Source of the DNA: Prolixibacteraceae bacterium
Lineage (GTDB): Bacteria > Bacteroidota > Bacteroidia > Bacteroidales > Prolixibacteraceae
Assembly: GCA_019459525.1 (NCBI GenBank)
Contig: JAIBEY010000027.1
Location: forward strand, 62,001-126,000
DNA: 64,000 nucleotides
Direction of reading: 5' to 3'
Below, piece after piece: positions 1 to 64,000 of the stretch. Positions within the stretch are counted from its first letter, which is position 1; each line of letters opens with the position of its first letter. Under the pieces are notes generated by a model. That model searched no databases, had not been told where the DNA came from, and saw only the letters and a list, made by a program, of their open reading frames with translations. The translations under genes and the position numbers were made by a program.

Positions 1-1103
1 TGGCCATCGGACAAGGTTCGAAAAAGAGCATTCAGGATCAAATGTCGGGAATGGGGACCAACCTTATTTTTGCCATGCCCGGCGCCGAGCAAAAAGGCGG
101 TGTCAGGATGGGGAACAGTGATGCTAAAAACCTTAAACTGACAGATATTGAGGCAATCGAGAGGAATTGTCCGGCCATTAGCGATGTTTCGCCAGAAGTA
201 CGCTCGAGCGGACAGGCAGTTGTTGGAAACCAGAACTGGCCAACGACTATTTACGGGGTCAATACGAAGTATTTCAACATTCGTAAATATACGATCGGAT
301 CGGGCCGCGGCTTTTCTGAAAGCGAGATTCAGAGTTACGCCAAAGTGTGTTTGGTGGGTCAAACCATCGTCGAAAATCTGTTTGGGAAAACCGATCCAAT
401 CGGTCAAACCATCCGGTATAAAAATATTCCGCTCCTGATTATTGGCGTGTTGGGCGAAAAAGGTGAAAACGGAATGGGTCAGGATCAGGACGACCTGATA
501 ATGGCACCCTACACTACCGTTCAGAAACGAATTCTGGCCATTACGCACATTCAAAGTATAGCAGCATCGGCAGCCAGCGAAGAATTGAACGATGCTGCGA
601 TTACCCAAATTACGGAATCGTTGCGGAGTAGTCATAAATTAAAAGCAGGCGAAGAAGATGATTTCCAGGTAAGGTCGCAGGCCGAAATGGTGCAAATGTT
701 TAGCTCCATCAGCGATATTATGACTGCCCTGCTGGGTGCCATTTCAGGAATTTCGTTGTTGGTTGGAGGTATTGGCATCATGAATATCATGTATGTGTCG
801 GTTACCGAGCGTACCCGCGAAATCGGGCTTCGGCTTTCGGTTGGCGGACGTGGAAATGATATTTTGATGCAATTCCTGATTGAGTCGATTCTACTGAGCG
901 TTTTTGGCGGAGTGATTGGTATCAGCCTGGGGATATTAGCAACCCAGATTACCGCTTCAATTATGAGCTGGCCTGTGGTTATTTCGGTATTCTCGGTTGT
1001 TATGGCATTCCTGGTTTGTTCGGCCATTGGCATCTTCTTCGGTTGGTACCCTGCCCGGAAAGCAGCCGGCCTGAACCCGATCGATGCGTTGAGGTACGAA
1101 TAA
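1..1103 (+). CDS. MacB-type ABC transporter permease, 5' end outside window
   Basis: The reading frame is already open at the first bases (codons in phase from base 3), so the N-terminus with the first membrane helix lies upstream. What remains is a MacB-like periplasmic core domain (to about base 690), then an FtsX-type permease domain. That domain has three hydrophobic helices near bases 723-807, 858-960 and 972-1050, and the typical C-terminal motif PARKAAGLNPIDALRYE. MacB-family permeases work with an ATPase and usually an MFP/TolC partner to export peptides or lipids; the ATPase is presumably upstream. The first ATG in view (base 42) is internal. A LytS/LytTR pair follows on the same strand after 97 bp, so the two-component system may control this exporter (inference). 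Confidence 0.9.
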   Translation, partial: AIGQGSKKSIQDQMSGMGTNLIFAMPGAEQKGGVRMGNSDAKNLKLTDIEAIERNCPAISDVSPEVRSSGQAVVGNQNWPTTIYGVNTKYFNIRKYTIGSGRGFSESEIQSYAKVCLVGQTIVENLFGKTDPIGQTIRYKNIPLLIIGVLGEKGENGMGQDQDDLIMAPYTTVQKRILAITHIQSIAASAASEELNDAAITQITESLRSSHKLKAGEEDDFQVRSQAEMVQMFSSISDIMTALLGAISGISLLVGGIGIMNIMYVSVTERTREIGLRLSVGGRGNDILMQFLIESILLSVFGGVIGISLGILATQITASIMSWPVVISVFSVVMAFLVCSAIGIFFGWYPARKAAGLNPIDALRYE

Positions 1104-1176
1104 AAATAAAATGATCTACTATTTGATTACTGACGATTAGAAGAGCAGAACAAATCGTAAATTCTATTTGGTGTGT

Positions 1177-1184
1177 TATCTTTG
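1177..1184 (+). promoter_or_regulatory. Possible Bacteroidota -7 element upstream of the LytS-type kinase
   Basis: TATCTTTG matches the Bacteroidota housekeeping -7 consensus TAnnTTTG and lies 16 bp before the kinase start codon. No good -33 element is visible at the usual distance, so this is a weak candidate. Confidence 0.3.
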
Positions 1185-1200
1185 ATGAAAATGGATTGTT

Positions 1201-2298
1201 ATGCTGAAAAAAATATCGATATCGGATAAAAAACTAATTTTTGCCCTCCATGCCATTGCGTGGGTAATAGTTGTTAGTATTCCATTGTACCTGACCAAGG
1301 TTTTTGACAACGGGAACCAGCAGCGGTTGTATCAGTTTTATGTACACACTTTATCGGCGGTTTTCATTTTTTACATCGGTTATCTTTGGCTTGTCCCGAG
1401 GTTTTACCTGCGTGACCGGAAACTTTGGTATGTAATTATTCTGTCAGCATTAATCCTTATCACCTATTTCATTACCAGTTACATCATCGATGAGTGGCTG
1501 TTTGATCCGGTGCAGGATGCCAAATTTCAGGAAGCCATGCGAAAAGTATTTGGCGATGCCGAGGTTAAACGCCCTCCCTTTAAGGCTTTTGGGTTTTACT
1601 ACCATATTTTGGCATCTATCCTGATTTCGGGCTTTGCAATGGGGCTCGGGGTGATGGAAAGGTTGAACGAGAACGAGAAAAAGCAAAAGGAGCTGGAAAA
1701 AGAGAAACTGAATTCGGAACTGGCTTTCCTGAAAAATCAGGTCAGTCCGCACTTTTTCTTTAATACGTTGAATAACATTTATTCGCTGATTGGCATTGAT
1801 GAGCCAACGGCCCAGGATTCGGTACTGAAGCTGTCGAAACTGATGCGCTACCTGCTTTATGAGTCGGAAAATGGTGAAACGCTAATGAGCCACGAGATCG
1901 ATTTTATGAACAACTACATCGACCTGATGAAGTTGAGGCTGAGCCCAAAGGTGGAATTACAGATTGGTTTTCCGAAAGATTTTCCTGATTTTTCTATCCC
2001 GCCGCTTCTTTTTGTGCCGTTTATCGAGAATTCGTTTAAACACGGAGTGAGCTACCGCGAACATTCGTTCATCCATATCCGGATGAAAATTGAAAACGAC
2101 CAAATCAGTTTCGCTTCGCAAAACAGTGTGGGGAAAGGCAATCAGGAAACAGACAGGCAACATTCGGGTATTGGCCTTGAAAATGTACGGAAGCGGCTGA
2201 ATTTATTGTTCCCCGGCAAACACGAATTGACGATAGAGAACAACGAAACGATTTTCAGGGTCGAACTTTCCATCCAAAAAACATCGACAAACGTATGA
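1201..2298 (+). CDS. LytS-family sensor histidine kinase
   Basis: 365-aa membrane histidine kinase of the LytS/YehU type (His_kinase PF06580). Four hydrophobic helices are visible (about residues 13-32, 49-65, 76-95 and 134-150), followed by a short charged coiled coil. The phosphoacceptor box has H184 in the motif NQVSPHFFFNTLNNIYSLI. A C-terminal HATPase region contains the GIGLENVRKRL motif. No separate extracellular sensor domain is seen, so sensing is probably by the membrane helices. The stop codon overlaps the start of the LytTR regulator by 4 bp (ATGA), so the two are translationally coupled. The input signal is unknown. Confidence 0.93.
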   Translation: MLKKISISDKKLIFALHAIAWVIVVSIPLYLTKVFDNGNQQRLYQFYVHTLSAVFIFYIGYLWLVPRFYLRDRKLWYVIILSALILITYFITSYIIDEWLFDPVQDAKFQEAMRKVFGDAEVKRPPFKAFGFYYHILASILISGFAMGLGVMERLNENEKKQKELEKEKLNSELAFLKNQVSPHFFFNTLNNIYSLIGIDEPTAQDSVLKLSKLMRYLLYESENGETLMSHEIDFMNNYIDLMKLRLSPKVELQIGFPKDFPDFSIPPLLFVPFIENSFKHGVSYREHSFIHIRMKIENDQISFASQNSVGKGNQETDRQHSGIGLENVRKRLNLLFPGKHELTIENNETIFRVELSIQKTSTNV

Positions 2299-3011
2299 AG
2301 CTGAAAACAATTGCCATAGACGATGAACCGCTCGCTCTTCGGTTGGTGAGCGATTACATCAGTAAAACGCCTTTCCTGGAGTTGGTAGGTTCGTTCGATA
2401 ACCCGCTGGATGCTATCGATTTTCTTTCATCGCAATCGGCTGACTTGATTTTTGTTGACATCCAGATGCCCGATCTCACCGGCATTGAATTTACACGGAG
2501 CCTGGAAGAAGCTCACAAAATTATTTTCACCACAGCTTTCGAAAAATATGCGCTGGAAGGGTTCAAACTGAATGCCATTGATTATTTGTTGAAACCTTTT
2601 AGCTACGAGGAATTCCTGAAGGCGGCGCAAAAAGCAAAAAAGCAGGCCGAACTGGAAGCCAATGCCCTTCCGTCTATCGAAGCCAACAGCCAGTTTTTAT
2701 TCCTGAAATCGGAGTACAAAATCAGGCGGATCAATTTTAACGACATCCTTTATATTGAAGGGCTGAAAGACTACATCAAAGTTTATACGTCGGGCGACGA
2801 CAAGCCCATTTTGTCGCTCAATTCCATCAAATCGCTTGAGCAGAAGCTGCCCGAAACTAAATTTATGCGGGTTCATCGCTCATTTATTGTCAACCTCGAC
2901 CGGATTGATACCATTGAGCGTAGCCGGATCATTTTTGGCAAAACCTACATTCCGGTGAGTGATCAGTACAAAGATAAGTTTCAGGAATACCTGGATAAGA
3001 ATTTTTTGTAG
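2295..3011 (+). CDS. LytTR-family response regulator
   Basis: 238-aa response regulator. The N-terminal receiver domain has the acidic pair D9/D10, the phosphoacceptor D55 in FVDIQMPD, and the conserved lysine in DYLLKPFS. The C-terminal half is a LytTR DNA-binding domain, recognisable from the YIEGLKDYIKVYT motif and the MRVHRSFIVNLDRI segment. It is the cognate partner of the overlapping LytS-type kinase. LytTR regulators usually bind direct repeats upstream of transporter or envelope genes. The preceding MacB-type exporter is the obvious candidate target, but no operator was identified here. Confidence 0.94.
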   Translation: MKLKTIAIDDEPLALRLVSDYISKTPFLELVGSFDNPLDAIDFLSSQSADLIFVDIQMPDLTGIEFTRSLEEAHKIIFTTAFEKYALEGFKLNAIDYLLKPFSYEEFLKAAQKAKKQAELEANALPSIEANSQFLFLKSEYKIRRINFNDILYIEGLKDYIKVYTSGDDKPILSLNSIKSLEQKLPETKFMRVHRSFIVNLDRIDTIERSRIIFGKTYIPVSDQYKDKFQEYLDKNFL

Positions 3012-3147
3012 CAGTCATTCGATGGTATCGAAAATGATAACTATGATGTTTGTTCAATTTTTATGCTAAAAATATGATGATGGAATGATCTGATTTTGTT
3101 AATTTAGGTTTTTCGATTTTCACGCTAAATTAACTTCCGTTGTTTTT

Positions 3148-4092
3148 ATGAATCAGGATAACAAATCAGGTTTTCCGGGGTGGGCAAGAGTTGCCCTGAT
3201 TATTATTCCTTATATTATTACATTAGCTGTCACTCAGGGATTTGGCTTCCTGATTACCGGAGTTAGCCTGAGTCAGAATCATTCAACCTTATCCCTTTCC
3301 CAGACTTTTATTGTTACACTTTTAGGCCTGATCGGCTCTTTTCTGATTATTGGTACATTTCGGATACGGGTCGATAAAAAAAGTCTTATTAGCCTTGGTT
3401 TTCAGATGCCTCGGTTTAGTAAAGACGTACTGGTTGGCCTGGCTATTGGTGCAATGATCATGCTGTTCGGATTTGTTATCTTATTGGCACTGGGCGAAAC
3501 CCGGATAGAACAACTGAGATTCGATTGGTCGAATTTGTTGTTGAGTTTCTTTTTGTTTGTTTGTGTTTCATTCTCGGAAGAAATACTGATGCGTGGCTAC
3601 GTGCTAAATAATTTTATGGACTCGTGGAACAAATATCTTTCTCTCGTTATTTCCGCTTTTATTTTTGCAGCTCTTCATTTGGCCAATCCTAATTTTAGCT
3701 GGATAGGTATGGCCAATATTTTTATTGCCGGACTAATTTTAGGATTATCATACATTTATACCCGTAACCTTTGGTTTCCCATTGCTTTGCATTTTAGCTG
3801 GAACTTTTTTCAGGGCCCTGTTTTTGGTTTTCATGTCAGTGGTCAGGAAACCTGGTCGGTAGTTGTACAATCGCGTACAACTGATACGCTGATGAACGGT
3901 GGCGCATTTGGGTTTGAAGGTTCGTTGCTGGGTCTGATTTTCGAAGCAATTAGCCTCGCCGTTGTTTTCTTTTTATTTCGTAACCGGAAACCCGGGATGG
4001 AAATTGGTTCACCGGAAAGAACCGAACCAGCTATCGTATTCGTTGAAGCTAATACGTCGGATTCCGGGAATAAGCATGTCAAAAATAACTAA
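3148..4092 (+). CDS. CPBP-family intramembrane glutamic protease (CAAX/Abi)
   Basis: 314-aa polytopic membrane protein of the CPBP (CAAX prenyl endopeptidase / Abi) family, PF02517. The three family motifs are present: EExxxR as E144-E145 to R149 in FSEEILMRGY, the FxxxH motif with H177 in FIFAALHL, and a later His (H215) in ALHFSWN. About eight hydrophobic segments span residues 15-285, and the last 30 residues are soluble. Bacterial members act in envelope protein processing or bacteriocin immunity; the substrate cannot be read from sequence. The start ATG at 3148 follows an AT-rich leader. It ends 17 bp before the start chosen for the next gene. Confidence 0.9.
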   Translation: MNQDNKSGFPGWARVALIIIPYIITLAVTQGFGFLITGVSLSQNHSTLSLSQTFIVTLLGLIGSFLIIGTFRIRVDKKSLISLGFQMPRFSKDVLVGLAIGAMIMLFGFVILLALGETRIEQLRFDWSNLLLSFFLFVCVSFSEEILMRGYVLNNFMDSWNKYLSLVISAFIFAALHLANPNFSWIGMANIFIAGLILGLSYIYTRNLWFPIALHFSWNFFQGPVFGFHVSGQETWSVVVQSRTTDTLMNGGAFGFEGSLLGLIFEAISLAVVFFLFRNRKPGMEIGSPERTEPAIVFVEANTSDSGNKHVKNN

Positions 4093-4108
4093 GCCCCAAA
4101 TCAACATC

Positions 4109-6685
4109 ATGAAGTTTCACCAACTTTTATTTTGCTTTTTACTGATTGTACAAGTTCATTTGTCAGCCGCAGAAACTCCTTCATTCAGCATCGGGAAAAC
4201 ACCTTCCTGGAAGACAAAAATTGCATTGGAAATGCCTGATCGGAATTATTCCACCAGCGGAGATGCTACCTATTTGCTGGTTGACTGGCAGGAAAATGAA
4301 CTCCTGAAAGAATCTTGCTATCGGTATGCGTTGCGTTTGAACAACGAACAGGGAGTTCAGAACAATGCACAGCTTTCGTTCAGTTTTGACCCGACTTACC
4401 AGCAGCTTTCGATTAGCAAAATTGTGCTTCATCGTGGTAGTCAGGAAATTAATCACCTGAACCGAAGTGAAATTGAACTGATGCGCAATGAAAAAAATGC
4501 CGACTACCTGATTTACGACGGAACCTGGTCGGCAATAGTTATCCTGAAAGATGTGAGGGTAGGAGATGTGCTTGAATATGAATATACGATAAAAGGTCAG
4601 AACCCGATTTTTAAAGACCAGATTTATAACAACGCCAGTTTGGGGTTTGGAAGCGAGGTGATCCATAATTACCAGCGGGTGCTTGTTCCATCAAATGCTA
4701 AGTTGATTGTAAAAGAAATTCAGGGCGGGCAGCAACCTGTTGTGGAAGATAATGGCCAGATCAAATCGATGGTCTGGGATTTGAAGAATCAGCCTGCTGT
4801 TTTTACCGATGCCAATATTCCCTCGTGGTACAATGCTTATCCGGCGTGCGAGATCAGCTCGTACAGCGACTGGAATATGGTGAAATTATGGGGTCGGAAT
4901 CTTTTCCCGGTTGACCTGTCTGCCAATTCACTTGACGCTTTTTTACAGGAGCGTAAATTTGGCAAATCGGAGCAGGGAATTTTAGGGGCCATTCGGTTTG
5001 TTCAGGATGAAATTCGCTATCTGGGAATGGAAACCGGAATTCATTCACATCAGCCACACCAACCCGAAGAAGTTTTGCGAAATCGATTTGGCGACTGTAA
5101 AGATAAATCGTACCTGTTGGTTTCGATGCTTCGCAAGCTGGGCGTTGAGGCCTGGCCTGCTTATGTGCATTCGGCCAAACGTGGACAAGTGAGCGATTAT
5201 GCTCCGTCGCCTTTTGCATTCAACCATGTTATCGTCAAGTTTAAATGGGATGGTCAGTTTTATTGGGTTGATCCGACATTGAATCAGCAAAGGGGTAATT
5301 TGGCCCTGAATTGTTTGCCCAATTACCAGAAGGCGCTTGTGCTCGACGAAAATCAGAATGGACTGGAAGATATTCCGGTATCGCAAACCGACCGGATTGT
5401 GATACGCGAAAATTTATGGTTTGCCGATAGTGTTTCGGAGGTTCGGTATGAGGTAGAAACCGTCTTTTACGGCAATTTTGCCAATTCGAAACGGGTTTAC
5501 CATCTCGGGACACCTATTGCCGAAATTCGTGAGAATTATCTTAATTTTTGCAGCGGCTATTATTCAGGCCTGAAATGGGCCAGCGATTCAGCTCTGCAGT
5601 ACACCGATTTCCCGGATTTGAACTCCTTTAAAGTAAAGGAGTCGTACCTTATTCCTGATTTTTGGACCCACAGTGGTGCCGATTCTGTTGATTTGTATTC
5701 GGCTGTTGAACCGTACAATCTGTATGAATTTTTGAGTTATTCGAAAGATCAGGCCCGGAAAATGCCTTTGTCGATGTATTATCCGGTGAATGTAGAATAT
5801 ACCATCAACATGCATTTCCCTAAGCATAAGGCGCTCGGATTTGTAGGAAAAACGACCAAGCTGGAGAACGAGGCCTTTACCTTTTCCAAAACCAGCTATG
5901 TTACGAAAAGCGAGAATACGTATTCAATAAACTACACTTATTTTACTAAAAACGACCATGTTCCGGTTGCCCAATTGGTTCCCTATTTTAAAGACTACAA
6001 CAAGCTGTCTGAATTATGCAACGAAACAATCCAATGGGGTGTGTCGGCTGAAACATCCGGTAAAGTTAATTGGACGGCGGTGGTTACTGCCATTGTTTTC
6101 ATTCTATTGCTTATCCGCATCTTAATGTTTATTTATCAGTCTGATTTCAGATATGTCAATCCGGAGAAACAAGCGCTTAAGTTTTATGGTTGGATTCTGT
6201 TACCTGTCATTGGGTTGTATTTTACTCCGCTACTGGTTACTTACCAGATTTTTAATACCGGATATTTCTCTGCTGGGCTGTTGGAGAATTTCATGGCACA
6301 GCGAACCGATTTGCCTGCGATGATGGAGATCCTGTTTTATTTTGAGTTGCTTTTCAATGTGTTGATTGTTGTGCTGTCTGTTTTCCTGATTATTTTATCT
6401 ATACAAAAAAGGATTACCTTCCCCAAACTGTATATTTTTTTCAGGGTATTTGTGCTTGTTGGGATTGTGTTTGATAGTGTTGTTTCTGCAGCTCTTTTGA
6501 ACAGCGACCTGGAAGGCCAAAACGAGCTTGTTCGTACCATTATTGGTTCGGCTGTTTGGATTCCCTATTTTATTTATTCGAAACAAGTAAAGGCAACGTT
6601 TGTAAAAACGTATAAACAACCAGTTTCGTCAGACGAATTTGCCGGTGAATTAACCGATTCCGCTGACAACAGGGAATCTGTATAG
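4109..6685 (+). CDS. DUF3857 / transglutaminase-like / DUF2569 membrane protein
   Basis: 858-aa protein. The start at 4109 is chosen because it gives a clean signal peptide (MKFHQLLFCFLLIVQVHLSA); the frame continues upstream into the preceding gene. Residues about 55-250 form a DUF3857 domain. Residues about 290-400 form a transglutaminase-like domain with the full triad: C330 in GDCKDKSYLL, H373 in FNHVIVKF and D388 in YWVDPT. After an extended beta-rich stretch, a helix near residue 655 leads into a C-terminal four-helix DUF2569-like region. DUF3857-transglutaminase proteins are common secreted or periplasmic proteins in Bacteroidota, with no established substrate. The active-site residues are intact, so peptidase or amidase-like activity is possible. 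Confidence 0.88.
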   Translation: MKFHQLLFCFLLIVQVHLSAAETPSFSIGKTPSWKTKIALEMPDRNYSTSGDATYLLVDWQENELLKESCYRYALRLNNEQGVQNNAQLSFSFDPTYQQLSISKIVLHRGSQEINHLNRSEIELMRNEKNADYLIYDGTWSAIVILKDVRVGDVLEYEYTIKGQNPIFKDQIYNNASLGFGSEVIHNYQRVLVPSNAKLIVKEIQGGQQPVVEDNGQIKSMVWDLKNQPAVFTDANIPSWYNAYPACEISSYSDWNMVKLWGRNLFPVDLSANSLDAFLQERKFGKSEQGILGAIRFVQDEIRYLGMETGIHSHQPHQPEEVLRNRFGDCKDKSYLLVSMLRKLGVEAWPAYVHSAKRGQVSDYAPSPFAFNHVIVKFKWDGQFYWVDPTLNQQRGNLALNCLPNYQKALVLDENQNGLEDIPVSQTDRIVIRENLWFADSVSEVRYEVETVFYGNFANSKRVYHLGTPIAEIRENYLNFCSGYYSGLKWASDSALQYTDFPDLNSFKVKESYLIPDFWTHSGADSVDLYSAVEPYNLYEFLSYSKDQARKMPLSMYYPVNVEYTINMHFPKHKALGFVGKTTKLENEAFTFSKTSYVTKSENTYSINYTYFTKNDHVPVAQLVPYFKDYNKLSELCNETIQWGVSAETSGKVNWTAVVTAIVFILLLIRILMFIYQSDFRYVNPEKQALKFYGWILLPVIGLYFTPLLVTYQIFNTGYFSAGLLENFMAQRTDLPAMMEILFYFELLFNVLIVVLSVFLIILSIQKRITFPKLYIFFRVFVLVGIVFDSVVSAALLNSDLEGQNELVRTIIGSAVWIPYFIYSKQVKATFVKTYKQPVSSDEFAGELTDSADNRESV

Positions 6686-6741
6686 GTGATATTTTAGTAA
6701 GGGAAATGATTAATCAATACCTACTTGGCATCAATCTGTGC

Positions 6742-7218
6742 TTAGGTGTAAATAAAATCGTCCCGCTGAAGTTCTGTTTCCAGCCTGTCGAAGTTTTCCT
6801 CGTTTTTATCAACAGCGTAAATTTTTACCCGGGCACAAGCTTCTGGAGTGCGGAAAATCATTTTGAAAGTAACTTTTGTCTTGTTTTCCGAAGGCTCTTT
6901 AAAGAGGGCAACAATCTGAAATTCAGGACTCGACAAGTGATCCCATACCAGTCGCTTGGGTTCTTCAATTTCTACAAAGATAATTTCGTTGGGGTAGTTT
7001 ATTCCATCAGGTCCGTGCATAGTAAAACTCCATTTGCCACCTGGCCGCAAGTCGAACTCATGGAATGTATTGGTAAAACCTTGTGGGCCCCACCAATTTT
7101 TCAGATGGTCCGGATCGGTCCATGCATTAAAAACGAGGTTTCTGGAATGGTTAAAAATTCTGGTTGATACAATTTCGCAATCGGGCGAAGAAGGTATAAT
7201 TTGGTCTGTTGCTGCCAT
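6742..7218 (-). CDS. SRPBCC / AHSA1-domain protein
   Basis: 158-aa protein of the activator-of-Hsp90 ATPase homology 1 family (START/SRPBCC fold, PF08327). Characteristic segments are the N-terminal strand followed by VFNAWTDPDHLKNWWGP, the central FDLRPGGKWSFTMHGPDG and the EEPKRLVWDH strand. Small stand-alone AHSA1 proteins bind hydrophobic ligands in a central cavity; their physiological ligands are mostly unknown. It is monocistronic and convergent with the upstream DUF3857 gene (57 bp between stop codons). A divergent ORF on the opposite strand over the same bases is a shadow. Confidence 0.88.
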   Translation of the reverse strand: MAATDQIIPSSPDCEIVSTRIFNHSRNLVFNAWTDPDHLKNWWGPQGFTNTFHEFDLRPGGKWSFTMHGPDGINYPNEIIFVEIEEPKRLVWDHLSSPEFQIVALFKEPSENKTKVTFKMIFRTPEACARVKIYAVDKNEENFDRLETELQRDDFIYT

Positions 7219-7352
7219 TTTGCGTTGAATTAATAGTAGTACATTTAAGCCGTTAATGAATTAACAAAAAGTACCCGATTAATGTTTGAATGGAAGCCTA
7301 AGCAAAAAGTTTTGATTGATGAATGGCCGCATTTGGCTGATAACTAGCTTTT

Positions 7353-8267
7353 TCAGAAAATGGAAGCTTTTGTTGCTGTAGTAAACAATTCCAGAAATTT
7401 CATACCCAGTATGGAATTGCCTTTTGCATTTAGGCGTGGGCTCCAAACTGCAATGCTATATTTATTTGGATGGATGGCTATAATTCCTCCGCCAACACCG
7501 CTTTTTCCCGGCAACCCAACTTTAAACGAAAACTCCCCCGCCTCGTCATAAAATCCGCACAGTTGCATAATGGCGTTTATTCGCTTCGATTTGCTTGTGC
7601 TGATCATTCGTTCTTTCGAATAAGGACAAACTCCATAATCGGCCAGAAAAAGAAATGTTCTGGAAAGCTCTCTGCAAGTCATTTCAATGGAGCACAGACT
7701 GAAGTAAAAGTCTAATACGGTATCAATATCGTTCCGGATGTTTCCAAACGATTTCATCAGGTTAGCTAACGCAGCATTGGTGTATCCCGTCGATTTTTCC
7801 GAATCAGCAATGCGCGAAGAATAATCAATTCCTGAAATTCCTGAAACTTTTCTGACAAATTCAATGAAGTGTTTTTTTGGATCTTCAAAATGACCGACCA
7901 GAATGTCGGAGATAACTAAAGCTCCGGCGTTAATCAAGGGATTTCGGGGTATCCCTTTGTCGTATTCCAATTGTACGAGTGAATTAAATGGAGTTCCTGA
8001 AGGCTCAACTCCAACCCGTTCCCAAAGCTTTTCATCTTCCAGTTGGTAAGCAAGCACCAAGGCAAGAACTTTTGCAATACTCTGGATTGAGAATTTTTCA
8101 TCGGAATCGCCAAAGCTGTAGTGTTTGTCGTTTAACGTGGTAAGATGCACTCCAAACTTATGGGGATTGACATTTTTTAGTTCAGGTATGTAGGAAGCCA
8201 CTTGCCCGAGATTCTCGGTGTTTCCCAATGACTGGTATATTTTTTCGAATAGCTTGTTGTAATTCAT
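7353..8267 (-). CDS. glsA: Glutaminase (GlsA family)
   Basis: 304-aa glutaminase of the serine beta-lactamase-like family (PF04960), hydrolysing L-glutamine to glutamate and ammonia in the cytoplasm. The catalytic SxxK motif is S63-K66 in FSIQSIAKVLAL. The family block NPLINAGALV and the late GVGGGIIAI motif are present, and the length matches the family (about 305-310 aa). The frame is open further upstream, but the ATG at 8267 gives the expected N-terminus, MNYNKLFEKI; the longer version would add an atypical Ser/Pro-rich leader. It stands alone, downstream of the TPR lipoprotein and separated from it by a strong terminator. Confidence 0.95.
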   Translation of the reverse strand: MNYNKLFEKIYQSLGNTENLGQVASYIPELKNVNPHKFGVHLTTLNDKHYSFGDSDEKFSIQSIAKVLALVLAYQLEDEKLWERVGVEPSGTPFNSLVQLEYDKGIPRNPLINAGALVISDILVGHFEDPKKHFIEFVRKVSGISGIDYSSRIADSEKSTGYTNAALANLMKSFGNIRNDIDTVLDFYFSLCSIEMTCRELSRTFLFLADYGVCPYSKERMISTSKSKRINAIMQLCGFYDEAGEFSFKVGLPGKSGVGGGIIAIHPNKYSIAVWSPRLNAKGNSILGMKFLELFTTATKASIF

Positions 8268-8397
8268 CGTTTGGCCTGTTCTTTCGGTTCGTGTTTGAGG
8301 AAAGTAAAGATCGTTTGAATGAACAGAAAAAAAGCTGCTATTTGTCGTCATCCTGAAACGGGAAACTCCGGGCTTTTTAGCCGGATTTCCGGACAAA

Positions 8398-8428
8398 AAA
8401 AGAGCGACCCAGTAAGGATCGCTCTTTT
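8398..8428 (-). terminator. Intrinsic terminator of the TPR lipoprotein gene
   Basis: Ten-bp perfect inverted repeat (AAAAGAGCGA at 8398-8407 with TCGCTCTTTT at 8419-8428). On the minus strand it is followed by a run of T, 20 bp after the lipoprotein stop codon. Confidence 0.88.
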
Positions 8429-8448
8429 CATATACAATCGGTATTCGA

Positions 8449-10203
8449 TTATTTTACAATTTCTTTGAATTTAGCTTCTTCGAAATATTTTGCAAATTCC
8501 ATATCGGTTGCTGCAATCTTTTTCAATTCAGGTTTAATTTTAATTGCTGCAGCCAGGCTTTCGTACATCAGGTTTTCTTTGGCTGTACGTGCTCCAACAA
8601 CTGCTTTGAAGTATTCTTTCCAGTAGCAACCTTCCCAGGTGCAGCCTTCCAACGATTTTAATGCGCCATTGTTGTCGCCGGCCAAAATTTTAGCTAAGCC
8701 AGTGTTTGGAGAATCGCTGTCGCCCAAATATTTAACTGCTTTGTTGTAATCACCTTTGATGATACTTAAAATACCCAAGTTATTGTTTACAGCATCGCCA
8801 GCGCCAGAAGCAGCACCAAAGTATGTTTCAGCTTTAGCTAAATCGCCTTCTTTCAAAGCGCAAACGCCCAGATTGTTTTTAATGATTGGCTCATTGTTAT
8901 TCAGTTTTTCAGCTTTTTCGAACAAGCTTTTAGCATCGGCAGCTTTTTGTTGTTTTACCAAAACCATACCGGCATTGTTGTAACCTCTCCAGTCGTTCGA
9001 ATAAATTTTCATGAACGAATTGTAGATGGCCAGTTGTTTATTCAGGTCCTTGGTTAAAGTAGCAGCGTAAAGTAATTCTGCAGGGTTCAGTTTCGAAGGA
9101 TCAGAATCAGCAAGGGCGGCAATTTCTTCGTCAGATTTACCAATCAGTTCGATGCTGGTAGTGAATTTTGAACGACGTAATTGTGGTAAAATTTCGCTGG
9201 CAACTCCGGTGAAGGCGTTTGACAGATTTTTGATTTCGCGTTCACGAACTTCAGGATCGGTGTACATAGAAAGTACGCGTAAGATTAATTCTTTATCCTG
9301 AATGTTTGATTTGCTCATCATTTCTTTGAAGCCATCCCAGTCTTCCGGTGTGAATTTTGTTTTGAATTCGGCCTCAACTTCGGCTTTTTTCAATTCTTTA
9401 GTCAGGAATTTTGAAGAAGCATTCTGACGTTGTTCAGCAAGTTTTGTATTTAATTCCAAAGCTCCGTCTGGTGAAGCATAAGAAGAAACTTCCATACTTG
9501 TGATCTTTTTCTTTGGATCAGAAGCAGCAGCTTTGTTATACTCATTCAGTTTTGCAATTTCGTCTTTAGTCAACTCTTCTTTGCGAATTTCTGATTTGTT
9601 GATCAGGTATTTAATGTCAGCAGTATATTCATCAGGAACAATGCGTTGGAAAGCATCGATGTTTGGATCGTATTTTCCAGTTGTGTTTTTTTCGCGTTGA
9701 ACGCCAATAATTGGAGTTGGATAGTTCACAACTAAAGTTGGTGTAGCAATAACACCCTTAGCCAGGCTGATTGGGGCAAAGTCAACGCTTTTTGCGCCTT
9801 GTGATGCAGTAATACGAAGTTCAAGGTCGGATAAACGCATGGCTTCAGCATAAGGAACAGCATCTTTGTAGGCAAAACTTCCACCATTAGCCAAAGTAAT
9901 TACTTTGTTGTTGGCTTTTACTTTTTGTCCCTGAAGCGTTACTGGTTCAAACGCTTTTTCTCCTCCTTCGTATTTCAACACAGGAGTTGCAACCAGAATA
10001 GCTTTTTTAGCAAAATATTTGGAAGGGAATCTTCCGTCAATAGCTAAATCAACTTTACCTGCATGTGTTTCAAGTACTTCAGGAGTTGTTTTAAAGCTAA
10101 TTTTGTTTGCGTTCTTTTTCATCTTCTGCAAACTAGCACAGCTGGATAATAATACAGCTGCCAATACAAATAAGGCAAGTGGTTTTAAGTTAATTCTTCT
10201 CAT
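8449..10203 (-). CDS. TPR-repeat lipoprotein, outer-membrane/periplasmic
   Basis: 584-aa lipoprotein. The signal peptide ends in the lipobox LLSSC, with C22 as the lipidation site. Residues about 30-190 are beta-rich. Residues about 190-350 are charged and contain MEVSSYASPDGALELNTKLA followed by AEQRQNASSKFL, reminiscent of the OmpA-like peptidoglycan-binding helix region. From about residue 365 to the end there are helical pairs typical of tetratricopeptide repeats (LYNSFMKIYSNDWRGYNNAG-type and INNLGVCALKEGDLAKAETY-type units). Such proteins are common scaffolds in the Bacteroidota envelope. No enzyme function is apparent. It is monocistronic, with its own terminator. The specific role is unknown. 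Confidence 0.8.
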   Translation of the reverse strand: MRRINLKPLALFVLAAVLLSSCASLQKMKKNANKISFKTTPEVLETHAGKVDLAIDGRFPSKYFAKKAILVATPVLKYEGGEKAFEPVTLQGQKVKANNKVITLANGGSFAYKDAVPYAEAMRLSDLELRITASQGAKSVDFAPISLAKGVIATPTLVVNYPTPIIGVQREKNTTGKYDPNIDAFQRIVPDEYTADIKYLINKSEIRKEELTKDEIAKLNEYNKAAASDPKKKITSMEVSSYASPDGALELNTKLAEQRQNASSKFLTKELKKAEVEAEFKTKFTPEDWDGFKEMMSKSNIQDKELILRVLSMYTDPEVREREIKNLSNAFTGVASEILPQLRRSKFTTSIELIGKSDEEIAALADSDPSKLNPAELLYAATLTKDLNKQLAIYNSFMKIYSNDWRGYNNAGMVLVKQQKAADAKSLFEKAEKLNNNEPIIKNNLGVCALKEGDLAKAETYFGAASGAGDAVNNNLGILSIIKGDYNKAVKYLGDSDSPNTGLAKILAGDNNGALKSLEGCTWEGCYWKEYFKAVVGARTAKENLMYESLAAAIKIKPELKKIAATDMEFAKYFEEAKFKEIVK

Positions 10204-10312
10204 AGTGCGTATATTTAATTGATAGTGTTAAATCTTCATATAACGAGCCCAAAATTAGCAATATTTTTCCTTATCTCATAGTTAAAATTCGCTTTTACTG
10301 ATTGAATTTTAG

Positions 10313-10945
10313 CTACAGAACCCTGTTTATTCCATTGCTATACGGCCTTCCAAATATGGTTTGAACAATTTTTTCGAAATCTTCGGGCTTGTTAACAAAA
10401 TCTATACCGTTTGTGTCCAGAATGAGTATTGGAAAATCACTCTGTTGTTTAAAATAGCTGAAATAGCCCTGAGTAATTTTCTCCAGATACTGTTTGGTGA
10501 TGTGAGTTTCGTAATTTCTACCCCTGATGGCAATATTTTTCAGCAAGAGGTTGGGTTCTTTGTGCAAGTACACATACAAATCGGGCTTTGGCATTTTGTC
10601 GTATATGATGGTGAAAAATTGCCTGTATAAATTGTATTCGTCAGGTTTCAACGTGTTCTGCGCAAAAATGAGCGACTTCATGAAATAGTAATCCGATATG
10701 GTAAATGGGCTGAACAGGTCGAAATGACTCAGTTCGCGGTTAAGCTGGTTGTAGCGCTCGGCTAAAAAAGCCATTTCAAGCGGGAAAGAATACTGTTCCT
10801 GGTTTTCGTAGAATTTGGGCAGGAACGGATTGTCGGCAAATTGCTCCAAAACGAGTTTCGCCTGATATTTTTTGCTGATCATCTGCGCCAGCGTGGTCTT
10901 TCCTGCACCAATGTTTCCTTCTATTACCAAATAGTTTAAGCTCAT
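10313..10945 (-). CDS. Deoxynucleoside kinase (dAdo/dGuo kinase type)
   Basis: 210-aa member of the deoxynucleoside kinase family (PF01712), phosphorylating salvaged deoxynucleosides with ATP. The Walker A loop is GNIGAGKTT at residues 10-18. The substrate-site region follows with LEQF and FAERYNQLNREL-like segments. The family signature DYYFMKSLIFAQ and the LID arginines in IAIRGRNYE are present. The length is typical. The position is between two unrelated minus-strand genes, with a terminator upstream that belongs to the prolyl oligopeptidase gene, so it probably has its own promoter. The base specificity cannot be told from sequence alone. Confidence 0.92.
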   Translation of the reverse strand: MSLNYLVIEGNIGAGKTTLAQMISKKYQAKLVLEQFADNPFLPKFYENQEQYSFPLEMAFLAERYNQLNRELSHFDLFSPFTISDYYFMKSLIFAQNTLKPDEYNLYRQFFTIIYDKMPKPDLYVYLHKEPNLLLKNIAIRGRNYETHITKQYLEKITQGYFSYFKQQSDFPILILDTNGIDFVNKPEDFEKIVQTIFGRPYSNGINRVL

Positions 10946-10961
10946 AATCAGGACATAAAAA

Positions 10962-10987
10962 AATCCCGGATTTTATTTTCCGGGATT
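10962..10987 (-). terminator. Intrinsic terminator downstream of the prolyl oligopeptidase gene
   Basis: Nine-bp inverted repeat (AATCCCGGA at 10962-10970, TCCGGGATT at 10979-10987) followed on the minus strand by a run of seven T. It stops transcription before the deoxynucleoside kinase start codon at 10945. Confidence 0.85.
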
Positions 10988-11064
10988 TTAAAAATACAAT
11001 ATTTTGAGCAACGGAATGGAAAAAAGTCAAAAGTCATCAGAAAAAACAGGGAGAAAGAAGTGGT

Positions 11065-11112
11065 CAGTGGTCAGTCTCAGTTGGCGTTTAGTCAAATTGA
11101 GACTGACCACTG
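11065..11112. repeat. 15-bp inverted repeat just after the prolyl oligopeptidase stop
   Basis: The arms 11065-11079 and 11098-11112 are perfectly complementary (CAGTGGTCAGTCTCA and its reverse complement), with an 18-nt loop. The hairpin begins 7 bp downstream of the stop codon. TGGTCAG is tandemly duplicated in the left arm. There is no T-run beside it, and a better terminator lies about 100 bp further on, so it may be an mRNA 3'-end stabiliser or a REP-like dispersed element rather than a terminator. Confidence 0.6.
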
Positions 11113-11119
11113 TGACTGA

Positions 11120-13237
11120 TCACTTTTTTCTTATGTCCATTCCTAAATGATAGAACACAAACGACCACACATCGGTGTATTCCTCAATTACTTTGGCTGT
11201 TGGTTTGCCTGCTCCGTGACCGGCTTTGGCATCAATGCGAACTAAAAGAGGTAATTTATTTCCTACGCCATATTCCTGAAGCCTGGCCATGTATTTAAAC
11301 GTATGCGCCGGAACAACGCGGTCGTCGTGATCGGCGGTGGTTGCCAATACTGCCGGGTAAGCTACATCTTTTTTTATGGTATGGTAAGGAGAATAGTTAT
11401 ACAGGTATTTAAACATTTCCTCGCTGTCGTCACTGGTTCCGTAGTCGCCTGCCCAGGCCCAGCCAATGGTGAATTTGTGGAAACGAAGCATGTCCATTAC
11501 GCCAACAGCCGGTAGTGCAACTTTAAATAAATCGGGGCGCTGATTGGTAACTGCCCCTACGAGCAAGCCCCCATTCGATCCGCCCTGGATAGCCAGTTTT
11601 TGAGCAGAGGTATATTTTTGGCTGACGAGGTATTCTGCTGCCGCAATAAAATCATCGAATACGTTCTGTTTCTGTAATTTGGTTCCGGCCAGATGCCATT
11701 CTTCGCCGTATTCGCCGCCACCGCGAAGGTTGGGCATAGCAAATACGCCACCGTTCTCTAAAAATGCAATACGCGCCACCGAAAATGATGGGGTCAGGCT
11801 GATGTTGAATCCTCCATAGGCGTACAGCAAAGTAGGGTTGTTGCCGTTCAGTTCCAGTCCTTTTTTATGAACGATAAACATCGGAACCTTAGTGCCGTCT
11901 TTACTGGCATAGAATTCCTGTTTGACTTCATAATCTTCAGGATTAAATTTTACTTCCGGCCTGAAATGCAACGCAGATTCTTTGGTTGTAAAGTCGTATT
12001 TGTAAATTTCGCCTGGCGTGTTGAATGAGGTGTAGCTGTAAAAGGCGATGTTTTCGTCCTTTTTTCCGGAGAAACCGCCAACTGTTCCGATTCCCGGTAA
12101 CTTAACTTCGTGATCTAAAACTCCGTCGTACGAATAAACTTCTGTTTTACTGTGCGCATCGGTCATGTAATTCACCACTAATTTTCCGGCAATGAACCGT
12201 ACTGATTCCAATACATCTTTCTTTTCCGGAATAACATCAACCCAGTTTGCTTCTTCGGGTTTGTTGGTGTCTATTTTAACCAGGCGATATTTGGGAGCTT
12301 TGTAATTGGTTAGTACATATAGGGCATCACCCAGGTTATCAAGCGGATTGAATTCGTACTCATAGCTGTCCATCAGGCTAATGAATGTGCTGTTTTTCTT
12401 GCTGAGGTCTTTGAAATCGAGGGCATTCCCATGCGACCCCTGGCTCTTTGATACCAGTAAGAAGCGTTTGTCTTCAGTCAATCCGGCACCAAACATGCGT
12501 TTGGCGTTGTTCGGATCACTTAGAATCAGTTGGTCGGCCGATTGATCAGTTCCTAGCTTATGGAAATATACTTTCTGAAATTCGTTTGATTTGGAAAGCT
12601 CGCTACCTGCTTCCGGTTTATCGTAGGCGCTGTAGAAGAACCCATCGTTGTACCAGCTTGCCCCCGAAAATTTTACCCATTGGATGTGGTCGGGCAACAA
12701 CTCTCCGGTTTCAATATTTTTCACAAAAATCTCGTTCCAATCCGAACCCGATTTGGCTACCAGGTAAATTAGGTATTTGCCGTCGTTCGAAATTTCGATA
12801 CCTGAAAGTGCTGCTGTTCCGTCTTCCGATAAGGTGTTCGGATCGAGTAAAACGCTTGGTTCTGCTGCCAGATCGGTAGTTATATAAAGAACACTCTGAT
12901 TTTGCAGCCCGTTGTTTTTGTAGAAGAAGTATTTTCCGGCTTCTTTAAATGGTGTGCCATATTTGGGGTAATCCCATAATTCGGTTAGCCGGATTTTAAT
13001 TTGTTCGCGATACGGGAGTTTTTCAAGATACCCGAACGTCAGTTGATTCTGTGTTTTTACCCATTCGGCAGTTTCGGCAGAATTGTCGTCTTCGAGCCAA
13101 CGATAAGGGTCTTCCACTTCGGTTCCGAAGTAAGTGTCTTTAACTTCGCCCTTTTTGGTTGGCGGGTATTGAATTGGTTTTTCGGAGCAGGATAGCATAA
13201 ATGATAGCGCTAAAAAAGGAATAATAACTCGTTTCAT
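11120..13237 (-). CDS. Prolyl oligopeptidase family lipoprotein (S9A)
   Basis: 705-aa serine peptidase that cleaves small proline-containing peptides. The start at 13237 is chosen because it gives a lipoprotein signal peptide ending LSFMLSC (C17); the frame runs 50 codons further upstream without a plausible start. Residues about 25-440 form the seven-bladed propeller (Peptidase_S9_N) and about 445-705 the alpha/beta hydrolase domain. The catalytic triad is visible: S554 in GGSNGGL, D639 in DHDDRV and H674 in KAGHGAGKP. Membrane anchoring suggests periplasmic or surface peptide degradation. Length and motifs match family members, and no defect is seen. Confidence 0.95.
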   Translation of the reverse strand: MKRVIIPFLALSFMLSCSEKPIQYPPTKKGEVKDTYFGTEVEDPYRWLEDDNSAETAEWVKTQNQLTFGYLEKLPYREQIKIRLTELWDYPKYGTPFKEAGKYFFYKNNGLQNQSVLYITTDLAAEPSVLLDPNTLSEDGTAALSGIEISNDGKYLIYLVAKSGSDWNEIFVKNIETGELLPDHIQWVKFSGASWYNDGFFYSAYDKPEAGSELSKSNEFQKVYFHKLGTDQSADQLILSDPNNAKRMFGAGLTEDKRFLLVSKSQGSHGNALDFKDLSKKNSTFISLMDSYEYEFNPLDNLGDALYVLTNYKAPKYRLVKIDTNKPEEANWVDVIPEKKDVLESVRFIAGKLVVNYMTDAHSKTEVYSYDGVLDHEVKLPGIGTVGGFSGKKDENIAFYSYTSFNTPGEIYKYDFTTKESALHFRPEVKFNPEDYEVKQEFYASKDGTKVPMFIVHKKGLELNGNNPTLLYAYGGFNISLTPSFSVARIAFLENGGVFAMPNLRGGGEYGEEWHLAGTKLQKQNVFDDFIAAAEYLVSQKYTSAQKLAIQGGSNGGLLVGAVTNQRPDLFKVALPAVGVMDMLRFHKFTIGWAWAGDYGTSDDSEEMFKYLYNYSPYHTIKKDVAYPAVLATTADHDDRVVPAHTFKYMARLQEYGVGNKLPLLVRIDAKAGHGAGKPTAKVIEEYTDVWSFVFYHLGMDIRKK

Positions 13238-13399
13238 AAAATTAAATGTTTTTGTAAGTATCTCAGCAAAAAGCAGAATTATCCTTATCGGTATTTGAGT
13301 AACAAGTTTTATTACAGTATTGGCGAATATGGTAAAAAAATAAGGTGATTTGTCTGTATTATTCTGTGTTTGTCCGTAATACCTCAATTCTAAATCGGA

Positions 13400-13496
13400 G
13401 CGTCATTGCGAAGGAGTTGGAGTGCAACGGAAACGAACTGAAGCAATCTGTTGTTTAATGCTGTTTGAGATTGCTTCGCTTCGCTCGCAATGACGC
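13400..13496. repeat. Palindromic intergenic repeat, copy 1 (CGTCATTGCGA family)
   Basis: Nested inverted repeat. The outer arms are GCGTCATTGCGA (13400-13411) and TCGCAATGACGC (13485-13496). The inner arms are GAAGCAATCT (13440-13449) and AGATTGCTTC (13468-13477). A second element with the same outer decamer lies at 50191-50256. Its palindromic structure and intergenic position are those of a dispersed REP/MITE-like element. Confidence 0.85.
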
Positions 13497-13538
13497 ACTG
13501 ATTTGCATTTCACTGACTTCGGGATCGATATTAAATAA

Positions 13539-13563
13539 GAAATGCCCGATTAACGGGCATTTC
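13539..13563 (-). terminator. Intrinsic terminator of pnp
   Basis: Ten-bp perfect stem (GAAATGCCCG, 13539-13548, with CGGGCATTTC, 13554-13563) and a 5-nt loop. It lies 28 bp after the pnp stop and is followed on the minus strand by a T-rich stretch. Confidence 0.8.
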
Positions 13564-13590
13564 TATAGTATCAGTGTTGATATAGTGCAA

Positions 13591-15867
13591 TTAATTCCGG
13601 TCGCGGTTGTCACGACGGTCGCCACCACGATTATCGCGGCGATCACCACCCCGATTGTCACGACGGTCGCCGCCACCACGGTTGTCATCACGGCGAGGTC
13701 TGTCGTCGTTGCTACGTTCCGGACGGTCTGGCATTCCTTCGGGTTTTGGAAGCAATACCCGACGAGATAATTTCATCTTGCCGTCACGGTCCATATCCAA
13801 AAGTTTTACCTCAATTTCCTGACCTTCCTGAAGTTCTTCTTCTACCGTTTGTAAACGATTCCAGCTAATTTCAGAAATATGCAGCAAACCTTCTTTTCCC
13901 GGCATAATTTCAACAAAGGCACCAAACGAGGTGATCGATTTTACTTTTCCCTTGTAGATTTCACCTTTTTCAGGAACAGCTACAATCAGTTTAATGCGAC
14001 GAATGGCAGCATCAAGCGATTCGCGGTTGGTACTCGAAATCTGTACATAGCCGATATCGTCTTTTTCTTCGATCGAAATAACCGTCTTGGTTTCTTCCTG
14101 AAGTTTCTGGATGTTTTTTCCGCCAGGGCCAATGATTGGTCCGATGAATTCTTTTGGAACCTGGATGACTTCAACGCGTGGAACGTTTGGTTTGTAATCT
14201 TCGCGTGGTTCCGAAATTACTTTCAGGATTTCGCCCAGGATGTGTTCGCGGCCCTGTTTGGCCTGAAGCAATGCCTGAGTCAATATTTCGTATGAAAGTC
14301 CGCCAACTTTAATGTCCATCTGGGTAGCGGTGATACCTTTTACAGTTCCGGTTACCTTGAAGTCCATGTCGCCCAGATGATCTTCGTCACCCAGAATATC
14401 TGAAAGTACAGCAAATTTATTGTTTGCAGGATCGGTAATTAAACCCATTGCGATACCAGAAACCGGACGTTTCATTTTAACACCGGCATCCAACATACAC
14501 ATGGTTCCGGCACAAACCGTAGCCATCGACGATGATCCGTTTGATTCCAGAATGTCAGAAACAACGCGAACAACGTATGGGAAATCATCCGGAATCATTT
14601 TTTTCAAGGCACGCAAGGCCAGGTTTCCGTGACCAATTTCGCGACGGCCAACTCCGCGTGGCACTTTGGCTTCTCCAACCGAGAATGGAGGGAAGTTGTA
14701 ATGCAGCAGGAATTTTTCGACTCCCTGGTAGGTAACGCTGTCGATTTTCTTTTCGTCCATTTTCGTTCCCAATGTAATGGAAGAAAGCGACTGCGTTTCA
14801 CCACGGGTGAAAATAGCTGATCCGTGTGATCCCGGCAAATAATCTACCTCGCCCCAAATTGGACGAATCTGAGTGGTTGTACGACCATCCAGACGGATAC
14901 CTTCGTCGAGAATCATGCGGCGCATGGCTTCTTTTTCCACATCGTGGTAATATTTTTTAATCAGCTTAATGTTTGTTCCGAGATCGATTTCGGTATTTTC
15001 AGCATTAGCCTCTTTGTAAGCAGTGATATATTCTTCAACGATGGCATGAAATCCTTCGATACGAAGTGCTTTGTCGTTGAGGCGTTGAGTCGCCAGCTTA
15101 TAGCAAGCAGGATAAAGATCTTCGAAAACTTTCGCTTTCAGATCGGCATCGTTTACTTCGTGGCAATAGGTCCGTTTTGTTTTTCCAACCAAAGCAGCTA
15201 ATTCTTCCTGCGCTTTGCAATGGATTTTGATGGCATCGTGAGCTACTTTAATGGCTTCGAGCATTACTTCTTCAGAAACCTCGTCCATTTCGCCTTCTAC
15301 CATCATGATGTTGTCGTACGAAGCACCAACCATAATGTCCAAATCAGCTTTTTTAAGCTGCGAAAGGGTAGGGTTCACAATCATTTTCCCATCGACACGG
15401 GCAACGCGAACTTCAGAAATAGGTGTTTCGAAAGGCACATCCGACACAGCAATAGCAGCAGAAGCGGCAAGTCCGGCCAACGAATCAGCCATTACTTCCG
15501 AATCCGATGAAATGAGCGAGATCATCATCGCCGTTTCAGCATGGAAATCGGCAGGGAATAACGGACGCAAAGCGCGATCTACTAAACGGCCAATCAGAAC
15601 TTCTTCGTCGGAAGGACGTGATTCGCGTTTGAGGAATCCACCGGGGAAACGTCCGGCGGCGGCAAATTTTTCACGGTAATCAACAGAAAGTGGCATGAAA
15701 TCCACATCTTCTTTGGCGTCTTGTGCAGCCACAACGGTTGCCAATAACATTGTGTCACCCATTCTAACAACTACCGCACCGTCGGCCTGTTTGGCTAAAC
15801 GGCCTGTTTCAATGGTAATGGTGCGGCCATCCCCAAGGTCAATTGTTTTAATAATTGCTTGATTCAT
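13591..15867 (-). CDS. pnp: Polynucleotide phosphorylase
   Basis: 758-aa PNPase, the 3'-to-5' phosphorolytic exoribonuclease of the RNA degradosome. It has two RNase PH-like domains (about residues 5-225 and 320-550), with the alpha-helical linker between them. A KH domain around [18 protein letters not shown] is followed by an S1 domain with [20 protein letters not shown]. The tail carries an Arg/Asp/Gly-rich extension with GGDRRDNR units, which enterobacterial PNPase lacks; it probably binds RNA or partner proteins. The gene lies 174 bp downstream of rpsO, the conserved arrangement. The many ORFs on the opposite strand are shadows. Confidence 0.98.
13594..13680 (-). repeat. 24-bp imperfect tandem repeat encoding the PNPase tail
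   Basis: The last 29 codons of pnp are built from about three 24-bp units encoding GGDRRDNR, ending in a partial unit. Copies differ by a few bases. Such repeats are prone to slippage, so the tail length may vary between strains. Confidence 0.8.
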
Positions 15868-16004
15868 AATTTTTCAAATAAATAAAATTTCTACAAGGTA
15901 CTACAAATGGGCGTGGTGGGGTATTTTATTCAGAAAAACGAGTTTGCTGAAGGTTGCCGTTAAAACATGGTACCTGCATATTTTAATAGGGCGTATAAAA
16001 ATAA

Positions 16005-16032
16005 GAAAAGGCAATAAAAATATTGCCTTTTC
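16005..16032 (-). terminator. Intrinsic terminator of rpsO
   Basis: Twelve-bp perfect stem (GAAAAGGCAATA, 16005-16016, with TATTGCCTTTTC, 16021-16032) and an AAAA loop. It is 10 bp after the rpsO stop and separates rpsO from pnp, so some pnp transcription may arise from its own promoter or from read-through. Confidence 0.85.
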
Positions 16033-16041
16033 AGTGATAAA

Positions 16042-16311
16042 TTATCGACGTAAGTTAAGGTCTTTGATAATTGCACGGTAACGGTTGATGTCTTTTTTCT
16101 TTAAATAATCTAAAAGACTACGACGTTTACCTACTAAGGTGATCAAGGCACGTTGTGTGCTAAAATCTTTTTTGTTTGTTTTCAGGTGATCGGTCAGGTG
16201 ATTGATGCGGAATGAAAACAATGCAATCTGAGCTTCTGACGATCCGGTGTTTGTTGCTGATTCTCCGTATTTTTCGAAGAATTCAATTTTCTTTTCAGGT
16301 GATAAATACAT
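16042..16311 (-). CDS. rpsO: 30S ribosomal protein S15
   Basis: 89-aa ribosomal protein uS15, which binds 16S rRNA and nucleates assembly of the central domain. Length and conserved blocks are standard: GSSEAQIALFSFRINHLTDH, and LVGKRRSLLDYLKKKD with the LIGKRRRLLDYL-type rRNA-binding motif. It lies directly upstream of pnp on the same strand, as in most bacteria. Confidence 0.98.
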   Translation of the reverse strand: MYLSPEKKIEFFEKYGESATNTGSSEAQIALFSFRINHLTDHLKTNKKDFSTQRALITLVGKRRSLLDYLKKKDINRYRAIIKDLNLRR

Positions 16312-16399
16312 GTAACGTTTTTTTATTTGTTGTACAATGTTTAAGCCGCAGCATCGCTTTCAATAACAACGGCTTAAAATTAATTTTTTAAAAGCTGCG

Positions 16400-16429
16400 C
16401 AAAAATAAACAAATATCTTTGAATTTCAA
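16400..16429 (-). promoter_or_regulatory. rpsO: Candidate promoter of rpsO
   Basis: On the minus strand TATTTTTG (16400-16407) fits the Bacteroidota -7 consensus TAnnTTTG. A TTG (16427-16429) lies 19 nt upstream, near the expected -33 distance. The leader to the rpsO start would be about 80 nt. Confidence 0.5.
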
Positions 16430-16445
16430 GAGGGTACCGAATAAA

Positions 16446-17789
16446 TTATGGAACGATAACCTTATTTATAACATGTACTACTCCGTTATTGCCCTGAACA
16501 TCGGCTTTAGTAACATTTACTGATCCATCAATAGTTACTCCATTGCTGCTCACAACTACATTAAGTGACTTTTTTGAATTTAATGTAGGTACCGATCCAG
16601 AGGTCAAACTGCCTGATTGTACGTTTCCGCTTACCACATGAGCTAAAAGTATTGGGGTCAAAGCCTCTTTGCTAAGTGCATCAATTCCACTTACTCCTAA
16701 TGTTTTAAATAAGGCAGCAAAGGCATCGTTTGTTGGTGCGAATACAGTGAAAGGGCCTGCTCCAGATAAAGTTCCGGCTAAATCAGCCTTAACTACAGCA
16801 AGAACAAGTGTGCTGAAAATACTGTTTTGTTGTGCCATTTCAACAACTGTTGGTGGCAACAGCACCTTATCTATTACATGAACAATACCATTTGTCCCTA
16901 CAACATCAGTAGCAATTACATTTACTGTATTGTTAAGTTTAACTCCTCCACTAACACTTAACTGCAATGATACAGTTTTGCCAAAAGCGGTGCTTAGCGT
17001 TGGCACATAACCAGCAGCGACTGCAGTTGAAGGCACATAACCGTTTACAACATGATAGAGAAGGATAGGCGACAATGTAGCTGCAGAAAGGTCGTTTAGT
17101 GTTGCTCCCAATGCTTTAAGTAATGCAGCGAAAGCGTCGTTGGTAGGAGCAAAAACAGTGTATGTTTTTGTGTCATCGTCTAAAGCGGGCACAAGGCTTG
17201 CTTTTGAAAGTGCCGCTACCAGCGAACTAAATGAGGAATTGGCTACCGCATGATCGGCGATGCTCATTGGTAAAAGTACCTTGTCAATAGCATGAATGAC
17301 ACCGTTATCGGCCATGACATCCGTTTGTGTGATTTTTGAACGACCGTTGATTTTTGTGGCAGTCATATCGACGTACAATGATAGTTTTGATCCTTCAGCC
17401 GGTCCGGTGGCCAATGATGAGTAATAGCCCGATGTAATTTGCATGGCTGTAGATTTTCCGGATTTAACATGGTAAAGTAAAACTTTGGTAAGTGTTTCAA
17501 CCGGAATATCATTCAATGATGCAACTTTCAATTCGGAAAGAAGTGCTGCAAATGCTGCATTGGTAGGTGCAAAAACAGTAAAGTCGGATGCCGGATTTGC
17601 AAGTTCATCATCCAAACCGGCTCTTTTTAAAGCCAATACCAAAGTTGAAAAATCAGGATTGGAGGATGCAATACCTGTAATTGTTTTATCACTCATTACC
17701 GATTCGGAATCATCATCCTCACAACTTACAAAGCTAAACGAGCTGATTAAAAGAAATACGAACGTAAATAATTTGAATGAATTTTTCAT
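16446..17789 (-). CDS. Lipoprotein with three fasciclin (FAS1) domains
   Basis: 447-aa lipoprotein: signal peptide with lipobox FSFVSC (C23) and an acidic linker, then three FAS1 domains (about residues 36-175, 176-310 and 311-447). Each has the two family boxes, H1 (FTVFAPTNDAFAAL-type) and the C-terminal NGVVHVINKVIVP-type motif. FAS1 domains mediate cell adhesion or matrix contact, so this is probably a surface adhesin or biofilm protein. The three copies are similar in wording, which suggests internal duplication. It lies between rpsO and the SusD gene but has its own promoter region and is not part of either operon. Confidence 0.92.
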   Translation of the reverse strand: MKNSFKLFTFVFLLISSFSFVSCEDDDSESVMSDKTITGIASSNPDFSTLVLALKRAGLDDELANPASDFTVFAPTNAAFAALLSELKVASLNDIPVETLTKVLLYHVKSGKSTAMQITSGYYSSLATGPAEGSKLSLYVDMTATKINGRSKITQTDVMADNGVIHAIDKVLLPMSIADHAVANSSFSSLVAALSKASLVPALDDDTKTYTVFAPTNDAFAALLKALGATLNDLSAATLSPILLYHVVNGYVPSTAVAAGYVPTLSTAFGKTVSLQLSVSGGVKLNNTVNVIATDVVGTNGIVHVIDKVLLPPTVVEMAQQNSIFSTLVLAVVKADLAGTLSGAGPFTVFAPTNDAFAALFKTLGVSGIDALSKEALTPILLAHVVSGNVQSGSLTSGSVPTLNSKKSLNVVVSSNGVTIDGSVNVTKADVQGNNGVVHVINKVIVP

Positions 17790-17972
17790 GGCTAAATAAT
17801 TTAGATTGTTTTAAATGTTTTAAATTCAATCTGTAAACGATTATTCTTTTGTTTTTGTTTAAAGAAAAATAAAAAAACTTAAACAAAAATTAATATTTAT
17901 TTTTTAATTATTTGGTTTATAGCTTATTGTGAGAGTTTAAATATTGAATAATTTTTTAGCTATTGCAAAAAG

Positions 17973-18006
17973 AAAGGGCTGTGAGTCAATTGACTTACAG
18001 CCCTTT
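17973..18006 (-). terminator. Intrinsic terminator of the susC-susD operon
   Basis: Fifteen-bp stem (17973-17987 with 17992-18006, one G-U pair) and a 4-nt loop AATT. It is 24 bp after the SusD stop and is followed on the minus strand by a short T-rich stretch. Confidence 0.8.
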
Positions 18007-18029
18007 TCGGATAATAATTATTGCGAAGA

Positions 18030-19922
18030 TTAATTATCTTCTTCAGCAGGAATGGTGGTTAATGCAGGAACATTATTCGCATAACCATCGTACCCATAGT
18101 TCTGATTAATTCGCCCTTTGGTATTGGCATTTATATCAGCCTGAGGTACTGGCCAAAGTACGTGATATGGACTCATGGTATATTCCTGACCATTATTCGC
18201 TTTTACTCCCTTGTTGTAAAAGTCAGTATATTCCATAACCCGGTCGTAAAAGAAATTTTTAGTACCAAAATTGGCTACATCGTAAGTTTTTCCACGATAG
18301 GCTTTCCCTGTTTGTGCAAAAATGAACGCAATACGGTTCAATTCTGTTTTTCGTGGTTCTTCCCAATACAATTCACGGGCACGTTCGTCCAGAATAGTTC
18401 CAATATCGAATTTGGAGGCGTCGGTATAAGGCGCTGCACCAGCACGGGTACGAACGGCGTTTACATCGGCCATGGCGTTGGCAATATCGCCTTTCCACCA
18501 GTAAGCTTCGGCACGTAACAGGTAAGTTTCGGCCAGACGGAAGACATACCAGTCATATGAACCACCCTGAGGCTGGGTTCTTCTTGGATCCGGACTGTAA
18601 ATTTTATAATGAGGCCATCCAAACCAGTTGCGAATGGTGTCGGTGGTTAGCACTTTACCCTTATCATCTCTTAATTGCAATGGTTTGCCGTAATAAGTGC
18701 CTTTGTTTACAAGATTAGGATGGTTGTAAACCAGGTCTTCCATGTTCATCCAATTGTATTTCTTGTGACGGAGGTCGTTCGGATCGTCCCAAATCTTTTT
18801 GGTGTGATAGGAAGTTCCGCGGGCACGGCCAATTCCGCGTCCAAAGGTATTAACCAGGTCAATCTTCTGGCCGGCAAGGTCTGAAGTCCCGGGGGCAAAT
18901 CCATCAGGAGTATATAACATGTTGGAGTTGGATACACCCCAGAAAGGAACTGCATTACGCATGATCTGTAAATCAAGACGTGAGTCAACCAATTCTTCTC
19001 TGGAAAGCACCATAAACAGCACTTCTTTGTTGGCAGAGAGGGCTTTGTTTTGCCAGCAATGCAAACGTGAAATGACATCAGTACGAGATATGCCCAAATT
19101 TGTCAGATATGCACCGTCTTCTTTTGGTACATTCCCAAAAGGTTGTGTCATTAAGCTATTGGCGCCACTGCCAATAACTGCAGTTGCTGATGCAATAGCT
19201 TTATCAAAATCACCCAAAGAGAGATTAATTTTAGTAAGTAAGTGCCCGGCGGCTCCTTTGGTCACACGACCACGATCGACATTGTCGAGACAGTTTGTAG
19301 CTGCAAACTCCATGTCTTTCTGTATTTTCCGCAGAATAACTTCTCTTTTGGTCGAATAAAAATCGAGTTTCGCTTCTTTGACTTCACGGCCTAAGAATGG
19401 AACATCGCCAAACTGGTTGCAAAGGCGGTAATAACGGAAAGCCCTGTGAAAGTATGCCGATCCGAGTACAGCGTTACGTTCAGCTTCATTTTTATAGGTT
19501 GCATTGTCAATACGATCAATTACCACATTGGCATACTTAATACCTTTATATCCTTCGAACCAGTACCAGCCAATTTTATTGTAGTCGCCATTGTTTAACT
19601 GAGAAGTTGGTGTAATCTGGATATTCAGGTTTTGTGCAGGTCCGGGCTTGTCGGTTGTTCCCTCCACGCAAACTTCAGAAAAAACAAGTTCAGTAATAAT
19701 TGGAGCAGCATCACCATACCATTCGTAGCGCATGTTACGTTCACAGGCCGTTAATGCGGCATACATCCCTTTGGCATCGATCAACGAGTTTTCAGGAGCA
19801 AAAAACGAGAGTGGTTTGGGCTCGAGCCATTCGTCATTACAGCCAATTGTTCCAAATACAAATGAGATAAGTAACAGGAGCCGGTAATGAAATTTTATAT
19901 TTTTAGTTTTCATAACAATCAT
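18030..19922 (-). CDS. SusD/RagB-family nutrient-binding outer-membrane lipoprotein
   Basis: 630-aa SusD-like protein, the extracellular lid of a SusCD uptake complex. The signal peptide ends in lipobox TIGC. The start could equally be the in-frame ATG at 19913, which gives the more usual [11 protein letters not shown]. The SusD_RagB pattern is present: an N-terminal TPR-like region with [20 protein letters not shown], the C-terminal [18 protein letters not shown] helix, and the [17 protein letters not shown] and [19 protein letters not shown] blocks. It lies 12 bp downstream of the partner susC. No glycosidase or peptidase is adjacent, so the ligand is unknown. Confidence 0.95.
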
Positions 19923-19934
19923 GCTTAAATTTAA

Positions 19935-22900
19935 TTATAGTGTTAAGTTTACTCCTACAGTGAAATAACGTGGGTTTGGTCCACTGTTTTCAGGATCCCA
20001 GAAGTTCCAATTCGGCGCCCACCAGCCTACGTTGCGGACGGTAGTAAACACTTTCAGGTTTTGAATTTGTGCCCGGTGCAGAATTGATGATGGTACATTG
20101 TATGACAGAGAAATATTGTCAAGACGAATAAATGAACGGTCTCTCCAAACATCGAAAACAGCACCCCCTTGTGCCGAATAAATACGGGCATAATCGTTGT
20201 GCGGTGTTTCAGGTGTCCAGAATGGAATCTTATAGGAGTTCACTCTTTCAGGGAAACTGTCGCGATTCTTGGCCGAGTTCAACGTTGCTTTGTGTCCCCA
20301 ATAAGAATAAAACATAAATGAAGCTTCGAAGTTTTTGAAGAAGGTGAACTCATGGCGCATATTCCAGCGGAAGCGTGGTTCTTTATATCCCAGGAACTGA
20401 TTGTCAAGCTCGTTGATCTTACCATCGGTATTTACATCTTCCAATTTAAAATCTCCGGGGAACTGACCGTATTTGGTTGCTTCGGCTTCTTCGCCAATTT
20501 GCCATACTCCCAAAATTTTAGGTTGCCAGATAATGTCAATTGGTTTTCCAATGAACCATCCATTTCCTGAATCATCTGGTTCTTTCTGACCAATTACATT
20601 TCCTTCGGCATCTTTTATGTCAACTAAATCGCCGTACAGACTAACAATTTTATTCCGGTTGATTGCAAAATTAACATTAGCATTCCACGTAAAGTTTTCG
20701 CGTTTCATGATCCGGGTGTTCATCACGAATTCGAATCCATGGTTATTAACCTGCCCAAGGTTGGTGGCCACATTGCTGAACCCAAGGAATGGAGGTAAAG
20801 CACGGTTAACCAGAACATCTTTTGTGTTTGCCACATAGTAATCAACCGATCCGTCAAATAAGCCATTCAGGATTGAGTAGTCTAATCCAAAGTTAAACGA
20901 CTCGGTCTGTTCCCATTTCAGGTTCGGGTTGGCCATGCGGTTTACGTATAACTGAGTACCTTCAGAAACTGTTCCTGTGAGAGTCTGGTATGGATATTTA
21001 CCGGTTGACATGTCTGATAAACCATCGTATCGGCCAATAGCACGGTTCCCGTTGCTTCCCCATGAAAAACGAAGTTTTCCGTAGGTCAAAATATTATTTT
21101 TAGCAAATGACTCTTCGGTTAATACCCAGCCTAAAGCGGCAGAAGGGAAAATGCCGTAAGGATGGTTTTGTCCGAAAGCCGAGTATCCATCGCGGCGTAC
21201 TGTCATGGTTAACATGTAGCGGTCTTTCAACGAGTAGAATATTCTACCCATAAGAGCGTTGGCTGTTTCGTATTGGTCGTTGCTGGTGATTTGGAAAGTT
21301 GTTCCCACACCTGCTTCCATGCGATGGAATTCGAGCGCGTCAGTTGGCTGGAAGTTTTGTGCCGACATATAATCTTCCCAACTCTGCAATTTCTCGGCAT
21401 TAACTAAAAGGGTTACATCAAACTTGTGTATTTTGTTGAAAGTCTGATTCCACTTGAGCAGGTTGTCAACCTGCCAGCTATAGGTTTTGCTTTGCAGGCG
21501 TTTGGCCTGGCCACCGAATAATGCCCAATCCTCGTGTTTCGATTGTTGGTGGTTCATAAATTCGTACCATTCAAACCGTGGGGCAAAATTCATTTGGTAC
21601 GAAATGTTGAAAGGCAGCTTGATCTGAGCGTAAAGAGTCGTATTTAGTGTATTGTAGAGTCTTCTTCTCGATTGGAAAGTCATGTCGTATAACGGATGTT
21701 TGGCTCCGCGTCCCAAATCATCAACCGGGCTGATGCGCCAGGTTACGCCATCATCCTTATAAATAGAACCCCAGGGCGAGTTATTTACGCGCAGTCCCCA
21801 GTCTGCCTGGATGGTTGGATCCACGAGTGAACCATCGCTGTTGTTAGGACGGTTCATTTTACTTTCGTCGCGGTTCGCAAATTGAGTATTCACTCCAACC
21901 GATAGCCAGTCGGTTACTTTAGCATCGAGATTAATCCTGCTCCTGATGGTCGAATATCCATCGCCAACGATGATCCCTTCATTGTTGTTGTAACCCAACG
22001 AAAAGTAGTAGGTAATCTCGTCTTTTTTTCCAGATAAAGAAATGTTGTGATCCTGGCGAAGTCCGTTTTTGAAAACCATATCAGTCCAGTCAACCGAATT
22101 TCCAGCTTTATAATTGGCAATTTCTACGGGGAGAAGACCTAGCCTGGCTAACCAAATGTCGGTTAATTCTCCGGCACTGCCATCTCTCCACTGTGCTTCA
22201 GTTACACCTTCAGGAAGTTTCCCCGGATCAACAAATTTGTATAGTTTAGTGTTGGTAGCCGCATTGTAATAGTTAAGTGATTGCATAACCTTTGTTCTCC
22301 AGTCCAGAAATTCATAGGGACCATAAACATCCTGAACGGTAGCCATAGTGGCCAGACCCATACTTGAATTTACGTTGATAACCGGTTTGCCGTGTTTACC
22401 TTTTTTAGTAGTAACCAGAATTACTCCATTGGCAGAACGTGCACCGTAAACGGCGGCTGAAGAAGCGTCTTTCAAAACATCGATTGATTCGATGTCATTG
22501 GGGTTGATGTCTTCCAAACCTCCCTGATAAATTACTCCATCCAAAACAACCAGTGGGTTCGATGACGCAGTTAATGTATTGTCACCACGAACCTCGAGGT
22601 TACCTCCGCCTTTGGCGTTTGTAGAGAATCCGACCTGTAAGCCGGCAATGTTTCCGCGAAGAATATCCTGCAAAGCCTGAGGTTTCTCGTTTTCAACCTG
22701 CGATGATTTTACTGACGAAACAGATCCGGTTAAGTCGCTCTTTTTCATGGTACCATAACCAACAGCCACAACCTCTTCCAATCCAATGGATTCTTCTTCC
22801 ATGGTTACCTGAATGGTGGTTTTGTTGTTTACTGCAATTTCCTGGGTTTTTAAACCAACAAAAGAGAATATCAGTGTAGAAGTTCCGCTCGGAATGTTTA

Positions 22901-23414
22901 AAACGTAATTCCCATTTATATCAGTAATAGTTCCCATGGTAGTTCCTTTTACCGAAACGGTTACGCCGGGGAGCAATTCTCCGCTTTGCGATTTTACCGA
23001 ACCTTTTACCGTAAATTTCTGATCTTGAGGAAGGAGCATGTTCCCGTCGCGCTCCAGATCATTGGAGATAACGATGTAACGGTCAACAATCTTGTATTTC
23101 AACTCGGTGTCGGCCAGTACCAAATCCAGGATTTTATCAATCGTCTGGTTTTTTACATCCAGATTAACTCTTTTAGAGATATTTACGGCGTCATTTTTAA
23201 AGAAGAAATAAAACTCACTAACATCTTCTACTTTGGAGAAAAAATCGGTGATGGTAGCATTTTCAACCCGAAGGTTAAGTTTGGTGCTCTGTGAGTAACT
23301 GGCTGCACTCACTGACAATAGGCCAACCAAAACGAAAAAGATCGTTAGTTTCATGTAGCGAATTAGTTTTTGCCGGTCTATTAATAAACCGGTAGGGTTA
23401 CACTTTTTTTTCAT
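19935..23414 (-). CDS. SusC/RagA-family TonB-dependent transporter with STN domain
   Basis: 1159-aa outer-membrane importer. After a long N-terminus with a signal segment, an STN (secretin/TonB short N-terminal) domain covers about residues 50-120. A carboxypeptidase-like regulatory domain follows (about 130-215, FTVKGSVKSQSGELLPGVTV). Next come the SusC signature GLEEVVAVGYGTMKKSDLTG, a plug domain with VLDGVIYQGGLEDINPNDIE and DVLKDASSAAVYGARSANG, and a barrel. The STN domain signals through FecR to an ECF sigma factor, and both are encoded immediately upstream, so this is a self-regulated uptake locus. The cargo is unknown. Internal ORFs on other frames are shadows. Confidence 0.96.
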   Translation of the reverse strand: MKKKCNPTGLLIDRQKLIRYMKLTIFFVLVGLLSVSAASYSQSTKLNLRVENATITDFFSKVEDVSEFYFFFKNDAVNISKRVNLDVKNQTIDKILDLVLADTELKYKIVDRYIVISNDLERDGNMLLPQDQKFTVKGSVKSQSGELLPGVTVSVKGTTMGTITDINGNYVLNIPSGTSTLIFSFVGLKTQEIAVNNKTTIQVTMEEESIGLEEVVAVGYGTMKKSDLTGSVSSVKSSQVENEKPQALQDILRGNIAGLQVGFSTNAKGGGNLEVRGDNTLTASSNPLVVLDGVIYQGGLEDINPNDIESIDVLKDASSAAVYGARSANGVILVTTKKGKHGKPVINVNSSMGLATMATVQDVYGPYEFLDWRTKVMQSLNYYNAATNTKLYKFVDPGKLPEGVTEAQWRDGSAGELTDIWLARLGLLPVEIANYKAGNSVDWTDMVFKNGLRQDHNISLSGKKDEITYYFSLGYNNNEGIIVGDGYSTIRSRINLDAKVTDWLSVGVNTQFANRDESKMNRPNNSDGSLVDPTIQADWGLRVNNSPWGSIYKDDGVTWRISPVDDLGRGAKHPLYDMTFQSRRRLYNTLNTTLYAQIKLPFNISYQMNFAPRFEWYEFMNHQQSKHEDWALFGGQAKRLQSKTYSWQVDNLLKWNQTFNKIHKFDVTLLVNAEKLQSWEDYMSAQNFQPTDALEFHRMEAGVGTTFQITSNDQYETANALMGRIFYSLKDRYMLTMTVRRDGYSAFGQNHPYGIFPSAALGWVLTEESFAKNNILTYGKLRFSWGSNGNRAIGRYDGLSDMSTGKYPYQTLTGTVSEGTQLYVNRMANPNLKWEQTESFNFGLDYSILNGLFDGSVDYYVANTKDVLVNRALPPFLGFSNVATNLGQVNNHGFEFVMNTRIMKRENFTWNANVNFAINRNKIVSLYGDLVDIKDAEGNVIGQKEPDDSGNGWFIGKPIDIIWQPKILGVWQIGEEAEATKYGQFPGDFKLEDVNTDGKINELDNQFLGYKEPRFRWNMRHEFTFFKNFEASFMFYSYWGHKATLNSAKNRDSFPERVNSYKIPFWTPETPHNDYARIYSAQGGAVFDVWRDRSFIRLDNISLSYNVPSSILHRAQIQNLKVFTTVRNVGWWAPNWNFWDPENSGPNPRYFTVGVNLTL

Positions 23415-23535
23415 AGATTTGAAATGTTAAAGTTAATTACTTGATTGTCTTATTGGAGTAAGACATGATGTTAAGCTTTCGATTAGCAGGGTGTTGGAGC
23501 ATCCTGCTTTTTTTAACCTGTTAGTTCATATTTTG

Positions 23536-24534
23536 TTAGTTTTTGAGTGAGTACAATAACACCTGATTTTTTTGATCCGTATTTACTTTTATCGAAAATT
23601 GAATTGGAGCCGAGAGGGTAATCACTTCCAGTACCTGGCTCAATGGTTTATTCTTTAGTATGGTTCCGGTGAATTTTAACTTGCTTATTTTCTGGTCTTT
23701 AAAGTCAATATCTACGTTATACCAACGTTCGAGTCGTTCGGCAATATATTCCAGAGTGCGATCTTTAAAAATCATTTTGCCATCTCTCCATGCTTCGTAG
23801 GGCGAGGTGTCCACTTCTCTTTTTAACTTCAGCCCCGAAGACTTTTCGTAAACAAGCTGTTGTCCGGGGACGAGCATAGCCAGTCGCTGCCCATTTCTTT
23901 CTTTTATTCCTACCTTGCCTTCAATTAGGGTAATTTCCGAATTTTCTTCAGAATGATATGAACTTATGTTGAACGACGTTCCCATTACTTTGACCGATAA
24001 TTCATCGGTATGAACAAAAAATGGGTATTTGAGGTCTTTGGTTACTTCAAAGAATGCCTCTCCCTGCATAAATAGAATCCGATGTTTTGCGTTGAAATTA
24101 ACGGGTACTTTTATTCGCGTACCAGAGTTTAGCCAAATTCGTGTCCCATCAATTAATTTAAATTCAGAGATCTGACCTTCCGGTGCGTAAAATTCGTTAC
24201 AAATCTCATTGGTTTGTCCTGATGAAAATAAATACCTGATTTCGGAAGCCGAGAAGCCAATGAAAAGTGTACCGATCAGGATGGCGGCATATTTTAAGTA
24301 CTTCCTGAAAATTGACAGGTTGGATGGTTTTTTGTTTATCCTGTTGTTCAATTGCAGAAAATCGTTTTCGATTTGTAGTTGGCGTTTGCCTTCAGAGCTA
24401 AATGCGTGTATGTTTTTTAGGCGGATAAATTCATGCTTATGGGCGCCATCAGCATTAATCCAGGTCCTGACATCCTTCGCCTCATTCTCGTTCAGATTGC
24501 CTGTGATGAATTTTATAATTTGATCCTGTTCCAT
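23536..24534 (-). CDS. FecR-family anti-sigma factor
   Basis: 332-aa inner-membrane FecR protein. A cytoplasmic N-terminus of about 80 residues binds the sigma factor and is followed by one transmembrane helix (about residues 82-100, KYAAILIGTLFIGFSA). The periplasmic part has a FecR domain with the EFKLIDGTRIWLNSGTRIKV and FLMQGEAFFEVTKDLKYPF motifs. It ends in a DUF4974-type domain with RLERWYNVDIDF. It should transmit the loaded state of the STN-containing SusC receptor to the sigma factor. It lies 121 bp upstream of susC and 131 bp downstream of the sigma gene, all on the minus strand. Confidence 0.95.
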   Translation of the reverse strand: MEQDQIIKFITGNLNENEAKDVRTWINADGAHKHEFIRLKNIHAFSSEGKRQLQIENDFLQLNNRINKKPSNLSIFRKYLKYAAILIGTLFIGFSASEIRYLFSSGQTNEICNEFYAPEGQISEFKLIDGTRIWLNSGTRIKVPVNFNAKHRILFMQGEAFFEVTKDLKYPFFVHTDELSVKVMGTSFNISSYHSEENSEITLIEGKVGIKERNGQRLAMLVPGQQLVYEKSSGLKLKREVDTSPYEAWRDGKMIFKDRTLEYIAERLERWYNVDIDFKDQKISKLKFTGTILKNKPLSQVLEVITLSAPIQFSIKVNTDQKNQVLLYSLKN

Positions 24535-24665
24535 TTGTCGTGTTAATTAATGTTAATACGCCCAAATGAATTTTAACCCTATATGGAAAATGAAAAAAAA
24601 TTAAAGCAAGGTGCGGTAAGCAACCATGGTGGAATAGAAATCATTCCGGGAAGGGGTCCGAATAG

Positions 24666-25277
24666 TTAAAAATGGGTATTGAAAAGCAGGAAAAATACCA
24701 GCTCGGGCAGGTACTCTTTGGTGTTTTCGCGAAGTTTGGTGAGGGCTCTGGTGATGTTTGCTTCAACAGCTTTTACCGAGATATCAAGTTTTTCGGCAAT
24801 TTCCTTATTTTTCAGGTCCTCATAACGGCTCATAATAAATACTTCCCGGCATCGTTCGGGTAGCGCGTCGATGGTTTCCTGAATCAGTTGCTCCAAACGG
24901 GTAAAATCGAGCTGTTCCATATTCAGTTCATTCAGCGCTTCATAATTGAGTTGGAGATCCTCGCTGCTCCGGATAGACTTAGCAAAGTAAGCACTTTCGA
25001 CCCTGAGGTGCCGGATATGCGATAAACAGGCATTCCGGGTAGCCATGTAGAGATACGATTTGAGGTTCGAATCCGGATCGATTAAGTTGTGTTTTTCCCA
25101 CAACCGCATAAAAATATTCTGGACAATGTTTCGTGCCGACTCCAAATCGGATAAATATTCGTCGGCAAAATTTACCATGGGTTCATACCAGAATCTAAAA
25201 ACCGACTCAAATGCTTTTGTGTCGCCTCTCTTGAGGTTTTCAAGAGTATTTCTTTCAATCGGTTTAGCTTGGATCAT
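24666..25277 (-). CDS. ECF RNA polymerase sigma-70 factor (Bacteroidota type)
   Basis: 203-aa ECF sigma factor. Region 2 contains FRFWYEPMVNFADEYL and the QNIFMRLWEKH segment. Region 4 contains ETIDALPERCREVFIMSRYE followed by the helix-turn-helix LKNKEIAEKLDISVKAVEAN. This type (sigma-70 family, Bacteroides expansion) pairs with FecR to activate an adjacent susCD operon. The order sigma - fecR - susC - susD is conserved and complete here. Its own target promoters are probably upstream of susC; no recognition motif was identified. Confidence 0.95.
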   Translation of the reverse strand: MIQAKPIERNTLENLKRGDTKAFESVFRFWYEPMVNFADEYLSDLESARNIVQNIFMRLWEKHNLIDPDSNLKSYLYMATRNACLSHIRHLRVESAYFAKSIRSSEDLQLNYEALNELNMEQLDFTRLEQLIQETIDALPERCREVFIMSRYEDLKNKEIAEKLDISVKAVEANITRALTKLRENTKEYLPELVFFLLFNTHF

Positions 25278-25451
25278 AAGTCGAATATTCTGATATACAG
25301 CGATTTTATTTGTTTATTTTTCTTTCATTATCGTGGTGTATAGTTACACAATTCCTGAAAGGAAACAAAAGCTTAAAATACGATAGGAACAGCAAGTTTT
25401 TCATGCTCTTCTCTGTATAGTACAACCGGTCACTGATCTCTTTTTTACCTC

Positions 25452-26489
25452 CTATTTCTGATTCTCCAGTACATTCCTGAATTCTTTGATTTGCAGGGGA
25501 GAGCCCAGCACAAAAAGTTGATCGCCGCGACTTAACGTCAGTTCAGGATCGGGGTTGAATACATATTTGGCTCCGCTGATTTTAATGCCAATAATGTTGA
25601 TGCCGGATTGATCTTTCGACTGCAACACCCGTAATGCTTTATTCAGAAAAAAGCCTGACATGTGCGTGCACGAGATTTCTTCAAGACTTACATCTTTGCT
25701 TTTCTGTAACAGTATGTATTCCAGGAATTCCACTACATCGGGTTGGGTTACCAGCTTGGCCATTCGCTGGCCGCCAATGCGCTCGGGCATAATTACATTG
25801 GTAGCCCCGGCTCTCCTCAACTTGGTAATTGACTCCATTTCCGAAGCCCGGCTAATAATTTTCAATCCCGGATTAATGCTGCGGGCTGTCAGTACTACAA
25901 AAACATTGTCGGCATCGTTGGGTGTTGTAGCAATAAGCGCTTTGGCATGTTCAATGCGGGCCTGATGCAGAATTTCTTCGTGCGTGGCATCGCCTCTGAT
26001 ATACAGTAGGTTCTCATCTTCGCGGATGCGGCTTATTACGGTTTCACGTTTATCAATAACCACAAAATCAACACCATAGTCGCGCAATTCCATGGCAGCC
26101 TGTTCTCCGTTTCTACCATATCCAATAATAATGGTATGGTCTTTCAGTTTCATGATTTTTTTGTCCACTCGGTATGTTTTTAAGTAATTTTTTAGTTCAC
26201 CATCGAAAAAGAAACGAGCCAGGTTAGAACCTACCCAGGCCAGACTACCCAGGCTAAACATGATCAGTCCTGAGGTAAAAAGCTTTCCGGTATCCGACAG
26301 CGGATGAATCATGCTGAATCCAACGGTGGAAATGGTAATGATGGTCATGAAAAAAGCATCGATCAAAGGGTACTGCTCGTAGAACCAGTAAAACAGCGTT
26401 CCTGAAGAAAGAAGCAAAAAAAGCATCACGATGGCTGTTCGGATAGTTTTTTTCGATACTGCCTGAAGCTTATTGTACGGTTGGTTCAT
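25452..26489 (-). CDS. Two-helix potassium channel with RCK (TrkA-N/TrkA-C) domains
   Basis: 345-aa protein. The start at 26489 gives MNQPYNKLQAVSKK and overlaps the preceding DUF2851 gene by 20 bp. A first helix (about residues 16-38) and second helix (73-95) flank a pore loop (about 47-66). Cytoplasmic TrkA-N (HTIIIGYGRNGEQAAMELRD, a Rossmann NAD-binding GxGxxG) and TrkA-C domains follow. The architecture is that of a ligand-gated K+ channel such as MthK. The pore loop reads TISTVGFSMIHPLSD: the glycine that normally follows TVGY/TVGF is serine, so selectivity may differ. Tight coupling to the DUF2851 gene is notable. Confidence 0.87.
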   Translation of the reverse strand: MNQPYNKLQAVSKKTIRTAIVMLFLLLSSGTLFYWFYEQYPLIDAFFMTIITISTVGFSMIHPLSDTGKLFTSGLIMFSLGSLAWVGSNLARFFFDGELKNYLKTYRVDKKIMKLKDHTIIIGYGRNGEQAAMELRDYGVDFVVIDKRETVISRIREDENLLYIRGDATHEEILHQARIEHAKALIATTPNDADNVFVVLTARSINPGLKIISRASEMESITKLRRAGATNVIMPERIGGQRMAKLVTQPDVVEFLEYILLQKSKDVSLEEISCTHMSGFFLNKALRVLQSKDQSGINIIGIKISGAKYVFNPDPELTLSRGDQLFVLGSPLQIKEFRNVLENQK

Positions 26490-27771
26490 CTTCCGGAGTT
26501 TTGATTGAGGTAATGATCCTGGCACCCAACTGACATTTTAAACATTTTTTGTGGTCGCAATACGTGTTTTTTAACTGAAGCAAAGCCTGAGTTTCGAATG
26601 CTGACCGGCTTTCAATGCCCAGTTCCTCCCATTTTCTGATGATTTGATTGGATTCCGGAGCCGTTTTTTCGAGCAGATGTAACGCACGGTCTTTCATGGC
26701 CTGATCGAGATGTTGATCGCCATATACAAAAAGTAGCGGAACAATGGTATTAATGACCAGATTATTGAAAGCCGTTTCACCCAATGATTTTGGATGATTG
26801 ACTTTCGAAACTTTATTAAAACTGTAATGGTTGTCCCAGTACGACGAAGCTTTTACATCAAATAGTTTGCGAAGGCCTTCCGGATTTTCGGTCTCCAAAA
26901 TTCTGGAGAATAAAGCCGAAGAATGATGGATGAGCATGGCCAGTTGCGCGATCCTCACGGTTGGAAAGTTAATTGGGCGTAATCGCATAAATTTCCAAAG
27001 ATGTGATTCCAGCCCGTTTAAACTGTATTTTTTGTAGAGGTACGAGTATTCTTTCCGGAGCGATAAAAAGTAGTCGTCGCCCAGCAATGTTTCGTTCAGT
27101 AATCCCGATTGTCCGAAAAGCAAGGCTTCGATTTGGAATAAATCGTTTTTGTGTTTCGAAAGGACTTGCAGCGGAAGCGATTTGGCCAATAGCTCGAACG
27201 GAAGTGCATTGGTTTTCATACCAAAATTTCGGGCCAGCAACTGGTAAAAAGTTTCGTTCCAGTTATTTTTGTTTTGCTCTAGGATGGTTAGAATCTCGCC
27301 CGTTTTTGATTGTAGCCTTTCGATCATCAGCGAACTGAACCAAAAACGGATGAGGAACGGATCGTATTTGGGAAGCTGTTCTTCGCAGGAAATCCATTTT
27401 GCTGAGCGTAGCAGTTGTTCGTAATTCTCCAGTATTTCAGCCTGATAAGTGATTTCGAGCGTAGGCAATTCGTGATTTTTAACTACGATGGGTTTGTCGT
27501 GCTGTTCAACAACATGCAAAACGACATTGTCGTATGCGGCATCAGCGTGATGTTTATGCAAAAGCCAATGCGATGATTTTTGGTGAATCTCGATGTTTCC
27601 GGCCCAGATGGTTTCGCCAATCCTGATTTTTGCATTGAAGAAATCAGGCCCGGAATCGGTATTGGGCTGACCGGCAGATATAATTTCCAGCGGTTGGCCG
27701 TCGGTAGTTTTTAGGTTGTATTTGGTAAATAAACCTTGTTGCCAGATAAACTGTAAAAATTCTTCCTTCAT
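26470..27771 (-). CDS. DUF2851 family protein
   Basis: 433-aa protein matching the Bacteroidota/Chlorobi family DUF2851 (PF11013), recognisable from its N-terminus (FLQFIWQQGLFTKYNL, the GQPNTDSGPDFFNAKIRIG block and WAGNIEIHQKSSHWLLHKH) and from a C-terminal cysteine cluster, CDHKKCLKCQLGARII. No function has been established for the family. The conserved Asp/Glu/His pattern near the N-terminus resembles a nuclease-like fold, but that is speculation. The gene overlaps the potassium channel gene downstream by 20 bp, so the two are probably co-transcribed. Confidence 0.88.
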   Translation of the reverse strand: MKEEFLQFIWQQGLFTKYNLKTTDGQPLEIISAGQPNTDSGPDFFNAKIRIGETIWAGNIEIHQKSSHWLLHKHHADAAYDNVVLHVVEQHDKPIVVKNHELPTLEITYQAEILENYEQLLRSAKWISCEEQLPKYDPFLIRFWFSSLMIERLQSKTGEILTILEQNKNNWNETFYQLLARNFGMKTNALPFELLAKSLPLQVLSKHKNDLFQIEALLFGQSGLLNETLLGDDYFLSLRKEYSYLYKKYSLNGLESHLWKFMRLRPINFPTVRIAQLAMLIHHSSALFSRILETENPEGLRKLFDVKASSYWDNHYSFNKVSKVNHPKSLGETAFNNLVINTIVPLLFVYGDQHLDQAMKDRALHLLEKTAPESNQIIRKWEELGIESRSAFETQALLQLKNTYCDHKKCLKCQLGARIITSIKTPEDEPTVQ

Positions 27772-27892
27772 TCGTCAGTCTATTAGTTGCGATCCGGAAC
27801 GTTTTCCAAAAAAAAGTAACCAATAAATTTAACAAAACGATTTCAAAAAATCAGCGTTTCGGAACGAATTTTATTTCTGCCTGAAATGAGGT

Positions 27893-28609
27893 CTAGAAAT
27901 TGATTTTAAAGCCTTCTTTCTTAATTATTTTCCATGCAAAAATGAGGCTTTCTTCCCCGGTAACGCGAACCCTGCTTTTTCGGAGTATCTTTTTTATGGG
28001 TTTCTGATCGGATTCTTTAAATTTTGACAAGAGTGCATTGTTGTTTAATCTGACCAAAGTGTACCCGTTTTCAGGGGAGTAAAAATAAAATTGGTATTCG
28101 TTGGTATAAGTCATGTTTTTTAGTGTCCCACTCTCGTCCTTGTAAGGCGAGGTGCTGGTTAGTTCTACATTCCTGTAGGCCAGCAAATCAGTCTCTCCGT
28201 CAGCCAGTACTTCAAAATACCGGTCTCCTTTAATAAAACCATCAAAATATTGTTTTCGGAACATGCGGCTGATGCCGTTCTGATCAACAAACGAAAAACC
28301 TTTCAGGCTGGCTTTGTCAATTAAAATCTGGGCTGAATTTGTCTGGTTGAAATAAACCAGTTCGTCTTTGTAGGAGCTGTATCTCAGGAATAAACTGTCG
28401 GCTATTTCTCCATCTGAAAATTCAATTTTCCCGGGAAGCCAGGTGTCTGTTAAAAATGGGAATCCGCTGTACGAGGGATAAGGAAGATGTCTGGCCCCTT
28501 TTATTTTTTGAGCATCCCAATTTTCTTTCAGGGTTTCCTGCGCGGCAATTGGTGAGGCAAAAAAACAGCTCATCAGGATAATCACCAGGTATTTTATTTG
28601 GTTGTTCAT
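27893..28609 (-). CDS. Secreted protein of unknown function, last gene of a four-gene operon
   Basis: 238-aa protein with a signal peptide ending near FFASPIAAQ. The mature part is beta-rich, with hydrophobic/aromatic alternation (IEFSDGEIADSLFLRYSSYK, YQFYFYSPENGYTLVRLNN) and a basic C-terminus. I do not recognise a domain. It starts 1 bp after the stop of the plug/MG-like protein gene and is the last of four tightly packed minus-strand genes that begin with a TonB receptor, so it presumably works with that receptor in the periplasm. Confidence 0.8.
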   Translation of the reverse strand: MNNQIKYLVIILMSCFFASPIAAQETLKENWDAQKIKGARHLPYPSYSGFPFLTDTWLPGKIEFSDGEIADSLFLRYSSYKDELVYFNQTNSAQILIDKASLKGFSFVDQNGISRMFRKQYFDGFIKGDRYFEVLADGETDLLAYRNVELTSTSPYKDESGTLKNMTYTNEYQFYFYSPENGYTLVRLNNNALLSKFKESDQKPIKKILRKSRVRVTGEESLIFAWKIIKKEGFKINF

Positions 28610-28610
28610 A

Positions 28611-30233
28611 TTACTTTACCTCGAATTGTTTTTCAGTATAAATCAGGGTTCCGTCTTTAAGCCGGCCCTTCACCAAGAGCTTGTATTGACCCAGAACGGA
28701 TGAGGTGCTGAAAGCTATGGGTAATGTTTCAGCTGGTTTTGCCGATGGGGCCCAATACAAGACTTGCCTTAAATCCGGAACGGTTGGTTCTGGTAGTATG
28801 GGTTCGGCCAGTTTAGCCGGTTCCTGAATGGTTTCCAGTTTTAAGCGGATGAGTTGATCCGATTCTGGAAGCATTGAATAGTCGGCTTTTGTGGTGTATA
28901 TGGCCACTACGCCCGGAAACTGGAGGTCGCCGTAAAAACGTTCACTCTGGCAAATGTCAACCCGGTCGATGTCGGCTGTTCCCATGCCTTTTATCAGGTT
29001 CAAATCGCGAACCGGAATACCATCGATCAGCAGCAGGGGCATTTCGTTGAAATAGTTTCTCATCGGGTTATTTAATACCTGAAGGCTTGGTTCATTGTTG
29101 TAATTCCTGAATTTTACGCCGGGTAATAATTCACGCGATATCTCGGTGAAATTGGGTAAGTCGATAAAAAGCTGAGGATCGGCGGTGTTGGAGGCTTTTC
29201 CGTAATAGGGATACGTTTCCAAACTAACAGAAGGAGCTGGAAGCAGGTCCGACTTTCTCTGGCCAAATACCTTTTGAAAGGTTACCGCTTCAATATCTTG
29301 GGTAACGCTATTCCTGAAATTCTCACTGATAGGTTCTTGCCTGAATTTCGGGGCGGATCCGGATTCGGCGAAAAAATCGTCCAGCTTAATCTTTAAACGT
29401 TGATCGGGGGTGTTTCCAAAGCATTGAACCACTGCCTGAACAGACCCGTAATACCTGTCGAGGAGGAAATAGAAGCGGCCATCAGTTTGGGTTCTGTAAT
29501 ACTGAAACCCGGGGATTGAATCGGGAATTGTGAGATAAACAGTAATGTTGGCAGCCAATTCCGACGTTTTTCTATCGGTTACAATGCCTGAAATGATGAC
29601 TCCCTTTTTTTCAATCATCCCTTCGGCGGCCTGATTGTTTTGAACCCAGAAGGCTCCCGGGTCGAAGGATAGATTGGTCTGCGCCACACTTATTAGCAAA
29701 TCTCCATCAATACTATCCAGAAGAGTTTTGGCGATTTTTAAGTTAGTTGTAACCGGTTTGTTGCTTGGGTATTTCGTCTCGAAACCCTCCAGTTCTATTC
29801 GGTTGGTTTCTTTTTCCCCAATTGGGATCAGATTTTCTATTCTATTTATCTGGCTGGTTTTTTCCAACCCGTCGAAGCGGTTAGAAATCCAGATTTCGCG
29901 CAGGGCCTTTATTTTTCGGGCTGTGTGCTTTTGGTAAGTCCGCACCATGTAAATTCCTGAACTGAGCGAATCTGGCAACTGAAGATATCCATTGGCCTGC
30001 TTGTCCCTGATTTCGAGCGAAGCTCCGGTTATTTGGGTGCCAAACTGATTCACCAGATCGAGGTAAATAATTCTTGAAGAATTCGTTTCAGGAACAAAAA
30101 TTTTGGCAAGCAGAATTTCTCCGCCCACGTAAGTATTGCGATCGGTGTAAATGGCTGGTCCTGATTCTTTTTGCGCATAACCGGAAATACAAACAACGAT
30201 CATGAGCAGTAATATGGATGTAATTTTTTTCAT
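28611..30233 (-). CDS. Secreted MG2-like plus TonB-plug-like protein without a barrel
   Basis: 540-aa protein with signal peptide (cleavage near CISGYAQ). The N-terminal third has an alpha-2-macroglobulin MG2-like strand pattern (AIYTDRNTYVGGEILLAKIF). Residues about 210-260 look like a carboxypeptidase-regulatory-type beta domain. Residues about 345-455 resemble a TonB receptor plug: PLLLIDGIPVRDLNLIKGM, the ADIDRVDICQSERFYGD block and GVVAIYTTKADY. No beta-barrel follows, so it is not itself a receptor. It abuts the DUF4249 gene with no gap. Related proteins occur next to TonB receptors in Bacteroidota; the role is unknown. Confidence 0.75.
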   Translation of the reverse strand: MKKITSILLLMIVVCISGYAQKESGPAIYTDRNTYVGGEILLAKIFVPETNSSRIIYLDLVNQFGTQITGASLEIRDKQANGYLQLPDSLSSGIYMVRTYQKHTARKIKALREIWISNRFDGLEKTSQINRIENLIPIGEKETNRIELEGFETKYPSNKPVTTNLKIAKTLLDSIDGDLLISVAQTNLSFDPGAFWVQNNQAAEGMIEKKGVIISGIVTDRKTSELAANITVYLTIPDSIPGFQYYRTQTDGRFYFLLDRYYGSVQAVVQCFGNTPDQRLKIKLDDFFAESGSAPKFRQEPISENFRNSVTQDIEAVTFQKVFGQRKSDLLPAPSVSLETYPYYGKASNTADPQLFIDLPNFTEISRELLPGVKFRNYNNEPSLQVLNNPMRNYFNEMPLLLIDGIPVRDLNLIKGMGTADIDRVDICQSERFYGDLQFPGVVAIYTTKADYSMLPESDQLIRLKLETIQEPAKLAEPILPEPTVPDLRQVLYWAPSAKPAETLPIAFSTSSVLGQYKLLVKGRLKDGTLIYTEKQFEVK

Positions 30234-31301
30234 TTAGTCGTAGTTGGTTTCCCAGAAAATGGGTCTTGTGCCTGTTTCATACCCCTCGTAGGGAATGTCG
30301 AAATACCGGTTAAGCCTGCGCTGAGTAACCTGCTCGTCGGGTCCGGATCCCAGATCGAAGTAATAACGGTATTGCCGGTACGAATTCACATCAAAGTAAC
30401 CCAAGGCAATTTTTGATGCGTCGTTTTTACAACGAATATTTCCATAGACCTGCGTTAATACCGGATCGAAAAGACTTCCTTCAGCGGCAAACTGCTTATT
30501 CAACTTTTCGTGAAAATCGTTTGAGCTTTTGGTGATACCGTATTGGTCGATAATTACAATCCAACCACTGGGAATTTGAGTGGCAGAGTCGAGGTATATT
30601 TTCCCGTCGTAATTCAACGATAAGATGGGGTGATTGCGAACTTTATCGGAATTACTGAATTCTTTTGGCCCGGCCAGGTTAAACAGTCCATTGTCGTATC
30701 TCGTTTTCCATCCATAAAGCGAAGGTGGTGGAGGCCCTTCAAGAGCCGGTGGATTATAGAACCACTGAATGATTGCCTTCCAGGTGAACCTGTAATATTC
30801 CAGTTTTTCTGTTATAGGAGCGTCAATGTAAATCTCGCGTTCCGGAATTTCAACCAAATCAGGTATTCCATAGGCATTGGTCTGGTAGTATTTCGCTATT
30901 TTATGTCTGGTGTATAGCGTATCTATTTGGGGTAATGGCGGCATTATGGCTGACTCCGATTCGTAGATGTCTTTTCCATAGGTGATTCGAAGGAGGTACG
31001 TTCTGCCCACCACAGGGGTTTGAGGAAACGTAAAATATCCGGTGCTTGTCTCTGTCGCCTTCATAACCTGCGAGCCAACCTCAACCAACTCAACCTTAGC
31101 GCCAACTATTTTTTCTGAAGTCTCCAGGCTGTAGAAGCCCTGTGCCATACTTAGTCTGACATAATTCTGAGCTGGGTCGTTGGTCAGGTGCGATTCAACA
31201 ACCAAAAGGCCCGGAACTTCGTCCAGATCGGGCGTGTAATACTCTTCGCACGAAACAAAGAGTGTTACAATCAAAGCCATATAGATAAGTCTTTTTCGCA
31301 T
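30234..31301 (-). CDS. DUF4249 family lipoprotein
   Basis: 355-aa lipoprotein of the DUF4249 family. The signal peptide has lipobox LFVSC (C18), followed by the typical YYTPDLDEVPGLLVVESHLT start and a beta-sandwich with VGAKVELVEVGSQVMKATET and TYLLRITYGKDIYESESAIM. The family is found almost only in Bacteroidota, next to TonB receptors, and is thought to be a surface-exposed partner of the receptor. The function is not established. Its start codon shares one base with the receptor's stop codon (TGATG), which implies translational coupling. Confidence 0.88.
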   Translation of the reverse strand: MRKRLIYMALIVTLFVSCEEYYTPDLDEVPGLLVVESHLTNDPAQNYVRLSMAQGFYSLETSEKIVGAKVELVEVGSQVMKATETSTGYFTFPQTPVVGRTYLLRITYGKDIYESESAIMPPLPQIDTLYTRHKIAKYYQTNAYGIPDLVEIPEREIYIDAPITEKLEYYRFTWKAIIQWFYNPPALEGPPPPSLYGWKTRYDNGLFNLAGPKEFSNSDKVRNHPILSLNYDGKIYLDSATQIPSGWIVIIDQYGITKSSNDFHEKLNKQFAAEGSLFDPVLTQVYGNIRCKNDASKIALGYFDVNSYRQYRYYFDLGSGPDEQVTQRRLNRYFDIPYEGYETGTRPIFWETNYD

Positions 31302-34030
31302 CAGAATTTAAAATTATAGGTGATTGAAGGCACAGGTACCCCAATAACCGAAAGTTTATAAATGGCATACTGATTTTTATCGGTCTGCTGAATAGATGGA
31401 TCTTTCCGGTAAAAAACTGAGTACGGATTTTTACGCCCATACAGGTTGTAAACCGAGAAGGTCCAACTTCCTTTCCACATGCGTTTTCTGCGTAAGTTCT
31501 CATCCAGGGTGATGCTCACATCCATCCGGTGATAGGGCGGCATCCGGTATTTGTTCCGGTCAGAATAATAAACAACCTGCTTGCCACCGTAGGTGTATTT
31601 TAGTTCTGGCAAGGTAACCGGCCTTCCAGATGAAAGAACAAAATTGCCTGAAAACCTCCACCGACGGCTGATCTGGTAATTCATTACTGTTGATAAATCG
31701 TGGGGTTTGTCGTACACCGAAGGGTAATATTTTTTTGCGTTAACGACTTCGTCAGGGAAACGGTTGTCGGTTTTTCGCATGGTGCGCGAGTAAGTATAGC
31801 TAACCCATCCGTTCAGGCGGCCAGAATTCTTTTTTGCATACAACTCCAATCCATAAGCGTAACCATTGGCGTTAATAAGGTCGGCTTCCACGTGATGATT
31901 CATAACTAAAATTGCCCCGTTTTTATACTCCGGAAGGTTTTGTAGTTTTTTATAATAGACTTCGGCTGATGTCTCGAATAATCCTTTTTGCGGTGTTTTA
32001 AACAGCCCTAAAGCAAATTGGTCGCTAATCAGTGGCCGAATATGCGCATCGCTCGATTTCCAGAAATCAGCTGGCGACATTACAGAAGTATTCGAAATTT
32101 GGTTCATAAACTGATGGATACGCTGATAGCTCATTCGCACAGAACCGCCGCTGCTGAGGTCAAGTTTGAGGGCCAGGCGGGGCTCAATGCCGTGATACAT
32201 CTTGGCGGTTTCCCAGATTCCAAAAACGGTAGAGTCGGTCACCGAACCGGAATTGATCGTTTGATTGGGGTCGTAGTTTAAAACCGTTGCGGGACCCATA
32301 CTCATAAACCCTGCATAGCGTAGCCCGATGTTGAGTGCTGTTGATGCAGAAAGTTCAATGTCGTCGTCGGCAAAAACACCCAATTCAATAGCCTGTTCAT
32401 TGGCTACTTTTTCATGTACGACATTGGTTGGCGTGGTAATGGCTTCAATCTCGCCGGGGCGGATTTTATATCCAATGGCTTGAAAACCGGTATTGATGCG
32501 GTGCTTTTCATTTGGTAGCCAGGAAAGGATGTATTTTGTACTCCCGTATTCCAGACCGGTAATGAGCCGGTAGTCATCATCCGGTAGGTCGGGGTCTTGC
32601 TGGTCGAGATTAAAATTGTATTTGCTGTAGGCCAGGCTGAGGTTTGATATGACCTGTTTCGAAAGGTTCATTTTCCAATTGAGTGAACCAATCGTATTCC
32701 CGTAGGTATATAATGAATTTGAATTCAGGTTAAACACATCGTTGCTGAGGTAACCCATCAGTTTTAAGGTGTTGTTTTCGCCCAGCGACAGGTTGAGCGT
32801 TCCGTTTACGTCGTAAAAATGAGCTACGCTGTTCATAAATTGTGCATTTCTGGATTGGCGCATGATCCAGTCAGAATAAGTTGAACGGCCACCAATCAGA
32901 AATGTACTTTTTTTCTTTTTTACGAATGGGCCTTCAAGGGTAAACCGGCTGTTAATTAGTCCGATTCCCCCGTAGAATTTCAGGTTTTCGGTATTTCCTT
33001 CCTTAAGCTGAACATCCATAATGGATGAAATGCGCTCGCCATACGAAGCCGGAATTCCTCCTTTAAACAGGGTTACATCCTTTACCGCGTCCGGGTTGAT
33101 CATGGAGAAGAACCCGAATAAATGCGACGTATTAAAAACCGGGGCTCCATCCATCAGGATTAGGTTTTGATCGTTGTTTCCGCCCCGCACATTAAATCCC
33201 GACGACATTTCGCCAACACTCTTTACTCCCGGCATCATTACCACACTCTTGATCACATCGGCTTCACCCATCAGCACAGGTAGTTCTTTCATAATTCTGG
33301 AATTGACTTTTACCATGCTCATCTGCGCTTTGGTGGCTTTGGTGTCGTCGCCCATTACGGTTACTTCTTCCAGGTTGTGGCTCTCTTCAAACAACTCAAA
33401 ATTTACTGTGCCGTTTTCAATCAGTTTTATTTGCTGGCTCAGAATTTCATAACCCATAAACGAAACCTGGAGGGTGTGATCGCCGGTAGGCAAGTCGAGT
33501 TCGAACGTTCCGTTGGCATTGGTAGTTGTTCCGATACCGGTTTGCGGATGAAAAACAACGGCTCCGGCCAGGGGTTCCGTATTTTTACCATCAAGTACTT
33601 TCCCTTTTATTCGGGCGCTGTTGTATCTTCCTTCATTCATGGGGTCGCCAATAACCAGAATCTGAGGCTCGTCTGCTCCGATTTTCTGCCGGCCATCACT
33701 CCCTTTCGGGAAAACCACCACCGAATTGTTCTGGAAAAACCGGAAGCTTAACGGTTGCCGGTCGAACAGCAAATTGAGTACCTGAATCAAAGGGGTATCC
33801 TTAAATTCCTGATTGACCACATATGTTTTTACCCATTCTGTGCGATAGTAAAAATGGATGTTGTAATCTTTCTCTAAGGCGTTAAAAAACTCCTGCAGGT
33901 TAACTTTCTGGAATTTCCCATTAATTCGTTTTTCCTGGATTGGCTGAGCAAGAAGATCCAGATTCAGGAAAAAGATAAGAATGAATGCCGATAAAATTTT
34001 CAGGATATTTGACTTGTTTCGATTCTTCAC
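31301..34030 (-). CDS. TonB-dependent receptor with STN and carboxypeptidase-like domains
   Basis: 909-aa outer-membrane receptor, first gene of a four-gene operon. A signal peptide is followed by an STN domain (about residues 35-110, NLQEFFNALEKDYNIHFYY) and a carboxypeptidase-regulatory-like domain (about 140-215, IKGKVLDGKNTEPLAGAVVF). The plug (about 225-360) has the NQNLILMDGAPVFNTSHLFG motif. A barrel with aromatic C-terminus (PSITYNFKF) completes it. It differs from SusC in length and in having DUF4249 rather than SusD as partner. An STN domain normally works with FecR and an ECF sigma, but none is adjacent. The substrate is unknown. Confidence 0.92.
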   Translation of the reverse strand: MKNRNKSNILKILSAFILIFFLNLDLLAQPIQEKRINGKFQKVNLQEFFNALEKDYNIHFYYRTEWVKTYVVNQEFKDTPLIQVLNLLFDRQPLSFRFFQNNSVVVFPKGSDGRQKIGADEPQILVIGDPMNEGRYNSARIKGKVLDGKNTEPLAGAVVFHPQTGIGTTTNANGTFELDLPTGDHTLQVSFMGYEILSQQIKLIENGTVNFELFEESHNLEEVTVMGDDTKATKAQMSMVKVNSRIMKELPVLMGEADVIKSVVMMPGVKSVGEMSSGFNVRGGNNDQNLILMDGAPVFNTSHLFGFFSMINPDAVKDVTLFKGGIPASYGERISSIMDVQLKEGNTENLKFYGGIGLINSRFTLEGPFVKKKKSTFLIGGRSTYSDWIMRQSRNAQFMNSVAHFYDVNGTLNLSLGENNTLKLMGYLSNDVFNLNSNSLYTYGNTIGSLNWKMNLSKQVISNLSLAYSKYNFNLDQQDPDLPDDDYRLITGLEYGSTKYILSWLPNEKHRINTGFQAIGYKIRPGEIEAITTPTNVVHEKVANEQAIELGVFADDDIELSASTALNIGLRYAGFMSMGPATVLNYDPNQTINSGSVTDSTVFGIWETAKMYHGIEPRLALKLDLSSGGSVRMSYQRIHQFMNQISNTSVMSPADFWKSSDAHIRPLISDQFALGLFKTPQKGLFETSAEVYYKKLQNLPEYKNGAILVMNHHVEADLINANGYAYGLELYAKKNSGRLNGWVSYTYSRTMRKTDNRFPDEVVNAKKYYPSVYDKPHDLSTVMNYQISRRWRFSGNFVLSSGRPVTLPELKYTYGGKQVVYYSDRNKYRMPPYHRMDVSITLDENLRRKRMWKGSWTFSVYNLYGRKNPYSVFYRKDPSIQQTDKNQYAIYKLSVIGVPVPSITYNFKF

Positions 34031-34221
34031 GGATTGGTTTATTCTGAGTTTGTTTAGTTTTTCGGGCAGTTGTAAAAATAAGTATTTTTAATTAAATATA
34101 AAGTTAAATATTGTGTGTTTGACAAAAAGATAGCGATTGGGTTTAGTTGAACCCGGAATGATGAAACCTGTTTTAAAATTCAGGATTAATTCACCTACTT
34201 TTATTCCGTAATTTTCGGCAC

Positions 34222-35157
34222 ATGGAAAAAACTTTAAAAAACGCTTCTGGACAGGTAAAAGCAAAAGCTCTTGAACTCGGTTTTCTGGATTGCGGGATCT
34301 CCGAAGCCAGTTTTCTGGTCGAAGAGAAAGAGCGTTTGCAGAATTGGCTTGCCAATGAGATGCATGGCGAAATGGCCTACATGGCTAATCATTTTGACAA
34401 ACGCCTTGATCCCAGACTTTTGGTTGAAAATGCCCGTTCTGTTGTTTCTGTTTTGTTGAATTATTTTTCTTCTGAAAAACAAGTTGATACGGACGCTCCA
34501 GTGCTTTCAAAATATGCCTACGGAACTGATTATCATTTTGTGATGAAAGGCAAGCTTGATAAGTTGCTTCGGTTTATCCAGTCGGAAATTGCTCCATGTA
34601 CGGGCCGGTGTTTTGTTGATTCGGCTCCGGTTTTGGATCGTGCCTGGGCCGCCCGTGCCGGTTTGGGCTGGATTGGCAAAAATACCAACCTGATTTCGAC
34701 CGAACACGGAAGTTTCTTTTTTATTGGCGAATTGATTATTGATCTTGAATTGAATGCTGACGACAAGATTGTTCGCAATCACTGCGGAAATTGTACGCGT
34801 TGCATAGATGCTTGTCCCACCCAGGCTTTGGTGGCGCCGTTTGTGTTAGATGCCCGGCGTTGCATTTCATACCAAACCATTGAAAACCGGAACGAGATTG
34901 ATCCGATGCTGAAAGGAAAATTCGAGAATCGTGTGTTTGGCTGCGATATTTGCCAGGATGTTTGTCCGTGGAATTTAAAATCCGAAACGCACCACGAACC
35001 TGCATTCAACCCCGAAGCAAAACTTATGAATCTGACCAGAAAGGAATGGCATGAAATGGATAAACCTTTGTTTAATAAGCTGTTTATGAACTCGGCAGTT
35101 AAACGAACCCGGTTCGAAGGCTTAAAACGTAATCTGAAATTTTTGGACGAGGAATAA
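34222..35157 (+). CDS. queG: Epoxyqueuosine reductase
   Basis: 311-aa QueG, which reduces epoxyqueuosine to queuosine in tRNA anticodons using cobalamin and two [4Fe-4S] clusters. The N-terminal cobalamin-binding domain (DUF1730-like) covers about residues 10-190, with RAWAARAGLGWIGKNTNLIS. The ferredoxin part has CGNCTRCIDACPTQAL and CDICQDVCPWN, giving two CxxCxxCxxxCP-type clusters. The family's usual C-terminal HEAT extension is short here, which is common. It is a second cobalamin-dependent enzyme in the window besides EutBC. Monocistronic, it ends just before tRNA-Phe on the other strand. Confidence 0.97.
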   Translation: MEKTLKNASGQVKAKALELGFLDCGISEASFLVEEKERLQNWLANEMHGEMAYMANHFDKRLDPRLLVENARSVVSVLLNYFSSEKQVDTDAPVLSKYAYGTDYHFVMKGKLDKLLRFIQSEIAPCTGRCFVDSAPVLDRAWAARAGLGWIGKNTNLISTEHGSFFFIGELIIDLELNADDKIVRNHCGNCTRCIDACPTQALVAPFVLDARRCISYQTIENRNEIDPMLKGKFENRVFGCDICQDVCPWNLKSETHHEPAFNPEAKLMNLTRKEWHEMDKPLFNKLFMNSAVKRTRFEGLKRNLKFLDEE

Positions 35158-35160
35158 AAA

Positions 35161-35189
35161 ACAAAGGGAAGCAATTTGCTTCCCTTTGT
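35161..35189 (-). terminator. Intrinsic terminator between queG and tRNA-Phe
   Basis: Fourteen-bp near-perfect palindrome (35161-35174 with 35176-35189, single-base centre) around AAGGGAAGCAA. On the minus strand it begins at the tRNA 3' end and is followed by TTTTT, as expected for terminating the tRNA transcript. It may also stop queG transcription. Confidence 0.8.
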
Positions 35190-35261
35190 GGTGCCACCAG
35201 GAATCGAACCGGGGACACATGGATTTTCAGTCCATTGCTCTACCAACTGAGCTATGGCACC
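35189..35261 (-). tRNA. tRNA-Phe (GAA)
   Basis: 73-nt cloverleaf on the minus strand. The acceptor GGTGCCA pairs with TGGCACC. The D-arm is GCTC...GAGC, the anticodon stem ATGGA/TCCAT, and the loop CTGAAAA has anticodon GAA. The T-loop is TTCGATT and the discriminator base is A. The 3' CCA is not encoded. The T-stem, CCCGG with CCTGG, carries one internal C-T mismatch, which is unusual but may be tolerated. The gene is probably transcribed from the TATATTTG promoter at 35337-35366. Confidence 0.95.
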
Positions 35262-35336
35262 ATTTTGAGTCCGGTGCGGACTTTTTTTGAAGCTCTTCGT
35301 TTTCGCTTTTGGCTGTTCCGTTTCGCTTTCGGGTTG

Positions 35337-35366
35337 CAAATATAGACCAAATATTTAAACTACAAA
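35337..35366 (-). promoter_or_regulatory. Candidate promoter of tRNA-Phe
   Basis: On the minus strand TATATTTG (35337-35344) is a full match to the Bacteroidota -7 element, with TTTG (35363-35366) as -33 element 18 nt upstream. The leader to the tRNA would be about 75 nt. Confidence 0.5.
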
Positions 35367-35452
35367 AAAAAATGAATTCATCTCCTGCATTTTTTTTGCT
35401 GGCTTTGCCGAATCCTTTCGTTTTCATGTGCTTATACTTTTAAAAAAGTTGA

Positions 35453-35460
35453 TACTTTTG
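35453..35460 (+). promoter_or_regulatory. Candidate -7 element for the M16 peptidase operon
   Basis: TACTTTTG, followed by CAG, fits the Bacteroidota consensus TAnnTTTG and lies 32 bp before the start codon of the M16 peptidase gene. No convincing -33 element is seen. Confidence 0.45.
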
Positions 35461-35492
35461 CAGACCTAAAATTTTTATACTTTTTCAGGACA

Positions 35493-36710
35493 ATGATGCA
35501 AACATTCGTTTTAAAGAATGGAATCCGGATCATTCATCAGGAGGCAAATTCACCCGTTTCTCATTTCGGAGTGCTGATCAATACCGGATCGCGGGATGAG
35601 GAGGCAGACGAACAAGGCATCGCTCATTTTATTGAGCACGTGATCTTTAAAGGAACACAAACGCGGAGAGCTTTCCATATTTTAAACCGCATTGAAGATG
35701 TTGGCGGCGAATTGAATGCTTACACAACCAAAGAAGAAACTGCTGTTTATGCCACTTTCCTCAGCGAATATTACCAGCGCTCGATGGATCTGATCAGCGA
35801 TATTCTCATCAACAGTACTTTTCCGGCCAAAGAGCTGGAGCGCGAAAAAGAGGTGGTTATTGAAGAGATAAACTCCTACAAAGACAGCCCCTCGGAACTG
35901 ATTTTTGATGAGTTTGAAGAAATTTTGTTCGATGGTCACCCGATTGCACGCAATATCCTGGGAACTCCCGAGCTGATTAAAACGTTCAATAAAAACAGCA
36001 TCCTGAAATTTATGGATGAGAATTACCATACAGACCAACTTGTTTTGAGTTCGGTGGGTAATATTTCGATGACCAAATTTATCCGGTTGGCTGAAAAATA
36101 TTTTGGGCACATTCCTGAAAAACTCCGTACGAAAGAACGTTCAGGAATTTACAATTACAAGCCCGAAACCAGGGTGGTGCAGAAAGATACCTTTCAGGCG
36201 CATTGCATCATTGGAAATATTGCCCCGAATGTGTTTAGCGACAAGCGGATGCAGATCATTTTGCTGAATAATATTTTAGGCGGCCCTTCAATGAATTCAC
36301 GGTTAAATATGGCACTTCGCGAACGTAACGGGATGGCTTACAATGTAGAATCGGGCTATACCGGCTATTTCGATACGGGTCAGTTTAGCGTGTATTTCGG
36401 AACCGATAAAGAAAATCTTGATCAGGCGTTGCGCTTGGTCAATAAGGAATTCCGGAATATTAAAGAAAAGGAGATGGGTATTGTTCAGCTTAGCCGTGCC
36501 AAAAAACAGATGATCGGGCAGTTAGCTATTTCAACCGAAAACCGCGAGGACCTGATGCTTTCGATTGGTAAAAGTTACCTGTTTTTTAACCGGGTTGATA
36601 CTTTGGAAACGATTTTCAGGAAGATTGAACAGATCGAAAGTCACGAAATCATGGAAATTGCCAACGAGATATTTGACGAATCGCAGAACAGCATTTTAAT
36701 TTACCAGTAA
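35493..36710 (+). CDS. M16-family zinc peptidase (pitrilysin type)
   Basis: 405-aa processing peptidase-like zinc protease. The inverted zinc motif HFIEH (H45, E48, H49) is present, with the distal glutamate in the EKEVVIEEINSYKD helix. The full-length single-unit M16B architecture (N-terminal active half, C-terminal inactive half with RMQIILLNNILGGPSMNSRL) has a typical length for PqqL/YmxG-like proteins. No signal peptide is seen, so it is probably cytoplasmic. The next gene, an O-methyltransferase, starts 2 bp after the stop, so they form an operon. Confidence 0.94.
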   Translation: MMQTFVLKNGIRIIHQEANSPVSHFGVLINTGSRDEEADEQGIAHFIEHVIFKGTQTRRAFHILNRIEDVGGELNAYTTKEETAVYATFLSEYYQRSMDLISDILINSTFPAKELEREKEVVIEEINSYKDSPSELIFDEFEEILFDGHPIARNILGTPELIKTFNKNSILKFMDENYHTDQLVLSSVGNISMTKFIRLAEKYFGHIPEKLRTKERSGIYNYKPETRVVQKDTFQAHCIIGNIAPNVFSDKRMQIILLNNILGGPSMNSRLNMALRERNGMAYNVESGYTGYFDTGQFSVYFGTDKENLDQALRLVNKEFRNIKEKEMGIVQLSRAKKQMIGQLAISTENREDLMLSIGKSYLFFNRVDTLETIFRKIEQIESHEIMEIANEIFDESQNSILIYQ

Positions 36711-36712
36711 CA

Positions 36713-37357
36713 ATGACCGATCCGGTTTTACTCGACCACTATATTCTTAACCACATTTCGCCCGAAGAGGATTTTCTGTACGAACTCGATCGGGAAACAC
36801 ATCTGAAAGTACTTCGTTCGCGCATGTTGTCGGGGCATTTGCAGGGGCAAATCCTGAGCATGATCAGTTGTATGATTCAGCCGAAGTGTATTCTCGAAAT
36901 CGGAACTTTTACGGGCTACTCGGCTTTGTGCCTGGCTAAAGGCCTGGCTGAAGTCGGGCAGTTGCATACGATCGAAATTGACGACGAACTGGAATCAATC
37001 GCCCAAAAATACTTCGTAAAATCGGGTTTGGCCGATCGTATTTTTCAGCACATTGGCGATGCGCGTGAAATTATTCCTTCCATCGGCCAGAAATTCGATC
37101 TGGTTTTTATTGATGCCGATAAACGCGAATATTCAGAGTATTACAATCTGGTATTCGATCATGTTCGGGTTGGAGGTTTTATTTTGGCCGACAATATTTT
37201 ATGGGACGGGAAAGTGGTTGATCCCGATGCCGCCAGCGAAGAACAGACCCGGGGAATCCTCGAATTTAACGATTTGGTTCAAAACGATTCACGTGTGCGA
37301 AACGTAATTCTTCCGGTGCGTGACGGAATTATGGTGGCGCAAAAAATTGCAGAATAG
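36713..37357 (+). CDS. O-methyltransferase family 3 (CCoAOMT/TrmR type)
   Basis: 214-aa SAM-dependent O-methyltransferase of PF01596. Motif I is EIGTFTGYSALCLAKGL. The metal/substrate region has FDLVFIDADKREYSEYY, and the loop FILADNILWDGKV is typical of this family. Bacterial relatives include tRNA 5-hydroxyuridine methyltransferase (TrmR) and catechol-type methyltransferases; the sequence does not separate these. It is coupled to the M16 peptidase gene (2-bp gap). TrmR is the most likely assignment given this kind of housekeeping context, but it is only an inference. Confidence 0.9.
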   Translation: MTDPVLLDHYILNHISPEEDFLYELDRETHLKVLRSRMLSGHLQGQILSMISCMIQPKCILEIGTFTGYSALCLAKGLAEVGQLHTIEIDDELESIAQKYFVKSGLADRIFQHIGDAREIIPSIGQKFDLVFIDADKREYSEYYNLVFDHVRVGGFILADNILWDGKVVDPDAASEEQTRGILEFNDLVQNDSRVRNVILPVRDGIMVAQKIAE

Positions 37358-37463
37358 CGGTTGTGCCAATCAGGAATATTTCTGTTCAACAAAATAACCG
37401 GATAGCCTAATTTATACTGTTTTTTTTCTGAACTTTAGGGATTAAACTTAAAATCTTTCACTC

Positions 37464-37931
37464 ATGAAAAAACCTTTCTCCTTTTTACTTTTAGTGTTGT
37501 TTTCGCTTGCTGTATCAGCTCAGGGAATCGATTTATCCGGAACATGGAAACTGAACAGGTCGTTGAGTAAATTGAACGACCAGTTTAGTATGGCTCCTAA
37601 AGAGATTATTGTTGCACAGAATGGTATTGATTTAAATCTCGAAAAGCATGCTACTTTTCAGGATCAGGATTTCACGATTAACGACAAATTTACCTTAGAC
37701 GGAAAGGAATGCATTAATCCAGGCTGGCAGGATACCCAGAAAAAATCGACTGCGGTTTGGGCTGAAGATAAAGCGTCGTTGAAAATTACTTCCAAAATCC
37801 CAATGGGTGATAATGGCGAAATGACGATTATTGAGGTTTATAAGCTGGATGGCAATAAGCTGGTTATAGAAACCAGTGCTTCCTCTTCTTTTGGCGATGT
37901 AGCCGAAACCCAGGTTTTTGAGAAACAATAG
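37464..37931 (+). CDS. Small secreted beta-rich protein, lipocalin-like
   Basis: 155-aa protein with a signal peptide (FLLLVLFSLAVSAQ). The mature part begins GIDLSGTWKLNRSLSKL, a pattern seen in lipocalin-like secreted proteins of Bacteroidota. Alternating beta strands follow (DFTINDKFTLDGKECINPGW, LKITSKIPMGDNGEMTIIEV). Function unknown. The gene has its own short leader after the methyltransferase and ends in a very strong terminator. Confidence 0.8.
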   Translation: MKKPFSFLLLVLFSLAVSAQGIDLSGTWKLNRSLSKLNDQFSMAPKEIIVAQNGIDLNLEKHATFQDQDFTINDKFTLDGKECINPGWQDTQKKSTAVWAEDKASLKITSKIPMGDNGEMTIIEVYKLDGNKLVIETSASSSFGDVAETQVFEKQ

Positions 37932-37964
37932 GCTTCCGGGGTGCCCGGATTTACAACGATTTAA

Positions 37965-38010
37965 AGAGCCGCTGCAATGTCTCGCATTGCAGCGGCTCTT
38001 ATTTTTTTTT
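37965..38010 (+). terminator. Strong intrinsic terminator
   Basis: Sixteen-bp perfect stem (AAGAGCCGCTGCAATG, 37965-37980, with CATTGCAGCGGCTCTT, 37986-38001), a 5-nt loop TCTCG and a T-run of nine after one A. It isolates the preceding operon from the eutBC block. Confidence 0.95.
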
Positions 38011-38216
38011 ATATACGTTCGCTGTATTTTGTTTAGATAGTTTACAAGTAGTCCCCGTGATATATTTTATTGAACTGACTTTAGATTAAGTATTTGTTAA
38101 AGCCATAACCTCATTTTTTTTGTTTTACTTATTGACCAGTTTTAAAACTAAATTTATAGAATGGAAAGAAATTTGGTTTAAAGGGTTGTTTATAGGTTAA
38201 AGCTAAATAGAAAATT

Positions 38217-39584
38217 ATGGGTTATCGTTGTTCGATTCATAGCCGGAATTATGTTTTCGCCGATTTAAAGATGCTGCTGGCAAAGGCAACTCCTTTCAGG
38301 AGTGGTGATGCGTTAGCCGGGGTTGCTGCCGAAAGCAATGAGGAGCGGGTTGCGGCACAAATGGCGCTCAGTGATGTTCCCCTGAAAAATTTCCTGAACG
38401 AGGTGCTTATTCCTTATGAAAACGATGAAATAACCCGCCTGATTATTGACAGTCACGACAGTGAAGCATTTAAATCCGTGTCGCATTTTACTGTCGGCGA
38501 GTTGCGCGACTGGCTTTTGACCGAAGCTGCAAGTACCGAAACTCTCCGGAAACTGGCACCGGGCCTTACTCCTGAAATGGTTGCCGCGACATCAAAACTG
38601 ATGCGGAACCAGGATTTGATCAAGGTTGCCCAAAAATGTGAAGTGGTGAGTAAGTTCCGGGGAACCATCGGGCTTCCGGGCAGGCTCTCTGTACGGTTGC
38701 AGCCGAATAGTCCGGTTGACGATTCGCGTGCGATTGCCGCCAGCTTAATTGATGGGCTGATGTATGGCTGTGGCGATGCTGTGCTGGGAATTAATCCGGC
38801 CACCGACAGCCCGGAGATTGTTGCCGAATTGCTGAAAATGCTGGATCATGTCCGGCTGAAATTTGATATTCCAACCCAATCGTGTGTACTTTGCCATGTA
38901 ACCACTGCCCTGAAGATCATCCATAAAGCGCCTGTCGATCTGGTGTTTCAGTCGATTGGGGGAACCGAGAAAACCAATGCCTCCTTTGGCATTAACTTAT
39001 CTGTCCTTCAGGAAGCTTGGGAGGCCGCCAGTTCGCTAAACCGTGGAACGGTTGGAAATCAGGTGATGTATTTTGAAACCGGACAGGGATCGGCCTTGTC
39101 GGCAAACGCAAATTTTGGGGTCGATCAGCAAACCTGCGAAGTCCGTGCTTACGCTGTTGCCCGTAAATTCAATCCATTTCTGGTTAATACGGTTGTTGGT
39201 TTTATCGGGCCCGAATATTTGTACGATGGGAAACAGATTATCCGCGCGGCGCTTGAAGATCATTTTTGTGCTAAATTGCTTGGACTGCCGATGGGTACAG
39301 ACATTTGTTATACCAATCATGCCGAAGCCGACCAGGACGATATGGACAACCTGTTAACTTTATTGGGTGTTGCTGGAGTCAATTTTATAATGGGCGTTCC
39401 GGGAGCTGATGATATTATGCTTAACTATCAATCGACCTCGTTTCACGATGCCATGTATATCCGTAAAGTGCTAAACAAAAAACCGGCACCCGAGTTTGAG
39501 CAATGGCTGCTGTCGTCGGGTATTGTTGACGAGCGTGGCAACCGACTGCCCATTAGTGGATCACATAAATTGTTGAGCGTATGA
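38217..39584 (+). CDS. eutB: Ethanolamine ammonia-lyase large subunit
   Basis: 455-aa EutB, the TIM-barrel large subunit of adenosylcobalamin-dependent ethanolamine ammonia-lyase, converting ethanolamine to acetaldehyde and ammonia. It follows the known enterobacterial protein along its whole length: RSGDALAGVAAES near the N-terminus, ETGQGSALSANANFG, NTVVGFIGPEYLYDGKQIIR, CYTNHAEADQDD and DDIMLNYQSTSFHD. The substrate- and radical-handling region appears intact. The stop overlaps the eutC start by 4 bp (ATGA). No EutA reactivase, EutE/EutG or microcompartment shell gene is nearby, and no cobalamin riboswitch was recognised in the 200-bp leader. Confidence 0.97.
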   Translation: MGYRCSIHSRNYVFADLKMLLAKATPFRSGDALAGVAAESNEERVAAQMALSDVPLKNFLNEVLIPYENDEITRLIIDSHDSEAFKSVSHFTVGELRDWLLTEAASTETLRKLAPGLTPEMVAATSKLMRNQDLIKVAQKCEVVSKFRGTIGLPGRLSVRLQPNSPVDDSRAIAASLIDGLMYGCGDAVLGINPATDSPEIVAELLKMLDHVRLKFDIPTQSCVLCHVTTALKIIHKAPVDLVFQSIGGTEKTNASFGINLSVLQEAWEAASSLNRGTVGNQVMYFETGQGSALSANANFGVDQQTCEVRAYAVARKFNPFLVNTVVGFIGPEYLYDGKQIIRAALEDHFCAKLLGLPMGTDICYTNHAEADQDDMDNLLTLLGVAGVNFIMGVPGADDIMLNYQSTSFHDAMYIRKVLNKKPAPEFEQWLLSSGIVDERGNRLPISGSHKLLSV

Positions 39585-40375
39585 GTACAGATAAACCTGT
39601 TTCCGTTGGTGCTTCAGTTATTCAAGAGGATACGTGGATTGGCCTGAAGAATTTTACAAAGGCACGCATTGCTTTGGGAAATGTTGGTGGAAGCCTTCCA
39701 TTGCGGGAAGTCCTGGCATTAAAACTGGCTCACGCCGGAGCTAAAGATGCGATATATTCGGGGCTGGATGTGGATGGCTTGCGGGAACAATTGTCCGGGT
39801 TGCAGGTTCCTGTTTTCTGCCTGAGCAGCCGGGTTGAAGATCGTATGCAATATCTGAAAAGACCAGATCTCGGGCGCCGGCTAAACGAACAGTCTGTTGT
39901 GAGCCTGAAAGAAACCGGGCAAACCTTTGATCTGGTTTTTGTGGTTGCTGACGGGCTTTCGGCTGAGGCAGTTAATCTTCATGCCAGTGAAGTGCTGAAG
40001 CTCGTTATTCCTGAATTGGCATCCCACTATAAAATTGCAGTGGCATTGGTTAGCCAGGGGCGTGTTGCTGTTGGCGACGAAATCGGGGAATTGCTTAATG
40101 CCCGTTTTACTGCCGTTTTAATTGGCGAACGCCCGGGATTGTCGTCGCACGAAAGTATGGGGATTTATACCACTTATGCTCCTGAAGTTGGGTTAACCGA
40201 TGAGCGGCGCAATTGCATTTCCAATATACATCCGGATGGAATGAGTTATTGGGATGCGTTACGGATTTTATCTTACCTGATTGAGCAATCTTTCCAGCGG
40301 AAAATCAGCGGCGTTGATATTAAACTGGAACTTGACCAATTGCCTCAGGAACCGCTTTCCCGTAATTCCATTTAA
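39581..40375 (+). CDS. eutC: Ethanolamine ammonia-lyase small subunit
   Basis: 264-aa EutC, which with EutB forms the coenzyme B12-binding interface. Family segments include KNFTKARIALGNVGGSLPLR, the LKLAHAGAKDAIYSGLD block, VALVSQGRVAVGDEIGELL, FTAVLIGERPGLSSHESMGI and TDERRNCISNIHPDGM. It is shorter than the E. coli protein (about 295 aa), mostly at the N-terminus. The 3' end overlaps the convergent MFS transporter gene by 56 bp (40320-40375), so the last codons of both are read from the same DNA on opposite strands. Confidence 0.96.
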   Translation: MSTDKPVSVGASVIQEDTWIGLKNFTKARIALGNVGGSLPLREVLALKLAHAGAKDAIYSGLDVDGLREQLSGLQVPVFCLSSRVEDRMQYLKRPDLGRRLNEQSVVSLKETGQTFDLVFVVADGLSAEAVNLHASEVLKLVIPELASHYKIAVALVSQGRVAVGDEIGELLNARFTAVLIGERPGLSSHESMGIYTTYAPEVGLTDERRNCISNIHPDGMSYWDALRILSYLIEQSFQRKISGVDIKLELDQLPQEPLSRNSI

Positions 40376-41606
40376 ATAGAAGCAGGGCGGCAGCAATCAG
40401 CGCTACAACCACAAATAGTTCAAACAAGGCATTCCATCCATACTTGTCCGAAACGAAGGCAACTACAACAGGCGAGAATAATTGTCCGGCAGAACCTGTT
40501 CCGTTGATTACCCCGGCCGCCATGGCAGCTCCCTGGCCTTTCCCCATATCCATAGCTGCAGCTCCAGACATGATCGAATCGGGGCCATAAGTAAAAAAGC
40601 CGATCATTCCGATTGAAAGGATGGTTGGAATTATTCCCATTGAACTCAAATGCGGCTGAAGAAACAACATCAGCGCCAGTCCAAAAAGCATGATGGCTGC
40701 AATTGGAAACCGGCGGGACTGAAACAAATAATCGGAGCCAAAACCGGCAGCCAGAATGCCAAAGAATCCAATTGCCTCGTAGGCAATGGAGGTGTATCCG
40801 GCTTGTACATCTGAATATTTTAGCGCTTCCGATAAATATAAGGGTAGCCAGAACAGAAAGGCATACCGGGTGAATTTTACAAAAAAGTACATGCCAGCGG
40901 CAATCCACACAGCACTGTTTTTTAGCACAGCAAGTTGTGCCGCTTTGTCGCTTATTTTTCCGGAAGCTGAAGTGTTTTCTTCAAACGATTCCAATCCGAC
41001 ATCTTCCGGCGTATTTCGTGTGAATACGGTATAAATTAATGCAATGGCAAATACCAGGATGGAAGGCATAAAAAATGCCCGTTTCCAGGTTAGCCCCGGC
41101 AGGAAATGCGTGTCGGAAATCCAGTAAGTGGCAAATGCTGTTGCGGCAATTCCCCCAATCACATAGCAGGTTGTCCAGAATGACATTACGATTCCGCGTT
41201 CTTCTTTTTTGTACCAGGGAGTCAGGTTTTTTATCAGTCCCGACCAGCCCGACGATTGTCCCAATCCATTTAAACTCATCAGGAAAATAAATGATCCAAC
41301 GGTGCCGGCCCAACCCATAAATAAATTCGAAACCACCGCAATAAGAAGCCCGATGCCAACAACCATCCGTGCACCTTTACGGTCGCTTAGGTACCCGTTT
41401 AAAAACTGGCCCAACATATACATGATGCTGTAAACGGTAATTACAATGGCAAACTCCTCTTTCGAGGTATGCAGTTCCCTGCTCATTACAGGCATAACTA
41501 CGCTGTAGTTTTTACGGCAGAAATACATGGCAAAATAGGCTAGCCAGGTTACGGCAAATATCTGAAACCTCCATTTTTTCATTGCCGGTGAGATACTTAA
41601 TGTCAT
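40320..41606 (-). CDS. MFS transporter of the organophosphate:phosphate antiporter (OPA) type
   Basis: 428-aa, 12-helix transporter. The ATG at 41606 (MTLSISPAMKKWRFQ) is preferred to upstream in-frame ATGs, because the charged Ser/Pro-rich extension is not part of the family. OPA features are YFAMYFCRKNYSVVMPVMSR, the loop GYLSDRKGARMVVG, and FWLPLYLSEALKYSDVQAGY. OPA members carry glycerol-3-phosphate, hexose-phosphate or phosphonates. Placed beside eutBC and phnW, the likely cargo is 2-aminoethylphosphonate or a phosphorylated/ethanolamine-type amine, but sequence does not prove it. The downstream end overlaps eutC. Confidence 0.87.
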   Translation of the reverse strand: MTLSISPAMKKWRFQIFAVTWLAYFAMYFCRKNYSVVMPVMSRELHTSKEEFAIVITVYSIMYMLGQFLNGYLSDRKGARMVVGIGLLIAVVSNLFMGWAGTVGSFIFLMSLNGLGQSSGWSGLIKNLTPWYKKEERGIVMSFWTTCYVIGGIAATAFATYWISDTHFLPGLTWKRAFFMPSILVFAIALIYTVFTRNTPEDVGLESFEENTSASGKISDKAAQLAVLKNSAVWIAAGMYFFVKFTRYAFLFWLPLYLSEALKYSDVQAGYTSIAYEAIGFFGILAAGFGSDYLFQSRRFPIAAIMLFGLALMLFLQPHLSSMGIIPTILSIGMIGFFTYGPDSIMSGAAAMDMGKGQGAAMAAGVINGTGSAGQLFSPVVVAFVSDKYGWNALFELFVVVALIAAALLLFKWNYGKAVPEAIGQVPV

Positions 41607-41981
41607 CTTGGTTGTATTAAGTGTAAATCTTGTTTCGCAAAGTGTTGGAAAGGCGTTAAAATAGAGCCTTTTTGCCATCAAACATTTGTTTCGGGGGAAG
41701 TGAACAGATGAAAGCTGGCGCATGCGTTTGTTCTTTTACAAAGATGACAGAAGAAGTGATAAAAAGTTTATTTTAATTGCTATACCCCCATAAATTTAAC
41801 AAACATGTAATTTGTTTATTGGATTTTTGATATAAGGTCTTGTTTGTTTAGGGGGTATTTATGAAAAATTAATAAAAATGTATTCGATATGAAATAAAAT
41901 AAAGAAGGCAGGTATCCGGATTTTAGTTGAGCATCCGAATACCTGCCTTTGATTATTTTAGTGCTGATTTGCCTGAAGATG
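41607..41981. other. Intergenic region between phnW and the MFS transporter gene
   Basis: About 375 bp with no gene. It contains the phnW terminator (41905-41949) and, nearer the transporter, an 8-bp inverted repeat (ATACCCCC at 41782-41789, GGGGGTAT at 41851-41858). A short AACAAA...TTTGTT palindrome (41798-41816) lies between its arms. This region is upstream of the transporter start and is a plausible control region. Nothing else was recognised. Confidence 0.55.
41905..41949 (-). terminator. Intrinsic terminator of the pbfA-phnW operon
   Basis: Seventeen-nt arms (41905-41921 with 41933-41949) with one mismatch and an 11-nt loop. On the minus strand the hairpin is followed by a T-rich tract. 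It starts 33 bp beyond the phnW stop codon. Confidence 0.8.
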
Positions 41982-43097
41982 TTACCAGAATTTTATTTTC
42001 GAAATAGCTTCTGTCAGTTTCTCCATATCGTCCGGATAAACCTCCCCGATGTTTCCAATCCGGAATGTATCGCCCTGGGTTACTTTCCCGGGATAAATAA
42101 CAAATCCGTTTTGCTTTAATAAATCATAGAGTTTTTTAAAAGAATAGGCTTCGCTATTGGGAGATAGAAACGAGGTAATTATTGGCGAATGAAGTGAATC
42201 GGGCAAAAGCGGTTCAATTCCGATTTTTCGCATACCTTCCAGCAGTGTTTTCTGATTTTTAGAATAACGTTCGTAGCGCTTTTCTATTCCGCCTTCATCT
42301 TCCAGTTCGTGCAGTGCCTGCAAAAATGCACGAACCACATGGGTTGGCGAAGTAAACCTCCATTTTCCGCCACCTTTTTCCATGGTTATCCACTGGTCGT
42401 ATAAATCGAGCGAAAGCGACCGGGCCCGGCCTTTGCATTCTTCCAGTCTTTCTTTTCGGGCAATAATAAATGAAAATCCGGGGACTCCCTGAATACATTT
42501 GTTGGCCGAACTAATCAGGAAGTCGATTTGCCATTCTTTAGCATCAATCGGAATTCCGCCAAAGCTACTCATAGCATCAACGATTGTGATTTTGTTGTAT
42601 TTTTTTGCCAATGTGGTGATTTCCTTTATCGGGTTCAGAATGCCCGTCGTTGTTTCGCAATGCACAACGGCCAAGTGGGTTATGTCCGGATTTTCTTCGA
42701 GTAACTGCCTGACTTCATCGATGTCGGGAGCGTTAACTTCCGGTAAATCATAAACCAAGTGGGGAATGTTCAGGACTTGGGCAATTTGCACCATTCGGCT
42801 GCCATAAGCGCCGTTGGCTATAATCAGTAGTTTGCTGGCAGGAGCGAGGGCTGATCCCAGTACCGATTCGACCCCAAATGTTCCGCTGCCCTGTATCAGT
42901 ACCGACGAATACTCATCGAAAGCAGATGTTGCCAGCTTTACTAAGCGTTGCCGTATTTCTTGAACGATATTGAGATTGTAGTCATCGTCCCAGGTGCACC
43001 AGTCGCGGAGCATTACGGCTTTTACAGTTTTGCTTGTTGACAGCGGACCCGGAGTTAGTAACAGGTAAGGGTTGTCGGGTAATAATTTATTATCCAT
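41982..43097 (-). CDS. phnW: 2-aminoethylphosphonate:pyruvate transaminase
   Basis: 371-aa PLP enzyme (fold type I, class V aminotransferase). It converts 2-aminoethylphosphonate and pyruvate to phosphonoacetaldehyde and alanine. Signature segments are [61 protein letters not shown], the PLP lysine K200 in [14 protein letters not shown], and [17 protein letters not shown]. Length matches PhnW. It is the second gene of an operon with pbfA (48-bp gap). Together with the phosphonatase-like gene across the regulator it makes a complete 2-AEP degradation route. Confidence 0.95.
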
Positions 43098-43145
43098 TTT
43101 AGTATTGATTTTAAGTTAATTCAAGTTATTTCTGAAATCGATTGA

Positions 43146-44486
43146 TTACATCTGCTTTTGGAATGCGCCTTCCAGAATAGTAAGCGCCCGTTCAAGTTCT
43201 TCTTCGGAAATGATAAGTGGCGGACTCAGCGTAATTACATTCCCCTGAGATACTTTAAAGCTTAGGTCGTTTTGCAGGCAATGGTACATAATCCTTTCGG
43301 CTTCAGCCACGGCCCTTGCTTTGGTTCCGCGGTTGGTAACCAAATCGAGTCCCCATAAAAGACCGATGCCGCGAACATCTCCGATTATTTCATAACGATC
43401 TTTCATTTCGAGGAGCCGGGCTTGCATGATTTGGCCCAGTTTTACCGCCCTGTTTAAAAGATCTTCCTGTTCAATCACTTTTAAAACAGCCAAACTCGCG
43501 GCACTTCCAACCGGCGATTTTTCGTGGGTAAAGTGTCCGACAGAATGGTTGGCAACCACGTTGAATTTGTCGCTTGTAAGGACTGCTGCCATAGGGAAAA
43601 CACCGCCTCCCAGTCCTTTTCCTATGGTTACAATATCTGGGGTGATGCCGTAGTGTTCGAAAGCAAATAACTTTCCGGTACGCCCCATGGCAATCGGGAT
43701 CTCGTCTAAAATAAGTGTTACGTCAAATTCATCGCACAGGGCACGTACTTTTCGCCAGAACTCCTGCGCGGGGATTTGCACATCTGTATCGCGGATGGTT
43801 TCGGCAATAAGTGCCCCGACATCGCCTTCGTTTTCAAAAACCTGCCGGATTAACGCCACATACATATCCTGTTCGGGGTCGTTTTCACACAACGAACGGT
43901 ACATAACCGGTTGCGGAACGTGCTCGACCCCGGGAAGCAAGGGTCCCACATTTTTTCTGAACGGTGCCTCACCGCCAACAGAAATCGCATCGAGGCCAGC
44001 ACCATGAAACGCTCCCCACATGGAAACAACCTTGAACCGGCCCGTTGCGATCCGCGACAGTTTTAATGCTATGGAGTTGGCTTCCGATCCTCCCGGAGCA
44101 AACAAAACCCTGTTTAAACCCGGAATTTTTGAGCCAAGTTGCCTGGCAAGTTCAATAGCAGGAGGGTTGGTATATCGGCGTGGCGAAAAAGGCAGTTTAT
44201 GCAGCATTTCGGTAACGGCTTCAATTACTTTTGGGTGGCCATAACCTACCTGGTGCACGTTGTTGCCATGAAAATCAAGAATCTTTTTTCCGGTGCTTGT
44301 TACGAGGTAAGGGCCTTCACAGCCTTCTAGAATGTCCAGACAAGGGGTTGATAAGGCTTGGTGGATAAACCATTTGGCATCTTTATCGAGCTCACTGCGG
44401 GTTTCTGAAGGTAATGAATTCATCCATTTTTTGCGGCCTTCAGTTAAATTAATGTCTCCTTCAACTTTCAGAATTCTATCATCCAT
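43146..44486 (-). CDS. Class-III PLP enzyme, probable (R)-1-hydroxy-2-AEP ammonia-lyase (PbfA)
   Basis: 446-aa fold-type-I enzyme of the class-III aminotransferase family. The PLP lysine is K290 (TPDIVTIGKGLGGGVFPMA), with D261 for the pyridine nitrogen and APGGSEANSIALKLSR for the phosphate. Its position first in an operon with phnW, opposite a phosphonatase, is characteristic of PbfA, the lyase that converts (R)-1-hydroxy-2-aminoethylphosphonate to phosphonoacetaldehyde and ammonia. Close relatives also include phosphoethanolamine phospho-lyase, which gives acetaldehyde, phosphate and ammonia, and ordinary transaminases. Context favours PbfA, but sequence alone does not separate these. Confidence 0.72.
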   Translation of the reverse strand: MDDRILKVEGDINLTEGRKKWMNSLPSETRSELDKDAKWFIHQALSTPCLDILEGCEGPYLVTSTGKKILDFHGNNVHQVGYGHPKVIEAVTEMLHKLPFSPRRYTNPPAIELARQLGSKIPGLNRVLFAPGGSEANSIALKLSRIATGRFKVVSMWGAFHGAGLDAISVGGEAPFRKNVGPLLPGVEHVPQPVMYRSLCENDPEQDMYVALIRQVFENEGDVGALIAETIRDTDVQIPAQEFWRKVRALCDEFDVTLILDEIPIAMGRTGKLFAFEHYGITPDIVTIGKGLGGGVFPMAAVLTSDKFNVVANHSVGHFTHEKSPVGSAASLAVLKVIEQEDLLNRAVKLGQIMQARLLEMKDRYEIIGDVRGIGLLWGLDLVTNRGTKARAVAEAERIMYHCLQNDLSFKVSQGNVITLSPPLIISEEELERALTILEGAFQKQM

Positions 44487-44535
44487 GTTTACCTATATTA
44501 AATAAGTTGTCAATTTCGGAATAAAGATAATATTT

Positions 44536-44543
44536 CAAAAATA
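44536..44543 (-). promoter_or_regulatory. Candidate -7 element for the pbfA-phnW operon
   Basis: On the minus strand TATTTTTG matches TAnnTTTG about 50 bp upstream of the pbfA start. The -33 position would fall inside the palindrome at 44554-44590, so a protein bound there would block this promoter. Confidence 0.4.
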
Positions 44544-44553
44544 AATTTTTATA

Positions 44554-44590
44554 TCTGTTTTATTAATTAAGAATTAAATAATTAAACAGA
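44554..44590. promoter_or_regulatory. Imperfect palindrome, candidate operator between divergent phn operons
   Basis: 37-bp AT-rich imperfect palindrome with perfect ends TCTGTTT (44554-44560) and AAACAGA (44584-44590), plus matching internal ATTA/TAAT and TTAA blocks. It is centred in the 175-bp gap between pbfA and the XRE-cupin regulator gene, and overlaps or flanks the candidate -33 regions on both strands. This is the position expected for autoregulation by the adjacent regulator. Confidence 0.5.
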
Positions 44591-44614
44591 CGTGTTCAAT
44601 GTGTTATTTTAGTT

Positions 44615-44622
44615 TATATTTG
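44615..44622 (+). promoter_or_regulatory. Candidate -7 element for the regulator-phnX operon
   Basis: TATATTTG, a full TAnnTTTG match, lies 39 bp before the regulator start codon. The palindrome at 44554-44590 sits just upstream of it. Confidence 0.45.
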
Positions 44623-44661
44623 AATTTGAATTTTTAAAATATTTACTATTAGTAAACTATT

Positions 44662-45237
44662 ATGAATGGAGAGCAGGTTGTTTATATCGGAAAACGGATA
44701 AAAGAAATCAGGCAGTCAAAAGAAATAAAGCTGGTGGAACTGGCCGTTAGGGCTGGTGTAAGTAAAGGTTTGCTGTCGCGTGTGGAAAACGGGAGGACTA
44801 TCCCTTCGTTACCTGTTCTTTTTGATATCATTAGCGCGTTGGGTGAAAAGCCGGGTAGTTTTTTTGAGTCAATCGATTATTCATCCGAATCTCCTTTTTA
44901 TAAGCTTATCCGGAGGAAAGATTATCAGGCAATCGAAAAAGAAGATTCGGTGGGGTTCGATTATTTCTCTATCGTAAGCCGGTCATTCAGCGACGTCACT
45001 TTTAGTGCCGTGTTGCTTGAACTTGCCCCCAATGCCATTCGTGAAATGGTTACCACCGATGGCATGGAATTTATATACCTGGCCGAAGGTGATATCGATT
45101 ATAAGCTTGGAAATGTAACAATTACAATGGCTCAGGGCGATTCGTTGTTTTTCGACGGGCGTGTCCCTCATCTGAAGATCAACCACACGCAGCAAACGGC
45201 CCGCATACTCGTAATCTATTTGTTATTTAATAAATAA
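44662..45237 (+). CDS. XRE-family regulator with C-terminal cupin domain
   Basis: 191-aa transcription factor. The N-terminal helix-turn-helix (about residues 8-63) has IKEIRQSKEIKLVELAVRAG followed by VSKGLLSRVENGRTIPSLPV. The C-terminal cupin (about 110-185) has EFIYLAEGDIDYKLGN and ITMAQGDSLFFDGRVPHLKI, with a His for ligand or metal binding. XRE-cupin regulators such as PuuR usually repress small-molecule catabolism genes and sense the substrate through the cupin. It lies 8 bp before the phosphonatase-like gene and divergent from pbfA-phnW. It is the natural controller of both, possibly responding to an aminophosphonate or ethanolamine-type ligand (inference). Confidence 0.92.
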   Translation: MNGEQVVYIGKRIKEIRQSKEIKLVELAVRAGVSKGLLSRVENGRTIPSLPVLFDIISALGEKPGSFFESIDYSSESPFYKLIRRKDYQAIEKEDSVGFDYFSIVSRSFSDVTFSAVLLELAPNAIREMVTTDGMEFIYLAEGDIDYKLGNVTITMAQGDSLFFDGRVPHLKINHTQQTARILVIYLLFNK

Positions 45238-45245
45238 ACAATCCT

Positions 45246-45968
45246 ATGAAGCAGAACATCGAAATGGTCGTATTTGATATGGCCGGGACAACAGTTAGAG
45301 ATAAAAATGAAGTGGAATACTGTTTTCTTCAGGCAGTTGATCAAACAGGCCTGGTTACCAATCCGGATGAAATTAATTCAATGATGGGATGGTCCAAGCT
45401 TACCGTTTTTGAAACCTTGTGGAAAAAGCAGTTGTCAGGAGCCCCTGCAAGCGAAATTAATGAACGTGTAGAAAAGTCGTATTCGGCTTTCCGCGAGGTT
45501 CTCGAATCACATTACTTGAACTCCGAAATCCTTCCGACTGAAGGGACTCTCGAAATTTTTGAATTTCTGAAACGACAAAATATCAAAATTGCATTAACAA
45601 CAGGTTTTTACCGCAAAGTGACTGACATTATTCTTGAACGGCTAGGCTGGAGTGCCGGTCCGGATAAGCATGGTTCGGTGAGCGGGATAATAAATGCCTC
45701 AGTGAGCAGCGATGAGGTTAAAGCCGGACGCCCGGCGCCGTTTATGATTTTTCGTGCCATGGAGCTCTGTAATGTTAACGATGTAAGGAGGATTATTAAG
45801 ATTGGCGATACCCCGTCAGACCTGGGCGAAGGTAAAAATGCCGGATGTTACCTTTCTCTGGGTATAACCAACGGGACTCATACCAAAGAACAACTTAGCC
45901 GACTCGAAAACGATGGGCTGCTCGATGATATGAAACAATTTCAACAGTTGCTCGAAAAACTGCTTTGA
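45246..45968 (+). CDS. phnX: Phosphonatase-like HAD hydrolase, probable phosphonoacetaldehyde hydrolase
   Basis: 240-aa HAD-superfamily enzyme expected to split phosphonoacetaldehyde into acetaldehyde and phosphate. The nucleophile motif is FDMAGTTV (D11, with A13 replacing the usual second Asp, as in phosphonatases). The cap Schiff-base lysine is K51 in the MGxxK context (MMGWSKLTVF). The usual motif III lysine is replaced by R162 in GRPAPF. The metal motif is KIGDTPSDLGEGKNAG. The FDMAGTTV spelling points to the phosphonatase-like subfamily rather than textbook PhnX (FDWAGTTVDFGS). With phnW in the cluster the physiological activity is probably the same. Confidence 0.82.
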   Translation: MKQNIEMVVFDMAGTTVRDKNEVEYCFLQAVDQTGLVTNPDEINSMMGWSKLTVFETLWKKQLSGAPASEINERVEKSYSAFREVLESHYLNSEILPTEGTLEIFEFLKRQNIKIALTTGFYRKVTDIILERLGWSAGPDKHGSVSGIINASVSSDEVKAGRPAPFMIFRAMELCNVNDVRRIIKIGDTPSDLGEGKNAGCYLSLGITNGTHTKEQLSRLENDGLLDDMKQFQQLLEKLL

Positions 45969-46020
45969 ACGGATTAATTGAATTCATATTTTCCAAGCTT
46001 TGAGAATCAGGTAAAAAAAA

Positions 46021-46051
46021 CCGTAGCAAATTGTTTTGTTACGGCTTTTTT
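46021..46051 (+). terminator. Intrinsic terminator of the regulator-phnX operon
   Basis: Ten-bp stem (46021-46030 with 46035-46044, one G-U pair) with a 4-nt loop, followed by C and a T-run, 52 bp after the phnX stop codon. Confidence 0.75.
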
Positions 46052-46202
46052 AGGACTGCTTGCTAAAAGAGTTTGCCTTGTGGAAGCGAAGGTGAAACTT
46101 TAAGTGTTGATCTTTTACATCTGTTGACGAATCTGTCAGGTAAATAAAAATCACGTAACGTGTTCAACATTAATTGGCTGAGTGATTTGAATCCGTTTTT
46201 TC

Positions 46203-47903
46203 TTAATGAATTGTAATATCATGTGCTTCGCCCGAACCTCTGGGGAATCGTATGTTCTCTGTTAATTCCTGAACCTGAACTGGTGGAGGTGAAGTGACCC
46301 GGGATACCACAATTGAAACCAGAAAATTAAAAATCATACCTAAAGTTCCAATACCTTCAGGCGATATTCCAAACCAAAAGCCGTCACGAGTTCCAGGTCC
46401 GCCCAACTGCGGGGTGAAATAGAAAATATATGTCGCGGTAAATACAATTCCAACAATCATTCCTGAAATAGCTCCTTCGCGGTTCATACGTTTATCGAAA
46501 ATGCCGAGAATAATTGCCGGGAAGAACGATGAAGCCGCCAGTCCAAAAGCCAGCGCAACTACCTGGGCAACAAATCCGGGTGGATGCATTCCGGCAATTC
46601 CGGCAGCAAATACGGCAACCGCGATACTAATGCGTGCTGCCCAAAGTTCTCCTCTTTCCGAAATGTTTGGTTTTAAATTTTTCTTCAGCAAATCGTGCGA
46701 AATAGAAGTGGCTATCACCAGCAAAAGCCCTGCAGCAGTCGAAAGTGCCGCGGCAAGTCCACCAGCTACCACCAAAGCCACTACCCAGGCAGGTAAGTTG
46801 GCAATTTCCGGATTAGCCAATACCATAATGTCCTGATCTATTTTTAGTTCATTTAAATTAGGATCAGCCAGATATTGTATTTTCCCATCACCATTCTTGT
46901 CGGTAAACGCAAGCAACCCGGTGTTCTCCCAATTGGTGAACCATTGCGGAACTTCGGCGTACGGTTTTTCGGAAACCGTATTGATTAAATTGGTTCGGGC
47001 AAATGCCGCAACTGCAGGCGCGGTAGTGTATAAAAGAGCGATAAACAATAAGGCCCAGCCAGCCGAAATGCGTGCATCTTTAACCTTCGGAACTGTAAAA
47101 AAGCGAACGATAACATGAGGCAATCCGGCGGTTCCGAACATCAATGCGGCTGTAATAAACAGCATGTTCACAAGGTTCCCTTTTTTTACCGACGTATATT
47201 CAGCAAATCCTAAATCGATAGAAAGTTGATTCAATTTTTCGAGCAAATAAACTCCATCGGCAGTCTTGGCACCAAAGCCCATCTGAGGAATCGGGTTTCC
47301 GGTCATGTGAATGGAGATAAAAACAGCCGGTACTGTAAAGGCAAAAATTAATACACAATATTGCGCCACCTGTGTGTAGGTAATCCCTTTCATTCCGCCA
47401 AGCACGGCATAAAAAAATACGATACCAATACCGATCAATACGCCTGTTTCAAAAGAAACGTTTAAAAAACGGGCAAATGTTAATCCCACGCCTTTCATTT
47501 GTCCCACGACGTAGGTGAACGAAATAAAAAGGGCACAAATAAGTGCCACTAAGCGAGCCGATTTTGAATAATAACGCTCTCCGATAAAATCAGGAACAGT
47601 ATATTTTCCAAACTTTCTCAGGTATGGCGCAAGCAGTAAAGCCAGTAAAACGTAGCCACCAGTCCAGCCCATCAGGTATTGAGCCCCGCTATAACCCATA
47701 AAAGAAATCATTCCGGCCATGGATAAAAATGAAGCAGCCGACATCCAGTCGGCAGCAGTAGCCATGCCATTCAATAACGGATGTACACCGCCACCTGCAA
47801 CATAAAACTCCTGAGTTGAACCTGCCCGTGACCACGCAGCTATTCCGATGTATAAAGTAAAGGTAAAACCTACCAATATATAAGTCCAGATTTGAGCATC
47901 CAT
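46203..47903 (-). CDS. Sodium:solute symporter, large subunit (acetate-permease-like)
   Basis: 566-aa member of the sodium:solute symporter family (SSF, PF00474), with about thirteen helices. It matches the VC_2705 subfamily, which is paired with a small DUF4212 subunit. Conserved blocks include EFYVAGGGVHPLLNGMATAA, DWMSAASFLSMAG, IGERYYSKSARLVALICALF and AAALSTAAGLLLVIATSISH. A hydrophilic insertion of about 70 residues with DKNGDGKIQYLADPNLNELK lies between helices. These proteins are usually acetate or short-chain carboxylate importers. The neighbouring phn/eut genes would yield acetaldehyde and hence acetate, so the pairing is plausible but not proven. Confidence 0.92.
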   Translation of the reverse strand: MDAQIWTYILVGFTFTLYIGIAAWSRAGSTQEFYVAGGGVHPLLNGMATAADWMSAASFLSMAGMISFMGYSGAQYLMGWTGGYVLLALLLAPYLRKFGKYTVPDFIGERYYSKSARLVALICALFISFTYVVGQMKGVGLTFARFLNVSFETGVLIGIGIVFFYAVLGGMKGITYTQVAQYCVLIFAFTVPAVFISIHMTGNPIPQMGFGAKTADGVYLLEKLNQLSIDLGFAEYTSVKKGNLVNMLFITAALMFGTAGLPHVIVRFFTVPKVKDARISAGWALLFIALLYTTAPAVAAFARTNLINTVSEKPYAEVPQWFTNWENTGLLAFTDKNGDGKIQYLADPNLNELKIDQDIMVLANPEIANLPAWVVALVVAGGLAAALSTAAGLLLVIATSISHDLLKKNLKPNISERGELWAARISIAVAVFAAGIAGMHPPGFVAQVVALAFGLAASSFFPAIILGIFDKRMNREGAISGMIVGIVFTATYIFYFTPQLGGPGTRDGFWFGISPEGIGTLGMIFNFLVSIVVSRVTSPPPVQVQELTENIRFPRGSGEAHDITIH

Positions 47904-47918
47904 AAGTTTTCCTGTTAG

Positions 47919-48173
47919 TTATTTTTCGTCAACATCAAAAGCTTTGTCGAGGCGGTTCATCAGAAACACGTAAACAAAAATCAGCAAAACAAAAGCATAA
48001 ATCGATCCTTGCTGTGCAAACCAAAAGCCAAGCGGGAATCCGGCTAACTTAAACTGATTGAGGAAATCTGCCAGTAAAATTCCGGCTCCGAACGAAACTA
48101 CAAACCAAATGGAAAGAAGTATGGCCAGGTAGGTTAGATTTTTTTTCCAGTAGAGTTTTTTATAATCCGTCAT
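47919..48173 (-). CDS. Sodium:solute symporter, small subunit (DUF4212)
   Basis: 84-aa protein with two hydrophobic helices (about residues 15-34 and 50-70) and a charged C-terminus, NRLDKAFDVDEK. It matches the DUF4212/TIGR03647 family, always encoded directly before the VC_2705-type large subunit and presumed to be part of its complex. The large subunit starts 15 bp downstream. Confidence 0.92.
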   Translation of the reverse strand: MTDYKKLYWKKNLTYLAILLSIWFVVSFGAGILLADFLNQFKLAGFPLGFWFAQQGSIYAFVLLIFVYVFLMNRLDKAFDVDEK

Positions 48174-48273
48174 AGTTGTTATTTAGATTGGTTCTAAATA
48201 ATAGCAATTAAAAAGAAAAATGTGGAATTAGCAAGTGGTGGCATAAATATAAAATATGTTTTAGGAGCATGAA

Positions 48274-48570
48274 TCAAGGATTCAAGTTCACTCCAAGTGA
48301 GATAGTTTTTTCTGATTTGGATGGAGTTAATGAGTTCGTATTAGATTTGAAGATTTGCCGGAAGCCAGGGTAATAATGAATCTTCAAATCATATCGGTGT
48401 TTAGTTGTTTCGAGGTTTTCTTGACACCATTGAAGAACTATCATGACGAACCTTTTCTTGGGAATTCTTAAATCCCTGATCTTAAAGTCGGTTGGTGGTT
48501 CATGAAATAACCATGTCAAAAAGAGGATATAACAAGAAATAAGGATTCCGAGGACGGAGTAAAAGTGCAC
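48274..48570 (-). CDS. Doubtful short ORF, possible gene remnant
   Basis: 98-codon open frame with one hydrophobic segment near the N-terminus (YSVLGILISCYILFLTWLF) and the string RFVMIVLQWCQENLETTKHR, which faintly resembles the start of SprT-like or similar small bacterial proteins. No domain is recognised and the end is abrupt. It could be a degraded gene, a genuine small membrane protein or chance. It is listed only because the region is otherwise empty. Confidence 0.3.
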   Translation of the reverse strand: MHFYSVLGILISCYILFLTWLFHEPPTDFKIRDLRIPKKRFVMIVLQWCQENLETTKHRYDLKIHYYPGFRQIFKSNTNSLTPSKSEKTISLGVNLNP

Positions 48571-48731
48571 TACGATAGCATTTTAGCTAAAGTAGGGAAC
48601 CTATTTTAAGAGGCCAAACACACTATAAACACAACAATGAAATTTGATTTTTAGCGGTCAATTCTCTACTATCTTCACATGGGAATTCATCGAATTTTTT
48701 GAGAGTGCTGGCAACTGTGCTCGCAAGAAAC

Positions 48732-48765
48732 AAAAAACCACCTACGAAACTAATCGTAAGTGGTT
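48732..48765 (-). terminator. Intrinsic terminator of the tRNA-Gln pair
   Basis: Twelve-bp stem (48736-48747 with 48754-48765) with one mismatch, followed on the minus strand by a T-run, directly after tRNA-Gln (CTG). Confidence 0.85.
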
Positions 48766-48774
48766 GATTTCCAG

Positions 48775-48847
48775 TTGTCCTGTCAGGTCTCGAACCTGAA
48801 CTCTTCTGATCCAGAATCAGACGTGTTGCCAATTACACCACAGGACA
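48775..48847 (-). tRNA. tRNA-Gln (CTG)
   Basis: 73-nt cloverleaf. The acceptor TGTCCTG pairs with CAGGACA (U1-A72, typical for Gln). The anticodon stem is TCTGA/TCAGA with loop TTCTGGA, giving anticodon CTG. The T-arm is CAGGT TCGAGA CCTG-type and the discriminator is A. The 3' CCA is not encoded. It is 57 bp downstream of a second tRNA-Gln on the same strand. Confidence 0.96.
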
Positions 48848-48904
48848 ATTTTCAATAAGTAAACAAATTTCAATTTTGCCGAAGCTTAAATTGTTTGTTT
48901 TTTG

Positions 48905-48977
48905 TTGACCCACTAAGGCTCGAACTTAGACTCTACTGAACCAAAATCAGTTGTGTTGCCAATTACACCATGGGTCA
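48905..48977 (-). tRNA. tRNA-Gln (TTG)
   Basis: 73-nt cloverleaf. The acceptor TGACCCA pairs with TGGGTCA. The anticodon stem is ACTGA/TCAGT with loop TTTTGGT, giving anticodon TTG. The T-stem is CTAAG/CTTAG and the discriminator is A; CCA is not encoded. It forms a tandem pair with tRNA-Gln (CTG), so both Gln codons are covered by one transcript. Confidence 0.96.
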
Positions 48978-49308
48978 ATCCTTCGTTGTCTTTTCTTTAA
49001 AGACGGTGCAAAAATATAAAAATTATTTTTTTGACCTCAGTTTTGCGTGTAATTTTTCGCATTGTCCGGAAGGTTTATTTGTACTTTAAAATTAATGGAT
49101 AGGTTTCAATATCATTATCCTTTAATGCTCAGTGGCTTGTCTCGTTTATTCCGTGGTATAAATTGATTGTTAAGAATACATCGTTTACATTTGAAGAACA
49201 TGCCAATTGTTTACCAGAGTCGTGTATTTTTGTTGCCGCGAATGAGAATTGGGCAGGATGGAACAGTTGTGTTGATGTTTTGAAACTTATTTAATACGAT
49301 AATTTGAT
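48978..49308. other. Intergenic region before rhaD
   Basis: About 330 bp without a gene. It holds the promoter side of the tRNA-Gln pair. On the plus strand there is a candidate -7 element TACATTTG (49186-49193) with TTG at 49167-49169, which could drive rhaD with a leader of about 110 nt. No other feature is recognised. Confidence 0.4.
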
Positions 49309-50130
49309 ATGAAGGAGTTTTTTCAGGAAAACAAAAAAATTGCCAAAACGATTACAGAAGTGGCCGGATTGGCAAATTACCTTTGGCAAAAAGGTTGGGC
49401 CGAACGCAATGCCGGTAATATTTCGGTGAATTTATCTGAAATGATGGGTGACAGTGAGTTCGAGCTCGACCATTACCCGATGTTTCAGTTGGAACGAAGT
49501 TACGATGCCCTGGCAAACCTTTATTTCTTTGTCACAGGCACCGGTAAGCGGATGCGCGACCTGGCTGTCAGCCCGATGAAAAACGCTTGTATCATCAAAA
49601 TGAATAAAAAGGGAAATGCTTACCACATCATTTCCATGAAAAAGCGAAATCTGTATAATTTCAGGCCGACATCCGAATTGCCCACACACCTGGCTGTTCA
49701 TAACTTACTGGTTAGTACCGGATCGAAAAACAAGGCGGTTGTTCATACTCACCCGAACGAGTTGGTTGCCATGACCCAAATCCCAAAGTTTCAGACTGCT
49801 GAAATGCTGAATAAAACGCTGTGGGGGATGCATCCCGAGGCCTTTGTATTTGTTCCGCGCGGTGTGTTTATGGTTCCGTATATTTTACCAGGAAGCCATA
49901 AAATTGCTGATGCTACAATCGAAGGATTTAAGCTGGGTCACGAAGTTGTAATCTGGGAAAAACATGGCGCTTTTGCTGTTGGCGAAACCGTTTCTGATGC
50001 TTTCGATATGATTGATATTCTTTCGAAATCGGCGCAAATCTGGTTTATGGCCATGCAAACCGGCAACGAACCTGAGGGATTGAACGATGAACAACTGATG
50101 GAATTAAAAGAAGCTTTTCTGAAAAAATAG
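49309..50130 (+). CDS. rhaD: Rhamnulose-1-phosphate aldolase
   Basis: 273-aa class-II zinc aldolase splitting L-rhamnulose 1-phosphate into dihydroxyacetone phosphate and L-lactaldehyde. Zinc ligands are visible as H146 and H148 in AVVHTHPNE and H219 in WEKHGAF; the catalytic Glu is E123 in PTSELPTHL. Spacing and length (273 versus about 274) match E. coli RhaD. RNAGNISVNLSE is the substrate-phosphate loop. No rhaA, rhaB or regulator is nearby, so the pathway genes must be elsewhere, or the enzyme serves another aldol such as fuculose phosphate. Confidence 0.93.
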   Translation: MKEFFQENKKIAKTITEVAGLANYLWQKGWAERNAGNISVNLSEMMGDSEFELDHYPMFQLERSYDALANLYFFVTGTGKRMRDLAVSPMKNACIIKMNKKGNAYHIISMKKRNLYNFRPTSELPTHLAVHNLLVSTGSKNKAVVHTHPNELVAMTQIPKFQTAEMLNKTLWGMHPEAFVFVPRGVFMVPYILPGSHKIADATIEGFKLGHEVVIWEKHGAFAVGETVSDAFDMIDILSKSAQIWFMAMQTGNEPEGLNDEQLMELKEAFLKK

Positions 50131-50190
50131 CGGTATTTGCCAATTGTATCACAATGTTGTTTAGTTAAAAAAAAACAAACGATAAAAGAT

Positions 50191-50256
50191 CGTCATTGCG
50201 AGGAACGTAGCAATCAGTAGAACGGAATAGATTGCTTCACTTCGTCCGCAATGACG
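50191..50256. repeat. Palindromic intergenic repeat, copy 2 (CGTCATTGCGA family)
   Basis: Perfect outer arms CGTCATTGCG (50191-50200) and CGCAATGACG (50247-50256). Internal GCAATC/GATTGC-like segments resemble the copy at 13400-13496. It sits between rhaD and a convergent gene. Confidence 0.85.
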
Positions 50257-50288
50257 ACCCGAACGAAACGGCATTAAATTGTATTAAG

Positions 50289-50324
50289 GAGGCTGAAGAA
50301 TCATTAGGTGATCTTTTCAGCCTC
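50289..50324. terminator. Terminator shared by rhaD and the HEAT-like gene
   Basis: Nine-bp stem GAGGCTGAA (50289-50297) with TTCAGCCTC (50316-50324), with T-rich sequence after it on the plus strand. Its 3' arm covers the stop codon of the convergent HEAT-like gene. Confidence 0.65.
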
Positions 50325-50853
50325 TTTGTTTTGTCCTGGTGAGGCTAAGTTTTTTTAACAATTTTTTTCCCCTTGAAGTTAATCCGGCCGAACCATGGTA
50401 TTCCATTTCATGTTCAATCAGTTCAGTCAGTTCTCCGCAGAAATCAGGTTCTTTTTGAGCAATGTGAAATAATATTTGCATGGCATGAACCCTTACCGCA
50501 ACCGGCTCTGTAGCACTGGTAAACACATTGATGCAGTGGTTCAGTAGCAGGGCTACATTTTCTTCCTGAATATCGTTTAAACTAATCAGCTTCAGCAAAT
50601 GCCTCTTCTTTCCTGAATTTTTAGTCGTCAGTACAAAACTGGTCATGACCGGAAGATATGGAATAATCAATTCCGGATGTTGTTCATGGATTTTATCAAC
50701 CATCCAGGCGGCCCGCCAATTTTCATCTCTACTGTCGTTAAAAACTATGGCCATCAGCGTGTCCAGCGATTCCGGATGGTCGCAGATATACCGGACTACG
50801 AGGTTGATGTTTTCCCAGGAATGGATGACTGATTGAAGTTCGTTTTCGTTCAT
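50317..50853 (-). CDS. HEAT-like helical repeat protein, conserved hypothetical
   Basis: 178-aa soluble, all-helical protein. It has HEAT/adaptin-like helical pairs such as ENWRAAWMVDKIHEQHPELI and VAVRVHAMQILFHIAQKEP. No signal peptide and no catalytic motif are seen. Similar short HEAT proteins occur in Bacteroidota without known function and usually mediate protein contacts. It is divergent from the Nudix hydrolase gene (89 bp apart). Confidence 0.75.
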   Translation of the reverse strand: MNENELQSVIHSWENINLVVRYICDHPESLDTLMAIVFNDSRDENWRAAWMVDKIHEQHPELIIPYLPVMTSFVLTTKNSGKKRHLLKLISLNDIQEENVALLLNHCINVFTSATEPVAVRVHAMQILFHIAQKEPDFCGELTELIEHEMEYHGSAGLTSRGKKLLKKLSLTRTKQRG

Positions 50854-50942
50854 GATGTGGTAAATGGTGTATGCCGGAATCTTGAAATAAAGATAAATTT
50901 TTCCTTCTTTGCAGAAACAACCTGTTTTAAAAAAGACAGAAA

Positions 50943-51353
50943 ATGATTCAAGTTTGCTGTGCTATAATCCGGAATGGGGATAAAATGCTGACGGTTCAAC
51001 ATGGACAGGGAAGCAGCCATCCCTTGCAATGGGAGTTCCCGGGAGGTAAAATACAGGCTGACGAAACGGCCGAAGCTTGCATTATTCGCGAGATTGAGGA
51101 GGAATTGATGATCCGGATTGATATTGTTGGTGAGCTCGGATCGGTTGAATTTGACTATGGAACGAAGCAAGTGCGGCTTATCCCGTTTGTGTGTGAAGTT
51201 GCTTCCGGAGAAATTCAATTAACCGAACATATTGCTCAACGCTGGATTGGTTTGGAGGATTGGGAAACGATCGAATGGTCGGGTGCCGACCGGAAGTTAA
51301 TTCAGCAAAATAGGAAACATTTAAAGGTGTTGTTGTGTGGTGACCGCAATTAG
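50943..51353 (+). CDS. Nudix hydrolase, MutT-like
   Basis: 136-aa Nudix enzyme, likely hydrolysing a (deoxy)nucleoside triphosphate to monophosphate and pyrophosphate. The Nudix box is visible from GGKIQADETAEACIIREIEE onwards: G, five residues, E, seven residues, REIEEE. The usual small Gly near the end (XG before the last hydrophobic) is Met (ELMI). The N-terminus IQVCCAIIRNGDKMLTVQHG and the middle LQWEFPGGK are MutT-like. The C-terminal half resembles the CTP pyrophosphohydrolase/MutT group. Substrate not assignable. Confidence 0.93.
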   Translation: MIQVCCAIIRNGDKMLTVQHGQGSSHPLQWEFPGGKIQADETAEACIIREIEEELMIRIDIVGELGSVEFDYGTKQVRLIPFVCEVASGEIQLTEHIAQRWIGLEDWETIEWSGADRKLIQQNRKHLKVLLCGDRN

Positions 51354-51361
51354 TCCGCTCC

Positions 51362-51871
51362 CTATCGTACCAGATTGGGGAAAATGAGGGCGAAAGCCAC
51401 AAAAACAGCAGTCCAGCTTAAGATGGATAAAACCATGTAAGGCATCACCAATTTGTGTTTGGAGTAATATTTATTCAGGAGAAAGGCTCCAATCGGAATG
51501 CTTAAAACTACTGGCGACAAGATTACAATTCCGGGTAACCCGAATTTAGCACGAAAGCGGGCAATAAACCGGTTTCGTTTCGAGAAAACGCGTTCGCCGG
51601 TAACCCCTTTACGCCAAACAACAAGCTGGCGGTATTTCAGGCGGACAGAAAGAGGGGCATGTTTCCGAAGAAAATTTTTTACGTGATGAAACCGCTTGAT
51701 GGCAAACCCGCTGAAATGATAGAAAAAGAAAAAACCGGCGATGCCGCCGAGCGTTACTGCAATTAAAGTCTGTTCGAAATTTAACCCAATGAGCAACGCA
51801 TATGGAAATGTAATTACATATTTAACAGTTGCCAATAAAAATACCTGAATGATTTTAAATACTGCGATCAT
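51362..51871 (-). CDS. Small polytopic membrane protein of unknown function
   Basis: 169-aa membrane protein. Hydrophobic helices lie at about residues 5-25, 34-55, 116-133 and 143-165. A strongly basic central loop (about residues 58-110, rich in Arg/Lys, HHVKNFLRKHAPLSVRLKYR) lies between helices 2 and 3. No family is recognised. It is convergent with the Nudix gene with 8 bp between stops. Confidence 0.75.
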   Translation of the reverse strand: MIAVFKIIQVFLLATVKYVITFPYALLIGLNFEQTLIAVTLGGIAGFFFFYHFSGFAIKRFHHVKNFLRKHAPLSVRLKYRQLVVWRKGVTGERVFSKRNRFIARFRAKFGLPGIVILSPVVLSIPIGAFLLNKYYSKHKLVMPYMVLSILSWTAVFVAFALIFPNLVR

Positions 51872-52045
51872 AATCTCCTCCGCCTCCTAAATTTCCAGAA
51901 TAGAACGCCAAAGGTCGGTAAAATGTTGTTACAACGAACGGATAAGTGCCTGAATTTTAAGTTTATTAAGAAATATTAAAATTTAACTTTCCGGATATTT
52001 CGTTAATTATTGCGGAAACGCTTTCTGTATATGGGTTTTCGTCGG

Positions 52046-52267
52046 TTATCTGCTTATCCATCCGAAGAGCAAACCAATACCAATTAATGCGAAAATAAGA
52101 AGATAGGTGTAAATATTTGCAAAATTTAGTGTCCAACCCATTATTTTTGAGCGTTTTGGAACTGCAATTCGCGCATCTTTCGGGTTAAAATAGAAAACTC
52201 CCCACCTGTAATTGGTCGGATCTTCAATCATCCGATCGTTTTCAAACCGTTCGAAATCGTTTTTCAT
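52046..52267 (-). CDS. DUF5808-like small membrane protein
   Basis: 73-aa protein. The N-terminal half reads NYRWGVFYFNPKDARIAVPK and continues SKIMGWTLNFAN, the signature of DUF5808 (a 'YFNP.DPR..VPKR...GWTLNF' motif). One transmembrane helix (about residues 50-69) ends in GWISR. Role unknown. It follows 22 bp downstream of the carboxypeptidase-like domain protein on the same strand. Confidence 0.85.
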   Translation of the reverse strand: MKNDFERFENDRMIEDPTNYRWGVFYFNPKDARIAVPKRSKIMGWTLNFANIYTYLLIFALIGIGLLFGWISR

Positions 52268-52289
52268 AATTATGAAGCTAAAAAAACCA

Positions 52290-53459
52290 TCAATTGGCAG
52301 GAGTCACAAAATTTTGCCAGAAAGCCTCATTTGGTTTGGCCTGAACAAAATAATCCCGTTTGTCAATCGGCTTAATATTTTTGGTTTCAATACCTAAAGT
52401 TACCATTTTACCTGATTCGTAAACCGATTGATTTTCCGGAGAAGTGTACTGCTTTTCAGCATCGATGTGTGCCAGTATATATTTACCGTTTAATTTTTTA
52501 TAGGCTGTAGTAATGTTTGTTTGTAAGTTCAGGTTTGAACTGTTTTTTACTGCCAGCGAACGCCCCTGTAAGCTGGCCTTGGTCTCGGTTAAGCTTATCT
52601 CGTTTCGCAAAACGGCATAATTGGTTTTCGAGATGTATATTTTCCCTTTGAAACTTGTTGGGTAAAACGATCCGGTATGGGCCAAATCCAATTTAGTTGC
52701 AACATACGAAATGATCCAGACCGAATCTCCGTTAAAGCGGGTTTGGGCTTCCATCTTTAACCGAAAATCGTTTAATAAATTCGGATTCATGATCGTATTT
52801 GAAAGTCGTGCCAAATCCATTTCCAGTAGTTCATCCAGATTGGTAGCTCCTTCGCCGAAAGTAAAAAGAGGCTCTGATGTTTGATTTTCAGTAATCCGGT
52901 ATCTGCGGTGATTGAACGCGTCTTTCCAAGAAGGATGAGCATAACCATTCGCATCGTACAAATCCACAATGGCTTTTGCGGTTTTACTTGCCGTCTGATT
53001 AACCGATTTGCGCTGTTCGTAATATATTTTGATGTTCGCGGGCGTTGAGAGGTAGTTCTGGGGAATGCGTTCAGAGGCTGTCCGCAAAATGCGCTGTAAA
53101 ACTTTCGATTCAGCGGCCACCTCAACAGCCGCAATGTCGTAAGATTGGGGAACGAGTGCAATCAGAATGTCCTGGCCCGAAGAGAAACCCGAGATGGGCT
53201 GGCTGATGTTTTTATAGCCAATTGCCGAGAAATACAGATTTTTTGATAAGTATTCTTCCGGTACTTTTAATTCAAAATTGCCATCCGGATTCGTTGCGGT
53301 TCCCGAGTAGGTTCCTTCAATGCCAATGCTTACAAATGCAATACCTTCTTTGGTTTCCTGATCGATGATTTTTCCCTTTAACACGGTTGCCGGAGATTGG
53401 GCTATTCCCAAAATGCTGAAAAATAGTAAAATGAAGGTGATAGGCAGGTATTGTTTCAT
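52290..53459 (-). CDS. Secreted protein with carboxypeptidase-like regulatory domain
   Basis: 389-aa protein with a signal peptide (LFFSILGIAQ). The first domain is a carboxypeptidase-D regulatory-like beta sandwich (about residues 25-112, VLKGKIIDQETKEGIAFVSI). The rest is a beta-rich region with helical insert YYEQRKSVNQTASKTAKAIV and several strands (FKGKIYISKTNYAVLRNEIS), similar to non-transporter, DUF5686-like outer-membrane proteins of Bacteroidota. No barrel-forming C-terminus is evident. Function unknown; probably periplasmic. Confidence 0.82.
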   Translation of the reverse strand: MKQYLPITFILLFFSILGIAQSPATVLKGKIIDQETKEGIAFVSIGIEGTYSGTATNPDGNFELKVPEEYLSKNLYFSAIGYKNISQPISGFSSGQDILIALVPQSYDIAAVEVAAESKVLQRILRTASERIPQNYLSTPANIKIYYEQRKSVNQTASKTAKAIVDLYDANGYAHPSWKDAFNHRRYRITENQTSEPLFTFGEGATNLDELLEMDLARLSNTIMNPNLLNDFRLKMEAQTRFNGDSVWIISYVATKLDLAHTGSFYPTSFKGKIYISKTNYAVLRNEISLTETKASLQGRSLAVKNSSNLNLQTNITTAYKKLNGKYILAHIDAEKQYTSPENQSVYESGKMVTLGIETKNIKPIDKRDYFVQAKPNEAFWQNFVTPAN

Positions 53460-53555
53460 AATCTTTTTAATTTATATCCAGTTGGTAATATACGAATTTG
53501 CTAAGGTATAACGTTACATGAGTGCATATTCATATTATCTTTATAAAAAAAAGTC

Positions 53556-54212
53556 ATGATTCGAAAAATAGTTGTTTTGCTCCTGATTTCTTGCGCTATC
53601 CTTTTAAATCCGTCGTGTGTGGCGAAAAAGAAATTTTTAGCCATGGAGACTGCCAAACGGAATGCCGATTCGAAAGTGGCACAACTGAATGCTGAAGTTA
53701 CCACAAAAAATCAACGCATTGAAAAGATGATTGCCGATTTTGAACTGATAAAAAATGAGCTGATGGAAAGCAATGCGGTTAAAAATCAGACCATTGATTC
53801 GCTTGCCGGAGAAGTCAATAAATTAGCGAAAGATGTAAATGTTAAAGAATCGGCCATTGGCGAAAAAGAGAGTTCGTTCGAATTCGAAAAACGACAACTG
53901 AGTGAAGTTTTGACTGAACAAAAACGTTTGGTGGTAAAAAAACAGGACGAACTGAACCAACTTTCGGGCGATCTGCAAAAAATGAAAGATGAACTTTCGC
54001 AACTGACATTTGACCTGAACCGTGAAAAGGATGAAAAGCTGGTTCTACAAGGGAACCTGTCGGTGCGCGATGCTAAAATAGCTGAAATGACTTCTGCTAC
54101 AGATAAACTGAAAAGTGAAATACAGAGCCTGAAAAAACAATTGGCCGATAAAAATGAGGCGATTATCCGGCTCGAAAACAACGTAAAACTTCTGAAAAAA
54201 GAACTGAAATGA
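53556..54212 (+). CDS. Coiled-coil lipoprotein
   Basis: 218-aa lipoprotein: signal peptide with lipobox LNPSC (C21), then an almost uninterrupted helical coiled coil (about residues 30-218), rich in Lys/Glu/Leu heptads (LKSEIQSLKKQLADKNEAI). No other domain. Such proteins act as periplasmic tethers or spacers. The stop overlaps the start of the DUF1080 gene by 4 bp, so they are co-translated. Confidence 0.85.
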   Translation: MIRKIVVLLLISCAILLNPSCVAKKKFLAMETAKRNADSKVAQLNAEVTTKNQRIEKMIADFELIKNELMESNAVKNQTIDSLAGEVNKLAKDVNVKESAIGEKESSFEFEKRQLSEVLTEQKRLVVKKQDELNQLSGDLQKMKDELSQLTFDLNREKDEKLVLQGNLSVRDAKIAEMTSATDKLKSEIQSLKKQLADKNEAIIRLENNVKLLKKELK

Positions 54213-54808
54213 GAACAATCTTTCTGATCGCGTTGGCTTTGGTTTTTGCTATCATTGCCAAAGCTCAAAGTCCTGTAGAATCTTTATTTAATGGTAAAAA
54301 CCTGGATGGCTGGAAAATTTACGGCACCGAAAAATGGTTCGTGGAAGACGGATTGCTGGTTTGCGAAAGCGGGCCCGACAAACAATACGGCTATCTGGCT
54401 ACCGATAAATGGTACGATAATTTTGTGCTGGAGCTTGAATTTAAGCAAGAAGCCAACGGCAACAGTGGCGTGTTTTTCCGCTCGACGATAGAAGGCACTA
54501 AAATTAAAGGCTGGCAGGTTGAAGTGGCCCCTCCCAATCACGATACCGGCGGGATTTACGAATCGTACGGTCGTGGCTGGTTGTATCAGATTCCGGATCA
54601 TCAGGAAGGTTTCCTGAAGATGGGCGAGTGGAATAAAATGAAAATTCAGGTTGTTGGCAATCGTGTGACAACCTGGTTGAATGGGCACCAAATGACTGAC
54701 CTCACTGATGACAAGATTGGTGAAGGTAAAGGCTCAATTGCCCTCCAGATTCACGATGGCGGCGGAATAAAAGTTCGTTGGAGAAATTTGGCGATTCAAA
54801 AGTTATAA
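54209..54808 (+). CDS. DUF1080 family secreted protein (3-keto-disaccharide hydrolase type)
   Basis: 199-aa secreted protein (signal peptide to about AIIAKAQ) with a single DUF1080 / 3-keto-disaccharide hydrolase domain (PF06439), a concanavalin-like sandwich. Marker segments are SLFNGKNLDGWKIYGTEKW, FVLELEFKQEANGNSGVFFR, WQVEVAPPNHDTGGIYESYG and SIALQIHDGGGIKVRWRNL. Members bind or cleave 3-keto-glycosides; many are sugar-binding modules. It is coupled to the coiled-coil lipoprotein upstream, so it may be tethered to the envelope through it (inference). Confidence 0.9.
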   Translation: MRTIFLIALALVFAIIAKAQSPVESLFNGKNLDGWKIYGTEKWFVEDGLLVCESGPDKQYGYLATDKWYDNFVLELEFKQEANGNSGVFFRSTIEGTKIKGWQVEVAPPNHDTGGIYESYGRGWLYQIPDHQEGFLKMGEWNKMKIQVVGNRVTTWLNGHQMTDLTDDKIGEGKGSIALQIHDGGGIKVRWRNLAIQKL

Positions 54809-54814
54809 AGCTTC

Positions 54815-54859
54815 GATTTACCTGTCGGGTAACTGTTTCTGTTACCCAACTGGTAAATC
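54815..54859. terminator. Bidirectional terminator between the DUF1080 and dgt genes
   Basis: Nineteen-nt arms (54815-54833 with 54841-54859) with one or two mismatches, around GGGTAAC/GTTACCC, loop TGTTTCT. It lies between convergent stop codons at 54808 and 54863. Confidence 0.75.
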
Positions 54860-54862
54860 AAA

Positions 54863-56200
54863 TTATATCCCCGGAATATTGATTCCCTTTATTTTACGGT
54901 ACAGGTCGAGTGCGTATAAATCGGTCATTCCCGAAACAAAATCGACCACAGCCTGCACTTTTTCGTAAGTTGATTCGTGGTTGCCGCCATACTGGTCGGG
55001 CATGAGCTGGAGCAGTTTTTTCGAAAATCCTTCTTTCGGTTTTAGGACGGCTTCGGTAAACACTTCAAGCAGGGTTCCGATAATCTGGTAACCCGAAATT
55101 TCAATTTCAACTACGGAACGGTCGTTGTAAATGTTTTTGATACTGACTTCTTTAATTTCTTTAATCGCTGCCAGCGATGTGGGATGAACCTGGTCAATCA
55201 GGGCCTTCTGAAAACTTCCTGCAAAAATATCCTGTTGCTTTTCGCCAAAAACATCCACGCACTGTTTCACCAGTTTGCCAATTACACTGGCACGTAAATA
55301 GGCAATCTGTTCGTTCGGATCGGCCACCAAATTGAGCGTTTCATTCATTCGGCCGATTTGTTTTTGCTCCGTCTGCGAATCAAAAAAGTTCATTAGCAGT
55401 GAGCGGGTTTGATCAAAAGAGTGAATTTTCAGTTTGTGCGCATCTTCTAAATCCATCAGTTGGTAACAAATATCATCGGCTGCTTCAACCAGGAATACCA
55501 GCGGATGTCTGATGTATTTATCCGGATTTCCGGAGAGCTGCAGCAATCCCAATTCGTGTGCAATTCGGCCGAAAATCTCCTTTTCCGACTGAAAAAAGCC
55601 GAATTTGGGTTTTTCGGTGAGCATCGATTCGAACGGATATTTAACTATGGAAGCTAATGTGGTGTATGTGAGGGCAAACCCACCTTCGCGGCGCCCGTTA
55701 AACTGGTGGCTTAGTAAACGAAACGCATTGGCATTTCCGTCGAACTGGATAAAATCTCTCCACTGCGCTTCGGTTAACTCATTTTTAAGCCGCGGTTCAT
55801 TACTTTTTTTGAAGAACTGAGCTATAGCATCTTCACCCGAGTGACCGAAAGGCGGATTTCCCATGTCGTGTGCCAGGCAGGCAGCCGAAACTACAGAACC
55901 GATTTCCTGAAACAACGGATTTTCAATGCCCATTTTTTCGTTTTCGGCCTTTTCAACAAACATGCTTCCCAGCGAACGCCCCACACTAGCCACTTCCAGG
56001 CTGTGCGTTAGGCGGTTATGTACAAAAACACTTCCGGGCAGTGGAAAAACCTGTGTTTTGTTTTGCATCCTCCGGAAGGGTGACGAAAAAATAATCCGGT
56101 CGTAATCGCGCTGAAATTGTGTGCGGCTGTGTTTATTGTCTTTTGTCGAGAGTTCTTCCTGTCCTAACCGGGTGGTCGATATAATTTGGTTCCAGTTCAT
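54863..56200 (-). CDS. dgt: dGTP triphosphohydrolase
   Basis: 445-aa HD-domain dGTPase, hydrolysing dGTP to deoxyguanosine and triphosphate. The HD metal residues are visible: H66 in HNRLTHSLEV and H111-D112 in CLAHDMGNPPFGHSGEDAI, with a further Asp in VEAADDICYQLMDLEDAHKL. The N-terminus RTQFQRDYDRIIFSSPFRRM is the family's substrate-binding start. The length matches bacterial dGTPase type 2. It balances dNTP pools and contrasts with the deoxynucleoside kinase elsewhere in the window. Confidence 0.95.
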   Translation of the reverse strand: MNWNQIISTTRLGQEELSTKDNKHSRTQFQRDYDRIIFSSPFRRMQNKTQVFPLPGSVFVHNRLTHSLEVASVGRSLGSMFVEKAENEKMGIENPLFQEIGSVVSAACLAHDMGNPPFGHSGEDAIAQFFKKSNEPRLKNELTEAQWRDFIQFDGNANAFRLLSHQFNGRREGGFALTYTTLASIVKYPFESMLTEKPKFGFFQSEKEIFGRIAHELGLLQLSGNPDKYIRHPLVFLVEAADDICYQLMDLEDAHKLKIHSFDQTRSLLMNFFDSQTEQKQIGRMNETLNLVADPNEQIAYLRASVIGKLVKQCVDVFGEKQQDIFAGSFQKALIDQVHPTSLAAIKEIKEVSIKNIYNDRSVVEIEISGYQIIGTLLEVFTEAVLKPKEGFSKKLLQLMPDQYGGNHESTYEKVQAVVDFVSGMTDLYALDLYRKIKGINIPGI

Positions 56201-56242
56201 TCTGTTTTTTCTGTAAAAATAGTTGGTTTTACCAGACTTCAG

Positions 56243-56968
56243 TTAAAAAGTTTGAGTGCGGTAATTGTTCATTTCCTTGTCGGCCTTTCGGGCGTTGGGA
56301 TAGCATTGTTCCAATAACAGCCAGAATTTCTCACCATGATTTTTCACCACGGTGTGTGCTAATTCATGCAGCAATACGTAATCGATCAAATGTTCCGGAA
56401 TCCGCATCAGGTGCAGGTTAAGGTTGATGTTGTTGACCGAAGAACAGCTACCCCATCGGGTGGTTGCATTTTTTATGCTCACGTTCTGGTACGTAAACCC
56501 GTGCTTAACGGCCAGTTCGTTCAGCCGTTTCGGGAGATAAACTTTAGCTTCCCACCGCATGACATCGATTAACGTATTTTTTATAAACTCCTGAACTTTG
56601 GGCTGTTCGTGATCAACCCGGTCAGGAATAAAAATCTGGATAATCCCGTTTCCTACACGGTTATATACTTTGTCGGTGTTTCCTTTGGTGATTGCTAATT
56701 GATGAAACCTTGTTTTAAAACAGCTTTCGGGAGCGAATAATGTTAAACCTGCGCGTATTCTCGATTGTTGCTTAACGATCCAATCAGTCTTTGATTCAAC
56801 AAAGCGGATGGCGTCGCGGTAAAGGACGGAAGAAGGCATGGAAACTACAATTTCGCCGTCGGATTTTATACTCAGGCGGATTCTTCTGGACCGTTCGTTA
56901 ATTGTGAACGAAACCTGACCGACTTGTTCAATATTTATGTATTTTGTAGTCATTAAATGTTCAGGCAA
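56243..56968 (-). CDS. YgjP-like zinc metalloprotease (SprT/DUF45 type)
   Basis: 241-aa protein of the YgjP family (DUF45, PF01863). A beta-rich N-terminal domain (RSRRIRLSIKSDGEIVVSMP) is followed by a zinc-peptidase domain with HELAH (VLLHELAHTVVKNHGEKFW) and the preceding TRWGSCSSVNNINLNLHLMR. An in-frame ATG at 56953 is an alternative start that gives MTTKYINIEQ. Soluble and probably cytoplasmic. Substrate unknown. It is divergent from the next gene (38 bp). Confidence 0.92.
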   Translation of the reverse strand: MPEHLMTTKYINIEQVGQVSFTINERSRRIRLSIKSDGEIVVSMPSSVLYRDAIRFVESKTDWIVKQQSRIRAGLTLFAPESCFKTRFHQLAITKGNTDKVYNRVGNGIIQIFIPDRVDHEQPKVQEFIKNTLIDVMRWEAKVYLPKRLNELAVKHGFTYQNVSIKNATTRWGSCSSVNNINLNLHLMRIPEHLIDYVLLHELAHTVVKNHGEKFWLLLEQCYPNARKADKEMNNYRTQTF

Positions 56969-57006
56969 TATTTTGCTAAAGTAATCAAACCAAAAAAACT
57001 AACTAT

Positions 57007-57711
57007 ATGGAACAGAACAAACGATTCGAAGTTTTTGGAACCTTAACAAAAACCGAAACAGTTTTCACCATCGACCAGAAGATTATTCCAGGAACTTTAG
57101 TTTTTGAAGCCTTGAAACCGTTTCCGGGTTATTACTCCGATTCGCCTACAGGAGCCAAACCGGTTTATATGTACCTGGCTTTGGAAGATCAATATGAATT
57201 GGAAGATATTTTACGCGCGTCGCAGAAAGTTCAATTGGAGTTTAATATGCGATTTGATGCCGGGAAAGGTTTTTTACAGGTTTTTGATACGAAGTATAAC
57301 GTATTGCGCGTAAGGCATTTGAAAGATTATAACCTGCTTGAGAAACTTCAGCGGTCGTTTACCGAAAACGGAATTCATTTTTTACATAAATCGAAAAAAT
57401 ACAAAGATGAATTGGTCAAGATCCGAATCATCAAGTTTTTTGATCTTGAAGAAATTGCTGAGAAGATATATCTGGATAAACGCGAAAAAAATCATGCTTA
57501 TTTGGAAATTCCAAGACACTTGAACTGGGATGAGTTTGATGCACTAAACAATAAAGTAAAATACAATTGGGTGGAAAGTAAATTTGATGCAGCAAAGGCT
57601 TCATTCTATTATGATGGCGGCTTGCACGAAGTGATCCGTATTTATTCCGATAAAATTGGTCCGGAATATTTGCTGGAATTGCGCAAACTTTACCTGGAAA
57701 AAATGAAATAA
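57007..57711 (+). CDS. Conserved hypothetical protein
   Basis: 234-aa soluble protein with an N-terminal beta-rich half (EVFGTLTKTETVFTIDQKII, PVYMYLALEDQYELEDILRA) and a helical, Lys-rich C-terminal half ending LLELRKLYLEKMK. No signal peptide, membrane segment or catalytic motif is seen. The AT-rich but regular codon pattern supports a real gene. Family not recognised. It is monocistronic with a strong terminator. Confidence 0.8.
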   Translation: MEQNKRFEVFGTLTKTETVFTIDQKIIPGTLVFEALKPFPGYYSDSPTGAKPVYMYLALEDQYELEDILRASQKVQLEFNMRFDAGKGFLQVFDTKYNVLRVRHLKDYNLLEKLQRSFTENGIHFLHKSKKYKDELVKIRIIKFFDLEEIAEKIYLDKREKNHAYLEIPRHLNWDEFDALNNKVKYNWVESKFDAAKASFYYDGGLHEVIRIYSDKIGPEYLLELRKLYLEKMK

Positions 57712-57728
57712 AAAATAGTTATGCCCGG

Positions 57729-57765
57729 AAAAAGCGGTCATTTTCATCGAAAATGACCGCTTTTT
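57729..57765 (+). terminator. Intrinsic terminator of the 234-aa gene
   Basis: Seventeen-bp perfect stem AAAAAGCGGTCATTTTC with its complement, 3-nt loop ATC, then a T-run. Confidence 0.92.
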
Positions 57766-57887
57766 TGTGTTCCAGAACATAGATCTACAGCACAGTACAG
57801 GATTGTAGATCGGGCCTTATGTCGTATTTTTAGTCAATCGTTATTAACGGTAATTAACTTGTATTCCCATAACCTAAACTGTATCAA

Positions 57888-59255
57888 ATGAAGAAATTAG
57901 TGTTGATTTCCTGCTTAATCGCCCTTTTCATTCAGGGGACAAATGCCCAGCAAAAACTGTTTAAGGAAACTGAAGAACAAAAGAAAGATCGAATGGCTTG
58001 GTGGGTCAACGATCGGTTTGGCATGTTTATTCATTGGGGGTTGTATGCCCTGCCCGCCCGTCACGAATGGGTGAAAAATCAGGAACGTCTGACCGATGAA
58101 AACTACCAGAAGTATTTCGACAATTTTAACCCGGACTTATATAATCCGCGCGAATGGGCAAAAATGGCCAAAGCTGCCGGAATGAAATATGCGGTGATTA
58201 CCTCCAAACATCACGAAGGATTCTGTTTGTTCGATTCAAAATATACCGATTACAAAGCAACCAAAACGGCTTATGGCAAAGATTTGCTGAAAGAATGGGT
58301 GGACGCTTTCCGTGCTGAAGGATTGCAAATCGGATTTTATTACAGCCTGATTGACTGGCACCACCCTGATTTTACAGTTGACCGGGTACACCCGCAACGT
58401 ACTGATGATAAAGTCAAACTGGCCGAACTGAATAAAAATCGGGATATGAATAAATACCGTGAATACCTGCACAACCAGGTTCGCGAATTGTTGACCAATT
58501 ATGGGAAAGTGGATATGCTATGGCTCGATTTCTCGTATCCGGGAGAAGATGGGAAAGGTCATCAGGATTGGGATTCGGAAAAGCTGATTAAAATGGTTCG
58601 TCAACTGCAACCCGGAATTTTGGTGAACGATCGTCTCGACCTGAAAGATTTTGAAGATGGTTGGGATTTCACCACTCCGGAGCAGTACAAAGTAGCCAAA
58701 TGGCCTGAGGTAAACGGTAAGAAAGTATATTGGGAAACCTGCCAGACTTTCAGCGGATCGTGGGGATACTACCGCGACGAACACACTTGGAAAGATACCA
58801 AACAGTTACTCGTTTTATTAATCGAATCGGTTAGCAAAGGCGGAAACCTTTTGCTTAACGTGGGCCCTACTGCCCGCGGAACATTTGATGAACGGGCTCA
58901 ATCTGCTCTTGCCAATATGGGCGATTGGATGAAACTGAATAACCGGTCGATTTACGGCTGTACCCAGGCTCCTGAAGAGTTTAAAGCTCCTGAAAACAGC
59001 TTGCTCACTTACAATCCGAAAACCAACCGTTTGTATATTCATTTGCTCGACTACCCGTTGCAGAACTTTAATCTACCCGGATATGCCGGAAAAATTAAAT
59101 ACGCGCAGTTCCTGCACGATGCTTCTGAAATTAAAATTACAGCACGATACGGACATGGAATGAAAGAAGGTGAAAATCCAACCGACTTAAATTTGAGCTT
59201 GCCAGTCACCAAACCGAATGTCGAAATTCCGGTTATTGAATTGATATTGAAATAG
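57888..59255 (+). CDS. GH29 alpha-L-fucosidase, secreted
   Basis: 455-aa glycoside hydrolase family 29 enzyme releasing terminal L-fucose. The signal peptide ends at about QGTNAQ. Catalytic-domain motifs are RFGMFIHWGLYALPARHEW, ITSKHHEGFCLFDSKYTDY and the nucleophile D214 in VDMLWLDFSYPG. After the TIM barrel (to about residue 350) a small beta domain ends the protein. The length fits a minimal GH29. It stands beside a secreted GH9 enzyme and away from the SusCD locus, so the polysaccharide source cannot be told. No sulfatase is present. Confidence 0.94.
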   Translation: MKKLVLISCLIALFIQGTNAQQKLFKETEEQKKDRMAWWVNDRFGMFIHWGLYALPARHEWVKNQERLTDENYQKYFDNFNPDLYNPREWAKMAKAAGMKYAVITSKHHEGFCLFDSKYTDYKATKTAYGKDLLKEWVDAFRAEGLQIGFYYSLIDWHHPDFTVDRVHPQRTDDKVKLAELNKNRDMNKYREYLHNQVRELLTNYGKVDMLWLDFSYPGEDGKGHQDWDSEKLIKMVRQLQPGILVNDRLDLKDFEDGWDFTTPEQYKVAKWPEVNGKKVYWETCQTFSGSWGYYRDEHTWKDTKQLLVLLIESVSKGGNLLLNVGPTARGTFDERAQSALANMGDWMKLNNRSIYGCTQAPEEFKAPENSLLTYNPKTNRLYIHLLDYPLQNFNLPGYAGKIKYAQFLHDASEIKITARYGHGMKEGENPTDLNLSLPVTKPNVEIPVIELILK

Positions 59256-59276
59256 ATAAAATATCATATAATTTGT

Positions 59277-59308
59277 AAAGCGGTTCTGATTAAATTCGGA
59301 ACCGCTTT
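59277..59308 (+). terminator. Intrinsic terminator of the fucosidase gene
   Basis: Ten-bp perfect stem AAAGCGGTTC (59277-59286) with GAACCGCTTT (59299-59308), followed by further T. Confidence 0.88.
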
Positions 59309-59499
59309 TTATTTGCTCAGAAATTTACATTAAGTTATCCGATACTAATTCTTCCCATTTTCAGAATTCAGAAAGAAACAATCACCCAATAAACTAATTC
59401 AGTATCTTTAAAACTTCGTTATTTGTAAATATTACAATAAGGAGTAGGGGTAATTAACCCGATGCTTGTTTTATTACTGAAACTTAAACCAAACTAATT

Positions 59500-61983
59500 A
59501 TGAAGAACAATATTTTTCTGTGCTCAGCAATCATTTTATTTCTCTTTTCAGCATTGAAACTGGATGCCCAGTCGCTGAAAATCAATGAAGCCGAATATTT
59601 CGAGAAACCGGGACTTAATGTGATGGTCTTCTTCGATATTTATCCTGAAGGTCATCAGGGAGCAGTGGGTATTATTCAGAACGGAACACGTGTGGCTACC
59701 AATGGCGATTTACGCCTGGAACCTACTCCTGGCCAATGGCAACCCATCCCCAAAGTGGGCAAACGTTCAGTTGACCGCACTAAAAACGAAATCAGCGTAA
59801 AATGTACTTATCCCGATTCCAGCATCAACCGCAAAGGTTTTAATCCGGTTGAATATCCCGATTTGTATTTCACTTACCATGTTAGGGTGGTTGGCGAAGG
59901 CAACAAGTTTCGCATTTTGGTCGATTTGGATCAGCCACTTCCGGCAGGATGGGAAAAGAAAGTTGGCTTCAATTTCGAACTTTTTCCGGCAATTTTGTTT
60001 GGCAAAAGTTGGTATCTCGATCAGCAGTCGGGCATTTTCCCTACTCAGGCCAATGGCCCAATGGAAAAGGATATGGATGGAAACTGGCAGGCTTTCCCGA
60101 TGGCAACCGGTAAAAAATTAACTATCGCTCCTGAAACTGCAGCTCAAACCATGATTATCGAAAGTAAAGGTCAGCCACTTCAGTTGATGGATGGACGCTT
60201 TTACCACAACAATGGATGGTTTGTGGTGCGTTCGCTGGTTACGCCCGGTAAAACTGTTGGCGCTGTCGAATGGGTAGTCGATTGCAACGTATTGCCCAAT
60301 TTTCTTTCGAAACCGGTAGTGCATGTCAGCCAGATTGGTTACCATCCTGAACAGCAAAAAATAGCCGTTATTGAAGTCGATAAAAACGACCCGAAAATGG
60401 AGAAAGCCAGTTTGTTTCGTATAGCAGAAGATGGCGGACTGAAAGAAATTCGCAGCACAGAACCAAAGAAATGGGGAAAATTCCTGCGGTTCAACTATTT
60501 CCAATTCGATTTCTCCGATATAAAAACTTCCGGAATTTATCAGGTAAAATATGCCGGAAATACCACAGAACCTTTCCGGATAAGCAATACAATTTACGAC
60601 CGCAATGTTTGGCAACCAACTGTCGAATATTTTCTTCCGGTGCAAATGTGCCACATGCGCGTTAACGAAGGTTACCGTGTCTGGCATGGCCTCTGCCACA
60701 TGGACGATGCGCTGATGGCTCCGGTTGATACCAACCATTTTGATGGATACGTTCAGGGGCCGTCAACACTCACCAAATTTAAACCATTGGATCAGGTGGC
60801 GGGACTAAACCGCGGTGGCTGGCACGATGCCGGCGATTACGATTTACGGGTGGAATCGCAGGCCGGTGAAGTCTGGATTTTATCTCAGGCATACGAATTG
60901 TTTAAGCCTGAAATTGATCAAACAACGGTCGATCAAAGTGAAAATCTGGTTGAAATTCATCGGCCTGACGGGAAAAATGACTTGCTTCAGCAAATTGAGC
61001 ATGGAACAATAACCATTTTGGCCGGATATCAAAGTCTGGGGCGTTTGTACCGGGGAATCATTGAAAACAATTTGCGCCAGTATGTGCATCTGGGCGATGC
61101 TGCAACGATGACAGACAATAGAAAATATAATCCATCCCAGAAAAAAGGTGAGGTTACAGCACACGAATCGGGTGTTTTGGACGACCGCCTGGTATTTACC
61201 GAAGAAAATCCGGGACGCGAACTGGATGTGGCCGAAGCATTGGCTACCGGAACCCGCGTTCTGAAAGGCTTCAATGATACGTTGGCCACTCAGTCGATAA
61301 GTGCTGCCGAAGCCATTTATGCTTTAGTCGATGCAGATAAAAACCAGCGCTTGGCAGGTGCAAAAGTTAAAGCAGCGGTCGAATTGCTGATCACCACCGG
61401 AAAAACCAACTATCAGGCTGATATTTTGAAATATACCAATCCGGAAGTGTTGAAACGGAACGAAGTAATTGGCTATGTTGGACGGGTGTTGAAACAGATC
61501 AATAATCAAAAATTGACTGAAATGGTTATTTCTGCGGCTAAGAACTACAAAGCGGAAGTGGACAAATTGCAGCAGGAAAACCCATTCGGAGTTCCTTATC
61601 GTCCGCACATTTGGGGCGATGGTTGGAATATTCAGGGATTTGGAGTTACCCAATATTTCCTTCAGAAAAGTTTTCCTGAAATTTTTGATTCCAGATACAT
61701 GCTGAATGCCTTGAATTTTGTTTTGGGTAATCATCCGGGCGAAAATACATCCTCATTTGTCTCCGGAGTTGGTTCGCGTTCTGTGCTTCAGGCTTATGGT
61801 GTAAACCGTGCCGATCGTTCGTTTATTCCCGGAGGTTCAGTTTCAGGAACCGGAATTATTCGTCCCGATTTTCCGGAGTTGAAAGAATGGCCCTATTTCT
61901 GGCAGCAAACCGAATATGTGTTGGGCGGCGGCGCCACCAATTTCATGTTTTTGGTGCTGGCAGCTCAGGATGTGCTGAAGTAA
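59500..61983 (+). CDS. GH9 family glycoside hydrolase with N-terminal Ig-like domain
   Basis: 827-aa secreted enzyme. The signal peptide ends near ALKLDAQ. Residues about 24-265 form a beta-sandwich domain. Residues about 270-360 form an Ig-like CelD_N domain (VHVSQIGYHPEQQKIAVIEV). Residues 370-827 are the GH9 (alpha/alpha)6 barrel: catalytic aspartates D443/D446 in RGGWHDAGDYDLRVES, and the general acid E805 in QQTEYVLGGGATNFMF near the C-terminus. The family cleaves cellulose, other beta-glucans or exo-glucosamine linkages. The large N-terminal domain is atypical for a cellulase, so the substrate is uncertain. Confidence 0.9.
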   Translation: MKNNIFLCSAIILFLFSALKLDAQSLKINEAEYFEKPGLNVMVFFDIYPEGHQGAVGIIQNGTRVATNGDLRLEPTPGQWQPIPKVGKRSVDRTKNEISVKCTYPDSSINRKGFNPVEYPDLYFTYHVRVVGEGNKFRILVDLDQPLPAGWEKKVGFNFELFPAILFGKSWYLDQQSGIFPTQANGPMEKDMDGNWQAFPMATGKKLTIAPETAAQTMIIESKGQPLQLMDGRFYHNNGWFVVRSLVTPGKTVGAVEWVVDCNVLPNFLSKPVVHVSQIGYHPEQQKIAVIEVDKNDPKMEKASLFRIAEDGGLKEIRSTEPKKWGKFLRFNYFQFDFSDIKTSGIYQVKYAGNTTEPFRISNTIYDRNVWQPTVEYFLPVQMCHMRVNEGYRVWHGLCHMDDALMAPVDTNHFDGYVQGPSTLTKFKPLDQVAGLNRGGWHDAGDYDLRVESQAGEVWILSQAYELFKPEIDQTTVDQSENLVEIHRPDGKNDLLQQIEHGTITILAGYQSLGRLYRGIIENNLRQYVHLGDAATMTDNRKYNPSQKKGEVTAHESGVLDDRLVFTEENPGRELDVAEALATGTRVLKGFNDTLATQSISAAEAIYALVDADKNQRLAGAKVKAAVELLITTGKTNYQADILKYTNPEVLKRNEVIGYVGRVLKQINNQKLTEMVISAAKNYKAEVDKLQQENPFGVPYRPHIWGDGWNIQGFGVTQYFLQKSFPEIFDSRYMLNALNFVLGNHPGENTSSFVSGVGSRSVLQAYGVNRADRSFIPGGSVSGTGIIRPDFPELKEWPYFWQQTEYVLGGGATNFMFLVLAAQDVLK

Positions 61984-62031
61984 ACGTCGGAAAGAGTATT
62001 AAACCCTGAGCCTTTAGAAGGAGGTGGGTAT

Positions 62032-62078
62032 TTAAATAAGGAGAGCGGAAACTTATAATTTCCGCTCTCCTTATTTAA
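62032..62078. terminator. Bidirectional terminator between the GH9 and helicase genes
   Basis: Twenty-bp perfect stem (62032-62051 with 62059-62078) with a 7-nt loop, ending in A/T-rich sequence on both sides and lying between the convergent GH9 and helicase genes. Confidence 0.9.
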
Positions 62079-62104
62079 TATTGTCATCGAAAAGTCTGAT
62101 GGAT

Positions 62105-63427
62105 CTATCTCCTCTTTCGATACTGTTTTTCTTTCGATTTATCTTTAGGCAAATTGCGTTTTTCTTTTTTATTGTCCCGGCCAGGAACAAATTTTTTCTC
62201 GTGAAATGCTCCTTTAAATGTTGGGTCAGCAACTCGTTTTTGACGGTCAATTTCGCGCAACTGATCTTGATTTTCTTCTTTTTTTGTTGCTACCATGTCG
62301 AGGTCTGCCGGAAGTTCGAGTCGTGGAATTTCCATTCGGATCAGCGCTTCAATTTTATGGAGGTTAAGTTCCTCTGCCGGATTAACGAGAGAGATGGCGG
62401 TGCCGGTATTGTTGGCGCGGGCCGTACGGCCAATGCGGTGCACATAATCTTCGTGGTTCGAGGGCAAATCAAAATTAATTACATGACTAATCAGTTCAAC
62501 ATCAATTCCGCGTGAAGAAATATCGGTAGTAATCAGGATACGGACTACACCACTTTTAAAAGCGTTAATGGCATTTAGGCGTGTGCTCTGCCCTTTGTTT
62601 GAATGCATAATCCGCTTTTCACCTTCAGAGCGGCGCTTGATGATTTTGAAAACCTGTTCTGCATTTTCTTTGGTACTCACAAAAATGATGACACGGGTAA
62701 AGTTTTCTTCGTCGCGGAGCAAGTAATTAATCAGGTTTAATTTAGTCTGAAAATTGGGTACCCGATAGTAAACCTGATTAATCAATTCCGCAGGTGTGGC
62801 GGATGGAGCCACTTCAACACGTTCAGGAAAATCGAGAAATTCGTGACTCATTTCCTCCACCTTCTCATTGAAAGTGGCTGAAAACAGCAAGTTTTGACGT
62901 TTTACCGGAAGTACCTCCAGAAAATTACGAATCTGAGGCATAAAACCCATGTCCAGCATTCGGTCGGCCTCGTCAATGACCAATGTCTTCACTTTTTTAA
63001 ACGAAACCGCTTCGGCACGATATAAATCCCATAGGCGTCCGGGAGTAGCAACCAGAATGTCAACTCCGGGCTTGATCAGTTCTGCATGTTTAGTCCAGCC
63101 AACACCTCCATAAACGGTTGCACGTCGCAGATTGGTAAATTTGGTCAGGTCTTCCAGGTCTTCGCCCACCTGAATGGCCAGTTCGCGTGTGGGTACCAGC
63201 ACAATAGCTCGCGGATCGTTGCCCTCGGCTTTCACCAGCTTCATAATAAGCGGAATGAAGTAGGCCGCAGTTTTTCCTGTACCGGTTTGTGCAATTCCCA
63301 GCACGTCCACTCCGGATCGGATCATTGGGATGGCCTTCTCCTGAATGGGAGTTGGTTCGGTAAAGCCCAGTTCTTCAATCGCTTTTAAAACCGACTTGCT
63401 TATTTTTAAATCTTCGAATGTGGTCAT
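62105..63427 (-). CDS. rhlE: DEAD-box RNA helicase (RhlE type)
   Basis: 440-aa ATP-dependent RNA helicase. Motifs in order: Q motif (GFTEPTPIQEKAIP), I (AQTGTGKTAAY), Ia (VPTRELAIQ), II (VIDEADRMLDMGF, the DEAD box), III (SATF), V (TDISSRGIDV) and VI (HRIGRTARA). The C-terminal tail from about residue 390 is Lys/Arg-rich (DNKKEKRNLPKDKSKEKQYR), as in RhlE proteins, and aids RNA binding. It probably acts in ribosome assembly or RNA decay with PNPase. Divergent or unrelated to its neighbours. Confidence 0.96.
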   Translation of the reverse strand: MTTFEDLKISKSVLKAIEELGFTEPTPIQEKAIPMIRSGVDVLGIAQTGTGKTAAYFIPLIMKLVKAEGNDPRAIVLVPTRELAIQVGEDLEDLTKFTNLRRATVYGGVGWTKHAELIKPGVDILVATPGRLWDLYRAEAVSFKKVKTLVIDEADRMLDMGFMPQIRNFLEVLPVKRQNLLFSATFNEKVEEMSHEFLDFPERVEVAPSATPAELINQVYYRVPNFQTKLNLINYLLRDEENFTRVIIFVSTKENAEQVFKIIKRRSEGEKRIMHSNKGQSTRLNAINAFKSGVVRILITTDISSRGIDVELISHVINFDLPSNHEDYVHRIGRTARANNTGTAISLVNPAEELNLHKIEALIRMEIPRLELPADLDMVATKKEENQDQLREIDRQKRVADPTFKGAFHEKKFVPGRDNKKEKRNLPKDKSKEKQYRKRR

Positions 63428-63492
63428 GCCGCAAAGATAGCGGCTTATTTTGATTTTACTACGAAGAGAAAAAACGGGTTGGACCAGCAGGC

Positions 63493-63843
63493 TTAAGTAA
63501 GAAGTATATCTGCCGGAATTTTAAGCCCTTTATACAATGATTTTACCATTTTAAGAGTCAACTTTCGTTTTCTACCAAGCACCTCGCTTACTCTGCTCTG
63601 ACTTCCTAAATATTTTGCCATATCAGTTTTCGTCATTCCCATCTGCTCCATTCTAAATAATATGGCATCAATTGGGTCTGGCGGCGCAATGGGGAAATGG
63701 GTCATTTCATATGATTCAACCAAAGTACAAAGTAAATCGAATTCATCTCCTTGAGGTGTATCTCTTTTTGCTCCCCAAAGTTCCTCGATCCTTTTGACCG
63801 ATTCATTATAATCCTGTTCTGTTTTTATTGGTCTTATTTCCAT
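63493..63843 (-). CDS. higA: HigA-family antitoxin (XRE)
   Basis: 116-aa antitoxin of a HigBA-type toxin-antitoxin pair. The ATG at 63843 is chosen; a TTG two codons further upstream would overlap the toxin stop. A helical N-terminus (KTEQDYNESVKRIEELWGAK) is followed by an XRE helix-turn-helix (about residues 65-105, MEQMGMTKTDMAKYLGS with the recognition helix SRVSEVLGRKR). It neutralises the RelE-fold toxin and represses the operon. The toxin precedes it by 2 bp and runs off the window edge. Confidence 0.92.
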   Translation of the reverse strand: MEIRPIKTEQDYNESVKRIEELWGAKRDTPQGDEFDLLCTLVESYEMTHFPIAPPDPIDAILFRMEQMGMTKTDMAKYLGSQSRVSEVLGRKRKLTLKMVKSLYKGLKIPADILLT

Positions 63844-63845
63844 GG

Positions 63846-64000
63846 TCAAATAGTTTTTGCATCAATTTTATCATACTGCTTGTGGGTTCCAATGAACCGA
63901 ACAAAAATCACTTGAAATTCATAGTCAATGGAAACAATAAGCCGGTATGTATTTCCCTTAATATTAAAGACAACCCTATCGTTTCCTACAACACTTGCAT
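63846..64000 (-). CDS. higB: HigB-type toxin, C-terminal part only
   Basis: The last 50 codons of a HigB/RelE-type mRNA interferase, in frame up to the window end. The visible segment reads VVFNIKGNTYRLIVSIDYEF, then VIFVRFIGTHKQYDKIDAKT and a TGA stop. This is the conserved C-terminal sheet of HigB toxins. The stop is 2 bp before the higA ATG, so toxin and antitoxin are translationally linked. The N-terminus lies outside the window. Confidence 0.9.
   Translation of the reverse strand, partial: ASVVGNDRVVFNIKGNTYRLIVSIDYEFQVIFVRFIGTHKQYDKIDAKTI

Follow-up and report, generated by a model that had tools for sequence, protein, structure and literature searches.

The window, a stretch of DNA of 64,000 nucleotides, carries at 40320-45968 a cluster for the catabolism of 2-aminoethylphosphonate (AEP) of an already known kind, accompanied in the same lineage-specific block by eutBC, which encode ethanolamine ammonia-lyase, and by a symporter pair, both of them separate from the cluster; we give this reading as a whole a probability of around 75%. 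An ORF check located all the genes of the block (38217-48173), from eutB to the symporter, with the positions and order described in an earlier note, and distributed in four strand runs: eutBC on the forward strand, the OPA-family transporter gene, phnW and pbfA on the reverse strand, the regulator and hydrolase genes on the forward strand, and the symporter pair on the reverse strand. In G001 and G014 the same flanking genes are found with the block absent. The AEP cluster is real, in a new arrangement, and the merging of the block into one pathway is unsupported as a recurring system. The analysis yields an operator open to testing, puts forward DUF5690 as a family of candidate transporters, and splits the block into a system and a probable neighbour.

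The phnW product, an AEP:pyruvate transaminase (41982-43097, reverse strand), scored 576.4 bits with TIGR02326 (cut-off 400.8) and matches structures 9kk8 and 1m32, and the pbfA product, an (R)-1-hydroxy-AEP ammonia-lyase (43146-44486, reverse strand), scored 661 bits with NF049939 (cut-off 525) and 663.3 bits with the generic model PRK06082. PhnW would transaminate AEP to phosphonoacetaldehyde, and PbfA would reach the same compound by removing ammonia from (R)-1-hydroxy-AEP. The hydrolase encoded at 45246-45968 (forward strand) is, to judge from its sequence, a probable phosphonoacetaldehyde hydrolase, which would convert phosphonoacetaldehyde to acetaldehyde and phosphate by means of Asp11 and a Schiff base on Lys51. 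Both residues are invariant in the seven proteins aligned, and Lys51 aligns to Lys53 of PhnX, in such a way that the Asp nucleophile and the cap Lys of phosphonatases are present. A Val occupies the position aligned to what we take to be His56 of PhnX. The closest NCBIfam model, TIGR03351 ("PhnX-like"), gave 196.5 bits, below its cut-off of 218.9, and that of true phosphonatase, TIGR01422, gave 108.9 bits (cut-off 220). The phosphonatase-like hydrolase of the earlier note is upheld in its nearest family and its Asp and Lys, but stays under both thresholds.

Those two scores argue for another reading, which we find doubtful, in which the hydrolase has another 2-oxo-phosphonate as its substrate or serves as a general phosphatase, and a true PhnX encoded elsewhere takes the product of PhnW. 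Such a division of labour would agree with G094, in which a true PhnX (TIGR01422, 314.6 bits) adjoins phnW and a separate PhnX-like protein adjoins DUF5690 and pbfA. By contrast, the PhnX-like protein is the sole such hydrolase detected by tblastn in the L002 and G103 stretches, where it accompanies phnW and the regulator; the Asp and cap Lys are retained; and in Foldseek PhnX structures come first, followed closely by other HAD proteins. The preferred assignment as a phosphonoacetaldehyde hydrolase places this protein with phnW, pbfA and the regulator, all four being 69-77% identical in L002, L003 and G103.

The XRE-cupin regulator is encoded at 44662-45237 (forward strand; HTH_3 and Cupin_2 over cut-off), and the promoter region of pbfA and the regulator gene contains two copies of a 17-bp inverted repeat, GTTTAC-N5-GTAAAC, one at 44487-44503 (two mismatches; matrix score 14.5, the second in the window) and the other at 44641-44657 (one mismatch; matrix score 24.1, the best site of the window). 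All 13 relatives with a regulator at least 47% identical have such a repeat (up to two mismatches) within 300 bp upstream of the regulator gene, against 0.01-0.03 expected per relative from letter shuffles, the consensus having first been derived from several of these same upstream regions; these counts omit L127 and L028, artefacts of slicing at the locus end. Where the regulator is less than 46% identical (L024, L081, L009, L016 and L013), sites with up to two mismatches were found in none of the five, and in L013 the matrix places a site scoring 18.5 ahead of the regulator gene. We infer that the repeats are operators through which the XRE-cupin protein, in response to a putative effector and acting on predicted promoters, would govern both the operon of its own gene and the divergently transcribed pbfA-phnW operon. 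The latter probably ends at a strong 17-pair hairpin located between phnW and the OPA gene (41905-41949, reverse strand; -33.5 kcal/mol, z -8.55). A search of the window's own genome for the operator gave 6 places, the same as in the control, with a pattern unable to match the first copy of the window. No comparable operator was found ahead of eutB, the OPA gene or the symporter, for which the best matrix scores were 6.3, 2.0 and -2.1, respectively; the highest-scoring of the sites ahead of eutB, at 38040-38056, matches the left half perfectly and is 12th in the window by matrix.

The OPA-family (GlpT-like) transporter, an AepP candidate that would import AEP (or hydroxy-AEP), is encoded at 40320-41723 on the reverse strand, its frame overlapping eutC tail-to-tail by 56 bp; translation may in fact begin at the ATG at 41606. 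The protein scored below the cut-off for each of the 25 families listed, including TIGR00881 (228.3 bits), and aligns with the GlpT structure 1pw4, from which it differs in having Tyr at the position of His165 and Gln at that of Lys80. In that alignment, read by eye, it keeps arginines at the positions of what we take to be Arg45 and Arg269 of GlpT, with the roles that we presume for them. Copies 72-76% identical adjoin phnW in 7 of the 17 other family clusters fetched, so both the GlpT-like family and the co-location with phnW in relatives correspond to an AepP-type permease. DUF5690 is present in the other 10 clusters and never together with the OPA protein, which makes it a candidate AEP transporter; its structure, modelled only at low confidence (pLDDT 63.6), gave Foldseek matches with TM of 0.31-0.43. 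PMC8316502 presents AepP as a GlpT-family AEP carrier with its gene beside phnW, the same configuration as in the window, where the likeness to P. putida AepP is one of family and gene neighbourhood. The same source also notes AepP in Kriegella aquimaris, and nothing else on AEP uptake in Bacteroidota was found in the open-licence literature, in which no paper on DUF5690 was found either.

With PhnW, PbfA, the phosphonatase-like hydrolase and a transporter of the AepP family, the route for AEP and hydroxy-AEP that had been proposed is supported. AEP is the commonest natural phosphonate according to the abstract of PMC10590968. Compared with the phnW-phnX-pbfA clusters for AEP, as they appear in PMC8154272, the window has the same clustering of PhnW and PbfA with a phosphonatase-fold hydrolase, a transporter and a regulator, and differs in a hydrolase that is PhnX-like by score and not PhnX, in its XRE-cupin regulator with a candidate operator, in its OPA transporter and in its eutBC flank.

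On that flank, eutB (38217-39584) and eutC (39581-40375), adjacent on the forward strand, encode a complete ethanolamine ammonia-lyase and would be transcribed on their own. EutB scored 711.9 bits with NF011649 (cut-off 554) and aligns through residues 5-441 with structure 2qez, and EutC scored 284.8 bits with NF003971 (cut-off 230) and matches chain B of structure 3any. No other eut gene, of the kind that a eut microcompartment operon would contain, was found among the immediate neighbours, which are a 155-residue ORF without Pfam match and the OPA gene. In 5 of the 7 other eutB loci fetched from the same class an ethanolamine permease adjoins eutBC; the window shares with them the adjacency of eutB and eutC, but lacks an adjoining permease and has the AEP cluster as neighbour instead. 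When the permease of one relative was used as query on the genome, no ethanolamine permease was found, the sole match being 27% identical over partial length and scoring 69.7 bits for TIGR00908 (cut-off 381.75). By established chemistry, acetaldehyde is the product both of EutBC and of PhnW/PbfA plus phosphonatase. No acetaldehyde-handling gene was found with NCBIfam/Pfam among the genes of the block, and the acetylating acetaldehyde dehydrogenase model TIGR02518 gave 43 bits at best in the whole genome (cut-off 620.1). With neither such a gene in the block nor a permease found by that single query, the proposed convergence on acetaldehyde as one pathway was not sustained.

Neither was the claim that both pathways form one system: eutB has no good upstream operator in the window's genome or in G103, is absent from all 17 other AEP stretches of the family fetched, is near phnW in 1 of 80 phnW loci of other genomes, and occurs with phnW in just one of the 395 genomes of a class sample, that of the window (1.03 expected). 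No shared regulation or transport is in evidence between the AEP genes and either eutBC or the symporter, and the ethanolamine genes resemble an infrequent neighbour more than a component of a shared pathway. Mere chance co-occurrence of eutB and phnW, the outcome that the earlier note had set against its own proposal, describes the class sample but fits the family less well: among 140 genomes, which are not independent, the two overlap in 4 (1.3 expected, P 0.02), and unfused eutB with phnW of at least 59% identity in 2 (0.17 expected, P 0.008; P 0.10 without the window's genome). This weak excess, together with G103, keeps the one-system idea alive. According to it, the block would be a single head-group salvage island, for which both enzyme sets are kept together: the same food would supply ethanolamine, as phosphatidylethanolamine or glycans bearing phosphoethanolamine, and AEP, as phosphonolipids or glycans that carry it. 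We consider this unlikely. Besides the adjacency in the window, it draws on the family member G103, in which 22.5 kb, including SusC/D-type genes, lie between the two sets (chance would bring them that close in about 0.8% of cases). G103 also has two strong operator sites beside eutBC, between HAD-eutC and the SusC/D-type operon; an alkaline phosphatase is encoded close to eutBC, and a protein with a PF04185 domain adjoins phnW. The eutB of G103 is the nearest to that of the window (91/93) in a tree that includes the G539 gene twice and the fragments G106 and L021, and G103 is also among the nearest in the tree of the AEP cassette. The distance, the related copies and the operator at the SusC/D operon by eutBC make a link possible. 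Apart from the low co-occurrence and the missing eutB operator, the permease adjoining most same-class eutBC loci and absent here speaks against the island, as does the HAD gene adjoining eutC in G103, which is histidinol-phosphatase-like.

A broader reading, tentative and also doubtful, would extend a Bacteroidota phosphonate regulon (XRE-cupin plus GTTTAC-N5-GTAAAC) over PhnW, PbfA and the PhnX-like enzyme, with an outer-membrane SusC/SusD uptake operon in, for example, G103, L002, L004 and L008, DUF5690 as an uncharacterised AEP transporter interchangeable with AepP, and eutBC linked in G103 and the window, where both head groups of one substrate would yield acetaldehyde. In the open-licence literature we found no case of AEP or phosphonate catabolism joined with ethanolamine ammonia-lyase (eutB, PhnW), nor of phosphonoacetaldehyde hydrolase with TonB-dependent uptake in Bacteroid- taxa. 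Plasmid records with matches numbered 140 for phnW and 124 for eutB, and five carry both among the matches listed (60 records each); the two are 9.4 kb apart in NZ_CP049914 and hundreds of kb or more in the other four.

In the preferred reading of an AEP cluster with separate flanks, the symporter pair is probably an independent neighbour. The large subunit of this Na/solute symporter (46203-47903, reverse strand) scored 855.5 bits with TIGR03648 (cut-off 320.75), and the small one (47919-48173, reverse strand) 116.4 bits with TIGR03647 (cut-off 26.05). The role in acetate handling assigned to it before is unsupported, with a score for the ActP acetate symporter (TIGR02711) of 152.1 bits, far below the cut-off of 1099.25. 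The pair also occurs in G009, with a large subunit 94% identical, and that genome has no match for eutB or phnW.

The gene order eutBC-OPA-phnW was seen in none of the relatives examined. Besides two tRNA-Gln genes, the search for att-like direct repeats at the block ends gave short imperfect matches only, among the 20 of 23 repeat families listed. The G+C content is 48.5% in eutBC, 43.6% in the AEP part and 42.5% in the whole window, a contrast that is only suggestive as a mark of transfer. Scans of promoters and terminators gave 30 hits against 20.4 (sd 4.4) in shuffles and 14 against 14.2, respectively.

The stretch (G000:C50:62001-126000) belongs to a 5.54 Mb assembly and is assigned to Bacteroidota, since the nearest records by phnW are Bacteroidales assemblies and SusC/SusD-type genes are plentiful in its relatives. 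The eight genes named in the earlier note were all found in place at 38217-48173, each with matches to Pfam or NCBIfam families, together with a ninth, small gene. The phosphonatase-like hydrolase is PhnX-like by family but falls under both NCBIfam cut-offs, and the sodium symporter is a two-subunit TIGR03648/TIGR03647 symporter, for which the acetate-type label is not supported by family. The OPA protein is below the cut-off for all 25 families listed. The block holds a variant of the known PhnW/PbfA type of 2-aminoethylphosphonate (AEP) cluster, flanked by eutBC and the symporter. The single C2-amine salvage island that had been proposed, joining ethanolamine and AEP catabolism, is possible, but found no support as a recurring system.

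PhnW aligns over nearly its full length with solved AEP transaminases, and PbfA exceeds its model cut-off by 136 bits. The PhnX-like protein keeps Asp D11 of the DxAGT motif and has a lysine, K51, at the position of PhnX Lys53 (the alignment includes the K53R entry 2ioh); both residues are invariant in 7/7 aligned proteins, and a Val stands opposite PhnX His56. Its structure model (pLDDT 86) gave PhnX structures as first matches, with other HAD proteins close behind. The family genome G094 carries a true PhnX beside phnW and a separate PhnX-like protein beside DUF5690 (L224:9573-10388 and 15413-16165), hinting at different substrates or roles for the two. EutB and 2qez align over 437 residues and have in common the catalytic motifs RLQPN, FETGQGS and NHxxADQ. 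In an alignment with GlpT, read by eye, the OPA protein has arginines at the positions of Arg45 and Arg269 but differs at those of His165 and Lys80.

The association of both gene sets was investigated in other genomes. Among the best 80 of 264 phnW loci from other genomes, eutB was found near phnW in only one, a Vibrio plasmid where both lie 9.4 kb apart with chitinase, mscL and other genes in between. Four of these 80 (L002, L003, L004 and L006) have phnW together with the hydrolase, the regulator, pbfA and DUF5690 but lack eutBC, and a search of 13 genomes from which selected phnW loci came, including L002-L010, found EutB in none. In the family, phnW was detected in 26/140 genomes (E up to 1e-60), and stretches of 5.9-20 kb around it, fetched for 17 of the 25 other genomes, contained eutB in 0/17, the symporter in 0/17 and SusC plus SusD matches in 13/17. 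In the class sample, with eutB in 17/395 genomes and phnW (E up to 1e-100) in 24/395, only the window's own genome has both; the other 394 gave 0 where 0.93 were expected. Within the family, eutB was found in 7/140 genomes, and four genomes have both genes (G000, G088, G094 and G103; expected 1.3, P 0.02). An ethanolamine permease (TIGR00908) adjoins eutB in 5/7 other same-class loci fetched, and none is present in the block. Four of the seven family EutB matches lie in open frames of 793-813 residues; at L110-L113 and L169-L173, from nine genomes, such frames have 779-813 residues, and they are probably EutB-EutC fusions.

A 17-bp inverted repeat, GTTTAC-N5-GTAAAC, occurs in two copies in the region that separates pbfA from the regulator, at 44487-44503 and, 154 bp further on, at 44641-44657, and we infer that it is the regulator's operator. 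A site with up to two mismatches lies upstream of the regulator in 13/13 relatives with regulator identity of at least 47%, a count that is not an independent test, as inspection of several of the same regions by eye had supplied the consensus, and in 0/5 at lower identity; two further rows, artefacts of how the loci had been cut, are not counted. With a matrix built from 20 sites of other genomes, the copies rank second (14.5) and first (24.1) in the window. A third site (14.0), at 48848 beside tRNA-Gln, may be due to chance, since a Markov background yields 4 sites per Mb at score 14, whereas 2 Mb of it gave no site scoring 18. By contrast with these copies, the best score upstream of eutB was 6.3 (rank 12, perfect left half only), and those upstream of OPA and the symporter were 2.0 and -2.1. 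A genome-wide pattern search gave 6 hits and its control 6, with a pattern unable to match the window's own first copy. OPA is probably transcribed separately from pbfA-phnW, as a hairpin of 17 pairs lies between it and phnW. Weaker sites directly after phnW (L002 18.0, L004 15.4, L008 17.1) precede a small gene and then SusC/SusD-type genes. Another inverted repeat, TTATTTAGA-N5-TCTAAATAA, read by eye at 48179-48201 upstream of the symporter pair, is a possible operator of another regulator.

Evidence against this reading, and in favour of a shared head-group locus, comes from G103, of another genus, where phnW and eutB lie 22.5 kb apart on a single contig. In the trees its eutB is the nearest to the window's (91/93, below the tool's star), and its AEP cassette is joined first by that of L003 (98) and next by the window's (89). 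SusC/D-type genes between both sets are preceded by two strong candidate operators (L116:15428-15594) scoring 27.0, the top of all sites scanned, and 23.2, suggesting that outer-membrane uptake may be part of the AEP regulon. The best score upstream of its eutB was 2.3 (first matrix). An alkaline phosphatase (PF00245) lies beyond eutBC, and phnW adjoins the gene of a 907-residue protein that matches PF04185 at 41.6 bits and also has beta-propeller matches. The HAD gene next to eutC resembles histidinol phosphatase, which speaks against an ethanolamine-phosphate operon. Either shared ancestry of a head-group locus or coincidence could account for this arrangement in a single genome.

Judged from gene order, the block is lineage-specific, since in the relatives G001 and G014 a single 467-residue gene (an amino-acid permease in G001) is all that stands between its two neighbours, an O-methyltransferase and a tRNA-Gln pair. 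The methyltransferase has different surroundings in G008, G009 and G019. G009 carries the symporter elsewhere (large subunit 94% identical, small 86%), and the thresholds applied gave neither an eutB nor a phnW match in that genome. No integrase was found among the block's genes, and no flanking repeats stand out at its ends. The AEP part (40320-45968) looks like a hybrid of a genus-type transporter and enzymes from another lineage, because the window's OPA matches seven family copies at 72-76% identity, whereas the phnW genes adjoining those copies share only 47-49% identity with its own, and because L002, L003 and G103 have counterparts of its phnW, pbfA, regulator and hydrolase at 69-77% identity. 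Plasmids of both Bacteroides finegoldii and Parabacteroides distasonis (NZ_OY725933, NZ_OY725756) encode phnW, so mobility of AEP genes is possible in Bacteroidota.

Among the new leads, the exchange of one transporter for another near phnW is the most useful. Of the 17 family stretches, 7 contain OPA (1.2-1.7 kb from phnW) and 10 contain DUF5690 (PF18943), a predicted membrane protein (for example L115:15106-16464), always less than 6 kb from phnW (1.2-5.7 kb); none has both and none has neither. DUF5690 is therefore a candidate AEP transporter. Its structure model, of low confidence, gave OPA-family G6PT structures as first matches, and phnW is present in 14/15 family genomes with DUF5690 above the cut-off (P 2e-11, the genomes not being independent).
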